A DNA stretch of 41,167 bases from Deltaproteobacteria bacterium (GTDB taxonomy: Bacteria; Bacillota; Desulfotomaculia; Desulfotomaculales; JAGUVT01): the NCBI GenBank assembly GCA_020062745.1, contig JAGUVT010000131.1, forward strand, positions 1 through 41,167. Direction: 5' to 3'. The translations under genes and the position numbers were made by a program. Positions 1-41,167 of this stretch are shown here, piece by piece (the stretch's first letter is position 1; the number at the start of each line of letters is the position of its first letter). The notes under the pieces were generated by a model that did no database searches, was not told the origin of the DNA, and was given only the letters and a program-made list of their open reading frames with translations.

Positions 1-417
1 ATTTACGCCTGCGAAGATTGCGTAAGACCCATGTGGCTGCGGTCAATGAACCAGGAAGCTCCCGCCTCTAAGCGTAAGCGTAGGCGGGAGAGGCTTCACA
101 ACGCCTGGCAGGCCATGACAGATACCGGAACACTGGAGGTGGAAACCGGCTTTGATCAGTCAAGCGGTTTTTTATACGCCAACGTGACCGACTCCGGCTG
201 CGGCATACCGGCAAAAGATCTGCCGCGTCTTTTTGATCCTTTTTTTACCACTAAGGCCAAGGGAACCGGATTGGGGCTGGCTATCGCCTATGAAATAATG
301 CGTGCCCACGGGGGTAACATTGAAGTGGAAAGCACGGAAGGAAAAGGGACCAGGGTAAAGATTTATATCCAGGCAGCAGCGGGGGTGGAAACTTATGCCG
401 AAAGTGCTGGTGGTTGA
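1..417 (+). CDS. Sensor histidine kinase, C-terminal ATPase part (cut by window edge)
   Basis: The reading frame is open from base 1, so the gene begins outside the window; the ATG at 31 is probably internal. The visible part is a GHKL/HATPase_c domain: an N-box remnant HNAWQAM, a G1 box DSGCGIP, an F box FDPFFTTK and a G2 box GTGLGLAIAYEIM. The protein should phosphorylate the response regulator that starts inside its 3' end (23-base overlap). Residues just before the N box (KRKRRRERL) do not look like the usual hydrophobic helix before HNAxxAM. They are encoded by an imperfect inverted repeat at 55-97, so the kinase may be disrupted or carry a small insertion here. The stimulus is unknown because the sensor part is not visible. 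Sure of the domain, unsure whether the gene is intact. Confidence 0.8.
   Translation: MYACEDCVRPMWLRSMNQEAPASKRKRRRERLHNAWQAMTDTGTLEVETGFDQSSGFLYANVTDSGCGIPAKDLPRLFDPFFTTKAKGTGLGLAIAYEIMRAHGGNIEVESTEGKGTRVKIYIQAAAGVETYAESAGG
55..97. repeat. Imperfect inverted repeat inside the kinase gene
   Basis: The arms gaagc-tcccgcct (55-67) and aggcggga-gag-gcttc (82-97) are reverse complements apart from three extra bases. The 14-base centre contains the tandem taagcgtaagcg. It lies exactly where the kinase sequence stops resembling its family. It could be a small mobile palindrome inserted in frame, or a chance hairpin. Confidence 0.5.
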
Positions 418-1753
418 TGATGAAGAAAGCGTCCGCCAGATGCTGAAAGACGTTTTGGAAAACGACGGATACAAAGTTTTACTGTCCGCCGACGGCAGGG
501 ACGCAATAAAAAAAATCAACGAAATGACCCCTGAAGCCGTCCTGCTGGATATTCGCATGTCCGAGACGGACGGCATGGCCGTATTGGAAATTATCCGTAA
601 AACCGGCAACATGGTACCGATAATCCTGATGACGGCTTTCGGGACTACCGACATGGCCATTCAGGCCATGCAGGCCGGCGCTTTTGATTATATCATCAAA
701 CCTTTCAACCTGGATGAACTGGTTTTAACCGTGCGTAAGGCCGTATCCATGCAGCAACTCGCGGCAGAAGTAACCGCCTTACGGGAAGAACTCGGCCAAA
801 AAACGGAAAACGCCAGGATGATCGGCCAGTCGGGCCGGATCCAGGCCGTATATAAGGACATCGGCCGGGTAGCCGATCGCAACGTTACGGTATTAATTCA
901 AGGAGAAAGCGGTACCGGCAAGGAACTGGTAGCAGAAGCCATCCACCGCAGCAGCAGCCGGCGGAATAAACCCTTCGTCAAAATAAACTGCGCCACCATT
1001 CCTGAAAACCTTCTGGAAAGCGAATTATTCGGCTACGAAAAGGGCGCCTTTACCGGAGCCGAGCGCAGAAAGCTGGGCAAATTTGAACTGGCTCATGAAG
1101 GAACCATTTTTTTAGACGAAATCGGTGAAATGAGCCTTTCCACTCAGGCCAAACTGCTCCGCTTATTACAGGAAAAAGAATTCGAGCGGGTGGGCGGCAC
1201 GGAAACAATCAAAATCGATGCCCGCATCCTGGCCGCCACCAACAAAGACCTGGCCCGGCTGACCAAAGAAGGAGGATTCCGGGAAGACCTCTACTTTCGC
1301 TTAAACGTAGTAACCATCTGGGTTCCGCCGCTGCGGGAAAGAGCCGATGACATCCCGGGTCTGGCCAGCTTTTTCTTGCAAGATTACAGCCGGGAATTCA
1401 ATAAGCAGATTATCGGCTTTTCAGCAGAAGCCATGATGCTTCTATGCCAGTATGACTGGCCCGGTAATGTGCGGGAGCTAAAAAACATCTGTCAGCGGGC
1501 GGTGATTATGGCCACCGGACCGGTGATCATGACTGAAGATCTGCCGTTCAGCATTCAAGCCAAAAATCACGGAGTAGAACCGCAACTAAATCCCGGCACG
1601 ACCTTAAAAGAAATCGTGTCCGACGTGGAACGGCAGGTGATTTTAAAAACGCTCCAGGAACATAACTGGAACCGCACTGCTGCGGCCGAAGCCCTGGGCT
1701 TGAACAGGAGGTCCCTTTACGCTAAAATGAAAGATTTCGGCCTGCTCCGGTAG
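395..1753 (+). CDS. Sigma-54-dependent response regulator, NtrC family
   Basis: This 452-residue protein activates RNA polymerase holding sigma-54 after phosphorylation by its kinase. Residues 1-120 are a receiver domain with the acidic pair VVDDEE, the phospho-acceptor in LLDIRMSETDG and the Lys of IIKPF. Residues about 140-380 are the AAA+ domain: Walker A GESGTGKELVAEAI, the sigma-54 contact loop GAFTGA and Walker B GTIFLDEIGEMS. The C-terminus (NRTAAAEALGLNRRSLYAKM) is a Fis-type helix-turn-helix. Length is normal for NtrC. The start overlaps the end of the kinase gene by 23 bases in another frame, the usual coupling of a two-component pair. The target genes are not known; I saw no convincing -24/-12 promoter before the next operon. 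Confidence 0.97.
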   Translation: MPKVLVVDDEESVRQMLKDVLENDGYKVLLSADGRDAIKKINEMTPEAVLLDIRMSETDGMAVLEIIRKTGNMVPIILMTAFGTTDMAIQAMQAGAFDYIIKPFNLDELVLTVRKAVSMQQLAAEVTALREELGQKTENARMIGQSGRIQAVYKDIGRVADRNVTVLIQGESGTGKELVAEAIHRSSSRRNKPFVKINCATIPENLLESELFGYEKGAFTGAERRKLGKFELAHEGTIFLDEIGEMSLSTQAKLLRLLQEKEFERVGGTETIKIDARILAATNKDLARLTKEGGFREDLYFRLNVVTIWVPPLRERADDIPGLASFFLQDYSREFNKQIIGFSAEAMMLLCQYDWPGNVRELKNICQRAVIMATGPVIMTEDLPFSIQAKNHGVEPQLNPGTTLKEIVSDVERQVILKTLQEHNWNRTAAAEALGLNRRSLYAKMKDFGLLR

Positions 1754-1818
1754 CAGGTGGGCAATATTTTCCTGCCGGTGAGCAAATTATGCCCATATTT
1801 GAAATCTTTGCACAACTA

Positions 1819-1850
1819 AACAGCCCTTTTAAAAGGGCTGTTTCATTTTT
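1819..1850 (+). terminator. Rho-independent terminator after the response regulator
   Basis: An 8-base GC-rich stem (aacagccc / gggctgtt) with ttttaaaa between the arms is followed by tcattttt. It separates the two-component genes from the transporter operon. Confidence 0.85.
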
Positions 1851-1911
1851 CTAATAGCATCATTTTTGCGTAAGAAGTATTTCATATCAAATTTTTAAAG
1901 AAAGGAGTGAA

Positions 1912-2313
1912 ATGATGGAAACTGTTGACATGCTTACAGACGATGAACTTGAAAAGGTAAGAAAATTTAATTTGACCATCGGCATAGTGGTCATGCTTTT
2001 ATCCGTTGTGATTTTCTGGGCCGGGGTAAACTTTCTCAAAGAGGACGTATATAAAGGCTATTTTAACCCGACCAGGCACCAGATTGTTGAACAGGACATG
2101 GATACCGGTGAAATTCTGGTCTGGAAAGATGTCCTGGGTAACGTGTATACTCCCGACGACCGGGATGTAAGGCTATTCCCTTACGGGGTTATGGTTTTAA
2201 TTCTGCTGCTGATGGGCGTATCCGCGGGCGCTTACACGGTACTGACCGAGCACTTCCTGCTCATGCTGGTTCTCAAGGACAGGTTGTCAAACAACCCCAG
2301 GCTGCAGTTATAA
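1912..2313 (+). CDS. Small two-helix membrane protein, first gene of the TSUP operon
   Basis: This 133-residue protein belongs to no family I recognise. It has a hydrophilic N-terminus, a membrane helix at about residues 22-42 (IGIVVMLLSVVIFWAGVNF), a polar central loop of about 45 residues with YFNPTRHQIVEQD and WKDVLGNVYTPDD, and a second helix at about 90-112. The start follows a strong AAAGGAGTG; an ATG three bases later would also work. It lies 32 bases before the TSUP transporter gene, so it is probably co-transcribed and may be an accessory subunit. That role is inferred from position only. Confidence 0.75.
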   Translation: MMETVDMLTDDELEKVRKFNLTIGIVVMLLSVVIFWAGVNFLKEDVYKGYFNPTRHQIVEQDMDTGEILVWKDVLGNVYTPDDRDVRLFPYGVMVLILLLMGVSAGAYTVLTEHFLLMLVLKDRLSNNPRLQL

Positions 2314-2345
2314 CGTTTTTCACATTAACAGGAGGCAAAGACAAA

Positions 2346-3257
2346 GTGCAGATAGACATTTTTTTACCGATCGCCAGAATGCCTTTTAATATTTTTTCCG
2401 TCCTCGGAATGGGAGGGGCGGTAGGACTGCTTTCCGGTCTTTTTGGAGTGGGGGGAGGTTTTCTTTTAACACCTTTATTAATGATGGCCGGCGTGCCGCC
2501 GGCAGTGGCGGTGGCCAGCGACACCAACCAGATTGTAGCCGCTTCCGCTTCGGGAACGCTTGCACACAGCCGCAACAGCAACGTCGATTTCAAGCTGGGG
2601 TTTATCATCCTGGCAGGAGGGTTGATCGGCGGCAGCTATGGTACGGAACTGGTCAAAATCTTAAGAGGCTTGGGAAGTTTTGAGTTTGTAGTAAAAATCG
2701 CCTACGTTGTTATGCTTTTTGCCGTGGGAGTGTTTATGTTTTTTGAAAGCATCCATACCCTTAGAAAGAAGCCGGGGGAAGAAAGCAAACCCGTACCGCG
2801 AAAGTTTATGCAGAGCCTTCCTTTGCAGCTTTATTTTGAAGTTTCCGGTGTCCAGTGCTCCTTGCTGGCTCTATTCGGCCTGGGCTTTTTAATCGGCATC
2901 CTGGCTGCCATAATGGGAGTCGGCGGCGGGTTTATCATGCTGCCGGTAATGATCTACATCATCGGCATGCCCACTTTAAAAGCCGTGGGAACAAGCATCT
3001 TTACCGTAGTTTTTACTGCCATCAACGTTACCATTGCCCAGGCCATACTGAACGGAACCGTCGACCTGGTTCTCGCCATGCTATTGCTCATCGGTTCCTC
3101 TATCGGCGCCCAGTTCGGAGTAAAAATAGGCAAACAACTAAGGGGAGAACAACTGCGAATCGTTTTCTCACTGGTTGTCCTGGCAGTAATGGTAAAAATT
3201 CTTCTTGATTTATTGGTCGCCCCCACGAGCACCATAGTGCCGGGAGGTGGACATTAA
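2346..3257 (+). CDS. TSUP (TauE/SafE) family transporter
   Basis: A 303-residue integral membrane protein of the TauE/SafE family, whose members export sulfite, sulfonates or related anions. It shows the family's internal duplication: GLLSGLFGVGGGFLLTPLL near residue 27 and LIGILAAIMGVGGGFIMLPV near residue 180, each with a VGGGF turn between membrane helices. The start is GTG, 9 bases after AGGAGG. The stop codon overlaps the ATG of the following gene by one base. That neighbour is a TIGR02186-like protein, a pairing seen elsewhere with this transporter type. In a sulfur-metabolising anaerobe sulfite is a reasonable substrate, but the sequence does not decide it. Confidence 0.93.
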   Translation: MQIDIFLPIARMPFNIFSVLGMGGAVGLLSGLFGVGGGFLLTPLLMMAGVPPAVAVASDTNQIVAASASGTLAHSRNSNVDFKLGFIILAGGLIGGSYGTELVKILRGLGSFEFVVKIAYVVMLFAVGVFMFFESIHTLRKKPGEESKPVPRKFMQSLPLQLYFEVSGVQCSLLALFGLGFLIGILAAIMGVGGGFIMLPVMIYIIGMPTLKAVGTSIFTVVFTAINVTIAQAILNGTVDLVLAMLLLIGSSIGAQFGVKIGKQLRGEQLRIVFSLVVLAVMVKILLDLLVAPTSTIVPGGGH

Positions 3258-4090
3258 TGAAAAAATATTTTCTCTTAATAATAGCGTTGTTTTTAGCATT
3301 TTACAGTCCTGACCTTTCAGAAGCAAACAACCTGCAGGAAAACATGCAACTCTCCATCAACCCGGAAACCATCAGCATCAACCTGGGATTTAAAGGTGGA
3401 GAAGCTGAAATAACCGGCTCTATCCCGCCGGGAAGTGAAGTTTACCTGAAACTACAATCCGCCCCCGGTACGGTACCGCTCAATCAGAAAGATAAGAAGG
3501 GGCCTTTATGGATAACGGTAGAACACGTCCAGGTAGAAGGAGTACCTAAAATCTGTCAGGTATTGAGTTCAAACAGCATTGCGGGACTTTCACCGGATTT
3601 AAGCGAAACAATGGAAATTGACAACCAGTTTTACTTTATTAAGAGAAAGGGACGAGTCACCAAAAAAGAAGAGGGAAAGAAAGAAGTGTTGCCGCCCGAT
3701 TCATCTTCCCAATACCTGGACGGCCTGATAAACATTTATAAGAAACGCAACCTCTATGCAATCAGGGAAAATGCGCTAGAAGTAACAGGCAATAGTTTTC
3801 ATGTCAATATAGCAATCCCGCCTGAAATTCCACCAGGAGATACAATAATTACCGCTTATGCTGTAAAAGAAGGTAAAATCATCGGCAAGGCCCAATGCAA
3901 CTTGTTTGTTAAAAACACAGGTATCGCCGGTTGGGCCCGCAACCAGGCCATTACCAACGGCCCAATGTACGGTATTATCGCAGTAATAATAGCCTTAATC
4001 GGCGGACTGGGTATAGGAACCGCATTCAACTGGTTGGATAAAATCTTCTCCAGAAACAAGCACAAAGGAGCGGCATCGGATGTACATTGA
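3257..4090 (+). CDS. TIGR02186/Alph_Pro_TM-like exported membrane-anchored protein
   Basis: This 277-residue protein has a signal peptide (KKYFLLIIALFLAFYS), an extracytoplasmic beta-rich domain and one C-terminal membrane helix at about residues 240-262, then a basic cytoplasmic tail. The body follows the pattern of the putative transmembrane family TIGR02186: NLGFKGGEAEITGSIPPGSE, then PLWITVEHVQVEGVPKICQV, matching the family's GIWVN...VPSFYAV region. The family was first described in alphaproteobacteria next to TauE/SafE transporters, and the same adjacency holds here. The start overlaps the transporter stop (TAATG). It is probably an outward-facing partner of the transporter; function is otherwise unknown. 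Confidence 0.8.
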   Translation: MKKYFLLIIALFLAFYSPDLSEANNLQENMQLSINPETISINLGFKGGEAEITGSIPPGSEVYLKLQSAPGTVPLNQKDKKGPLWITVEHVQVEGVPKICQVLSSNSIAGLSPDLSETMEIDNQFYFIKRKGRVTKKEEGKKEVLPPDSSSQYLDGLINIYKKRNLYAIRENALEVTGNSFHVNIAIPPEIPPGDTIITAYAVKEGKIIGKAQCNLFVKNTGIAGWARNQAITNGPMYGIIAVIIALIGGLGIGTAFNWLDKIFSRNKHKGAASDVH

Positions 4091-4108
4091 GTTTTTTCTG
4101 CCCGCGAC

Positions 4109-4158
4109 GGAGGGAAAAACATTCCCTCCTTTTAATAGGCCCGCAAGGGCCTTTTTTT
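4109..4158 (+). terminator. Tandem terminator hairpins after the TSUP operon
   Basis: Two stems follow one another: ggaggga/tccctcc (4109-4129), then aggccc/gggcct (4137-4152) with a run of seven T. The second is a canonical intrinsic terminator. Confidence 0.88.
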
Positions 4159-4230
4159 ATTGTATAGGAAATTATGCTGCGGGCCGCTTTGTGGATAACT
4201 TTTTAAGTCGCCCGAAGGGCGAATTTGTTC

Positions 4231-4353
4231 TTAAAAAATCAAAACCCGCACCAAAAACCCCAACCCCACGGCAGCAATGCCGAGAGCTACGACCTGGAAT
4301 ATCCCTGTAATATCCACTTCGGGTTCGCGAAAAGGAAATTCTTTTTCCCCCAT
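4231..4353 (-). CDS. Small single-span membrane protein (about 40 residues)
   Basis: This short frame encodes a charged N-terminus (MGEKEFPFREPEVD) followed by one hydrophobic helix (ITGIFQVVALGIAAVGLGFL) and ends RVLIF. An AAAGGAAAGG lies about 10 bases before the ATG at 4353; a second ATG at 4362 sits too close to it. It lies downstream of the P-type ATPase on the same strand. I do not recognise a family. Good composition and a plausible ribosome site make it likely real; its role is unknown. A GC-rich hairpin (4209-4221, cgcccgaagggcg) beyond its stop may end transcription. Confidence 0.55.
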   Translation of the reverse strand: MGEKEFPFREPEVDITGIFQVVALGIAAVGLGFLVRVLIF

Positions 4354-4482
4354 CCGGCCCATTCCTTTCCTTTGTTTTCTTTTATCTTAAGACATTTATG
4401 CCTGAAAAACCAACGCATTTGCGCTCAGACAACTAAAATAAGCTCTCAATACCCGCATTCCAAGTCCGGCGTTTCACAAGTA

Positions 4483-6393
4483 CTACTTGAGCCGGTAGAA
4501 CAACAAACGACCGGCACTGGCAACCACAAACACCGAACCGGCGTTGTGCACCAGCGCACCTGCTACCGGACCGATAAAACCAAGAGATGCCAGGACAACG
4601 GCGCCCGTGTTGATTAAGATGGAAAGAAAAATACCCTGGTTAATTACCTTCAGGGTTCTCTTCCCCAGTTCAATCAACCGGGGAACCCTGCCGGGGTCAT
4701 CCGAAAACAAAACAACATTGCCGGCCCCGGCCACCAGGTCGTTAGCGCCGGCCCCCATGACCATTCCCACATCTGCCGCAGCCAGGGCCGCCGCATCGTT
4801 GATCCCGTCGCCGACCATTGCCACCCGGCGCCCTTTTTCCTTCAGCTTCAGCACCACGCTCATCTTGTCTTCCGGTTTTTGCCCGGCCAGGTAATGAGCT
4901 ATTCCCATTTTTTCCGCCACTGCTCCGGCAGCTTTCTCATTATCCCCGGTAAGCAGCCATACTTCCCGGATCCCCAGTCGCTGCAATTCACCGACTGCTG
5001 CATCAACACCACTTTTTACAGAGTCCGCCATGGCAATTGCGCCAATCAACTGCTGTCCCACCACAAGAAAAACAGTCGTTTTACCTTCCTGCTCCTGTAA
5101 CTGCCGGTACGATTCCTGTTCTTCGCTCATAACTATACCTTGTTCAATCACCGCCTTGCGATCACCGACCAGAATAGCCGCACCCTTGAAAAGGGCTCTC
5201 ACGCCGGCGCCCGGCAAAGCAGTAAAATTGTCAGGGTCGTCAACCTCCAGACCCCGTCCGTACGCTTCTGCAACAATGGCTTTTGCCAGCGGGTGCTCTG
5301 AGTATTTTTCGGCTGCCGCGGCAAAACAAAGCACCTCTTCCTCGCTTGCTCCTGAAAAGCCCCGTACTTCTGTCACTTCAGGCTTTCCACCGGTAAGAGT
5401 GCCTGTTTTGTCAAAAACCACCAGGTCCACACGGCCCGCACTTTCAATGGCGTCTCCGCTTTTGATCAGAATTCCCTTTCCGGCGGCATTTCCTACAGCC
5501 GCCATAACGGCAGTGGGGGTGGCCAGTACAAGGGCACAGGGGCAAAATACCACCAGAATCGTGACGGCCCTGACCAGATCGCCGGTAACAAGGTAAACCA
5601 GTAAGGCAATGCTCAAAACGGCCGGCACCAGCCGGGAAGCCCACCGGTCCGCCGCCCTGACGGCGGGGCTTTTTTGCCTCTCCACCTGATCAACCAGTCT
5701 TATTACTCCGGCCAGGGCGGTATCTTCCCCCGCCCTGACAGACCGGATTTTTAATGCTCCAAAAAGGTTTGCGGTGCCGGTAAAAACCTGGCTGCCGGGC
5801 ATTTTATCTACAGGCATGGACTCCCCGGTAAGGGCGGCCTCGTTCACCGCCGACCGGCCGGATATCACCACGCCGTCCACCGGAATGTTCTCGCCCGGTT
5901 TAACCACTATAACGTCACCCGCTTTTACCTCACCGGCAGGCACTTCCACCAGCCGCCCGCCATCGTCCAGCCACGCCGTCCGGGGAACCAGACCGGCTAA
6001 ATTCCTGATTCCCTGTCTTGTTTTAGCTACCGTACGGTTCTCCAACAACTCACCCAAAGCCATGATCCAGGCCACCTCACCGGCCGCAAAGTATTCACCC
6101 GTTGCCGCTGCTGCAATCAGGGCAATACTGACCAGAAGGCCCGCCTTGTCATCCCACTTTAGAAAAAGCCCCGCAAAAGCGCCCCTTATTATCGGCAACC
6201 CGCAAACGATGATGGTGAACCACGCGGGGTCAAAACCGATGACCTCCTTTACCCGCCCGGCCCAACTCAACAACAAAAAAAGACCGGAAATGCCGACAAA
6301 AATATACTCCCGGCAAGCAAGGACCGGCGCGATACCAGTCGCCCCAGCCGGTTTTTTCTCTTCCCGGACAATAACACTTTCCAGTTTAATCAT
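4483..6393 (-). CDS. P1B-type heavy-metal translocating ATPase
   Basis: A 636-residue metal-exporting P-type ATPase. Visible in order: membrane helices from about residue 28; actuator loop with AALTGES; the intramembrane metal site FCPCALVLATPTAV; phosphorylation site DKTGTLTGGKPE; SEHPLAKAI (the HP of the nucleotide domain); hinge GDGINDAAALAAADVG; and a last helix with HNAGSVFVVASAGRLL. No N-terminal HMA metal-binding domain is present, which makes it short for the family. CPC with an HN.GS last helix does not point cleanly to copper or zinc, so I leave the metal open. GGAGG lies directly against the ATG, so the true start may be a few codons further in. It follows the CsoR-like gene by 7 bases and should be derepressed by the metal that repressor senses. 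Confidence 0.95.
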   Translation of the reverse strand: MIKLESVIVREEKKPAGATGIAPVLACREYIFVGISGLFLLLSWAGRVKEVIGFDPAWFTIIVCGLPIIRGAFAGLFLKWDDKAGLLVSIALIAAAATGEYFAAGEVAWIMALGELLENRTVAKTRQGIRNLAGLVPRTAWLDDGGRLVEVPAGEVKAGDVIVVKPGENIPVDGVVISGRSAVNEAALTGESMPVDKMPGSQVFTGTANLFGALKIRSVRAGEDTALAGVIRLVDQVERQKSPAVRAADRWASRLVPAVLSIALLVYLVTGDLVRAVTILVVFCPCALVLATPTAVMAAVGNAAGKGILIKSGDAIESAGRVDLVVFDKTGTLTGGKPEVTEVRGFSGASEEEVLCFAAAAEKYSEHPLAKAIVAEAYGRGLEVDDPDNFTALPGAGVRALFKGAAILVGDRKAVIEQGIVMSEEQESYRQLQEQEGKTTVFLVVGQQLIGAIAMADSVKSGVDAAVGELQRLGIREVWLLTGDNEKAAGAVAEKMGIAHYLAGQKPEDKMSVVLKLKEKGRRVAMVGDGINDAAALAAADVGMVMGAGANDLVAGAGNVVLFSDDPGRVPRLIELGKRTLKVINQGIFLSILINTGAVVLASLGFIGPVAGALVHNAGSVFVVASAGRLLFYRLK

Positions 6394-6400
6394 CCTCCGC

Positions 6401-6664
6401 TTATAAAAACTTGTCTAATGCCGCATTAAGCCTGGCAATTACTTCATCTCCCCTCCCCTCTTCAACACCCTGCAGCACGCAGGTTTCCAGGTGCTCCCGT
6501 AAAATAAGACGGCCGACCCTGTCCAGTGCCGCTTTAACCGCGCCAATCTGCAAAAGAACCTCGTCGCAAGAGCGGCCTTCCTCCACCATTTTCTTAATTC
6601 CCCTGACGTGTCCTTCAATTCGCGCCAGCCTGTTGACTGTTTCTACACCGTGACGGTGCTCCAT
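6401..6664 (-). CDS. CsoR/FrmR-family metal-sensing repressor
   Basis: This 87-residue all-helical repressor belongs to the DUF156 (CsoR/RcnR/FrmR) family. The core NRLARIEGHVRGIKKMVEEG, the Cys in RSCDEV, and HLETC further on give the Cys...His-x3-Cys pattern that binds Cu(I) in CsoR. The start chosen is the ATG 9 bases after GGAGG; a GTG nine bases further upstream lies against the ribosome site. It is the first gene of an operon with the metal ATPase and is preceded by a GC-rich palindromic operator. CsoR proteins bind such sites without metal and release them on metal binding. Other members sense nickel, formaldehyde or persulfide, so copper is likely but not proven. Confidence 0.92.
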   Translation of the reverse strand: MEHRHGVETVNRLARIEGHVRGIKKMVEEGRSCDEVLLQIGAVKAALDRVGRLILREHLETCVLQGVEEGRGDEVIARLNAALDKFL

Positions 6665-6703
6665 CACATCCACCCTCCCGTCATAAAAACATGATCTCTT
6701 CCC

Positions 6704-6729
6704 TATCCCCCATCCCCCGATGGGGGATA
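6704..6729 (-). promoter_or_regulatory. CsoR-type operator
   Basis: A perfect 10-base inverted repeat, tatcccccat and atgggggata, with a 6-base spacer. G-tract palindromes of this form are typical CsoR/RcnR targets. It lies just downstream of the promoter at 6735-6764, where bound repressor would block initiation. Confidence 0.8.
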
Positions 6730-6734
6730 AGAAG

Positions 6735-6764
6735 ATTATAAACCCCCGCTACCAGATACGTCAA
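6735..6764 (-). promoter_or_regulatory. Sigma-A promoter of the repressor-ATPase operon
   Basis: On the minus strand TTGACG (6759-6764) and TATAAT (6735-6740) are separated by 18 bases. The start point would fall inside the palindromic operator. Confidence 0.8.
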
Positions 6765-6893
6765 GGAAAGATTGCAAAAAATCCCTCCATCCTGTTCACC
6801 GGCAGCCGGGGCGGCTGTGCCGGTCATGTTAAAAGATACAAACATATTTCTTAAGAAATATATAAATATACTATATAAATAAGCAAAAAACGG

Positions 6894-6922
6894 TTGACTT
6901 ATCCGGAAAAATATGTTACAAG
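6894..6922 (+). promoter_or_regulatory. Probable promoter of the c-di-GMP riboswitch transcript
   Basis: TTGACT (6894-6899) and TACAAG (6917-6922) are separated by 17 bases and lie about 30 bases before the aptamer. The bases 6765-6890 upstream are A+T-rich and hold no gene I can support. Confidence 0.6.
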
Positions 6923-6949
6923 TAATCTGGTATAAGGAAATAATTACCG

Positions 6950-7040
6950 AAAAGAAAGGCAAAGCCACCGAAAGGTGGCGGCGCAAAGCTAAAGGGGCTA
7001 AAGCGGGCACTGGACCGCCACGCCAGCCAGTTGCCGGTAC
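6950..7040 (+). promoter_or_regulatory. Cyclic di-GMP-I (GEMM-I) riboswitch aptamer
   Basis: The GEMM-I hallmarks occur in order. The P1 strands are GGCAA (6958-6962) and TTGCC (7031-7035). A CCACC-GAAA-GGTGG stem-loop carries the GNRA tetraloop, followed by GCGCAAAGC and GGGCTAAAGC, and the closing helix ends CGCCAGCCAGTTGCC. It binds cyclic di-GMP. A terminator hairpin follows at 7055-7084, so it probably acts at transcription elongation on the gene at 7262 and the remnants behind it. Confidence 0.9.
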
Positions 7041-7054
7041 GAGTTGGATGTAAG

Positions 7055-7084
7055 AAGCCCGCTTGCCCGCCGGCAAGGGGGCTT
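7055..7084 (+). terminator. Expression-platform hairpin of the c-di-GMP riboswitch
   Basis: A 13-base stem (aagcccgcttgcc / ggcaagggggctt, one mismatch) with loop cgcc, followed by gtttaatggttttt. The U-tract is interrupted, so termination may be partial. The 7085-7261 stretch after it holds no gene I can support, only the ribosome site of the next gene. Confidence 0.6.
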
Positions 7085-7261
7085 GTTTAATGGTTTTTCC
7101 AGGTGGTTGGGGAAAGTAAGAAAGTCTATTTCATACCCGGAGGTGGTTTAAGGGGAATTCTCAGGTGTTTGATGCTCCTGCGCTCTATGGGTGAAGGTTG
7201 TGGCGGGACGGGTTGTTTTGCCTGAGTGGTTCAAAAAGGCCGGGAGGTGGGTTAAAAGAAG

Positions 7262-8014
7262 GTGTTTACAGTTGCAGGTATGGTGGCCAGATGGTGGCTT
7301 TGGGTAGGAGTTGGAGCTTTTCAAGTAGGATTAGTGGAAAGTAGGGAATTAATTTTTTGGGGGAGCCTGACTTTAATCGATATTTTTTTGTTTGGAATAG
7401 TATATATGCTGATTATTAAAAAAGGAAAAAGAGGTAAATCTGGAGATTTTGTCTTAAACCCCGGTGTTTTAAGCGCTTTTTTAATTGGGGCGGGACAGGC
7501 TGCTCAGGGAGAAATGCGCTGGGCTAGGTTTCTTTTGGTATCGCTTTTGCCTGTGCCCTTTACACTAGGTCCTGCAATATGGGGAGCATATTGGTGGTGG
7601 CGTATGTTGTTATTATTCGCGGGGTTTGGCGGAATTGGCGACTACATGAGTTGCTTATTGCTTGTGGGACCTCTTGTGATACCGGGTATTCTTCTAATGA
7701 TCTTCAATATCAGGGATGTAAGGTGGAGGTCTGAGGGGGAGAAAGTTGCTTCGTTGCGCAATAACGGACTTTTACGCGGCTTTCTTTCCCTGGTTGTGCC
7801 GGGGCTGGGCCAGGCTCTTTGGGGAGACTACCGGCGTGCCGGGATATACCTGGCAGTTTCAGTGTGTCTTGGGGTGTCTTTTTTAATAACCAATCCTTTA
7901 GGTTTGTGGTCTGAGGTAGAAGGGATATACCTTGCAATTCTGGGAGGAGGAGTGATATACAATCTTATCAGCGCTGTAGATGCGCTCCTTTTGGACACAA
8001 GAAACAAAGTGTAA
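7262..8014 (+). CDS. Polytopic membrane protein under c-di-GMP riboswitch control
   Basis: A 250-residue protein with about six hydrophobic segments. Two similar stretches, AFLIGAGQAAQGEMRWARFL (about residue 70) and LVVPGLGQALWGDYRRAGIY (about residue 180), share a P/G-G-GQ.-.G--R-A pattern, like the small TM2/DUF5683-type membrane repeat. The start is GTG, 10 bases after GGGAGGTGG. It is the first gene after the c-di-GMP-I riboswitch and lies 28 bases before the PHP remnant, so the original operon probably linked a membrane protein to a secreted one. Function unknown. Confidence 0.8.
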   Translation: MFTVAGMVARWWLWVGVGAFQVGLVESRELIFWGSLTLIDIFLFGIVYMLIIKKGKRGKSGDFVLNPGVLSAFLIGAGQAAQGEMRWARFLLVSLLPVPFTLGPAIWGAYWWWRMLLLFAGFGGIGDYMSCLLLVGPLVIPGILLMIFNIRDVRWRSEGEKVASLRNNGLLRGFLSLVVPGLGQALWGDYRRAGIYLAVSVCLGVSFLITNPLGLWSEVEGIYLAILGGGVIYNLISAVDALLLDTRNKV

Positions 8015-8042
8015 ATAAGAAACGAGGGGGTAGGGATTTACT

Positions 8043-8463
8043 ATGTTCAGGCAGTTTGCGGCTAAATTAGTTTGCTGGTTGTTTCACCGGCTTATGCCGG
8101 CGGTTATACGGTGATAAAAGCCGACCTGCACCTGTATTCCAAATATTCTCAGGAACCGTGGATGACTGAAAACAGAGAGGTTCTTACAATTGCCCAGGAT
8201 GTGATGAGAGTATTAGGAATTCCCTGCGCTTTAGCAGTTACCGATCGTTCTGATGTAGTCATGACATATCCAAGAGCACGATCAGTTTTAACTGAAAACG
8301 AATGGGAGTGGTTAAAATTGACATTGCCGAAGCAAGCAGGCAAACCGGCATTCCCATTCTGTTAGGTGAGGAACTCACGGTAGGAAACGGAGAAGATAAA
8401 AATACGGAAGGGCATTTTCTTGTCTACGGAGTAAACAGGCGCCCGGCCATACCTTTTTGTTAA
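8043..8463 (+). pseudogene. Decayed secreted PHP-domain phosphoesterase fragment
   Basis: The parts of one protein lie in three different frames. An ATG at 8043 gives a short N-terminus. After a shift near 8065-8075 the frame reads a signal-peptide end (LVVSPAYAGG), then KADLHLYSKYS, the metal-binding first motif of PHP phosphoesterases (DLHxHSxxS), and ALAVTDRSDV, matching the family's TDH motif with the His lost. After a second shift near 8305-8312 it continues VKIDIAEASRQTGIPILLGE, then stops at 8461-8463. The rest of the PHP domain is missing. No single frame could give a working enzyme. Confidence 0.75.
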
Positions 8464-9654
8464 AGGCGATACTTACGCTTTTTACGTGGTGGACAACCCG
8501 GGATCCGGGAACTGGACTTTACGCATAAAAACCCTGGATGTGCCGCCGGGTGGTGAAGAAGTCGCCGTCAACATCTCCGGTTTGATTGAAACGCCGCCTG
8601 CGGTGGAAATAAGCGGCCTTGAAGACCGGTCTGTATTTAAAAACGCCTGCCGTCATCCAGGGCTAACGCCAATGACCCCGACAGCTTAAACGACTTCACC
8701 TTCTTCCTGGACGGCGGTGAGGTTGCCCGAGTAACGCTCGGTACGGCGCAGAGTACAGTGCATGCCACATATACCATAGATCCCCAGACACTGCCCGATG
8801 GAGAACATTCCATCATCGCCTGGGCCAGTGACACCCGTGCTACCGGCTTCGGAGAAGAACTGGCCTTCATCATAGACAACATCCTACCGGCAGCCGATGC
8901 CGGCCCGGACCAGCAAGCCGAAGCAGGCCAAAAAGTAGTTTTTGACGCTTCCGGTTCACAAGATGCGGCTTACCTTGTCTGGAACTTCGGCGACAGCATG
9001 GAGACCTGGGAAACCGTCTGGCCTTACGGAGAGCACACCTACACCCAACCCGGAACGTATACCGTCACCCTTGCCGTTTACGATCACGCCGGCAATCAGG
9101 CCACCGACACGGCTGCTGTAACGGTTACCGGCACCCTTGTCACAAGTGCCCGGTGGCTCAAAGAAAATGCCCTCTCCAGGCTGCAGGCCGTTGATGCAGG
9201 TAATGAACACCTTGCTGATGCAATAGAAAGCCTCGCCGGTTCGCTGGATGAAACATTGTGGCCTGACGATTCCCATTTGGAAATACAGCATGGCCACAAG
9301 GTTTTTGCCGAAGAAAAGAAAGCCGTAGAGAAGCTTTTAAAGATCGTCGAAGAAAAAGGTGAACACGCCGACACACCCATTGTGGCAGAAGTGCGGGCAG
9401 TAATAGATGAGATGCTGAGAGCAGACGCATTAATTGCAAAGATCATTATCGACGAAGCGGAACACACGGCAGTAAATAACCCCGACAATCAGGAAAAAAT
9501 GGCCCACGAGCTGGCAAAGGCAAAAGAAGAGATGCTTAAGGCAAATGAAAAAGCCGGCCAGGGCGAGCCGGACAAAGCTGTTGATCATTTCAGAAAAGCC
9601 TGGGAGCACACTCAAAAGGCCATAAAGTCGGCTGTGGAGGAACAGGGCGAGTGA
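8464..9654 (+). pseudogene. 5'-truncated, frameshifted secreted PKD-domain protein
   Basis: The frame entering near 8464 reads KGDTYAFYVVDNPGSGNWTL, a beta-sandwich segment typical of secreted adhesion-type proteins. A frameshift at a run of five A (8639-8643) moves it to the frame that continues ANDPDSLNDFTFFLDGG and stays open to 9654. That part holds a PKD domain (DAGPDQQAEAGQKVVFDASG, then NFGD and PGTYTVTLAVYD). After it come about 175 mostly helical, charged residues rich in Glu, Lys and Ala. No start or signal sequence remains. The 298-residue 3' part (8758-9654) has no ribosome site of its own. It appears fused by deletion to the PHP fragment before it. Confidence 0.7.
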
Positions 9655-9666
9655 CGGACTCTTTGT

Positions 9667-9688
9667 ATTGCGAGCGAAGCGAAGCAAT
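9667..9688. repeat. REP-like palindrome, copy 1
   Basis: The sequence attgc-gagcgaagcgaa-gcaat shares the units tgcgagc, cgaagc and gaagcaat with the elements at 24691-24783 and 26710-26737. It directly precedes the truncated riboswitch copy. Confidence 0.6.
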
Positions 9689-9707
9689 TCCATACTTAAA
9701 TAATATA

Positions 9708-9818
9708 GGTGGCGGCGCAAAACTAAAGGGGCTAAAGCGGACCCTGGACCGCCACGCCAGCCAGTTGCCGGTACGAGTTGGATGTGGAAGGCCCCCTTGC
9801 CCGCCGGCAGGGGGGCTT
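9708..9818 (+). repeat. 5'-truncated second copy of the c-di-GMP-I riboswitch and terminator
   Basis: These 111 bases align without gaps to 6974-7084; I count about 9 mismatches by eye. The copy includes the 3' aptamer half (CGCCAGCCAGTTGCC) and the terminator hairpin. It lacks the 5' strands of P1 (GGCAA) and of the GNRA stem, so it cannot fold as an aptamer. The next genes run in the opposite direction, so it controls nothing visible. The rest of 9655-9935 holds no gene I can support. Confidence 0.85.
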
Positions 9819-9935
9819 ATCTCTGTGCTTGAAAAATACGGATGCGGCTTTGCGCTGTTCCCAATACGGAATGTGACATGCTTAGGCGCCTCCATCCTGC
9901 AAAGACGAGGGATAAAATGGTCATATTTTCGCTGC

Positions 9936-10805
9936 TTATAAGACGCAACACTTTACATGCGACATGCCCGCGTCAGTTTCAATAATCCCGAAAAGTTCCT
10001 CCTTTGTGCGCGGCAGCGGTACGCTGTTGGAAAGCCATCCTTTTTTACTCAATTCAAGGTACATGTCGACCAGCCATGGTCTTTCCATGCCGGTACGCTC
10101 CAACAAGGTTTCGTTCCTGAAAATACTTTCCGGTTTTCCTTCCCCGGCGACTGCCCCGTCCTTCATCAGATAAATATAATCCGCCCACGAATAAGCCAGG
10201 TCCACATCGTGGGTGGAAAGAATCACTGTTTTCCCCTCCCGGCTGATCTGGTCGAACAATTCCATCATGTGCCGGGCCAGTTTAGGGTCCAGGCAGGCGG
10301 TCGGCTCGTCACAGATCATTACCATCGGATGCATGGCCAGGACATCGGCGATACAAACCCGCTTTTTCTGCCCGTAACTGAGCAGGTGGGTCGGCCTGCG
10401 CTCCAACTCGGTAATTTCGGTGGCCGCCATGGCCGCACGAACCCGCTGCAACACATCTTCTCTTGACAGCCCCAGGTTTAAAGGGCCGAAAGAGATCTCC
10501 TGCAGAACACTGGCCGAAAAAAGCTGGTTGTCGGGGTCCTGAAAGACAATGCCCACATTCTTGCGCAGTTCCAGCAAAGCAGCATGACCGTAACCGACAT
10601 CCCGGCCCTGAAAACGAATTTTTCCCCGGTTCGGCCGTAGAATACCGTTGAAGTGGAGGAACAAGGTGGTCTTACCGGCGCCGTTCGCTCCCAGAAAAGC
10701 GACTTTTTTTCCTTTTTCAATTAAAATATTTACTCCTTTTAAGGCTTTCGTTCCATCCGGGTAGCTAAACTCCACGTCCCCGGCTTCAAGAATATATTCC
10801 GCCAA
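9936..10805 (-). CDS. cbiO: Cobalt ECF transporter ATPase CbiO
   Basis: A 289-residue ABC ATPase that powers cobalt uptake. It has Walker A GANGAGKTTLFLHF, Q-loop VFQDPDNQLF, signature LSYGQKKRV (Tyr replacing the usual Gly), Walker B VMICDEPTACLD and switch STHD. VFQDPDNQLF is typical of ECF energy-coupling ATPases. The TTG at 10805 is preferred because GGAGGT lies 5 bases before it and the family N-terminus (AEYILEAGDVEFSYPDG) follows; an upstream ATG would add 19 unsupported residues. It overlaps the end of cbiQ by 20 bases and ends the cbiMNQO operon. The single ATPase is expected to form the homodimer of the Cbi system. Confidence 0.93.
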   Translation of the reverse strand: MAEYILEAGDVEFSYPDGTKALKGVNILIEKGKKVAFLGANGAGKTTLFLHFNGILRPNRGKIRFQGRDVGYGHAALLELRKNVGIVFQDPDNQLFSASVLQEISFGPLNLGLSREDVLQRVRAAMAATEITELERRPTHLLSYGQKKRVCIADVLAMHPMVMICDEPTACLDPKLARHMMELFDQISREGKTVILSTHDVDLAYSWADYIYLMKDGAVAGEGKPESIFRNETLLERTGMERPWLVDMYLELSKKGWLSNSVPLPRTKEELFGIIETDAGMSHVKCCVL

Positions 10806-11583
10806 ATAAGCCACCTCCGGTAAATAACGACATGGCAACCAGCGCCAGTTCAACCAGTACAATCATTAAAACATTCTTTGCCGAAACAGGATAACCCGGC
10901 TCGATTACATTCAATTCATCAGTATAACATCTCGCCAGGAGGGCGGTAAAAAGCATCTGCGAGCGGTGATATGATTTAATAAAAAGGTTCGAAATCAACT
11001 GACCCAGGGATCGGTAAGAATTCCTGAAAGAAGCGTAGCCCCAGCGTGCAGATTGAGCCGTGTGAATCTGCCCGGCTGTTTCCATCAAGACAAAAACAAA
11101 CCGGTAGACAAGGCCCATTAACTCGATGAATAACAGCGGAACCCTGATTCTTTTCAGGACCGACATTATCTCCACCATTGATGTGGTCAGGGATAGAAAG
11201 TACAGGCAGGAAACAGCGCCCAGAGACTTAAAAAAGAGGTTCACCGCAACGTCCAGATCACGGGCCGTAATCCCCAAATGGAGGTTCCACACGGTGAAAC
11301 CGTAAATAAACTGGTATGTCTCCCGTGAAACGGTGAAAGCAATGGTAACAACGCTTACTACCAAAAAGGAAAGCGGTATGGATAAAAGCTTTAAGTAGAA
11401 GCGTCCCGGTATCCCCGCCCGCCGGACCGTTATGAAGCTCATCAGCAGAATAACTGCCAGGGAAGTAAGCATTGATGAAAAGACAATACAGACAATCATG
11501 GTAACAACAGCAAAAGCAAACTTTTCGGCCGGGTGCACGGCACCCAGCCGGTTTGCATAAGCATACTGATCGATCTTAAACAC
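10786..11583 (-). CDS. cbiQ: Cobalt ECF transporter transmembrane subunit CbiQ
   Basis: A 265-residue membrane subunit (EcfT type) linking the ATPase to the CbiM/CbiN substrate unit. It has several hydrophobic helices in the first two thirds and the coupling segment MGLVYRFVFVLMETAGQIHT followed by AQSARWGY. The second Ala-Arg motif (ALLARCYTDEL) is near the C-terminus; these two motifs contact the ATPases in EcfT proteins. The start is GTG, 6 bases after AGGAAAGGG; a longer frame upstream overlaps cbiN too far. It overlaps cbiN by 8 bases and cbiO by 20. Confidence 0.93.
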   Translation of the reverse strand: MFKIDQYAYANRLGAVHPAEKFAFAVVTMIVCIVFSSMLTSLAVILLMSFITVRRAGIPGRFYLKLLSIPLSFLVVSVVTIAFTVSRETYQFIYGFTVWNLHLGITARDLDVAVNLFFKSLGAVSCLYFLSLTTSMVEIMSVLKRIRVPLLFIELMGLVYRFVFVLMETAGQIHTAQSARWGYASFRNSYRSLGQLISNLFIKSYHRSQMLFTALLARCYTDELNVIEPGYPVSAKNVLMIVLVELALVAMSLFTGGGLFGGIYS

Positions 11584-11872
11584 GCTTTTCCCTTTCCTGC
11601 TGCTTTCTCCCCCGCATGTAACCGAAATAGTAACAGATAAAACCGGCACCGGCAGCCGCCTGCAGGGCAAACAAAAGGCCTTCTATTTCACCGCTGGGCG
11701 GCTCCCAGATAGACTGGAACCAGGGTTCGTAGTCGGGCTGTATTTCCGTGATCGCTTCCTCCGCCTGCCCGTCGGCCCCGCCGAATTCAGCGCCGCCTTT
11801 AATCACCAGCGGCACCACGGCCAGGAGCAGGACAAACACCACCAGGATCAAGTTCTTTTGGGCGATACTCAT
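11576..11872 (-). CDS. cbiN: Cobalt transporter auxiliary subunit CbiN
   Basis: A 98-residue protein with two membrane helices ([16 protein letters not shown] near the N-terminus; [20 protein letters not shown] near the C-terminus). The extracytoplasmic loop contains [12 protein letters not shown] and [17 protein letters not shown], the typical CbiN signature. CbiN with CbiM forms the cobalt-capturing unit. Its ATG overlaps the cbiM stop (ATGA). Confidence 0.95.
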
Positions 11873-12627
11873 ATCTGCACCTCCTCTTTGGAAAGAACGG
11901 AAAGCTCCTGCAGTTCCTGACTGTTATAAGCAGCAAGAACGTTGAACACAACCACCGTCAGCAAGCCTTCGCTGATGGCCAGGGGAACCTGGGTAACGGC
12001 AAATATGGTGTTGAACTTAATAAAAGAGGCCATGAAACCACCTACTTCCGCCGGAAAGGCCAGGGCCAGTTGAAAAGAGGTGGTTACGTAGGTTAAAAGA
12101 TCTCCCAGCGCTGCCGCCAGGAAAACAGCCAGCCAGAATGGCGCGCCCAACTTTTGAGTTATTTTATAAACGCCGTAAGCCACAAACGGCCCTACAATAG
12201 CCATGGAAAAAGTATTGGCGCCGAGGGTGCTTAAACCCCCGTGAGCCAGAAGAATAGCCTGAAAGATTAGTACAATACAACCCAGCACACTCATTGCCGC
12301 CGGACCGAATAAAACGGCCCCCAGACCCACGCCGGTCGGATGCGAACAGCTTCCCGTAACGGAAGGGAGCTTGAGAGCGGAAAGAACAAAGGCAAAAGCG
12401 CCGGCCAGGCCCAGCATCATCTTCAAATTCGGCCGGTCCCTCAAAGTTCTCTTAATTGATATCACTCCGGCAATCAGAAACGGCAAAGACAATACAGCCC
12501 ACAGAACGGCCCATTGAACCGGCAGAAACCCTTCCATGATGTGCATGGCATAAGCATTGGCCGGAGACACAAACATAACTGTCAATAAATACACAAAAGC
12601 CAGCATAGAACATATTTTTCCAGACAT
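11869..12627 (-). CDS. cbiM: Cobalt transporter substrate-binding membrane subunit CbiM
   Basis: A 252-residue membrane protein. After a cleavable-looking leader ([19 protein letters not shown]) it begins MHIMEGFLP; the mature N-terminal Met-His of this motif binds cobalt in CbiM/Nik[21 protein letters not shown] carries the other family motif with the second conserved His. The start is the ATG 7 bases after AAAGGAGG. It heads the cbiMNQO operon and is preceded by a cobalamin riboswitch with a terminator, so its expression should fall when vitamin B12 is plentiful. Nickel (NikM) is the alternative, but CbiN, the riboswitch and cbiX nearby favour cobalt. Confidence 0.95.
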
Positions 12628-12653
12628 AAAAATTCCTCCTTTCTCAAACAAAG

Positions 12654-12688
12654 ACCCCGGCTTTCCATCATTAAGAGAAGCCGGGGTT
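12654..12688 (-). terminator. Terminator of the cobalamin riboswitch
   Basis: A perfect 10-base stem (minus strand accccggctt / aagccggggt) with a 15-base loop, followed by ctttgttt, lies between the aptamer and the cbiM ribosome site. It is the likely expression platform. Confidence 0.75.
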
Positions 12689-12724
12689 TACTTTAAGGTT
12701 CTTGCAAAATATACCTTTTGCACT

Positions 12725-12950
12725 CCCCCCTCTCTACCGGAAGGTTGTTCGTGCCCGTACTCCAGGCAGGTTTCCTGACTCGTGACTTAAACGCCGCTTC
12801 CCCCTTCCCGGGCCAAAAGCCCAGTGGGATACCGGAAGCAGCTACTCACTTACAGTGGCGGGACCGTCCAGGATTCGCACCTGATTCCCTATTATCCCCT
12901 GCTCCTTTTAAGCAAGGGCACCTTGGAGCACGCCATATTAACTTTCCACA
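12725..12950 (-). promoter_or_regulatory. Cobalamin (B12) riboswitch
   Basis: Read on the minus strand, the conserved elements follow in order. The 5' end has aaggtgccc, then ATAATAGGGAAT, CAGGTGCGAATCCTG and GGTCCCGCCACTGTAA. The B12 box AGTCAGGAAACCTGCCT is at 12762-12780. This matches the adenosylcobalamin-type consensus. It controls cbiMNQO. The remaining intergenic bases 12951-13155 hold no gene I can support; a weak hairpin near 13128-13145 may end cbiX transcription. Confidence 0.95.
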
Positions 12951-13155
12951 TTACTTTAACATACTTCTGCCAGCCTGTCCATAATTTTTGTAATTAAACC
13001 ATAATAAAAGTGGTATGACATTCCCTGCCCGTCATAAATATTATTTATTGGTCAGATCAACTGGCCGGAACAGAAAAAACCGCAGAACTGATAACAGAAA
13101 AACAAAAAACATCTTTTGATAAAGCGGCATTCTGGCCGGCTTATATATAATTATT

Positions 13156-13542
13156 TCATAAGGCTGGTAAAACTTCCCTTACCCGCTCTGTCATTATCTG
13201 GGCAATTCTGTAATCGGAACCCATATGGCCGGCAAAAATAAATTCAACATTTTTATATTTTTCTTTCGCCGCTTCAATTTCTTCCGGTATATCCTTAACC
13301 ATGTGCATTCCCCTGGTAATAAAAAGAGGAGCTATTACAACCCTGTCCACCCCTTGTTCCACTACCTTGCCGATAGCGTCAATAAGATTCTGCCTTAAAG
13401 ATTTCCGGTTCATAAAGGCTACTTCCAGAACAGTAACGCCCAACATTTCTCTTACCTGCGCTGCAATATCCAGGATGGCCTGGTTTGCCTCCCCCACAAT
13501 CGACCTGCTGCCATGGCCAAGGACTACTATACCGGTTTTCAT
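13156..13542 (-). CDS. cbiX: Sirohydrochlorin cobalto/ferrochelatase, CbiX short form
   Basis: A 128-residue chelatase inserting cobalt (or iron) into sirohydrochlorin on the way to cobalamin or siroheme. The N-terminal GIVVLGHGSRS holds the first metal-binding His, and PLFITRGMHMVKDIP holds the second. The short length matches the homodimeric archaeal-type CbiX(S). It lies upstream of cbiMNQO on the same strand but is separated by the riboswitch. Its ribosome site is poor (GAGGTG is 11 bases away). It may be read through from otsB, 70 bases upstream. Confidence 0.92.
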   Translation of the reverse strand: MKTGIVVLGHGSRSIVGEANQAILDIAAQVREMLGVTVLEVAFMNRKSLRQNLIDAIGKVVEQGVDRVVIAPLFITRGMHMVKDIPEEIEAAKEKYKNVEFIFAGHMGSDYRIAQIMTERVREVLPAL

Positions 13543-13612
13543 CTTCTAAATTACACCTCTCCCCTCACAAAACTTCTCCGCTCCTTAAGAATATCGTCCT
13601 GAAACGAAAAAA

Positions 13613-14368
13613 TCAATTAAATATTGATAAAACGGCTCTTAAAAAAACTCCCACGGAGGCATGGTCCTCCAGGCGGGCTGTGGCAGCAGTAGGACGAGAT
13701 TTTTCCGCCACCAGAATACCCAGCCCTTTATCTCTTACAAACCGGAAGGCATCCTCATCAGTCGTATCATCTCCCAGATAAACCGGGAACGCGCCCGGCC
13801 ACCTGCTCAGGAAATCTTCCACCGCTTTTCCTTTCCCGGCATCAGCGGGACGCACTTCGATCACCTTTCTGCCTTCTATCACGTGCCATTCAGGGCAGGG
13901 CAGCAAAGCCCGGCAGAAACCACGAAACGTGTCTATTACCGGAGGAACTGCTTCCGGTGGGGCCAGGCGGTAATGCAAGGCCAGGGCCACTCCCTTGTTT
14001 TCCAGAAGGAAACCGGAAGGAAGCTTTTGCGACAGCCGTACCGCTGCCTCCGCCACTCTTTCCCGGGTCTTCTCCGGAAACGGAATAAAATAAGGCGGGC
14101 CTGGCGGAACGTAACGTTCCACACCATGGACACCCGCCAGGTAAAGACCGTCTACCGGAAGCAGTTGAAAAAGATCGTCCAGGCTGCGGCCGCTGATTAT
14201 AGCTACTTTTAATGAAGCGCACTGCGTCAACCTGTTTACAAGGGCAAGCATTTTCTCAGACGGCCTGGCTTCGGCCGGCGTCGGCCTAATCGGCACCAGC
14301 GTTCCATCATAATCCAGAAAAAGAAAGACCCGGTCTTCTAAAGCCAACTTCGGCAAAATACGATTCAT
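13613..14368 (-). CDS. otsB: Trehalose-6-phosphate phosphatase OtsB
   Basis: A 251-residue HAD phosphatase releasing trehalose from trehalose-6-phosphate. Motif I is FLFLDYDGTLVPI (nucleophile and acid Asp), motif II KVAIISGRS, motif III Lys near VIEVRPADAGKGKAVE, and motif IV YLGDDTTDEDAFR, the OtsB signature. The start lies 3 bases after the otsA stop, so the two are coupled. Together they make trehalose from UDP- (or ADP-) glucose and glucose-6-phosphate. Confidence 0.95.
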   Translation of the reverse strand: MNRILPKLALEDRVFLFLDYDGTLVPIRPTPAEARPSEKMLALVNRLTQCASLKVAIISGRSLDDLFQLLPVDGLYLAGVHGVERYVPPGPPYFIPFPEKTRERVAEAAVRLSQKLPSGFLLENKGVALALHYRLAPPEAVPPVIDTFRGFCRALLPCPEWHVIEGRKVIEVRPADAGKGKAVEDFLSRWPGAFPVYLGDDTTDEDAFRFVRDKGLGILVAEKSRPTAATARLEDHASVGVFLRAVLSIFN

Positions 14369-14371
14369 GCC

Positions 14372-15889
14372 TTATAACCCTTTTGCCAGGTGTTCTCCGG
14401 CATAACGGCCGGTATAACCGGGATTGAGTACACTGGCCTTCTGGTGCAGGTTCTCACGCGGAAAAGAATTTAAAAAACTTGATACCCACCATAAAGAGTC
14501 ATGCTGCAACACCTTCTCTCGCAGCAACAACAAACGTCTCCTTTGCTCAGCCGGGCTCATGGTTAAAGCAAATTTTATTTTTTCCTCCATGTCGTCGATA
14601 TTGTACGGATTAACCAGAACCGCCTCGTTCATCTCTTCGGCCGCGCCGGCAAAACGGCTTAATACCAGCACCCCTTTAAAGTCCGTCTTACTGGCTACAT
14701 ATTCTTTTGCTACCAGGTTCAGCCCGTCCCGCAACGGGGTCACCAGCGCCGCGTCTGCCGCGGCATAAAAAGCAGCCAGTTTTTCTTTCGTAAAAGAACG
14801 GTAGTAGCAATGAACCGGAAGCCACCCCTGCCGGCCGAACCTCCTGTTGATTTGACTTACCAGTTCCTCAACTTCTTTTCTCAACCGGCGGTAGGCCGGC
14901 ACGCCGGACCTGGTAGGAACGGCAATCTGGACGAAAGTAAGCCGGTTCAAGTACTCCGTATTTCTCTCCCAGAAAAGTTCCAGGGCGCGCAATCTTTCCA
15001 GAATTCCCTTGCTGTAATCCAAACGGTCAATAGACAGGGCCAGCAATTCGCTCTTCAGTTCCTGCTTTAACTGGTTAGCTTCCCGTATTACCGTTTCCTT
15101 TCGAGCCAATTCTTGAAACACGGCCGGATCTACCCCTACTGGGAAAGCTCTTACGGCAATGCGACGGCCTTCGTACTCAAGCTCTCCGTGTCTAAAATCA
15201 ACTTCGATCCCCAAAACATCGGAAACGCAGCCCAAAAAATTTTCCACGTAAGCCGGCAAATGGAAGCCGATCAAATCACTACCCAGGATACCTTTCAACA
15301 ATTCTTTGGCCCAGGGCAAGATCCTGAAAACATCCCGTTGGGGAAAAGGAATATGCCAGAAGAAAGATATCTTTAAACTGCTCTTGTAATACCGGAGAAA
15401 AGCAGGCACTAACGACAGGTGATAATCGTGTACCCACACCATGTCCGGCCATTCTATTTCGGCCTGGGCAACCCTGGCAAACTTTCTATTAACAGCCAGG
15501 TAAGTTCGCCAGTACTCATTACGCAAGTGGCACTTTTCAATAAAATAATGACAGAGCGGCCAGAGCACTTGATTGGCAAAACCGTTATAATAACCTTCGA
15601 TGTCTGCAGCCGTGAGGGGCACTTCTCGCCATAAAAAGCCTTTCAAGTCTTGTGAATCGGCATATCTAAGACCATCAACAAGAGACTCACTGCCACTCCA
15701 GGCCACCCAAAGACCCTTCCGCACCTTTAAAACTGGTTCCAGGGCTGACACCAGGCCGCTTACTACATGTACTCTCCTCAACCCGTTGGCTGACTGCTTA
15801 TATTGAAAAGGCCCACGATTTGAAATCAAAACTAACTTACCGGTGTTCGACCAGGCAAACTTAGGTTTTTCTCCAAACACCTTCTTCAC
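14372..15889 (-). CDS. otsA: Trehalose-6-phosphate synthase OtsA (GT20)
   Basis: A 505-residue GT-B glycosyltransferase forming trehalose-6-phosphate. Visible motifs: N-terminal LVLISNRGPF with GLRRVHVVSGLVSAL, WVHDYHLSLVPAFLR, FFWHIPFPQRDVFRILPW, SIDRLDYSKGI (phosphate-binding Arg and Lys) and TPLRDGLNLVAKEYVA (nucleotide-sugar site). Length matches OtsA. A GTG at 15889 has GAGG 7 bases before it; another GTG three codons in is possible. It follows the debranching-like gene by 40 bases and is coupled to otsB. Related GT20 enzymes make glucosylglycerol phosphate, so the acceptor is likely but not certain. Confidence 0.94.
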   Translation of the reverse strand: MKKVFGEKPKFAWSNTGKLVLISNRGPFQYKQSANGLRRVHVVSGLVSALEPVLKVRKGLWVAWSGSESLVDGLRYADSQDLKGFLWREVPLTAADIEGYYNGFANQVLWPLCHYFIEKCHLRNEYWRTYLAVNRKFARVAQAEIEWPDMVWVHDYHLSLVPAFLRYYKSSLKISFFWHIPFPQRDVFRILPWAKELLKGILGSDLIGFHLPAYVENFLGCVSDVLGIEVDFRHGELEYEGRRIAVRAFPVGVDPAVFQELARKETVIREANQLKQELKSELLALSIDRLDYSKGILERLRALELFWERNTEYLNRLTFVQIAVPTRSGVPAYRRLRKEVEELVSQINRRFGRQGWLPVHCYYRSFTKEKLAAFYAAADAALVTPLRDGLNLVAKEYVASKTDFKGVLVLSRFAGAAEEMNEAVLVNPYNIDDMEEKIKFALTMSPAEQRRRLLLLREKVLQHDSLWWVSSFLNSFPRENLHQKASVLNPGYTGRYAGEHLAKGL

Positions 15890-15929
15890 CTCTTTTCCTC
15901 GCTTAATCTTAAAAAGTCTTTATTGCAAA

Positions 15930-18107
15930 TTAAACATCCACAATAACCCTAACATCTCCTTCTTTCCTCAAAAGCTGGCAGTAGGTTCTTCCCCTGCTGC
16001 GGGTAAATTCAACATCCACCTTGCCTCCTCCAACCCGCAAATTCTCTACCAGTAAACTGTTAAGCCAGGTGGGAAGCTGCGGCTTGCTGATCATCAACCC
16101 TTCAGGCGTTGAAGACAGCCCCAGAGATGACTGTAAAAAGAGAAACGTACTTCCTACTGCCCAGGCTTGAGGATCACATGCTATCGGGTAGCGTACCGGC
16201 CCGCCGATGGGGCGCCTGGTAAAACCACAAAAAAGCTCCGGCAGGCGATGGTAAGGAAAATATAATGAAGATTCATAAATGCCGCTGAAAAGTTGCTCTA
16301 AATGAGTAAGTAAATTATACTTCCGCAAGCCGCCGGCAATGATCGAATTGTCATGCGGCCATACTGAACCATTATGATAGCTCATTGGATTATATGCTTT
16401 TTCCCGCGTGCTCATCGTCCTGACCCCCCAGCCCGAGTACATATCAGCCTGGAAAAGGCGCCGGGTAACCTTTAACGCCTTGTCGGCCGGCAATATACCG
16501 GTGAAAAGACAATGCCCCATGTTGGACACCACAGTTTTTACCGGACGCTTATCGCCGTTCAGGGCAAAAACCAGATAATCCTCGCCCGGTACCCAAAAGT
16601 CCCTTAAAAACTGCTCCTGAAGCCTGGCCGCCCGCTTTCTCAACTCTAAAGCCTTTTCCTTATCCCCCAGTGCCTCAAGAACCCCTGCCGCACCCTGCAA
16701 CGCCTTGTAACAGTACGCCTGCACCTCCACCAGCGCGATGGGGCCAGACGGAAGTTTACCATCGGAGTCTATTACTCCATTCCAGGAATCCTTCCAACCC
16801 TGGTTAACCAGGCCGCAAGGCGACTCACTGAGATACTCAATGTAACCGTCCCCATCCAGGTCACCATACTTACGGCACCACTTTAGACAGCCCAACAGTG
16901 CTCCCTTTAAATCTTCAATCAAGCTCCTGTCGCCTGTCCAGTTGTATACTTCAGCCAGTAAAATAACAAACAAAAGCGTACTGTCTACCGACCCGAAATA
17001 CGGATTATGAACGCTTTCCCCGCAGGCCGTCATCTCTCCATAACGCAATTCGTGCATAATTTTCCCCGGACGTTCTTCATTAAACTGATCTATCTTTTTC
17101 CCCTGGTAACAAGCAAGATAACGGAGGGATTTTTTAGCCAGATCCGGATTTAAAGCCAACGTCTGCCAGGAAGTGATCAAAGCATCCCGGCCGAAAGGAG
17201 CGGCAAACCATGGAATACCCGCTTCTACTACCGAACCTTCCGCACGGGTGGTATAAAGAGAGCGTAGATCAGAAACAGCCCGGTTTATAATTTGATTAAA
17301 AACTTGATTGTCCGAAATATAAGAGGTACACTTCTCTTTCCATTCCCTGTGGTTTTTAGACTGATCGATGGCTGCCGAAGAAAAACCAATCACCGGGCTT
17401 GCCGGATTGGAACGAGTCCTCTCACCAATATAAGGTGTTACCCTGAGTGACAGATAAACTTTTTTCTGGGGCGGCAGGTAAAGCTGAAAATTGACAACTG
17501 CTTTATTCTTTTCGACAATATTGATCTCGACCGGCGGCGGTTCAAAAACTATCTCCGTAAAACGCCTTACTCCATCCAGACCTTGATAAGAAAGAGTGAC
17601 AGTATCCTTATTTTTCTCTCCTTCGTGATAATAACCACGCCGGGGGCGGGTAGTGCCGCGCACCTCGAAAATATCCACAAAGTCAGCAGCCAAAGACATA
17701 CTGTAGCCCATTGTTACCGGGAACTCATTAAAGTTAATAAGACGCAGGCGCTGGTAAAAAGAACCTTTAACTACCCGCAAAAGCCTTAAGTGAATACTCT
17801 GAAGAGGAATATTCTCCCCTCCCGGAAGCACTATTTCCGGGTTGGTAAGCTCAATTTGCCCGAAGTGGCCGCGGCGGTTAGTTGAGGAAAGTAATACAAG
17901 CTTGTGTCCTGCCAGGGTGTTTTCAAAACAGCTTAAAAAACGGGTATCATAATAGTAAAAGCCGAGTCCTCCCAGGTTTCCATCCGGAATTTCTCCGTCC
18001 GGAAGAGTAGTTAAAAATAATTCACCTTCCTTTAAAGCTTCAAAGCAGGCCTGAAAATCCCGTGGTACAATGCGTAGATCAGTTATGCAGTAGTTTCCTG
18101 TCTCCAC
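15930..18107 (-). CDS. Glycogen-debranching-like enzyme (amylo-alpha-1,6-glucosidase family)
   Basis: A 725-residue protein of the archaeal/bacterial glycogen debranching family. The N-terminal third is the beta-rich domain (GGLGFYYYDTRFLSCFENTL near residue 48). The C-terminal part is the (alpha/alpha)6 GDE_C-type barrel with GIPWFAAPFGRDALITSWQT, DGDGYIEYL, NQGWKDSWNGVIDSDG, and MSYHNGSVWPHDNSIIAGG. It probably hydrolyses alpha-1,6 branches or related glucosides in the cytoplasm. The GTG start follows GGGAG by 7 bases and overlaps the preceding glycosyltransferase gene by 25 bases. Some relatives act on mannosylglycerate or glucosylglycerate; the neighbouring otsAB leave the exact substrate open. 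Confidence 0.9.
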   Translation of the reverse strand: METGNYCITDLRIVPRDFQACFEALKEGELFLTTLPDGEIPDGNLGGLGFYYYDTRFLSCFENTLAGHKLVLLSSTNRRGHFGQIELTNPEIVLPGGENIPLQSIHLRLLRVVKGSFYQRLRLINFNEFPVTMGYSMSLAADFVDIFEVRGTTRPRRGYYHEGEKNKDTVTLSYQGLDGVRRFTEIVFEPPPVEINIVEKNKAVVNFQLYLPPQKKVYLSLRVTPYIGERTRSNPASPVIGFSSAAIDQSKNHREWKEKCTSYISDNQVFNQIINRAVSDLRSLYTTRAEGSVVEAGIPWFAAPFGRDALITSWQTLALNPDLAKKSLRYLACYQGKKIDQFNEERPGKIMHELRYGEMTACGESVHNPYFGSVDSTLLFVILLAEVYNWTGDRSLIEDLKGALLGCLKWCRKYGDLDGDGYIEYLSESPCGLVNQGWKDSWNGVIDSDGKLPSGPIALVEVQAYCYKALQGAAGVLEALGDKEKALELRKRAARLQEQFLRDFWVPGEDYLVFALNGDKRPVKTVVSNMGHCLFTGILPADKALKVTRRLFQADMYSGWGVRTMSTREKAYNPMSYHNGSVWPHDNSIIAGGLRKYNLLTHLEQLFSGIYESSLYFPYHRLPELFCGFTRRPIGGPVRYPIACDPQAWAVGSTFLFLQSSLGLSSTPEGLMISKPQLPTWLNSLLVENLRVGGGKVDVEFTRSRGRTYCQLLRKEGDVRVIVDV

Positions 18108-19300
18108 TTAAGTACTCCCTTCTTTTCTTCTAACAGCGTATTATAGACAGCTACGGTATTCTTAGTCATAATTTCCTTAGAGAACTTCTCTAAAGCAATA
18201 CGGCGCCCCTGCTGCCCCATTTCCCGGTTCAAGACAGGATCGCGCAATAGCCTCACGCACTGTTCGGCAAGCGATACCGGATCTCCCTTGCTGACGACAA
18301 AACCGTTCACGCCATCGGTTATCACTTCCGGCATACCGCCGGACCTGCTTACAATAACCGGGCGGGCCGTAGCCATAGCCTCAAGCATTACCAGTCCGAA
18401 CGGCTCCTCAAAAACAGACGGGTACACACAAAAATCGGCTATCCGGTACATTTCAGGTATTTCCTCCCAGGAGAAAAACCTGATCAAAACGTTTTCCTGT
18501 AAACCCAGTCCGTTAATTAGATTTCTAATCCTTTCAACCTCACCCTGCTGACAACTGCCCCAATCAACAGTTTTTCCAACCCCGGCCAGCACCAGAATAA
18601 ACTCCGGAAACTCTTCTTTGATCAGCGCCGCTGCTTTTACCACTATATCTGAACCTTTAGCCAGGCTCATCCGGGCCGGATGGAAAATAATTTTCCGGCC
18701 GCGCAAACGCGGATATTTCTTTAACAACAGCGCCCTCTCTCGATCAGAAGGGGGGCTGAATTTCTCCAGGTCGATGCCGTGATGTACTACTGTAACTCGA
18801 TCACCGTTATACCCGGAGCAAACCAATTCTTTTTTTATAAAATGGCTTACCGCAATAACCGTATCCCACTGCCCGGCCAGAGGCAACATCGACTGCCAGA
18901 GCCTGTCCGACCAGACGTTATGAGCGGTCAAGATGAGAGGAACACCAACCCACCTGGCAATTCCCCCTAACACCTGGGCATGAACGGCACTAAAATAATG
19001 CATATTATGGGCATGAATTAAATCGGGCCTGGCCTGGTATAAAAACTCATGAATTTCCCTTCGTATCTGTGCGGCCTTTTCCTCTATATTTTTATTGGAG
19101 AGAGCATTCAAGTCCATCAGCGGCGTTCTTTTAACCAGCATTCCATCATGCCGGGATTCCTCCCGTCGGCCGCCTACCGAACCGGTCAAAAGGGATACCT
19201 CCGCCCCTCCTTTAGCCAATTCTGGCCCCAGCATGGCCAGGTGAGTCTCCACACCACCGATAATTGGCGGGAAAGCCCAGTGCAAAACAGCTATTTTCAA
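18083..19300 (-). CDS. GT4-family glycosyltransferase, first gene of the trehalose/glucan operon
   Basis: A 405-residue GT-B retaining glycosyltransferase. The N-terminus (VLHWAFPPIIGGVETHLAML) has the glycine-rich acceptor loop. The C-terminal half has HPARMSLAKGSDIVVKAA and the EX7E catalytic motif EEPFGLVMLEAMA followed by SGGMPEVI. The start is TTG, 8 bases after GGGAGGT. It opens an operon with the debranching-like enzyme and otsAB and sits behind a consensus promoter and structured leader. It probably transfers glucose in glucan or solute synthesis; the donor and acceptor are not shown by the sequence. Confidence 0.92.
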   Translation of the reverse strand: MKIAVLHWAFPPIIGGVETHLAMLGPELAKGGAEVSLLTGSVGGRREESRHDGMLVKRTPLMDLNALSNKNIEEKAAQIRREIHEFLYQARPDLIHAHNMHYFSAVHAQVLGGIARWVGVPLILTAHNVWSDRLWQSMLPLAGQWDTVIAVSHFIKKELVCSGYNGDRVTVVHHGIDLEKFSPPSDRERALLLKKYPRLRGRKIIFHPARMSLAKGSDIVVKAAALIKEEFPEFILVLAGVGKTVDWGSCQQGEVERIRNLINGLGLQENVLIRFFSWEEIPEMYRIADFCVYPSVFEEPFGLVMLEAMATARPVIVSRSGGMPEVITDGVNGFVVSKGDPVSLAEQCVRLLRDPVLNREMGQQGRRIALEKFSKEIMTKNTVAVYNTLLEEKKGVLKWRQETTA

Positions 19301-19344
19301 GTCCGAGACCTCCCTCGGCAGGTTTTCGACAACACAGGCGCCAC

Positions 19345-19486
19345 CTGATTCTTTAAATAAAAAACTCCCCTTTAAAGGGGAGGTCCTTTATTTAAGCGCT
19401 AATTTTATAAATACCCCCACCCTTAGAGTTCCAACTCTAGATGGATATATACGCCATTTAGCACTCACCTGGGCTAACCGCTAGCA
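19345..19486 (-). promoter_or_regulatory. Structured 5' leader of unassigned class with attenuator hairpins
   Basis: Read on the minus strand from the predicted start near 19480: gcta/tagc (19473-19485) competes with ttagc/gctaa (19458-19477). Then come atgg/ccat (19441-19457), a perfect 7-base stem tagagtt/aactcta (19424-19439), the G-rich segment agggtggggg, and finally a terminator at 19365-19382. The order of small alternative stems followed by a terminator is that of a riboswitch or attenuator. I tested it by eye against T-box, M-box, TPP, FMN, SAM-I, purine, ydaO and GEMM consensus elements and found no match. Confidence 0.55.
19355..19382 (-). terminator. Intrinsic terminator within the leader
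   Basis: On the minus strand the stem ctcccc/ggggag (with ttt-aaa between) is followed by gttttttattt. It lies downstream of the promoter and upstream of the first gene of the operon, so it must be bypassed for expression. Confidence 0.85.
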
Positions 19487-19515
19487 ATTATATTGTAAAA
19501 ATATGCAAATGTCAA
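19487..19515 (-). promoter_or_regulatory. Consensus sigma-A promoter of the trehalose/glucan operon
   Basis: Minus strand TTGACA (19510-19515) and TATAAT (19487-19492) are both perfect, with 17 bases between them. The best promoter in the window; it places transcription start near 19480. Confidence 0.92.
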
Positions 19516-19599
19516 GTCTCAGATTAAAGCATCTGCGACGTTTTAACAACTCCTTAACAAAAAGACTATTTCTTGAACATGTTTCTCATAACTATTGTC

Positions 19600-20181
19600 T
19601 CATTTAACTGCTCTTAACTTTTGTTTTTGTTCATTGAGCGTACTTTCATACTGGGCATTAAGCCGGCCCACCATTTTCAACCACCCTTCCCGGTAACCGG
19701 GGTGCTTCTCGGGATTGATTTTAACCTTCCTGCCCGCTCTTTTTTCCAAAGCTTTTTGCGCGGCGCCCATCCTGGCGGCAAAACTATTTTTATAGTTGGT
19801 CAAGGCCTGAGCCAGGGCCTGCCGGTAATATTCAAAAAGGTGTTCCAACTGGCTTGAAATCTCCCCCAGGGCATGCTTATCCTGTTTTAAAAGAAATATT
19901 CCTTCCAGTGCCCTTTTATTGTTCTGGCTAATTGTCTCATCAGATGGAAGCATGATATTTTGCAAAAAAGTTTCTTGGGCTCCTTCCATAAGGTACGGTC
20001 TGAACTGTTCCTGGTATTTTGCCAGCCCGGCGGCAAAGTCAAAGTTTTTTTCAGATAGAAAGGCGGCAGCCAGGGCTTTCCCCTTCGGTAGATATTCAAG
20101 ACGGTCAATTTCGGCAGGTGAGACTTCCTTTTGCTGGTATCTCTCCATTGCTTTCTCATAAGCTGTCTTGATTTTTTCCAT
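19600..20181 (-). CDS. Charged coiled-coil protein of unknown function
   Basis: A 193-residue soluble protein that I cannot assign with confidence; its start (MEKIKTAYEKAMERYQQKEV) resembles DUF6657-type proteins. It is helical and charged throughout, with long heptad-like stretches (HALGEISSQLEHLFEYYRQA; AQKALEKRAGRKVK) and no signal peptide or membrane helix. The ATG at 20181 follows GGGAG by about 8 bases; a GTG nine bases earlier is possible. It lies 22 bases downstream of the ABC permease and is probably in that operon. Confidence 0.75.
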   Translation of the reverse strand: MEKIKTAYEKAMERYQQKEVSPAEIDRLEYLPKGKALAAAFLSEKNFDFAAGLAKYQEQFRPYLMEGAQETFLQNIMLPSDETISQNNKRALEGIFLLKQDKHALGEISSQLEHLFEYYRQALAQALTNYKNSFAARMGAAQKALEKRAGRKVKINPEKHPGYREGWLKMVGRLNAQYESTLNEQKQKLRAVK

Positions 20182-20203
20182 TGCTCTCACTCCCTCGTGT
20201 GAC

Positions 20204-20980
20204 CTATTTAATAGTTAGACGACGCAATAAAAACAAGGGCGCCGGCAGTAAAATGACGGTGGCCGCCAAAAGCCAGATGAAATCTCCCGCCAGCAGCCAC
20301 ACGGCATCTCCGGCAGCCAGTCCGCGGGTTAATTTGACTACATGATATAAAGGGCTGAACCATGCAACCTGCTGCATCAGCGCCGGCATTCCGGTTAAAG
20401 GGAAAAATACGCCGGAAAACAAGAACAAAGGGGTAATGATTAGCGAAAAAAAATAGTTGAAACTATTGATGTTCGGCACCAAACCCGTCCAGGTCATGGC
20501 TAAAACCGCAAAGAACAGGCCGGACAAAGCCAGTACAACCGGTATCAGCAGCACCCAGGGGGAAGAAACCAGTTTTAAGCCAAACACCACCAGCAGAATG
20601 GTGGAGCCATACAACAGAGACTTGAAGGTTCCAAAAAGCACCTCCCCCATTATTACATCGTCAATACTGGCCGGAGTGGCGATAATGGCATGAAAAGTTT
20701 TTTGAAAGTCCATCCGGATAAAGGTTCCGTAAGTACACTCATAAGAAGTGGCAAACATGGCCGAAGAAGCAATCAGGCCCGGAGCCAGATAACCAAGATA
20801 AGGCATTCCCTCAATCGGCTGAACATAAGCTCCGAGACCCAGCCCAAGCGCCGACAGATATAAAAGCGGCTCGATAAAATTAAGGGACATGCTTACTTTC
20901 CAGGTCTTTCGATAAACAGCCAGGTGACGCTGGAGCACCTTCCAGACCAGGGGGGAAATATCCGGCCACAGTTTTCCCAT
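20204..20980 (-). CDS. ABC-2 type exporter permease, NodJ-like
   Basis: A 258-residue membrane protein with six hydrophobic segments. The N-terminal pattern (VWKVLQRHLAVYRKTWKVSM then FIEPLLYLSALGLGLG) is that of the NodJ/DrrB branch of ABC-2 permeases. The segment FSGVFFPLTGMPALMQQVAW is the usual ABC-2 signature before the last helix. It forms an exporter with the ATPase encoded just upstream; the substrate could be a lipid, glycan or drug. Its first 101 bases lie inside the end of the ATPase gene in another frame. The conserved residues begin there, so the overlap appears genuine. Confidence 0.9.
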   Translation of the reverse strand: MGKLWPDISPLVWKVLQRHLAVYRKTWKVSMSLNFIEPLLYLSALGLGLGAYVQPIEGMPYLGYLAPGLIASSAMFATSYECTYGTFIRMDFQKTFHAIIATPASIDDVIMGEVLFGTFKSLLYGSTILLVVFGLKLVSSPWVLLIPVVLALSGLFFAVLAMTWTGLVPNINSFNYFFSLIITPLFLFSGVFFPLTGMPALMQQVAWFSPLYHVVKLTRGLAAGDAVWLLAGDFIWLLAATVILLPAPLFLLRRLTIK

Positions 20981-21902
20981 CAGCAGTCAACCCCCTTCCG
21001 GTAAGCTTTAAAAACACGTCTTCCAGAGTGGCATAACGCAATAAACGGTGGGTAAACCGGCCGGGGAAATGCTGCAGCGCCTGCAGTACCGCCTGTCCGC
21101 CGGCGGAATATAAATAAAGCGTATCACCGATTATCAGATGACCGCAAATCATCCCGGAAACATGGTCCAGCACCACGCCGGCCGGTTCATTGCCCAGCCC
21201 GATCTCCAGCACTTCTTTGCCAACATGCTTTAAAACCAGTTCCTGAGGCTTTCCTTCTTCCAGAATCCTGCCCTCATCCATAATTACCAGCCGGTCGCAC
21301 CATTGAGCGGCTTCATCCATGTAATGAGTGGTCAATAAAATAGTAACCCCCTGTTCTTTCAGGTGGCGCAGGCGCTGCCAGACCAGGTGACGGGCTTGCG
21401 GGTCCAGGCCGGTGGTAGGTTCATCCAAAATCAGGATGTTCGGCGAATTGATCAGCGCTCTGGCAATGGTCAGACGCCGTTTCATCCCGCCGGAAAGGGT
21501 CTCCACCCGCTCCCGTTCGTACCCGGACAAATCAAAAAATTCCAGCAGTTCGCCGGCCCTGTTTAACGCAGAAGAGCGGGTAATCCCAAAAAAGCCGGCA
21601 TAAACGAGCAGGTTCTCAAGCACGCCCAGATCCGGGTCCAGATTGTTTTCTTGAGGCACCACGCCCAGTTGCCTTTTAATGGCCCGGGAATGAGTGCGGA
21701 CATCCATGCCCAGTACCGACAGCCGCCCCGCGGTCGGCAAAAAGAAGCAATGGATCATTTTGACCGTCGAAGTTTTACCGGCGCCGTTCGGTCCCAACAA
21801 ACCAAAACACTCCTGCTGCCGGACCGTAAAATTAATCGCATCAACTGCCGTTTTACCATTATATTTTTTAACCAGGCCCGCCGCTTCAATGATATATTCC
21901 AT
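20880..21902 (-). CDS. ABC-2 exporter ATPase, NodI/DrrA-like
   Basis: A 340-residue ATPase with Walker A GLLGPNGAGKTSTVKMI, Q-loop VVPQENNLDPDL, signature LSGGMKRRLT, Walker B ILILDEPTTGLDP and switch LLTTHYMDEAAQ. The C-terminal DrrA-type domain ends around EDVFLKLTGRGLT. About 30 further residues extend across the start of the permease gene and look like a non-conserved tail. It has no ribosome site: a -10 TAAAAT sits 7 bases before the ATG, so the mRNA is probably leaderless. Confidence 0.92.
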   Translation of the reverse strand: MEYIIEAAGLVKKYNGKTAVDAINFTVRQQECFGLLGPNGAGKTSTVKMIHCFFLPTAGRLSVLGMDVRTHSRAIKRQLGVVPQENNLDPDLGVLENLLVYAGFFGITRSSALNRAGELLEFFDLSGYERERVETLSGGMKRRLTIARALINSPNILILDEPTTGLDPQARHLVWQRLRHLKEQGVTILLTTHYMDEAAQWCDRLVIMDEGRILEEGKPQELVLKHVGKEVLEIGLGNEPAGVVLDHVSGMICGHLIIGDTLYLYSAGGQAVLQALQHFPGRFTHRLLRYATLEDVFLKLTGRGLTADGKTVAGYFPPGLEGAPASPGCLSKDLESKHVP

Positions 21903-21909
21903 ATTGTTT

Positions 21910-21938
21910 ATTTTAGATTATCCGGATACTTTGAACAA
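21910..21938 (-). promoter_or_regulatory. Promoter of the ABC exporter operon (probably leaderless)
   Basis: Minus strand TTGTTC (21933-21938) and TAAAAT (21910-21915), 17 bases apart. The start point should fall at or within a base or two of the ATG at 21902. Its -35 overlaps that of the divergent promoter at 21931-21958. Confidence 0.55.
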
Positions 21939-21958
21939 GACCAAAACTCAATTATAAT
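21931..21958 (+). promoter_or_regulatory. Promoter of the small lipoprotein gene
   Basis: TTGAAC (21931-21936) and a perfect TATAAT (21953-21958) are 16 bases apart. It is divergent from the ABC operon promoter and shares its -35 region. Confidence 0.65.
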
Positions 21959-21988
21959 GATAAATAAAAAAGAACGGAGAAGAACAAC

Positions 21989-22240
21989 ATGAAGAGAAAA
22001 GTATTTTTGCTTCTAATGATTCTAATTATTTCTTTCTCAACCGGCTGCAATACCCTGAAGCCGCCCGGGAAAACCGGGTCCCCCCGGCCGGAAGCGCCGA
22101 AGCGGTTCGTAGTCATCCAGGAAGAAGGGGAAACAAAAAACATCGGCGGGTTAACATTGCTCAAAGATAACGAAACCGGCAAAGAGTACCTGGTGGTCAC
22201 CGGCTTGAACGGCGCTCCGACCATAATTAGCCTGCCTTAA
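21989..22240 (+). CDS. Small exported lipoprotein
   Basis: An 83-residue protein with a type II signal peptide: KRKVFLLLMILIISFSTGC, with the Cys at residue 20 as lipid anchor. The mature part has a Pro/Gly-rich linker (KPPGKTGSPRPEAP) and a short beta-like domain (RFVVIQEEGETKNIGGLTLL). I recognise no family. GGAG precedes the ATG by about 10 bases and a clear promoter lies upstream. It is convergent with the UPF0316 gene, whose stop is 5 bases away. Confidence 0.78.
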   Translation: MKRKVFLLLMILIISFSTGCNTLKPPGKTGSPRPEAPKRFVVIQEEGETKNIGGLTLLKDNETGKEYLVVTGLNGAPTIISLP

Positions 22241-22245
22241 AAGGT

Positions 22246-22785
22246 CTATTTTCCTTTTCTTTCAGGGAAGATGCCGCCGTGGATATTCCGCGTTTCGGAA
22301 ATATTGAAGAAAGTATCGGGCTCGACGCACCTTAACAAATCCACGGCCCGCTGTAAATCTTTTCTTTTAATGGCCACGAACAGAATATCCCTCTTGCCGT
22401 ACCGGCCCTCCCCGGCCACGGCGGTAACCCCGAATCCCGCCTGTTTCAGGGTGGCGACAAGCCGGTCAACCACGTCGGGCGCGGGGAAGATTTGCATTGA
22501 AAGATGGCCGAAAGCCAGTTTCTCTTCGATCAGGCTGCCGATATAATTGCCTGTAGCGAAACCGCCGGCATAGGCCACAATTTTGCCCGGGTCGGTAAGA
22601 CCGCCGCTGATCGCCTTGTTTAAGGCCACGATAAAAATACTTATTTCGATAAAGCCGATTACGGTTGATAAAAGGCGCCGGTTGCGCATTAAAAACAAAA
22701 GCCGGATCACGTCCAGGGACATATCAATCACCCGGGCAAAGAAAATAAACAGGTAGCCGAAAAGCAGTTCCTCCCATCCCGGCAT
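22246..22785 (-). CDS. UPF0316 membrane protein with DUF2179 domain
   Basis: A 179-residue protein. The first about 85 residues hold three membrane helices (LLFGYLFIFFARVIDMSLDV; GFIEISIFIVALNKAI; GKIVAYAGGFATGNYIGSLI). The rest is the cytoplasmic DUF2179 fold (VVDRLVATLKQAGFGVTAV; RYGKRDILFVAIKRKDL), as in UPF0316 proteins. DUF2179 is related to ligand-binding domains but its ligand is not established here. Its ATG begins one base after the hydA stop (TAA-A-ATG), so it is translationally coupled to the hydrogenase operon. Confidence 0.9.
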   Translation of the reverse strand: MPGWEELLFGYLFIFFARVIDMSLDVIRLLFLMRNRRLLSTVIGFIEISIFIVALNKAISGGLTDPGKIVAYAGGFATGNYIGSLIEEKLAFGHLSMQIFPAPDVVDRLVATLKQAGFGVTAVAGEGRYGKRDILFVAIKRKDLQRAVDLLRCVEPDTFFNISETRNIHGGIFPERKGK

Positions 22786-22786
22786 T

Positions 22787-24649
22787 TTACAAAAGCCTCC
22801 CGGTTGAACAGATGTCGAAGTTGTAAGCTTCCACCCCGCTGCTGCGCGGCGTGAAGCTGGTGTGGAGAAGTTCCCTGGCCGTCTCGCTCAAAGGACGTCC
22901 CAGGAATTCCGCGTAAATCTTTTTTACGGCCGGGTTTTCGTGCGCCCGCCGCAGTTCCCGGCCGCAATCGATGCGGTGCAGGGCATCGGCCCGGTTATGC
23001 CGGTAATCCAGGGATATTTCTTTGTGTTCCCGGGTACCGAAAATGGGCTGCCCGCCGCCGCCCACACAGCCGCCGGGACAGGCCATAATTTCCGCATAAT
23101 CGAACTGCTCGCCCTCTTTCAGGCGACCCAGCAGGCGGCGGGCATTGCCTGTACCGTGGGCAATCGCAACCTTGATCCGCCTTCCTTTTAAATCCACCCA
23201 GGCTTCCTTCAGCCCGCTGAAGCCGTGGAATTCTTCATAGTCGAGCAGCGGCAGTTCCCTGCCGGTAGTCAGGTAGTACGCCGTCCGCACGGCCGCCTCC
23301 ACCACCCCGCCGGTGGAGCCGAAAATGGCCCCGGCGCCGCTGGCTATACCCATCGGCGTGTCGTAATCCGCATCGGGCAAATCCGCGAAATTAATCCCCG
23401 CCTGCCTGATCATACGGGCCAGTTCCCGGGTGGTCAGCACCCAGTCCACATCCTTAAAACAGCCCGTCCCCATTTCCGGCCGGCTGGCCTCGTATTTTTT
23501 GGCGGTACAGGGCATGATCGCCACCACTGTAATTTTTGCCGGGTCCAGTCCTTCTTTTTGCGCAAAATACGTTTTGGACAAGGCTCCGAACATCTCATGC
23601 GGTGATTTGCAGGTCGAAAGATTCTCCAGAAATTCCGGATAAAAGTGCTCGCAAAACTTGATCCAGCCGGGACTGCAGGAGGAGAGAAGTGGCAGCCTGC
23701 CATACCCGTCCAGCCGTTCCAGCAGTTCATGGGCTTCTTCCATGATGGTCAGGTCGGCGGTAAAATCGGTCGGAAAAACCTTGTCAAAACCCAGCCGCCG
23801 CAAGGAAGCAACCAGTTTGCCGGTTACCACCGTGCCTACCGGAAAACCGAATACCTCACCGAGGGTAACCTGGATCGAGGGGGCGGTCTGGACCAGCACG
23901 GTTTTACCCGGATCCTCCAGAGCTTCCCACACCGCATCAATACATTCTTTTTCAGCAAGAGAGGCAGTCGGGCAGGCAATAACGCACTGACCGCAGGTAA
24001 TGCAGGCCACTTCCGCCAGGTCTTTCCCGAAGGCGGGCGCGATAACGGTATCAAAACCCCGGTGCAAAGCGGAATAAACATTTACTTCCTGCACTTTGCT
24101 GCAGATGGCCTCGCAGCGCCGGCACTTGATGCACTTGTTGTAATCCCTCACAATAAACGGATTTTTGTTTTGCACCGGGCGCATCTTTATCTCCCCGGTA
24201 AAGCGCAGGTTGCGAATGCCCAGGTTGTCCGCCATATTCTGCAGCTCGCAGTTTAAATTGCGGATGCAGGTGGTGCACTCCCGGTGATGATCGGAAAGCA
24301 GCAGTTCCACCATCGTCCGCCGCGCCTGCCGTACCCGGGGCGAGTTGGCCCGCACCTTAAGCCCTTCGCTGACGGGGTAAACGCACGCAGCCTGCAGCGT
24401 CCAGGCTCCCTTGTTCTCCACCTCAACCAGGCATACCCGGCAGGCGCCAATCTCGTTGATGTTACGCAAGTAACAGAGGCTGGGTATTTCTATTCCCACC
24501 TGGCGGGCCGCTTCCAGAATATTCGTGCCCTTAACGGCTTCTACTTCCCGGCCGTCAATCCACAGCTTTACCTTTTCTTCCTGTTTTTCCGGGTTGTCGT
24601 ACAACTGGCCGGTCGCCTGGACTACCGGACGCGGGGTAAACTCTTTCAC
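22787..24649 (-). CDS. hydA: [FeFe] hydrogenase catalytic subunit HydA
   Basis: A 620-residue soluble H2-forming or H2-oxidising subunit. In order: a [2Fe-2S] plant-type domain (CYLRNINEIGACRVC); a His/Cys [4Fe-4S] site (HHRECTTCIRNLNC); two [4Fe-4S] clusters (CIKCRRCEAIC; CITCGQCVIAC); then the H-cluster domain. H-cluster motifs are L1 SSCSPGW, L2 MPCTAKKYE and L3 EIMACPGGCVGGGGQP. L1 has Ser where the common form TSCCPGW has the second Cys. The small-subunit-like C-terminus is fused. The start is GTG at 24649; the conserved part begins about 27 residues later, so a later start is possible. It is the third gene of hydCBA. Confidence 0.96.
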   Translation of the reverse strand: MKEFTPRPVVQATGQLYDNPEKQEEKVKLWIDGREVEAVKGTNILEAARQVGIEIPSLCYLRNINEIGACRVCLVEVENKGAWTLQAACVYPVSEGLKVRANSPRVRQARRTMVELLLSDHHRECTTCIRNLNCELQNMADNLGIRNLRFTGEIKMRPVQNKNPFIVRDYNKCIKCRRCEAICSKVQEVNVYSALHRGFDTVIAPAFGKDLAEVACITCGQCVIACPTASLAEKECIDAVWEALEDPGKTVLVQTAPSIQVTLGEVFGFPVGTVVTGKLVASLRRLGFDKVFPTDFTADLTIMEEAHELLERLDGYGRLPLLSSCSPGWIKFCEHFYPEFLENLSTCKSPHEMFGALSKTYFAQKEGLDPAKITVVAIMPCTAKKYEASRPEMGTGCFKDVDWVLTTRELARMIRQAGINFADLPDADYDTPMGIASGAGAIFGSTGGVVEAAVRTAYYLTTGRELPLLDYEEFHGFSGLKEAWVDLKGRRIKVAIAHGTGNARRLLGRLKEGEQFDYAEIMACPGGCVGGGGQPIFGTREHKEISLDYRHNRADALHRIDCGRELRRAHENPAVKKIYAEFLGRPLSETARELLHTSFTPRSSGVEAYNFDICSTGRLL

Positions 24650-24690
24650 GTCTGGAGCACTTCCTTTCGAACAACGCCCATATCTTAAAA

Positions 24691-24783
24691 ATTATGCGAG
24701 CCGCAGGCGAAGCAATCTCATATTAGCACACGTTGCCCTTTGGATTGCTTCGTCGTTTTATTCCTCGCAACGACATGCATTAT
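24691..24783. repeat. REP-like nested inverted repeat between hydB and hydA
   Basis: The outer arms are tgcgag (24695-24700) and ctcgca (24764-24769); the inner arms are gcgaagcaatc (24707-24717) and gattgcttcg (24743-24752). The units match those at 9667-9688 and 26710-26737. It is a small non-coding dispersed palindrome inserted between two co-transcribed genes. Confidence 0.7.
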
Positions 24784-24785
24784 TT

Positions 24786-26690
24786 TCATTCTACCACCGG
24801 CGCCGCAACGCGGGATGATCGTCTAATCGCTTCCTTAGGGCATTTGGCCAGGCAGGCGGCGCACCTGACGCACTTTTCCGGGTCGATTTGATACGGCTTT
24901 TTCGGCTCGCCGGTAAGAGCCCCCACAGCGCAGGCTTTGGCGCACAGGCCGCAGGCCACGCACTTTTCTTTATCCACCGTGTACGTCAGCAGGTCCCGGC
25001 ACACACCGGCCGGGCATACTTTATCCCGCACGTGGGCAACGTATTCATCATAAAAGTAACGCATGGTGGAAAGCACCGGGTTGGGCGCCGTCTGTCCCAG
25101 GCCGCACAACGACGCATCCCTTACGTCACGGGACAGTTCCGCCAGCAAATCCAGGTCCTCCATGCCGGCCTGTCCCCCGGTAATCTTTTGGAAAATTTCC
25201 AGCATCCGTCTTGTGCCGACCCGGCAGGGAGTACACCGGCCACACGATTCATCCTGGGTGAACTCCAGATAAAAACGGGCGATATCTACCATGCAGTCGC
25301 TCTCATCCATGACGATCATTCCCCCGGAACCCATCATGGACCCGATTTCCCTCAAAGAATCGTAGTCTATAGGCCTGTCCAGGTGTTCGGCCGGAATGCA
25401 ACCGCCGGAAGGACCGCCGGTCTGCACGGCTTTAAACCGCTGCCCGCCGGGAATCCCGCCGCCGATGTCGAAAATGATGGTGCGCAGGGTGGTCCCCATC
25501 GGCACCTCGATCAAGCCGGTATTATTTATTTTACCGGCCAGGGAAAAAACCTTGCTCCCTTTGCTGGTGGCAGTGCCCTGCCCGCTGTACCATTCCCACC
25601 CTTCTCTTAAAATCACCGGGATATTGGCAAAAGTTTCTACATTATTGATCACGGTCGGCTTTCCCCACAAACCCTCCTGTACCGGGTAAGGCGGCCGCGG
25701 CCTGGGTTCCCCCCGGCCGCCCATAACCGACTGCAGCAGGGCGGTTTCTTCCCCGCAAACAAAGGCGCCGGCGCCAAAGCGCAATGCCACGTCAAAATCG
25801 AACCCGGACCCGAACAGGCTTTTACCCAGGAGTCCCATTTCTTTGGCCTGTTTTAAGGCGATCTGCAAACGCTCGACGGCAATGGGGTACTCCGCCCGGA
25901 CGTAGATATACCCCTGATTGGCCCCGATACAGTAGCCGGCTACCGCCATGGCTTCCAATACGCCGTGCGGGTCCCCTTCCAGGATGCTGCGGTCCATGAA
26001 AGCGCCGGGGTCCCCTTCATCGGCGTTGCATAGCACATATTTGGGTGTGTTCTCCTGAGTGGCGGCCAGTTCCCACTTGCGGCCGGTGGGAAACCCCGCC
26101 CCGCCCCGGCCGCGCAGACCGGACCGGGATACGATATCAATCACCTCCTGCCGGCTCCGGCGATTCTCCAGGATCTCACCCAGGGCCAGGTAACCGTCGC
26201 GGGCTATGTACTCATTAATATCTTCCGGGTTGATCACTCCGCAGTTGCGTAAAACAATCCTTCTCTGGGCCTGAAAAAAATGTATTTCGTTAATTTTGCC
26301 TGCTTTTCTTCCGCTTCCCGGCTCATGGTAGAGAAGTTCCTCCACCACCTGACCTTCTGCCAGATGTTTTCCCACCAGCTTTTCAATATCTTCTTTCTTT
26401 ACCCGGCAGTAAAATACTCCTCCCGGATGCACCATTACCACCGGTCCCTGCTGGCAGAAGCCGAAACAGCCGGTTTTCAGCACCCGCACCCGCTCCTGCA
26501 GACCCCGCCCGGCGATCTGCGCCGCCAGTTCCTGCAACAATACCCGGCTTTCCGAAGAAGCGCAGGCAGTGCCCGAGCAGACCATTACCTGCGCCAGACC
26601 GCTCCCGCCATCGTGCCCCAGCCGCGACCCGACAAGCGGCAGGTATTGCTCTTTGACCTTTTTTAGATCGTCAATTCTGGAAACCTGCAT
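24786..26690 (-). CDS. hydB: NADH-binding diaphorase subunit of the hydrogenase, HydB (NuoF-like)
   Basis: A 634-residue flavoprotein. Residues about 30-110 are a thioredoxin-like [2Fe-2S] domain (CSGTACASS; KTGCFGFCQQGP). The central NuoF part has RGRGGAGFPTGRKWE (FMN/NADH glycine-rich loop) and YVLCNADEGDPGAFMDR, then GAGAFVCGEETALL. ESCGRCTPCRVGT provides the [4Fe-4S] site. The C-terminus adds two ferredoxin-type clusters (CVACGLCAKAC; CVRCAACLAKC). This layout is that of electron-bifurcating HydB. The ATG at 26690 is 9 bases after AGGAGG; an ATG three codons earlier abuts it. It should pass electrons between NAD(H) and HydA. Confidence 0.96.
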   Translation of the reverse strand: MQVSRIDDLKKVKEQYLPLVGSRLGHDGGSGLAQVMVCSGTACASSESRVLLQELAAQIAGRGLQERVRVLKTGCFGFCQQGPVVMVHPGGVFYCRVKKEDIEKLVGKHLAEGQVVEELLYHEPGSGRKAGKINEIHFFQAQRRIVLRNCGVINPEDINEYIARDGYLALGEILENRRSRQEVIDIVSRSGLRGRGGAGFPTGRKWELAATQENTPKYVLCNADEGDPGAFMDRSILEGDPHGVLEAMAVAGYCIGANQGYIYVRAEYPIAVERLQIALKQAKEMGLLGKSLFGSGFDFDVALRFGAGAFVCGEETALLQSVMGGRGEPRPRPPYPVQEGLWGKPTVINNVETFANIPVILREGWEWYSGQGTATSKGSKVFSLAGKINNTGLIEVPMGTTLRTIIFDIGGGIPGGQRFKAVQTGGPSGGCIPAEHLDRPIDYDSLREIGSMMGSGGMIVMDESDCMVDIARFYLEFTQDESCGRCTPCRVGTRRMLEIFQKITGGQAGMEDLDLLAELSRDVRDASLCGLGQTAPNPVLSTMRYFYDEYVAHVRDKVCPAGVCRDLLTYTVDKEKCVACGLCAKACAVGALTGEPKKPYQIDPEKCVRCAACLAKCPKEAIRRSSRVAAPVVE

Positions 26691-26709
26691 GCGAGCCATC
26701 CTCCTGTGT

Positions 26710-26737
26710 CATTGCGAGCCATTTCATTCTCGCAATG
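26710..26737. repeat. REP-like palindrome between hydC and hydB
   Basis: A perfect 9-base inverted repeat, cattgcgag and ctcgcaatg, with a 10-base loop. agccatt/aatggct offers an alternative pairing. It shares the tgcgag unit with the other two elements. Confidence 0.7.
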
Positions 26738-26745
26738 GCTTTTCA

Positions 26746-27255
26746 TTATTCCCTTCCGCCGGCGCCGCCTGCGGCATGGTCGCCCGTCCTTTTTTGTCCG
26801 AGAAGCTCAGACACCCCGCCGGCGGTAAACCGGCCGTGTACCTCCGTTCCGTCCACCACCACCGGCGCCAGGCCGCAGGCGCCGATGCAGCGGGTGCTTT
26901 TCAGGGTAAACAGGCCGTCGGCAGTCGTTTCTCCCTCGTCAATACCGAGATGACTTTTGAAAGCATCGAAAATAGCCTGCGCTCCTTTCACATAACAGGC
27001 AGTGCCCATGCATACGTTAAGCAGGCGCCGCCCCTTCGGCCTGGTATCGAAAAAAGAATAAAAGGTAACCACCCCGTTGACCTCGCTTACCGGTATGCTC
27101 ATCCGCCAGGCGATGCAGGTCTGCACTTTTTCCGGCAGGTAGCCGAAAATATCCTGCGCCTCCCGCAATATCCCGATCAACTGCCCCGGTTCAGCAGAGT
27201 AGCGGTCGATTGTTTTCACCAGTTCCCGCATTTTTTCATCCAGCCCGGCAGGCAT
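26746..27255 (-). CDS. hydC: Hydrogenase [2Fe-2S] subunit HydC (NuoE-like)
   Basis: A 169-residue thioredoxin-fold ferredoxin subunit. An N-terminal helical part (GQLIGILREAQDIFGYLPEK, the NuoE signature) precedes the [2Fe-2S] ligands VCMGTACYVKGA (Cys-x4-Cys) and STRCIGACGLAP (Cys-x3-Cys). It carries electrons in the HydABC complex. It is the first gene of hydCBA; the ATG follows AGGGTG by 10 bases. I see no convincing promoter in 27256-27375. Confidence 0.95.
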   Translation of the reverse strand: MPAGLDEKMRELVKTIDRYSAEPGQLIGILREAQDIFGYLPEKVQTCIAWRMSIPVSEVNGVVTFYSFFDTRPKGRRLLNVCMGTACYVKGAQAIFDAFKSHLGIDEGETTADGLFTLKSTRCIGACGLAPVVVDGTEVHGRFTAGGVSELLGQKRTGDHAAGGAGGRE

Positions 27256-27375
27256 TATTTCAAATCACCCTTTGAAACCGTTTTCCCTATTTTTTGCTAC
27301 TCTGAAACATTTAATACCACTCCCCGGATTATTAATGCCGGCCGGGCCGTTTTTTAAAATCAGTTGTTTTTAAAA

Positions 27376-27414
27376 ACAAAAAGGGCCGGGCTGCCGCACC
27401 GGCGTCCCGACCCT
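27376..27414 (-). terminator. Terminator after the sulfite-reductase-like gene
   Basis: Minus strand stem agggtcggg/cccggccct (one wobble-type mismatch) followed by tttttgttttt. It separates this gene from hydCBA. Confidence 0.85.
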
Positions 27415-27432
27415 TTATCTAAAAGATACTTG

Positions 27433-28059
27433 TTAAGTTTTCGGCAAAATATTTACGTTTCCACAACGGTCAACCAGATCCCCCAGACGTTCGTGCGGGC
27501 GCCCGTGTTCGAGCAAAAACATGAATGCTTTCTTAAGCGCCGCTGCCAGCTCAGCTTCATTCCCAAGCCGCGCCATAGTTGAAGCCAGCCGCGGGCGGCG
27601 GCCGAGCTTTCCGCCGATTAAAATCTTATAGCCTCTTTGGTCAACTTTTAATGCTTCTGCCGGGCAGGCTCTCACGCAGAGCGCGCAGTTTAAGCACCGG
27701 CTAAAATCTATGACCGGCCCGCTTTCCGATAAACGGATCAGGCCGTCCGGGCATGCCGCTACGCACTCCCCGCAGCCGGTACATCCCTCCCCTGGCCCGG
27801 GGCGGGCCTGGCCCTGCACGCCGAAGTCCTTGATCTGCGGCTGGGAGCAGGAATTCGGGCAGCCGGCTATAGCAATACGAAAAACCTGGTGATAAAGCGG
27901 GCTGCCGGTCTTCAATCTTTCTTTTTGCCTTTCCTCAAACCCGGTTTCCTCAATCACCTTCGCCAAAACCGTTTCCGCTTCCAATGGATCAACAACCGCA
28001 TTCGGACAACCCCGGCAACGCTCGATTAACGCAAATTTATCGCCTATCGGCATCTTCAT
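27433..28059 (-). CDS. Small sulfite/nitrite-reductase-like protein with ferredoxin domain (Dsr-LP type)
   Basis: A 208-residue cytoplasmic iron-sulfur protein. The motif RIAIAGCPNSCSQPQIKDFG matches the second half of the siroheme-[4Fe-4S] site of sulfite/nitrite reductases. It is followed by a two-cluster ferredoxin insert (CTGCGECVAACPDG; CLNCALCVRACPAE) and a typical C-terminal GGKLGRRPRLA segment. The first cysteine pair is ERCRGCPNAV, Cys-x2-Cys, rather than the usual Cys-x5-Cys. It resembles the small Dsr-like proteins of methanogens and clostridia, whose reaction is mostly unknown. The ATG at 28059 follows GAGGTG by 6 bases. A CRP-like palindrome lies about 90 bases upstream. Sulfite, nitrite or a tetrapyrrole step are all possible. 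Confidence 0.8.
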   Translation of the reverse strand: MKMPIGDKFALIERCRGCPNAVVDPLEAETVLAKVIEETGFEERQKERLKTGSPLYHQVFRIAIAGCPNSCSQPQIKDFGVQGQARPGPGEGCTGCGECVAACPDGLIRLSESGPVIDFSRCLNCALCVRACPAEALKVDQRGYKILIGGKLGRRPRLASTMARLGNEAELAAALKKAFMFLLEHGRPHERLGDLVDRCGNVNILPKT

Positions 28060-28149
28060 CCACCACACCTCGCTTCCGGCATAAAAATACGCCTTTATAT
28101 TTTAAGGCATAAACTTAAGATAGAAAAGGGGGTGTTGCCGGGATGCCGC

Positions 28150-28165
28150 TGTGATCTTTGTCACA
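28150..28165. promoter_or_regulatory. CRP/FNR-family (HcpR-like) operator
   Basis: A perfect palindrome TGTGA-N6-TCACA, the consensus of CRP and of HcpR, a redox/NO regulator of sulfate reducers and clostridia. It lies about 65 bases before the start expected from a -10-like TAAAAT (28099-28104, minus), a usual activator position for the sulfite-reductase-like gene. Confidence 0.6.
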
Positions 28166-28188
28166 CCGTTTTTCACCTGTCCTCTTCA

Positions 28189-29052
28189 CTAAAAATTCTT
28201 TGCTTTTTCATTTACAGGAAAAGAAGCAGGCATGCTTCTGCCGCGAATGGCGTGGAGAAAAGCCGTGCTGCCGCTAAACAGGGTAACGGCGAAGATAATC
28301 ACCGCGAACAGGACTATGGCGCCGCCGGGCGCCAGATTAAAATAAAACGAAACAACCAGGCCCGCTAAAACCGACAGCACCGAAAAAACCATGGAAACAA
28401 ACAAGGCGCCCCGGAAGCTTTTAGCCACCTGCATTCCGGCGGCAACCGGAACTACCATCAAGGCGGATACCAGCAGAATACCCACCACCCGCATGGAAAC
28501 AGCCACAGTCATGGCCGTCAGAATAATCAACAGCATATTCAAAAAACCGGCCGGGATGCCGCCGGCCCGGGCCGAATCGGCGTCTAAAGCCAGACAGAAG
28601 AACTCCTTGAAAAAGAGGCTCAGTACCAGGAAAATAACTATGCCCAACCCGGCCATCAAGAGCAGGTCGAGGCCGGTTACCGTTACAATACTGCCGAACA
28701 GGTAGCTGTAGAGGTCAACACTGAAAGAACGGCCCAGGCTGACCAGCACCACTCCCAGCGCCAGCCCGGTATAAAGGAATATGCCGATGGCCACATCGCC
28801 CTGCGTTTTCCGGAGAGAGCGCAGTTTCTCGATACCGGCCGCCATCAGCCCGGCAAAAACCATGGCCGTCACAACCGGGTAAGTTCCCAGGAGCCAGCCG
28901 ATAGCCACTCCGGCAAAGGAAGCATGGCCCAGACCTTCCCCGATCAGGGAAAGTTTTCGCACCACGAGGAAAATGCCGATAGCCGGGCAAATCAGCCCGA
29001 CAATAACACCGGCCGCCAGTGCCCTGAGCATAAAGTCATGCTGAAAAAGCAA
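28189..29052 (-). CDS. znuB: Zinc ABC transporter permease ZnuB
   Basis: A 287-residue ABC-3 family permease with about eight hydrophobic segments. RKLSLIGEGLGHASFAGVAI near residue 35 and VGILLVSALMVVPVAAGMQV near 190 are the family's conserved stretches. It takes zinc (or manganese) from ZnuA into the cytoplasm. The start is TTG, about 7 bases after GGGAGGG. It is the last gene of zur-znuA-znuC-znuB. Confidence 0.93.
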   Translation of the reverse strand: MLFQHDFMLRALAAGVIVGLICPAIGIFLVVRKLSLIGEGLGHASFAGVAIGWLLGTYPVVTAMVFAGLMAAGIEKLRSLRKTQGDVAIGIFLYTGLALGVVLVSLGRSFSVDLYSYLFGSIVTVTGLDLLLMAGLGIVIFLVLSLFFKEFFCLALDADSARAGGIPAGFLNMLLIILTAMTVAVSMRVVGILLVSALMVVPVAAGMQVAKSFRGALFVSMVFSVLSVLAGLVVSFYFNLAPGGAIVLFAVIIFAVTLFSGSTAFLHAIRGRSMPASFPVNEKAKNF

Positions 29053-29073
29053 AGAGAGCCCTCCCCGAAAAGG

Positions 29074-29817
29074 TCAATGCACTGCCTTATAACGCGAGCT
29101 CCGCCGGTAAAAGCCGAACGCACCGCTGCGGGCAAAAAATTCTTCCGGCGAACGGTAACAGGTGATGTTGCCGTTTAGATAAGCAATCCGGCTGGCATGT
29201 TTAGAAATTAAAGCCAGGTCGTGGGAAACCAGAATTATCGTAAGGCCCATCTCCCGGTTCAGCCTTTCCAGTAATTCGCAAAGCTTTTCTTGAGCCGGCA
29301 GGTCGACTCCGGCCGTGGGTTCATCCATGATCAACAATTCCGGCCCGGCAGCCAGCGCCCTGGCTATAAAGACACGTTGCTGCTGACCTCCAGACAGGTG
29401 TTTCAAAGGGAGGTCTTTCTCATCGCTCATGCCCACAATTTTCAGTGCATCGGCTGCCGCTTCCCGGTCTCTGGATTTAAGCCTCCGGAAAAGGCCGGCC
29501 CTGGCCGACCGGCCCGACAAAACCACCTCCCAGGCAGTGGCCGGAAAAATATCATCCATATTGTTTGTCTTCTGGGATACATAACCGATTTTCGGCCAGT
29601 CCCGGAAAGAAGCTATATCCCGGCCGAAAACCATGATATTTCCGGAGTTTGGCTTTAACAATCCCAGCGCAATTTTGATCAACGTAGTCTTGCCTGAGCC
29701 GTTAAGCCCGACCACACCCAGGAAGTCACCCCGCCGGACGATCAGGTCGGCTTCCCGTAATACTTCCTGGTAACCATAATTAAAGCTTACCTTCCTTAAT
29801 TCCAGCACGATGCTCAT
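29074..29817 (-). CDS. znuC: Zinc ABC transporter ATPase ZnuC
   Basis: A 247-residue ABC ATPase: Walker A GLNGSGKTTLIKI, Q-loop YVSQKTNNMDDIFPATAWE (typical of metal-type ABC-3 ATPases), signature LSGGQQQRVFIARAL, Walker B LLIMDEPTAGVD and switch VSHD. Its ATG shares a base with the znuA stop (TAATG), so translation is coupled; znuB follows 21 bases later. The zinc assignment comes from the Zur-like gene in the operon and the His-rich loop of ZnuA. Confidence 0.93.
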   Translation of the reverse strand: MSIVLELRKVSFNYGYQEVLREADLIVRRGDFLGVVGLNGSGKTTLIKIALGLLKPNSGNIMVFGRDIASFRDWPKIGYVSQKTNNMDDIFPATAWEVVLSGRSARAGLFRRLKSRDREAAADALKIVGMSDEKDLPLKHLSGGQQQRVFIARALAAGPELLIMDEPTAGVDLPAQEKLCELLERLNREMGLTIILVSHDLALISKHASRIAYLNGNITCYRSPEEFFARSGAFGFYRRSSRYKAVH

Positions 29818-30758
29818 TATTCTCCTCCCAGGGCTTTCTTCAGATTGACCAGGTTCTGCTCCATCAGGGTAAGGTAATCTTCACCCCGGGCCGATTCTTC
29901 CGGAGTAAGGCCGGCAACCGGATTCAATACCAAAGTATCGGCCCCTGTTTCAGCAGCGATAATTTCCGCCACTCTCGGGCTTACCATGGTTTCAAAAAAG
30001 ATATAACGAATCTTCTTTTCCCTGACCAGCTTGATAATCCCGGCCATTTTAGCCGGGCCGGGCTCCGCCTCCGGCGAAAGGCCCATTATCGGCACCTGTT
30101 TTAAACCATAGCGCCGGCACAGGTAATTAAAAGCGGCATGAGTGGTCACAATCTCTTTTTGGGGAACCCGCGCCAGCGTCTCCCGGAAAGTCCGGTCAAG
30201 TTCTTCCAGCCTTGTCAGGTAAGAGCCGGCGTTTTCTTCATAATATTCCCGCCCGGCAGGGTCCGCCTTGATCAACGCGTCCCTGATTTGCTCCACCTGT
30301 TTTTGGGCATTGACCGGGTCCAGCCAGATATGAGGGTCGTACCCGCCGTGTTCTTCTTCCCCGGCGTTCTCATGTCCTTCGTCTTCATGTTCCTCCGCCG
30401 GCAATAAAGAGATAGCAGCACTGGTATCAACTGCTACTGTTTTTTGCGGATCAATATTACGCAGGACATTATCGATCCAGGGTTCCAGGCCGGCCCCGTT
30501 ATAAACAAACACGTCAGCCTTTTTAACGGTAATAATATCTCCAGGCGACGGCTCCCAGTGGTGAGGCTCGACACCGTTCGGAATCAAGCAGCTTACCGCC
30601 ACCCGCTCCCCGCCTACCTGCCGGGTAAAGTCATATAAAGGGTAAAAGGTAGCCACCACCTCGATCTTTTCCCTTCCGCCGGAACGAACTTCCGGTACGG
30701 TGCAGGCGGTGGTAAAAAAACCGGAAATTAAGATTAAAACAAATAAAACTTTCTTCAA
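29817..30758 (-). CDS. znuA: Zinc-binding lipoprotein ZnuA
   Basis: A 313-residue substrate-binding protein (cluster A-I). Lipobox FFTTAC near residue 19 anchors it to the membrane. VVATFYPLYDFTRQVGG opens the mature domain. Metal ligands are expected at the His pair of GVEPHHWEPSP, at DPHIWLDP and at VTTHAAFNYLC. A His/Glu-rich loop (EEHEDEGHENAGEEEHGG) is typical of zinc rather than manganese binders. The TTG at 30758 is chosen because GGGAG lies 8 bases before it and MKKVLFVLILISG follows; a GTG five codons upstream overlaps the ribosome site. Confidence 0.93.
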   Translation of the reverse strand: MKKVLFVLILISGFFTTACTVPEVRSGGREKIEVVATFYPLYDFTRQVGGERVAVSCLIPNGVEPHHWEPSPGDIITVKKADVFVYNGAGLEPWIDNVLRNIDPQKTVAVDTSAAISLLPAEEHEDEGHENAGEEEHGGYDPHIWLDPVNAQKQVEQIRDALIKADPAGREYYEENAGSYLTRLEELDRTFRETLARVPQKEIVTTHAAFNYLCRRYGLKQVPIMGLSPEAEPGPAKMAGIIKLVREKKIRYIFFETMVSPRVAEIIAAETGADTLVLNPVAGLTPEESARGEDYLTLMEQNLVNLKKALGGE

Positions 30759-30843
30759 CAGGGCCACTCCCACTAGAGATGTCTAAACAATAAGCACCGG
30801 CTAAATATCTTAAATAAAACATTTTTAAAATTAACTAACTAAA

Positions 30844-31272
30844 CTAATTTGCACCCCGGCATCCGGGACAGTAACCGTAAATTTCAAATACATGGCCGAC
30901 CACTTCGAAACCGTGTTCTTCAGCCGCAGCCAGCCCCCCTTTTTCCATGGCACAGTAATCGAGGCACCGGGACGCTCCGCACTGCATACATACCAGATGG
31001 TGATGATGAGGGCAGTCGGAGAATTCAAAGCGGCTGGTTTCTCCGCTTTTCACATTAATCTGATTGAGCAGCCCCAGGTCGGTAAGCAGTTTTAAGTTGC
31101 GGTAAACGGTATCAAGACTGATATCGGGAAAAAGATCACGCAACTCTTGAAGCAATTCTCCAGCCGTGGCAGGCTGCTTGGCAAGCAAAAGGGCGTTTAT
31201 TATGGCCCGGCGCTGCGGCGTTATTTTGTAACCTTTTTCTTTGAAACGGTGCACAACCTGCTCGCTCTTCAT
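30844..31272 (-). CDS. Fur-family zinc uptake repressor, Zur-like
   Basis: A 142-residue Fur-family repressor. The winged helix includes YKITPQRRAIINALL and ISLDTVYRNLKLLTDLGLL (recognition helix). The sensing region has CPHHHHLVCMQCG and the structural zinc pair CMQC/CPGC. The ATG follows GGAGG by 5 bases. It is the first gene of an operon with znuACB, 85 bases before znuA, which makes Zur the best label; PerR or Fur remain possible from sequence alone. Paired AATATTA-type sites around its promoter suggest autoregulation. Confidence 0.9.
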   Translation of the reverse strand: MKSEQVVHRFKEKGYKITPQRRAIINALLLAKQPATAGELLQELRDLFPDISLDTVYRNLKLLTDLGLLNQINVKSGETSRFEFSDCPHHHHLVCMQCGASRCLDYCAMEKGGLAAAEEHGFEVVGHVFEIYGYCPGCRGAN

Positions 31273-31312
31273 AAAAACCTCCAAAAACTTCATCTAAAAA
31301 AGAACATTCTTA

Positions 31313-31386
31313 TTTAGTAATAATATTAACAACTGCCTTTATTTATGTCAACCTTAAAAAAATTTTTTAACGAATATTATTAAATT
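31313..31386 (-). promoter_or_regulatory. Promoter of the zur-znu operon with two candidate repressor sites
   Basis: Minus strand TTGACA (31346-31351, perfect) and TAATAT (31323-31328) are 17 bases apart. tagtaataatattaac (31315-31330) overlaps the -10, and gaatattattaaatta (31372-31387) lies upstream of the -35. The two share an inverted AATATTATTA core, as expected for a Fur-family dimer binding twice. Confidence 0.65.
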
Positions 31387-31393
31387 ACATAAA

Positions 31394-31423
31394 GAAAAAA
31401 GGCGCTGTTTCCATTACAGCACC
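31394..31423 (-). terminator. Terminator overlapping the end of the second GT4 gene
   Basis: Minus strand stem ggtgctgt/acagcgcc (one wobble pair) with a 7-base loop and a run of six T. The 5' arm includes the last codons and stop of the glycosyltransferase gene. Confidence 0.85.
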
Positions 31424-32613
31424 CTCTCATTAATAGCATTATACTTTTTATCTTTCAATACCTCTTGATAACACACAATCAACCTCTGGGCACAACTGGC
31501 GGAAGAGAGCCGCTGGGCACTAATTACGGCCCGGCTACTCATTTCCTTTCGCAAGCGCTCATCTTTCAATAACTGACATACTCTATTGGTAAATTCTTTT
31601 TTCTCCAGGCCGGTCAGAAAACCATCCTTCCCTTCTTCAATCATCTCTGATACACCGTAAGCATCTACAACTACAGCCGGCAAGCCCGCAGATTTTGCTT
31701 CCCCGATAACCAGTCCCTGAGTTTCGGTAACAGAAGCAAAAACAAAGACATCGGCTCCGGTATAACAATGAATGACTTCGTTATACGGTAATAAACCGGT
31801 AAAGACTACTCCATCAGCAATTCCCAGATCAGCAACTTTTTTCTTGAGCGCACCTTCTGCCGGTCCGCTGCCGACCAGGACCAGCTTCGTCAGCGGATAA
31901 TCGTATCTCAAACTTTGAAAACATTCTAATAAAAATTCAATATTTTTCTCCTGACCCAACCGTCCGACAAAAAGCAGAATCTTCTCCTCCGGTGCAATCC
32001 CATACCTGTGGCGCAACCAGTTCGGATCTCCTTTTTGAAAGTCTTCTATCTTAATCCCGGTAGGCAAGATCTGTATGGGGGTGCGTACACCAATTTCCTG
32101 CAAGTAACTTCCAACAACTGCAGTAGGTACCAAAATAAGGTCGCAGCGGTTGCAGAAGTCCTTGCCAATCCTCTGAGTCAACTCCCTTGCGAGCTTCTGG
32201 TTAAAAGGAACATAATGAACATACTTCTCATAAATGGTATGGAAAGTAAAAACCAGCGGGACACCCAGCCGCCTGGCATATTGAGCCCCAAGACGGCCTA
32301 ATAAAAAAGGTGAATGGACATGAATCAAGTCCAGGTTCAAGCGTCTGATAAAAGGCCTTAAACGCAAAGAAAAGGGGATCGCCAGGGCAAAGTCAGGATT
32401 CGTAGGTGAGGGAATAGAAGCAAACCGGAAAACCCGGTTCTCCTTTTGACAATGACGGTAGTTCGGAGCAAAAACATATACTTCGTGACCACAATTCATA
32501 AGCTCCTCAGAAAAGGTCTGAATAGAACGCACCACCCCGCTGGTATAAGGCAGGTAACTATCAGTAAAGATACCGATCTTCAAGGCACTTGCTTCGCCCA
32601 AGATTAATTTCAA
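31414..32613 (-). CDS. GT4-family glycosyltransferase, diacylglycerol-glucosyltransferase-like
   Basis: A 399-residue GT-B glycosyltransferase. The N-terminus KIGIFTDSYLPYTSGVVRSI and the pair VHVHSPFLLGRLG-like (IHVHSPFLLGRLGAQYARRL) and FHTIYEKYVHYVP resemble the glucosyl- or mannosyl-diacylglycerol / phosphatidylinositol transferases. The C-terminal domain has LLFVGRLGQEKNIEFLLE and the EX7E motif ETQGLVIGEAKSAGLP. The annotated TTG overlaps the stop of the HAD gene by 4 bases but has no spaced ribosome site; a TTG ten codons further in (just before KIGIF) fits the family better. It probably glycosylates a membrane lipid; the sugar is unknown. Confidence 0.9.
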   Translation of the reverse strand: MKLILGEASALKIGIFTDSYLPYTSGVVRSIQTFSEELMNCGHEVYVFAPNYRHCQKENRVFRFASIPSPTNPDFALAIPFSLRLRPFIRRLNLDLIHVHSPFLLGRLGAQYARRLGVPLVFTFHTIYEKYVHYVPFNQKLARELTQRIGKDFCNRCDLILVPTAVVGSYLQEIGVRTPIQILPTGIKIEDFQKGDPNWLRHRYGIAPEEKILLFVGRLGQEKNIEFLLECFQSLRYDYPLTKLVLVGSGPAEGALKKKVADLGIADGVVFTGLLPYNEVIHCYTGADVFVFASVTETQGLVIGEAKSAGLPAVVVDAYGVSEMIEEGKDGFLTGLEKKEFTNRVCQLLKDERLRKEMSSRAVISAQRLSSASCAQRLIVCYQEVLKDKKYNAINERVL

Positions 32614-33080
32614 CCCCTTAGAGTGGCAACCAGCCGCTTGGGATACAGGAGCATATCCAGCCCATGATTTATGTCCGTAACCACCACATCAGCAGCCTGT
32701 AGAGCTTTAGCCGAGGCCCCCTCCGGCCCAAGCACCATAATTCCCAAAGCCGCTCCGGCCAGCATAAGACTGTCATTAACGCCGTTACCTACCGCAGCAG
32801 TAGCCTGCGTCCCCAATTTTTCAACGAACTTTTGCTTTGCCGGGGCGCCTAAAGGCTCGTTTAAGATTTCCACCCGGGCATTGATTCCCGCGCAGGCTGC
32901 CCGGCCGGTACCAAAAGTATCCGCTGTAATTACATAAATATCCACCGACCCGGCTAGGGTATTCAGCCTTTCCTCAACACCGGGTAATAAAACCCCGTCT
33001 AAAGCCATGGTCCCGTTAAAATCCAGCACCAGATACCGGATGGCCAGATCTCCCTTACCGGGTATACCAACCTCAATCAA
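32610..33080 (-). CDS. Soluble P-type-ATPase-like HAD protein
   Basis: A 156-residue HAD-fold protein like the soluble P-type ATPase homologues (COG4087). Motif I is LVLDFNGTMALDG, motif II VYVITAD-like (IYVITADTFG), the motif III Lys lies in GAPAKQKFVEKLG, and motif IV is AVGNGVNDSLML. Motif I has Asn where phosphatases have the second Asp (DxDGT), and motif IV reads GNG in place of GDG. The first Asp nucleophile is kept. The TTG at 33080 is used because GGAGGT lies 8 bases before it. It sits between phosphofructokinase (14-base gap) and the GT4 gene (4-base overlap). Substrate unknown. Confidence 0.82.
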   Translation of the reverse strand: MIEVGIPGKGDLAIRYLVLDFNGTMALDGVLLPGVEERLNTLAGSVDIYVITADTFGTGRAACAGINARVEILNEPLGAPAKQKFVEKLGTQATAAVGNGVNDSLMLAGAALGIMVLGPEGASAKALQAADVVVTDINHGLDMLLYPKRLVATLRG

Positions 33081-33094
33081 GATCCCGCACCTCC

Positions 33095-34198
33095 TCAATC
33101 ACCAAAGGATATACCCACCTGCCGGGCAGTGCATACCATGTCGCCGTCCGGCGGAACCAGCCGTTGCTCACCTACTGCCTCGGCCAGGGGCACCGAATCA
33201 ATATACGGGGTACGGAGGCAGACCATTTTACCGAATTCCCCAGCCATCACCAGATTGACCGCCCCAGTTCCATAGCGGGTGGCCAGAATACGATCAAAAG
33301 CCGTGGGAATGCCGCCGCGCTGGAGGTGGCCCAGAACAGTTGACCGTGATTCCATTCCCGTGCCTTCTTCAATTTGCTGCGCCACAATATTACCGATACC
33401 GCCCAGCCTGATCGGATCGAAGCTATCCTCCACCCTTCTTCTAACCACCATTTCGCCACCCAATGGTTTCGCTCCTTCAGCAATTACCACTATGCTAAAC
33501 TTTTTGCCCCCGTCTCTTCGCTCGGAAACCTTATCAATCACCCTTTCGATGCGATATGGGATTTCCGGGATCAGAATTATATCAGCGCCACCTGCCAACC
33601 CTGCTTCAAGCGCTATCCAACCGGCATAACGACCCATAACTTCCAGCACCATCACCCGGTGATGGGATTCCGCCGTAGTATGCAACTTATCTATAGCTTC
33701 GGTGGCGGTATTGAGAGCCGTATCAAAGCCAAAGGTCTGGTCGGTAGCAGAAAGATCATTGTCAATGGTCTTGGGTACCCCGACTACCGGTAATCCTTTC
33801 CGCTCATAAAATTCCTTGGCAATGCTGAGGCTGCCGTCGCCGCCGATGATGATCAAAGCATCAATAGCGTGAATATTGATATTTTCCATGGCCCGGTCGG
33901 AAACATCCCGAAAAACCTTCTCCCCGTTTATTACCATCGGGTAATAGAAAGGATTATCCCGGTTGGTAGTGCCTAAAATGGTGCCACCGCGCGGCAATAT
34001 CCCAACCACATCCTTTTCTGTCAGCTCCCGTGCCCGGTTCTGAATTAAACCGCCGAACCCGTTCTCAAAGCCGACCACTGAAAGACGATACTCCCTGATG
34101 GCAGTTTTAACTACCGCCCGGATAACCGCATTTAAACCAGGACAGTCCCCTCCCCCGGTTAACACCCCAATTCGCCTGACGGCCTTTTGTTGCGGCAT
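33095..34198 (-). CDS. 6-phosphofructokinase, ATP-type signature
   Basis: A 367-residue PFK converting fructose-6-phosphate to fructose-1,6-bisphosphate. It has RRIGVLTGGGDCPGLNAVIR, ILPRGGTILGTTNR, IIGGDGSLSIA (Gly after GGD is the ATP-type residue; PPi enzymes have Asp), VVGVPKTIDNDL and EVMGRYAGWIAL. It is longer than the about 320-residue allosteric bacterial PfkA, as in the mixed-substrate clade of actinobacteria and anaerobes. The ATG follows GGGAGGGA by 5 bases; a longer frame upstream covers the ribosome site. It heads an operon with the HAD and GT4 genes. Confidence 0.93.
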   Translation of the reverse strand: MPQQKAVRRIGVLTGGGDCPGLNAVIRAVVKTAIREYRLSVVGFENGFGGLIQNRARELTEKDVVGILPRGGTILGTTNRDNPFYYPMVINGEKVFRDVSDRAMENINIHAIDALIIIGGDGSLSIAKEFYERKGLPVVGVPKTIDNDLSATDQTFGFDTALNTATEAIDKLHTTAESHHRVMVLEVMGRYAGWIALEAGLAGGADIILIPEIPYRIERVIDKVSERRDGGKKFSIVVIAEGAKPLGGEMVVRRRVEDSFDPIRLGGIGNIVAQQIEEGTGMESRSTVLGHLQRGGIPTAFDRILATRYGTGAVNLVMAGEFGKMVCLRTPYIDSVPLAEAVGEQRLVPPDGDMVCTARQVGISFGD

Positions 34199-34248
34199 CA
34201 GCTTCCCTCCCAATTAAAAGCTACCCTTTTATACCACCTTAAGCATTT

Positions 34249-35019
34249 TCAGGCATTTTCTTTAATAAAGTTCAACACCACTTCATTGAAGCGCTCAGGC
34301 TGCTCCAGCATAATCATATGACCGGTCTCCGCAAAGGTTTCCAGACGAGCCGATGGAAGGTTATCACTCAGATAGCGGCTATACCCCGGCGGAGCCAGCA
34401 GATCATCAGCACCGGCAATAACTAAGGCCGGAACATTAATTGACGGCAAAGAAGCAGTAAGATCGAAACGGTTACAGGCACTGAAGTCTCTGTACCATAC
34501 TTCAGGCGGAGTGGCCGCCGAATCCTTAAGAGCCACGTCAAGCACCTGTTTTGCAGTCTTTCGCCCAAAAGCTAGTGCTATCAATCCCTCAAAATGCTTG
34601 CCGGTTTTGAACACGTTTAAAACTGAAGGCGGTACCGGCAGCTTGCCTCCCGTACCAACAAGCACCATCCCCTTAAGCTTCTCCGGGTAATGCAAAGCAA
34701 AATCCAGGGCAATAGCGCCGCCCATAGAGTGACCGACTATAAAAAACCGGTCTTTTATTAATTCCTCCGCCGCTTTAAGAATAAATTTTCGATAACCGCT
34801 TATTTCTTCAAAGGCCTTGCCACCGGAAGCTCCGTGTCCGGGCAGGTCTATTGCCACTATTTCATTCTCCCGGCTAAAATCATATAATTGAAGAACCCAG
34901 AAACTATGATGCCCACCAGCGCCATGGATTAACATTATTTTTTCTTGTCCTCCCGCCGGGTTTTCAGGAAACATTTTTAGATAAAAAACCTTCCGCCCAT
35001 TTTCTTCAAAAAACGGCAC
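34249..35019 (-). CDS. Alpha/beta hydrolase
   Basis: A 256-residue alpha/beta-fold hydrolase. LIHGAGGHHSFWVLQL forms the oxyanion region, and VGHSMGGAIALDFA holds the nucleophile Ser. GADDLLAPP holds the acid and TGHMIMLEQPERFN the catalytic His, so the triad is complete. No signal peptide. The substrate cannot be told; esters or C-C bonded acyl compounds are typical. The start is GTG, 8 bases after GGGAGGT. It lies 50 bases upstream of the phosphofructokinase gene on the same strand. Confidence 0.9.
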   Translation of the reverse strand: MPFFEENGRKVFYLKMFPENPAGGQEKIMLIHGAGGHHSFWVLQLYDFSRENEIVAIDLPGHGASGGKAFEEISGYRKFILKAAEELIKDRFFIVGHSMGGAIALDFALHYPEKLKGMVLVGTGGKLPVPPSVLNVFKTGKHFEGLIALAFGRKTAKQVLDVALKDSAATPPEVWYRDFSACNRFDLTASLPSINVPALVIAGADDLLAPPGYSRYLSDNLPSARLETFAETGHMIMLEQPERFNEVVLNFIKENA

Positions 35020-35042
35020 TTACAGCACCTCCCAAAATAATG

Positions 35043-35066
35043 AAAAACTACCGGCACCTTCGACCG
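35043..35066 (-). terminator. Weak terminator after the small membrane protein
   Basis: Minus strand ccgg-N8-ccgg followed by tagtttttc. The stem is only four base pairs, so this is a low-confidence call. Apart from the small gene at 35110-35268, the 35020-35331 gap shows nothing else. Confidence 0.3.
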
Positions 35067-35109
35067 GCAGATTAAAACTAGTACATTTTTACCTCATAAA
35101 CCAACCGGC

Positions 35110-35268
35110 TTAGTGATGAACATGGCAGCCCGGCAAGTCTCCACCGGTATTTTCTTCTTCATCCTCATAGGGCTTCCACATTGCAGTTAGGGCATAGCCC
35201 ATTGCTATTAAACCGATAGTAGTAATAATCCCAAAGATTATCCCCTGCCACCACTGAGTAAAAAACAA
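35110..35268 (-). CDS. Small single-span membrane protein with Cys-His tail
   Basis: A 52-residue protein: FFTQWWQGIIFGIITTIGLI starts the one membrane helix, followed by an acidic segment (YEDEEENTGGD) and ending GCHVHH. The start is TTG, 6 bases after GGAGGT, a strong ribosome site that argues for a real gene. The C-terminal Cys-His-x-His-His could bind a metal. It lies 63 bases downstream of the UPF0182 gene on the same strand. I recognise no family. Confidence 0.65.
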   Translation of the reverse strand: MFFTQWWQGIIFGIITTIGLIAMGYALTAMWKPYEDEEENTGGDLPGCHVHH

Positions 35269-35331
35269 CCCGCCACCTCCTCTTGCCTAAAGCCAGCCCC
35301 TGGTAAAGAAGCCGCCCTTATTATTTACTTT

Positions 35332-38067
35332 TCACGCTTTTGAGGCTAACTCGGCCAAAGTTTGTTTTAACCTGTTCAAAGTTTCGCCATAACCGGCCCA
35401 ATCTCCTGCTCTTAATTTAGCCTGGGCTTCATCGAAAAGTTGATTGGCCTGGCGGGCCAGAGCAGAAATATCCCTGGAAGCTGACGGTTCCTGCCCCGGC
35501 ACTTCCGGTTCGGCTGGAGTCCCAACCTCTACTTTGCCGCCAAAAATTCTTTCCAGCGCCTTTTCCAGGCTGGGCTCCATAACCACTTTATCTCCGTGCA
35601 CCACTATAACCCGCCGCAATTCCGGAATCTTGCTTTGCTCCGCCTGCAAGTAAAGAGGCTCTACATAAAGCAGGGCGTCCTTAACCGGTATAACCAATAG
35701 ATTCCCTCGGATTACCCTCGAACCGCGCTGATCCCATAGTGACAATTGCTGAGAAATAGTGGTATCCTGATTAATTCTGGCCTCCAACTGCATCGGGCCG
35801 TAAACCAGTTCCTGTTTTGGAAAGCTGTAAGAAAGAAGCCGGCCGTAGTTTTCACCATCCGACCTGGCTGACATCCAGGCAATCATATTCTTCTTATTCT
35901 GCGGCGTAAACGGCAAAATCAAAACAAACTCCGGTTTTTTCTCGCCGGCCATTTTAATTATAGTATAGTAAGGCTCCATTTGCCTTTCTTCACTGCCGTA
36001 AAGCTCGGTAGGCAAATTCCACTTGTCTTCCTTGTTATAAAAAACCTGCGGGTCTTCCATATGGTAAACGGCATACATCCCGGCCTGAATTTTAAACAAA
36101 TCAACCGGATACCGCAAGTGCCGGCGTAAATCTGAAGGCATTTGCTCCAGCGGTTTAAACATGCCCGGGAAAATTTTGCTGAAGGTACCGATCAGTGGGT
36201 CGGCCGGGTCGCTGACATAAAAATCAACCTGCCCCGTATAAGCGTCCACCACAACCTTTACCGAGTTGCGAATATAATTGTTGACCCTGTCGTAAGGCTC
36301 CGAATAGGGATAGCGATCCGTGGTGGTATAGGCATCCCACAGCCAGTAAAGCCTGCCTTCACTTAAAACAATATACGGATCATCATCATATTCCAAAAAA
36401 GGAGCGATTTTCGGCACCCGTTGATGAATGTTGCGGTAGTAGAGAACCCTGCTGTTATTATCCACGTCACTGGAAAGCAACAGTTTATAATCTCCCAGAG
36501 AAAAAGCAAACATCAACCGGCGCAGGAAATTCTCAAACTTAACGCCGCTTTCACCCTGGTAAGTAGTGTAAGCGTTATCGTCACCTTTGGGGTAATCAAA
36601 CTCCTGTGCCCTAGCATTTACAATCACATACTGGTCGGTTTGTTCCCCGTAATAAATCTCTGGCCGTTTTACCACCAGGTTGGTAGCAGTTACCGGCGGT
36701 ATATCCTTTATAAAAAACGCCGGCAACCCCTCGCCGGAAACTTCGTTGACCGGACTCATGGCAATTCCGTAACCGTGAGTATACTTGAGGCGCTGATTGA
36801 CCCACGTTTTAGCCTGCTCAGGTAATTTGGCCTGGTTAAGCTCACGGGTAGCCAGCATTACCTGGCGGTAACGGCCGTCAACATCATAGCGATCAATATC
36901 GATGTCCTTGAATTCATAGTAAAGCCGCATTTCCTGGAGTTGGCTGTACGTTTGCTGCAAAGGTTCCCAATCCCAGAGGCGGATATTTTCAATCGTATCT
37001 TTATTAGCCCGAATATCGCCGGCCGACAATACCCTGCTGGCGGGAAAGTCCTGTTTTTCAATCTTATCGAGGTTATACGCCCTTCTGGTGAACTGAATAT
37101 TTCTTTCCAGGTAAGGCTTCTCCACAACCATTTCACTCGGAGTAACCCTTAACTTTTGAACCAACCCCGGATAAATACCACCTAAAACAATAGATACCAC
37201 CACCAGCACACCAATGCTATACACCACGAGGCGAAAGCGCCGGAGGAAAACATTGACTAAAATCGCTATCGCACACACTACGGCAACAACAGTCAAAACC
37301 TTGTAAGCCAGCAGGTTGGCATGAACGGCAGTAAAACCGGCGCCCCAAACAGCTCCATGATGACCGAAAAGCAAGCCATACTGATCCAACTGGTACCCCC
37401 ATGCCTTCAAAGCAAAGAACAACGCAGCCAGAAAAGAAAGATGGTACCGCGCCGTAACAGACTGAAATATTCCACCTTGCACGCCATGAGTAGCATTGAT
37501 TAACGTATAAACTACAGCTACCCAGAAAGCAATAATAAAAATAGCCCAACTGGCTATTTTGTAGATAAAGACATAAAACGGCAGTTGAAAAACATAAAAC
37601 CCAATATCACGCCCAAAAACAGGATCTACCGTACCAAAAGAAGTAGGGTGCAAGAACTTTTGCAGTATAACCCAGTCCCCTGCCACAGAAAAACTAAAAA
37701 GAAGAGCAATAATCAGGCTTAAAATAAAATATCCAGCCGTTAAAAGTCCGGGCGTAATAAACTGTTTCCATGGGGATTCCTGTAAAGTAATAACGTTTTC
37801 TTCTCTAAAAACAGAAGCTTTTTGGATCGTTGACAGGAAAGGCTTACGGGTAAATAAAAGGTTGACCAAAAGCAACACAAAAAAGGCTCCGCCTACAACC
37901 ACTCTGATACCGATATCGGAAAAGATAATAGTAATAAAGGCCTGCTGGTAACCCAGGGAATAAAACCACAACCAGTCGGTATAAAGCCGTGCGCTGGCAT
38001 TAGCCAAAATCAAAAAAAGCACGATTATCCCTATAATTAATGTTGCTGCTAAACGCAATCTGGGCAA
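35332..38067 (-). CDS. UPF0182 family large membrane protein
   Basis: A 911-residue protein. About seven hydrophobic segments occupy the first 300 residues, starting LAATLIIGIIVLFLILANAS and then LYTDWLWFYSLGYQQAF, the UPF0182 signature. The remaining about 600 residues form a large probably extracytoplasmic domain (NLVVKRPEIYYGEQTDQYV; RVPKIAPFLEYDDDPYIV). The C-terminus ends in a helical segment of about 50 residues. The TTG at 38067 fits the family start and follows GAGGGGG by 9 bases. A longer frame (to 38157) would overlap the zinc-ribbon gene. The family's function is unknown. Confidence 0.93.
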   Translation of the reverse strand: MPRLRLAATLIIGIIVLFLILANASARLYTDWLWFYSLGYQQAFITIIFSDIGIRVVVGGAFFVLLLVNLLFTRKPFLSTIQKASVFREENVITLQESPWKQFITPGLLTAGYFILSLIIALLFSFSVAGDWVILQKFLHPTSFGTVDPVFGRDIGFYVFQLPFYVFIYKIASWAIFIIAFWVAVVYTLINATHGVQGGIFQSVTARYHLSFLAALFFALKAWGYQLDQYGLLFGHHGAVWGAGFTAVHANLLAYKVLTVVAVVCAIAILVNVFLRRFRLVVYSIGVLVVVSIVLGGIYPGLVQKLRVTPSEMVVEKPYLERNIQFTRRAYNLDKIEKQDFPASRVLSAGDIRANKDTIENIRLWDWEPLQQTYSQLQEMRLYYEFKDIDIDRYDVDGRYRQVMLATRELNQAKLPEQAKTWVNQRLKYTHGYGIAMSPVNEVSGEGLPAFFIKDIPPVTATNLVVKRPEIYYGEQTDQYVIVNARAQEFDYPKGDDNAYTTYQGESGVKFENFLRRLMFAFSLGDYKLLLSSDVDNNSRVLYYRNIHQRVPKIAPFLEYDDDPYIVLSEGRLYWLWDAYTTTDRYPYSEPYDRVNNYIRNSVKVVVDAYTGQVDFYVSDPADPLIGTFSKIFPGMFKPLEQMPSDLRRHLRYPVDLFKIQAGMYAVYHMEDPQVFYNKEDKWNLPTELYGSEERQMEPYYTIIKMAGEKKPEFVLILPFTPQNKKNMIAWMSARSDGENYGRLLSYSFPKQELVYGPMQLEARINQDTTISQQLSLWDQRGSRVIRGNLLVIPVKDALLYVEPLYLQAEQSKIPELRRVIVVHGDKVVMEPSLEKALERIFGGKVEVGTPAEPEVPGQEPSASRDISALARQANQLFDEAQAKLRAGDWAGYGETLNRLKQTLAELASKA

Positions 38068-38098
38068 ACACTTTACCCCCTCTGTTTTATCAAGTAAC

Positions 38099-38275
38099 TT
38101 AAAGAGGCTTCGGTACCTTCTGCGCACCGTCAGCTTCATGTTTGAGCTTGGCTTCACACCTCAAGCATACTGCCATCGGTTTTTTAGCCGGCATATCGTC
38201 ATCGTCATCACAGGGAGCGGATTTTAAAACTTCTTCTTCAATTACCCGGCTGCAAATGATGCATCGCACTGTCAC
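38099..38275 (-). CDS. Small zinc-ribbon protein upstream of UPF0182
   Basis: A 58-residue protein with CIICSRVIEEEV near the start, a Cys followed by five Asp (CDDDDD) in the middle and VCLRCEAKLKHE near the end. The Cys-x2-Cys pairs make a zinc ribbon like DUF2197-type small proteins. The GTG start has only a weak ribosome site, and a second GTG two codons later is possible. It ends 31 bases before the UPF0182 start and probably shares its transcript. Partner and role unknown. Nothing clear is seen in 38276-38364. Confidence 0.65.
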   Translation of the reverse strand: MTVRCIICSRVIEEEVLKSAPCDDDDDMPAKKPMAVCLRCEAKLKHEADGAQKVPKPL

Positions 38276-38364
38276 TCTTTAAGCACCCCGCTTTTAAAAC
38301 ATAATTACTTATTCGTCGTTTCATGCGCATATTCCTTCTTCCGGACTCTATAATAACATAAATA

Positions 38365-39054
38365 TTAAAGTCGCCGGGCATTTGCCCATTCTTCCATTAT
38401 ACTTACCCCGCCACTGGTTCCCAGGCGTACAGCCCCTGCATCCAACATGGCAAGGGCCGTAGCCAGATCACGGATACCCCCGGCAGCCTTTACTCCACAC
38501 CGTCCCTCAACTGTTTTGACCAAAAGCGCAACATCTGAAACAGTTGCGCCACCCTTGTTAAAACCAGTTGACGTTTTCACAAAATCGGCGCCAGCAGCTA
38601 CCGCCAGGCGGCAAGCAGATACTTTTTCATGTTCATCCAATAAACAAGTTTCCAGGATTATTTTTACTAGTGCTGAAGAATCAGTTTCCTTTACGGCATG
38701 CACCACACATTTCAGCTCTTTTTCTAAATATTTTTTATTGCCACTTTTTAGAAACCCGATATTCATCACTACATCCACCTCGCCAGCCCCCGCCAGCACC
38801 GCCTCTTTTGCTCCCATTGCTTTTACTGAAGGCATACTGGAACCTAAGGGAAAGCCAATAACAGAACATACCCTCATTCCCGTCCCTGCTAAATATTCAC
38901 TGGCCAGGGGCACATAGCATGGATTTATGCAAATAGCCGCAAAACCATAATGACAGGCCTGGTTGCTTAGTTCAATAATCTGAGACGGGGTAGCTTCAGG
39001 CTTGAGCAAAGTATGATCAATGGTACGGGCCAGGTTATCCAGGGGAAATATCAT
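38365..39054 (-). CDS. deoC: Deoxyribose-phosphate aldolase DeoC
   Basis: A 229-residue class I aldolase splitting 2-deoxyribose-5-phosphate into glyceraldehyde-3-phosphate and acetaldehyde. It has RTIDHTLLKPEATPSQI (conserved Asp and Lys), VIGFPLG, EVDVVMNIG, KIILETCLL and the Schiff-base lysine in DFVKTSTGF, then KAAGGIRD. The ATG at 39054 follows CAGGAG by 8 bases; a frame six codons longer has no ribosome site. It stands alone rather than in a nucleoside operon. Confidence 0.96.
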   Translation of the reverse strand: MIFPLDNLARTIDHTLLKPEATPSQIIELSNQACHYGFAAICINPCYVPLASEYLAGTGMRVCSVIGFPLGSSMPSVKAMGAKEAVLAGAGEVDVVMNIGFLKSGNKKYLEKELKCVVHAVKETDSSALVKIILETCLLDEHEKVSACRLAVAAGADFVKTSTGFNKGGATVSDVALLVKTVEGRCGVKAAGGIRDLATALAMLDAGAVRLGTSGGVSIMEEWANARRL

Positions 39055-39186
39055 ATTAACCACTCCTGTCATTTATATTCTAATCCCTCACGGCAAATCC
39101 TTCATGATCCTCTCGTCTATTTTTCTTCTAGCTCTTCTTGACTAATAAAGAATTTCTTTATATACTTGATTTAACCTGATACATGC

Positions 39187-39261
39187 AGGGGAGTAGCTCA
39201 ATGGTAGAGCAACGGTCTCCAAAACCGTAGGTTGCGGGTTCAAGTCCTGTCTCCCCTGCCA
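39187..39261 (+). tRNA. tRNA-Trp (anticodon CCA)
   Basis: A complete cloverleaf. The acceptor aggggag (39187-39193) pairs with ctcccct (39251-39257). The D arm is gctc-aatggta-gagc. The anticodon stem acggt/accgt has loop ctCCAaa. The T arm is gcggg-ttcaagt-cctgt, where the outer G-T pair is a wobble. Discriminator G and CCA (39259-39261) are encoded. Its 3' end is the expected attachment site of the integrase-bearing element that follows. Confidence 0.96.
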
Positions 39262-39275
39262 GAAAAGTGAGAAAT

Positions 39276-39307
39276 GGTAAGGCTTCCGTGGTTGGAAGTC
39301 CTTGCCA
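39276..39307. repeat. Inverted repeat between tRNA-Trp and integrase
   Basis: ggtaaggcttcc and ggaagtccttgcc are near-perfect reverse complements with loop gtggtt. It may be a terminator-like stem for the tRNA or integrase transcripts, or part of the attachment region. Confidence 0.5.
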
Positions 39308-39353
39308 TTAAAAATTCTAAGGCCATTTTGGGAGCAATTTGGGAGCAAACATT

Positions 39354-40538
39354 TCAAAGAGGTTTTTTCATGCCGGCTTTCCTCTCCCCGTTAAACAGGG
39401 TATCCAGCTTATCGGCTATCTCCCTGTCTACCGACTTAAAGGAATGGCCGTATATGTCCGCCGTGGTGCTGATATTGCTATGGCCCAGCCTTGAACTGAC
39501 GTTCTTTAGCGGCGTCCCCTGGCTGATTATGATTGAAGCGGAAGTATGCCTCAAGGCGTGGAAGGTTATGCGAGGCAGGCCATGCTTCGCCAGGAACTTG
39601 GGGAACCAACTGGTAACGGTGTCCGGGTGAATTGGTTTACCGTCCCAGGTAACAAACAGCCTTTCACTGCCCTGCCATAAGTCCCCTACCTTCAGCCTGT
39701 TCTCCAGCCATTCTTTGCGGTATTCCTTCAGCAAGGACATAACCGAAGCCGGAACGGAGATTGTTCTTTTAGACGTTTCATTCTTCGGTTCCTTTTCAAA
39801 GATACCCTTTCCCGGCAGGTACTGGCTGGCTTGGCGTACTTCTATAGTGCCTTCCTCAAAGTCAACGTCCCGCCACTCCAGGCCCATCAGTTCGCCTCTC
39901 CTTACCCCGGTGGCTATCTCCAATTTAACCATCACTCTATATTTCAAGGGTTCTTTCTCCAGTGCTTCCAGGAGCACAAATGTTTGCCCATCGTCGTAGA
40001 AAGCGGCCCGCTTCTTCTTTACCTTTGGCGGCTTAACCCTGCTGGCCGGGTTATAGGGTATTACCTGCCACTCTACTGCATCTTGAAAAATGGCCGAAAT
40101 AAGGCGGTGGTGGTGAAGGATGGTTCTTTCCGATAATTTCCCCAGCCTGCCGTCCAGCCTGATGCCGTCCTCCTGGAGGTTCTTATAAAACTCCAGCAGG
40201 TGGACGGGTTTTATCTCCTCCACCTTCAAATGACCCATAGCGGGAACAATGCGTGATTCAAACAACTGCCGGTAGCGGAACAGGGTTTTGGGAGCTAAGT
40301 TAGCTTTTGAGACAGTTAACCAGCGTTCCGCAAACTCCTTGAACGTCAGTTTTGATGGCTCTACGTACTGGCCTTTCTGCACTTCGGCGCTGAATAAGTC
40401 CAGCAGCTTCTTTGCCTGCCGTTCGGATGTGGCTTCTATCACCTTGCGATAAGTCTTGCGCTTGCCTTCGGCGTCCGTCCCTCCCGGAACGTTTAGCCTC
40501 CAGGTGTTTTCTCCCCGCTTTTCAACCCATCCTGCCAT
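39354..40538 (-). CDS. Phage-type tyrosine integrase
   Basis: A 394-residue site-specific recombinase. The N-terminal arm-binding domain (TWRLNVPGGTDAEGKRKTYR) precedes a SAM-like core-binding domain (TFKEFAERWLTVSKANLAPK). The catalytic domain follows with Arg in ATGVRRGELMGL, HALRHTSA, the second His in SRLGHSN, and the Tyr in DIYGHS, so the active site is complete. AGGAGG lies 8 bases before the ATG. It lies about 95 bases beyond the 3' end of tRNA-Trp, pointing back at it, the standard position for an element integrated in a tRNA gene. The rest of the element extends past the window. Confidence 0.95.
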   Translation of the reverse strand: MAGWVEKRGENTWRLNVPGGTDAEGKRKTYRKVIEATSERQAKKLLDLFSAEVQKGQYVEPSKLTFKEFAERWLTVSKANLAPKTLFRYRQLFESRIVPAMGHLKVEEIKPVHLLEFYKNLQEDGIRLDGRLGKLSERTILHHHRLISAIFQDAVEWQVIPYNPASRVKPPKVKKKRAAFYDDGQTFVLLEALEKEPLKYRVMVKLEIATGVRRGELMGLEWRDVDFEEGTIEVRQASQYLPGKGIFEKEPKNETSKRTISVPASVMSLLKEYRKEWLENRLKVGDLWQGSERLFVTWDGKPIHPDTVTSWFPKFLAKHGLPRITFHALRHTSASIIISQGTPLKNVSSRLGHSNISTTADIYGHSFKSVDREIADKLDTLFNGERKAGMKKPL

Positions 40539-40692
40539 TATTTTTTACCTCCTTTTTATTTCTCCTGGAATAGATTGTTCGTCTGTCACAAAGGGGACAA
40601 TAACGGTTGTGGCCGTGCTCCCCCCAAAAAAGATGGCCACATTCCTGGTTGCTGCACGTTTTTAAGTGGCGCTGGACTACTGCGTCTTTCAT
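40522..40692 (-). CDS. Small zinc-ribbon protein upstream of the integrase
   Basis: A 56-residue basic protein with four paired cysteines: TCSNQECGHLF and RYCPLCDRRTIY, a zinc-ribbon fold, then a Lys/Arg-rich tail. It overlaps the integrase start by 17 bases in another frame and would be co-transcribed. I see no clear ribosome site before its ATG. Small zinc proteins next to integrases often act as regulators or excision partners, but that is only a positional guess. Confidence 0.55.
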   Translation of the reverse strand: MKDAVVQRHLKTCSNQECGHLFWGEHGHNRYCPLCDRRTIYSRRNKKEVKNNGRMG

Positions 40693-40777
40693 TGTCAGTA
40701 AATTAGCGAGTTGAAAATATGCAATATCAAATAAGTCTAGTGCACGAATACCAAGGACAAAAGAGTTGCTGTTTTTT

Positions 40778-41161
40778 TCATATTTTAGAAGTAATCCGCA
40801 GATTACGCAAGTTCATTGCCGTTTCGTCACTCAGCCGCATAGATGCAGTTTTTTCCACAGAACCTTCTTTAATAAGTACTCTTTTTACATATTCATCAAT
40901 AATGCCGTTTTTGTTCTCTCCGGAATAGAGAGCATGCCATAATTGGAAATGGATATACAGCAAAATTACTCTAAACCGGAAAGAGAATAACCTGAGTGCA
41001 ACTTGCGGCATAGCGATATGATTTAAGATGAAAAACTGACCCTCATGGAGAAGGTCACTAACCGGCAGGAATAAGTTTTTCCCGTCGTCTTCCTCCCAGT
41101 ACGGCATACCAAACTTTTTACAGAATTTTATTATTTTCTTATCAGGGATAGCTTTTTTCAT
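40778..41161 (-). CDS. Hypothetical protein of the integrated element
   Basis: A 127-residue frame starting MKKAIPDKKIIKFCKKFGMP, with aromatic and hydrophobic segments (RLFSFRFRVILLYIHFQLWH) and an acidic/basic C-terminus. The ATG is seven bases from the window edge, so no ribosome site can be checked. Base composition is more A+T-rich than the host genes. I recognise no family. Confidence 0.5.
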   Translation of the reverse strand: MKKAIPDKKIIKFCKKFGMPYWEEDDGKNLFLPVSDLLHEGQFFILNHIAMPQVALRLFSFRFRVILLYIHFQLWHALYSGENKNGIIDEYVKRVLIKEGSVEKTASMRLSDETAMNLRNLRITSKI

Positions 41162-41167
41162 ATCAGA

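Follow-up and report, generated by a model that had tools for sequence, protein, structure and literature searches.

A candidate transcription attenuator before a GT4-debranching-otsA-otsB operon and an apparently undescribed leader RNA before orthologous operons

The operon and its structured leader

The analysed stretch of DNA, here called the window, comprises 41,167 nucleotides and carries on its minus strand an operon for a GT4 glycosyltransferase, a debranching-like enzyme, OtsA and OtsB. This gene content had been proposed in a first-pass annotation of the sequence and was confirmed by Pfam. The genes are preceded by a promoter and an intrinsic terminator:

18083-19300, minus strand: GT4 glycosyltransferase, which opens the operon and starts with TTG (Pfam)
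15930-18107, minus strand: glycogen-debranching-like enzyme, GDE_N_bis and MGH1-like GH (Pfam)
14372-15889, minus strand: otsA, trehalose-6-phosphate synthase family, GT20 (Pfam)
13613-14368, minus strand: otsB, trehalose-phosphatase (Pfam)
19487-19515, minus strand: sigma-70-type promoter TTGACA-N17-TATAAT, 12 of 12 consensus positions matched
19365-19382, minus strand: intrinsic terminator CTCCCCTTTAAAGGGGAG plus TTTTTT (CTCCCCUUUAAAGGGGAG then U6), from a sequence scan and the fold of the full leader

The last gene before the leader encodes a protein with a weak match to DUF6657 (19600-20190, minus strand) and is located downstream of an ABC-2 transporter pair. Beyond the other end of the operon, a Cobalamin riboswitch (127 bits; 12748-12941, minus strand) follows otsB and CbiX, which share its strand, and two c-di-GMP-I riboswitches are found on the plus strand (6948-7038 and 9673-9772), one a strong match of 74.5 bits and the other at the threshold with 36.2 bits.

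The perfect promoter described in the first-pass annotation lies at 19515 to 19487 and is the single exact occurrence of TTGACA-N16-18-TATAAT in the 41-kb window, where 0.01 would be expected. Transcription is expected to start at about 19482-19479, near 19481. The leader, previously given as about 180 bases long, spans the 186 nt that separate TATAAT from the TTG start codon of GT4 (19300, minus strand), and the terminator that had been placed before GT4 was found at 19382 to 19365, extendable with A/U pairs to 19391. Promoter and intrinsic terminator are thus both located upstream of the first gene and all three point in one direction, as in an attenuator. No promoter-like site was found between the terminator and GT4, and therefore the operon should depend on read-through. 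A strong terminator was looked for between 19600 and 19515, and none is present there. A hairpin at the ribosome-binding site before GT4 (19285-19364) was no more stable than those of shuffled sequences.

Folding of the leader yielded the following elements, all on the minus strand:

19393-19467: hairpin of 75 nt composed of P1, P2 and P3 (folding)
19467-19458 with 19402-19393: P1, 10 bp
19450-19439 with 19422-19411: P2, its 3' strand being the G-rich strand
19438-19434 with 19429-19425: P3 (folding)
19458-19477: small early hairpin UUAGC...GCUAA, 5 bp (MFE folds of 60-64 nt transcripts)
19407-19424: candidate antiterminator strand AAGGGUGGGGGUAUUUAU, the 3' strand of P2 (complementarity to the terminator 5' arm and loop)
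19437-19457: possible mini-ORF AUG GCG UAU AUA UCC AUC UAG (MAYISI), read from the sequence, weak

The P1-P3 hairpin is the main structure of the leader and had been missed in the first-pass annotation. It has a folding energy of -25.4 kcal/mol (z = -3.5), which was reached by none of 200 dinucleotide shuffles, and the fold of the whole leader likewise exceeded all 200 shuffles in stability (z = -3.3). An internal loop is formed by 19457-19451 and 19410-19403. In folds of growing transcripts the hairpin remained the MFE structure while the terminator was being transcribed, and the terminator formed afterwards. The smaller elements that had been annotated earlier fared differently. The G-rich strand is present and forms the 3' strand of P2. 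The two small stems, UUAGC (19477-19473) with GCUAA (19462-19458) and GCUA (19485-19482) with UAGC (19476-19473), indeed cannot form together, but the presence of the second one in the RNA is doubtful since its 5' end coincides with or precedes the expected transcription start. A supposedly perfect 7-bp stem (UAGAGUU/AACUCUA) exists as such in the DNA, whereas in the RNA fold it is reduced to 5 bp with a 4-nt loop inside the larger hairpin. The early hairpin at 19458-19477 and P1 are mutually exclusive, as both use GCUAA. The loop of the early hairpin contains AGGUGAG (19470-19464), six bases before the AUG of the mini-ORF, which spans most of the P2 5' strand and has no consistent counterpart among the other leaders examined.

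The strand 19424-19407 can pair with 19391-19374, i.e. the terminator 5' arm and loop, with -16.5 kcal/mol. In this pairing CUCCCC, the terminator 5' arm, is matched by GGGUGGGGG; compared with shuffled leaders the pairing reached p = 0.11, which is not significant taken alone. Formation of a G-quadruplex by GGGUGGGGG was ruled out, as the strand has two G-runs only. Because the hairpin persists, the terminator forms and forcing the antiterminator fold costs about 8 kcal/mol relative to the hairpin state, the default state of the leader should be OFF and relief would be needed for expression.

Leaders of orthologous operons

That the leader matches no known class had been judged by eye, and this was borne out by Rfam 15 covariance models, none of which matched it at the gathering cut-off. 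When gathering and relaxed cut-offs were applied to the window leader and the orthologous loci, no Rfam family was detected in any leader. BLAST of the window leader in 60 relatives returned chance matches only, mostly to the terminator. A single-sequence covariance model of the window hairpin (R1) matched nothing but itself when 113 genomes of the order were searched, whereas a new riboswitch class calls for an aptamer whose sequence and structure are conserved over distant genomes. Among the genomes compared, the family of the window is represented by its own genome alone, leaving no close relatives from which divergence might be judged. The window leader is without covariation because it has no detectable homologue. 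Conservation in homologous operons, which the first-pass annotation had named as a check of its undescribed riboswitch or attenuator, is therefore divided: the sequence of the window leader is not conserved, while the layout recurs and a different-looking leader RNA is present in other families.

Orthologues of GT4 were found in 28 of the 113 genomes of the order and were additionally collected from GTDB contigs and the phylum; the gene order GT4-debranching-otsA is kept in most Bacillota loci. In the 118 nt examined before GT4, an intrinsic terminator was detected in 10 of 26 lineages, counting a lineage as positive if any representative was positive, compared with 0.3 expected in shuffles. 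Among other genes with long free upstream regions the rate was 6 of 105 (Fisher p = 7e-5; p = 0.03 on the 23 GT4 loci of the same scan). Many orthologous operons (Moorella, f4, f7, f16, f17 and others) have no leader terminator in these 118 nt, and thus attenuation is no general requirement of this operon.

For most of the attenuated lineages, the terminator 5' arm finds a better upstream partner in the real leader than in shuffled ones. None of 500 shuffles provided an equally good partner for L033, L037, L044 and L047, and 3 of 500 did so for L065, while p-values of 0.002, 0.0015 and 0.007 were obtained for L150, L147 and L146, respectively. In Desulfofundulus-type leaders the antiterminator pairing is formed by GGUUUUCUCCUGGCCGG against CCGGCAGCAGAAAACC, in others by GUCUCCC against GGGAGAC. 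Leader sequences vary among lineages while the attenuator layout recurs. Carboxydocella thermautotrophica, like Desulfofundulus, carries this operon behind a leader of attenuator-like build. The consensus fold of the Desulfofundulus-group leaders consists chiefly of the terminator and displays no covariation. A single short motif common to all leaders was also sought; AUAUGG-like words were mildly enriched, mostly through related genomes, and were dropped.

Two further kinds of leader were observed before GT4. About 100 nt upstream of the gene, three Thermincola-like loci (L157, L159, L161) carry another conserved leader that lacks a terminator, GGAGGAUAAAU-UUGGCAGAAA-UUGUCGC...GCGAAUACAAU...UGAAUAAGGUAAAAAAGAGAUGGAGGUGAUG, possibly a translational switch. 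In HGW-Firmicutes-14 (L071/L154) the leader is long and structured, with AUGGGAAUAGCCGGGUGGAUGCAAGUCCGACACGG and a GGCGGGGGAC terminator; by eye it resembles a cobalamin core, and no Rfam match was obtained at relaxed cut-off.

Of greatest interest is a finding made beyond the window, an apparently undescribed family of leader RNA before the same operon in several families. This GUCUCC leader, which is conserved and apparently undescribed, consists of a hairpin exposing GUCUCC and a terminator GGGAGAC/GUCUCCC. In the families f8 and f5 (L033, L034, L035), GUCUCCC is followed by UAAUUUC-loop-GAAAUUA within a long P1. The GUCUCC partner strand lies inside a stable P1-P3-like hairpin in L033, L034, L035, L065, L146, L147 and L150 (z -3.2 to -6.7). 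When a covariance model of L033, L034 and L035 (R2) was searched in 398 genomes of the phylum, its top two matches, L140 (E 3.9e-7) and L141 (E 0.002), were located directly before GT4 in two unrelated families. A second model from which L150 had been left out (R3) recovered L150 directly before GT4 as the best match in its genome. In one genome (G222), R3 matched a complete second copy of the element, which has the same GUCUCC/GGGAGAC terminator and is placed before a gene for a NEW3-domain protein and an ABC transporter. This copy (L174 / L190, C1:2898345 on), with the NEW3-domain protein being a secreted one, suggests a small regulon.

The six-sequence GUCUCC alignment including the terminator reached z = -11.8 in a column shuffle, a lenient control in which dinucleotides are not kept. 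The core displays no covariation because its sequence is almost invariant. In three aligned P1 hairpins, 3 pairs change on both sides, a number equalled by 35 of 500 shuffles in a set that is too small. The GUCUCC leaders are absent from Rfam. A search of the 398 genomes with the three-strand switch pattern gave three real copies besides two matches that are probably due to chance, and the element looks rare. Weak R3 matches (L178-L180) and pattern matches in G338 and G448 look like chance in coding DNA and were rejected. In the leaders L033 and L065, which belong to two distant lineages, a start-stop mini-ORF (AAGGA, then AUG UAA) is conserved at the base of P1.

The GUCUCC leaders (L033, L034, L035, L065, L146, L147, L150, L174) share with the window a stable extended hairpin that contains a candidate antiterminator strand and is followed by a terminator, and, except for L174, the same first gene GT4. 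In contrast, the candidate antiterminator strand is the pyrimidine-rich 5' strand (GUCUCC) in the GUCUCC leaders and the purine-rich 3' strand in the window, and the sequences are not alignable. The window leader has no GUCUCC strand that could pair with a terminator arm GGGAGAC. Because R2 and R3 matched neither the window nor its genome, the terminator arm is CUCCCC and the candidate antiterminator strand lies on the other side of P2, the window is not placed among the GUCUCC leaders; it resembles them in layout, and relatedness is not supported by the tests made.

Proposed attenuation and alternative explanations

The promoter, the hairpin and the terminator are read directly in the sequence of the window, and we infer the switch between two folds from complementarity and from the orthologous leaders. 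Taken together, the anatomy of the leader, the orthologous terminators above the rate of other genes, the antiterminator strands in most of these leaders and the blind recovery of a leader RNA before GT4 point to the attenuator proposed in the first-pass annotation: the window leader is probably a transcription attenuator, OFF by default, of the GT4-debranching-otsA-otsB operon. Transcripts would start near 19481 from the near-consensus promoter, and the P1-P2-P3 hairpin would form and lock the G-rich strand 19424-19407 into P2. The terminator at 19382-19365 would then fold, and most transcription would stop before GT4. If P1/P2 is opened or delayed by a signal, the G-rich strand may become free to pair with the terminator 5' arm, and with this antiterminator RNA polymerase would read on into GT4-debranching-otsA-otsB. 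The signal could be a metabolite or ion, a protein that binds the RNA, or a ribosome translating the mini-ORF.

An antitermination protein that binds the hairpin and works in a BglG/LicT-, ANTAR- or TRAP-like manner has a modest chance at best. Family-specific leader sequences with a shared outcome would fit co-evolving pairs of protein and RNA, and the Desulfofundulus-type leaders have strong antiterminator strands, yet are too short for a large aptamer. However, no known binding motif was recognised and the operon contains no candidate protein. A riboswitch for a metabolite or ion, in which ligand binding would stabilise the P1-P3 hairpin as an aptamer and so promote termination, appears unlikely. 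The order of aptamer-like hairpin, antiterminator and terminator, and an internal loop (see above) that could hold a ligand, are consistent with it, as are the second GUCUCC copy before a transporter operon in one genome and the fact that the GUCUCC leaders keep the sequence of their core and not pairing alone (alignment A8), as aptamers do. Against it, the window leader has no Rfam match and a sequence private to one genome, its hairpin is a single rod with neither junction nor pseudoknot, and unrelated leader sequences in most lineages would be unusual for one aptamer class.

We regard attenuation by a leader peptide as quite improbable. A ribosome on MAYISI (19457-19437) would cover the P2 5' strand and free the G-rich strand, so that the operon is transcribed; the AGGUGAG and the extent of the ORF over this strand agree with such a role, as does the well-placed AAGGA before AUG-UAA of L033 and L065, at the same place relative to P1. 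However, the mini-ORF has no run of one codon type, ORFs this short arise by chance, and no consistent mini-ORF was found in L034, L035, L146, L147, L150 or the Desulfofundulus group. It is equally improbable that the element does not regulate GT4 at all: an sRNA gene with its own promoter and terminator would have the same anatomy (promoter, ~120 nt, terminator), and the terminator could serve the operon upstream, whose DUF6657 gene stops at 19600 with no strong terminator between there and 19515. Both are less likely because the terminator is not followed by any promoter-like site before GT4, because in several orthologous loci it ends just before the ribosome-binding site with little room for a promoter, and because a terminator stands at the corresponding position behind unrelated neighbours in other lineages.

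A limited literature search yielded no report of attenuation control of trehalose/glucan synthesis. As a speculation with a low chance of being right, the GT4-debranching-otsA operons of the phylum could stand under an undescribed attenuator RNA family, comprising the GUCUCC leader together with forms that diverged from it or took its place, as in the window, and sensing one shared signal, possibly a sugar phosphate, a nucleotide sugar or an osmotic ion; this would be a new riboswitch class or an RNA-protein regulon. If true, the operon in thermophilic Desulfotomaculum-/Moorella-like bacteria would be a test case for the sensing of a sugar, stress or osmotic signal by RNA. The GUCUCC leader, in which terminator and antiterminator are defined and which in one genome has a second target operon, offers a concrete RNA for a ligand or protein search.

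Comparison with known attenuators

Among the families in Rfam, the best weak match of the window leader was PyrG_leader (RF02371). The likeness covers the terminator and the A/U-rich run preceding it; with 28.7 bits the match is far below the gathering cut-off of 65, and the context of the window is sugar metabolism and not pyrG. The window leader also differs from the Bacillota attenuators that employ intrinsic terminators (pyr, trp/TRAP, LicT/SacY, T-box and riboswitch platforms) in that it contains no recognised sensor domain or binding site and matches no Rfam family. With these systems it shares a strong promoter, a Rho-independent terminator and, putatively, alternative pairing.
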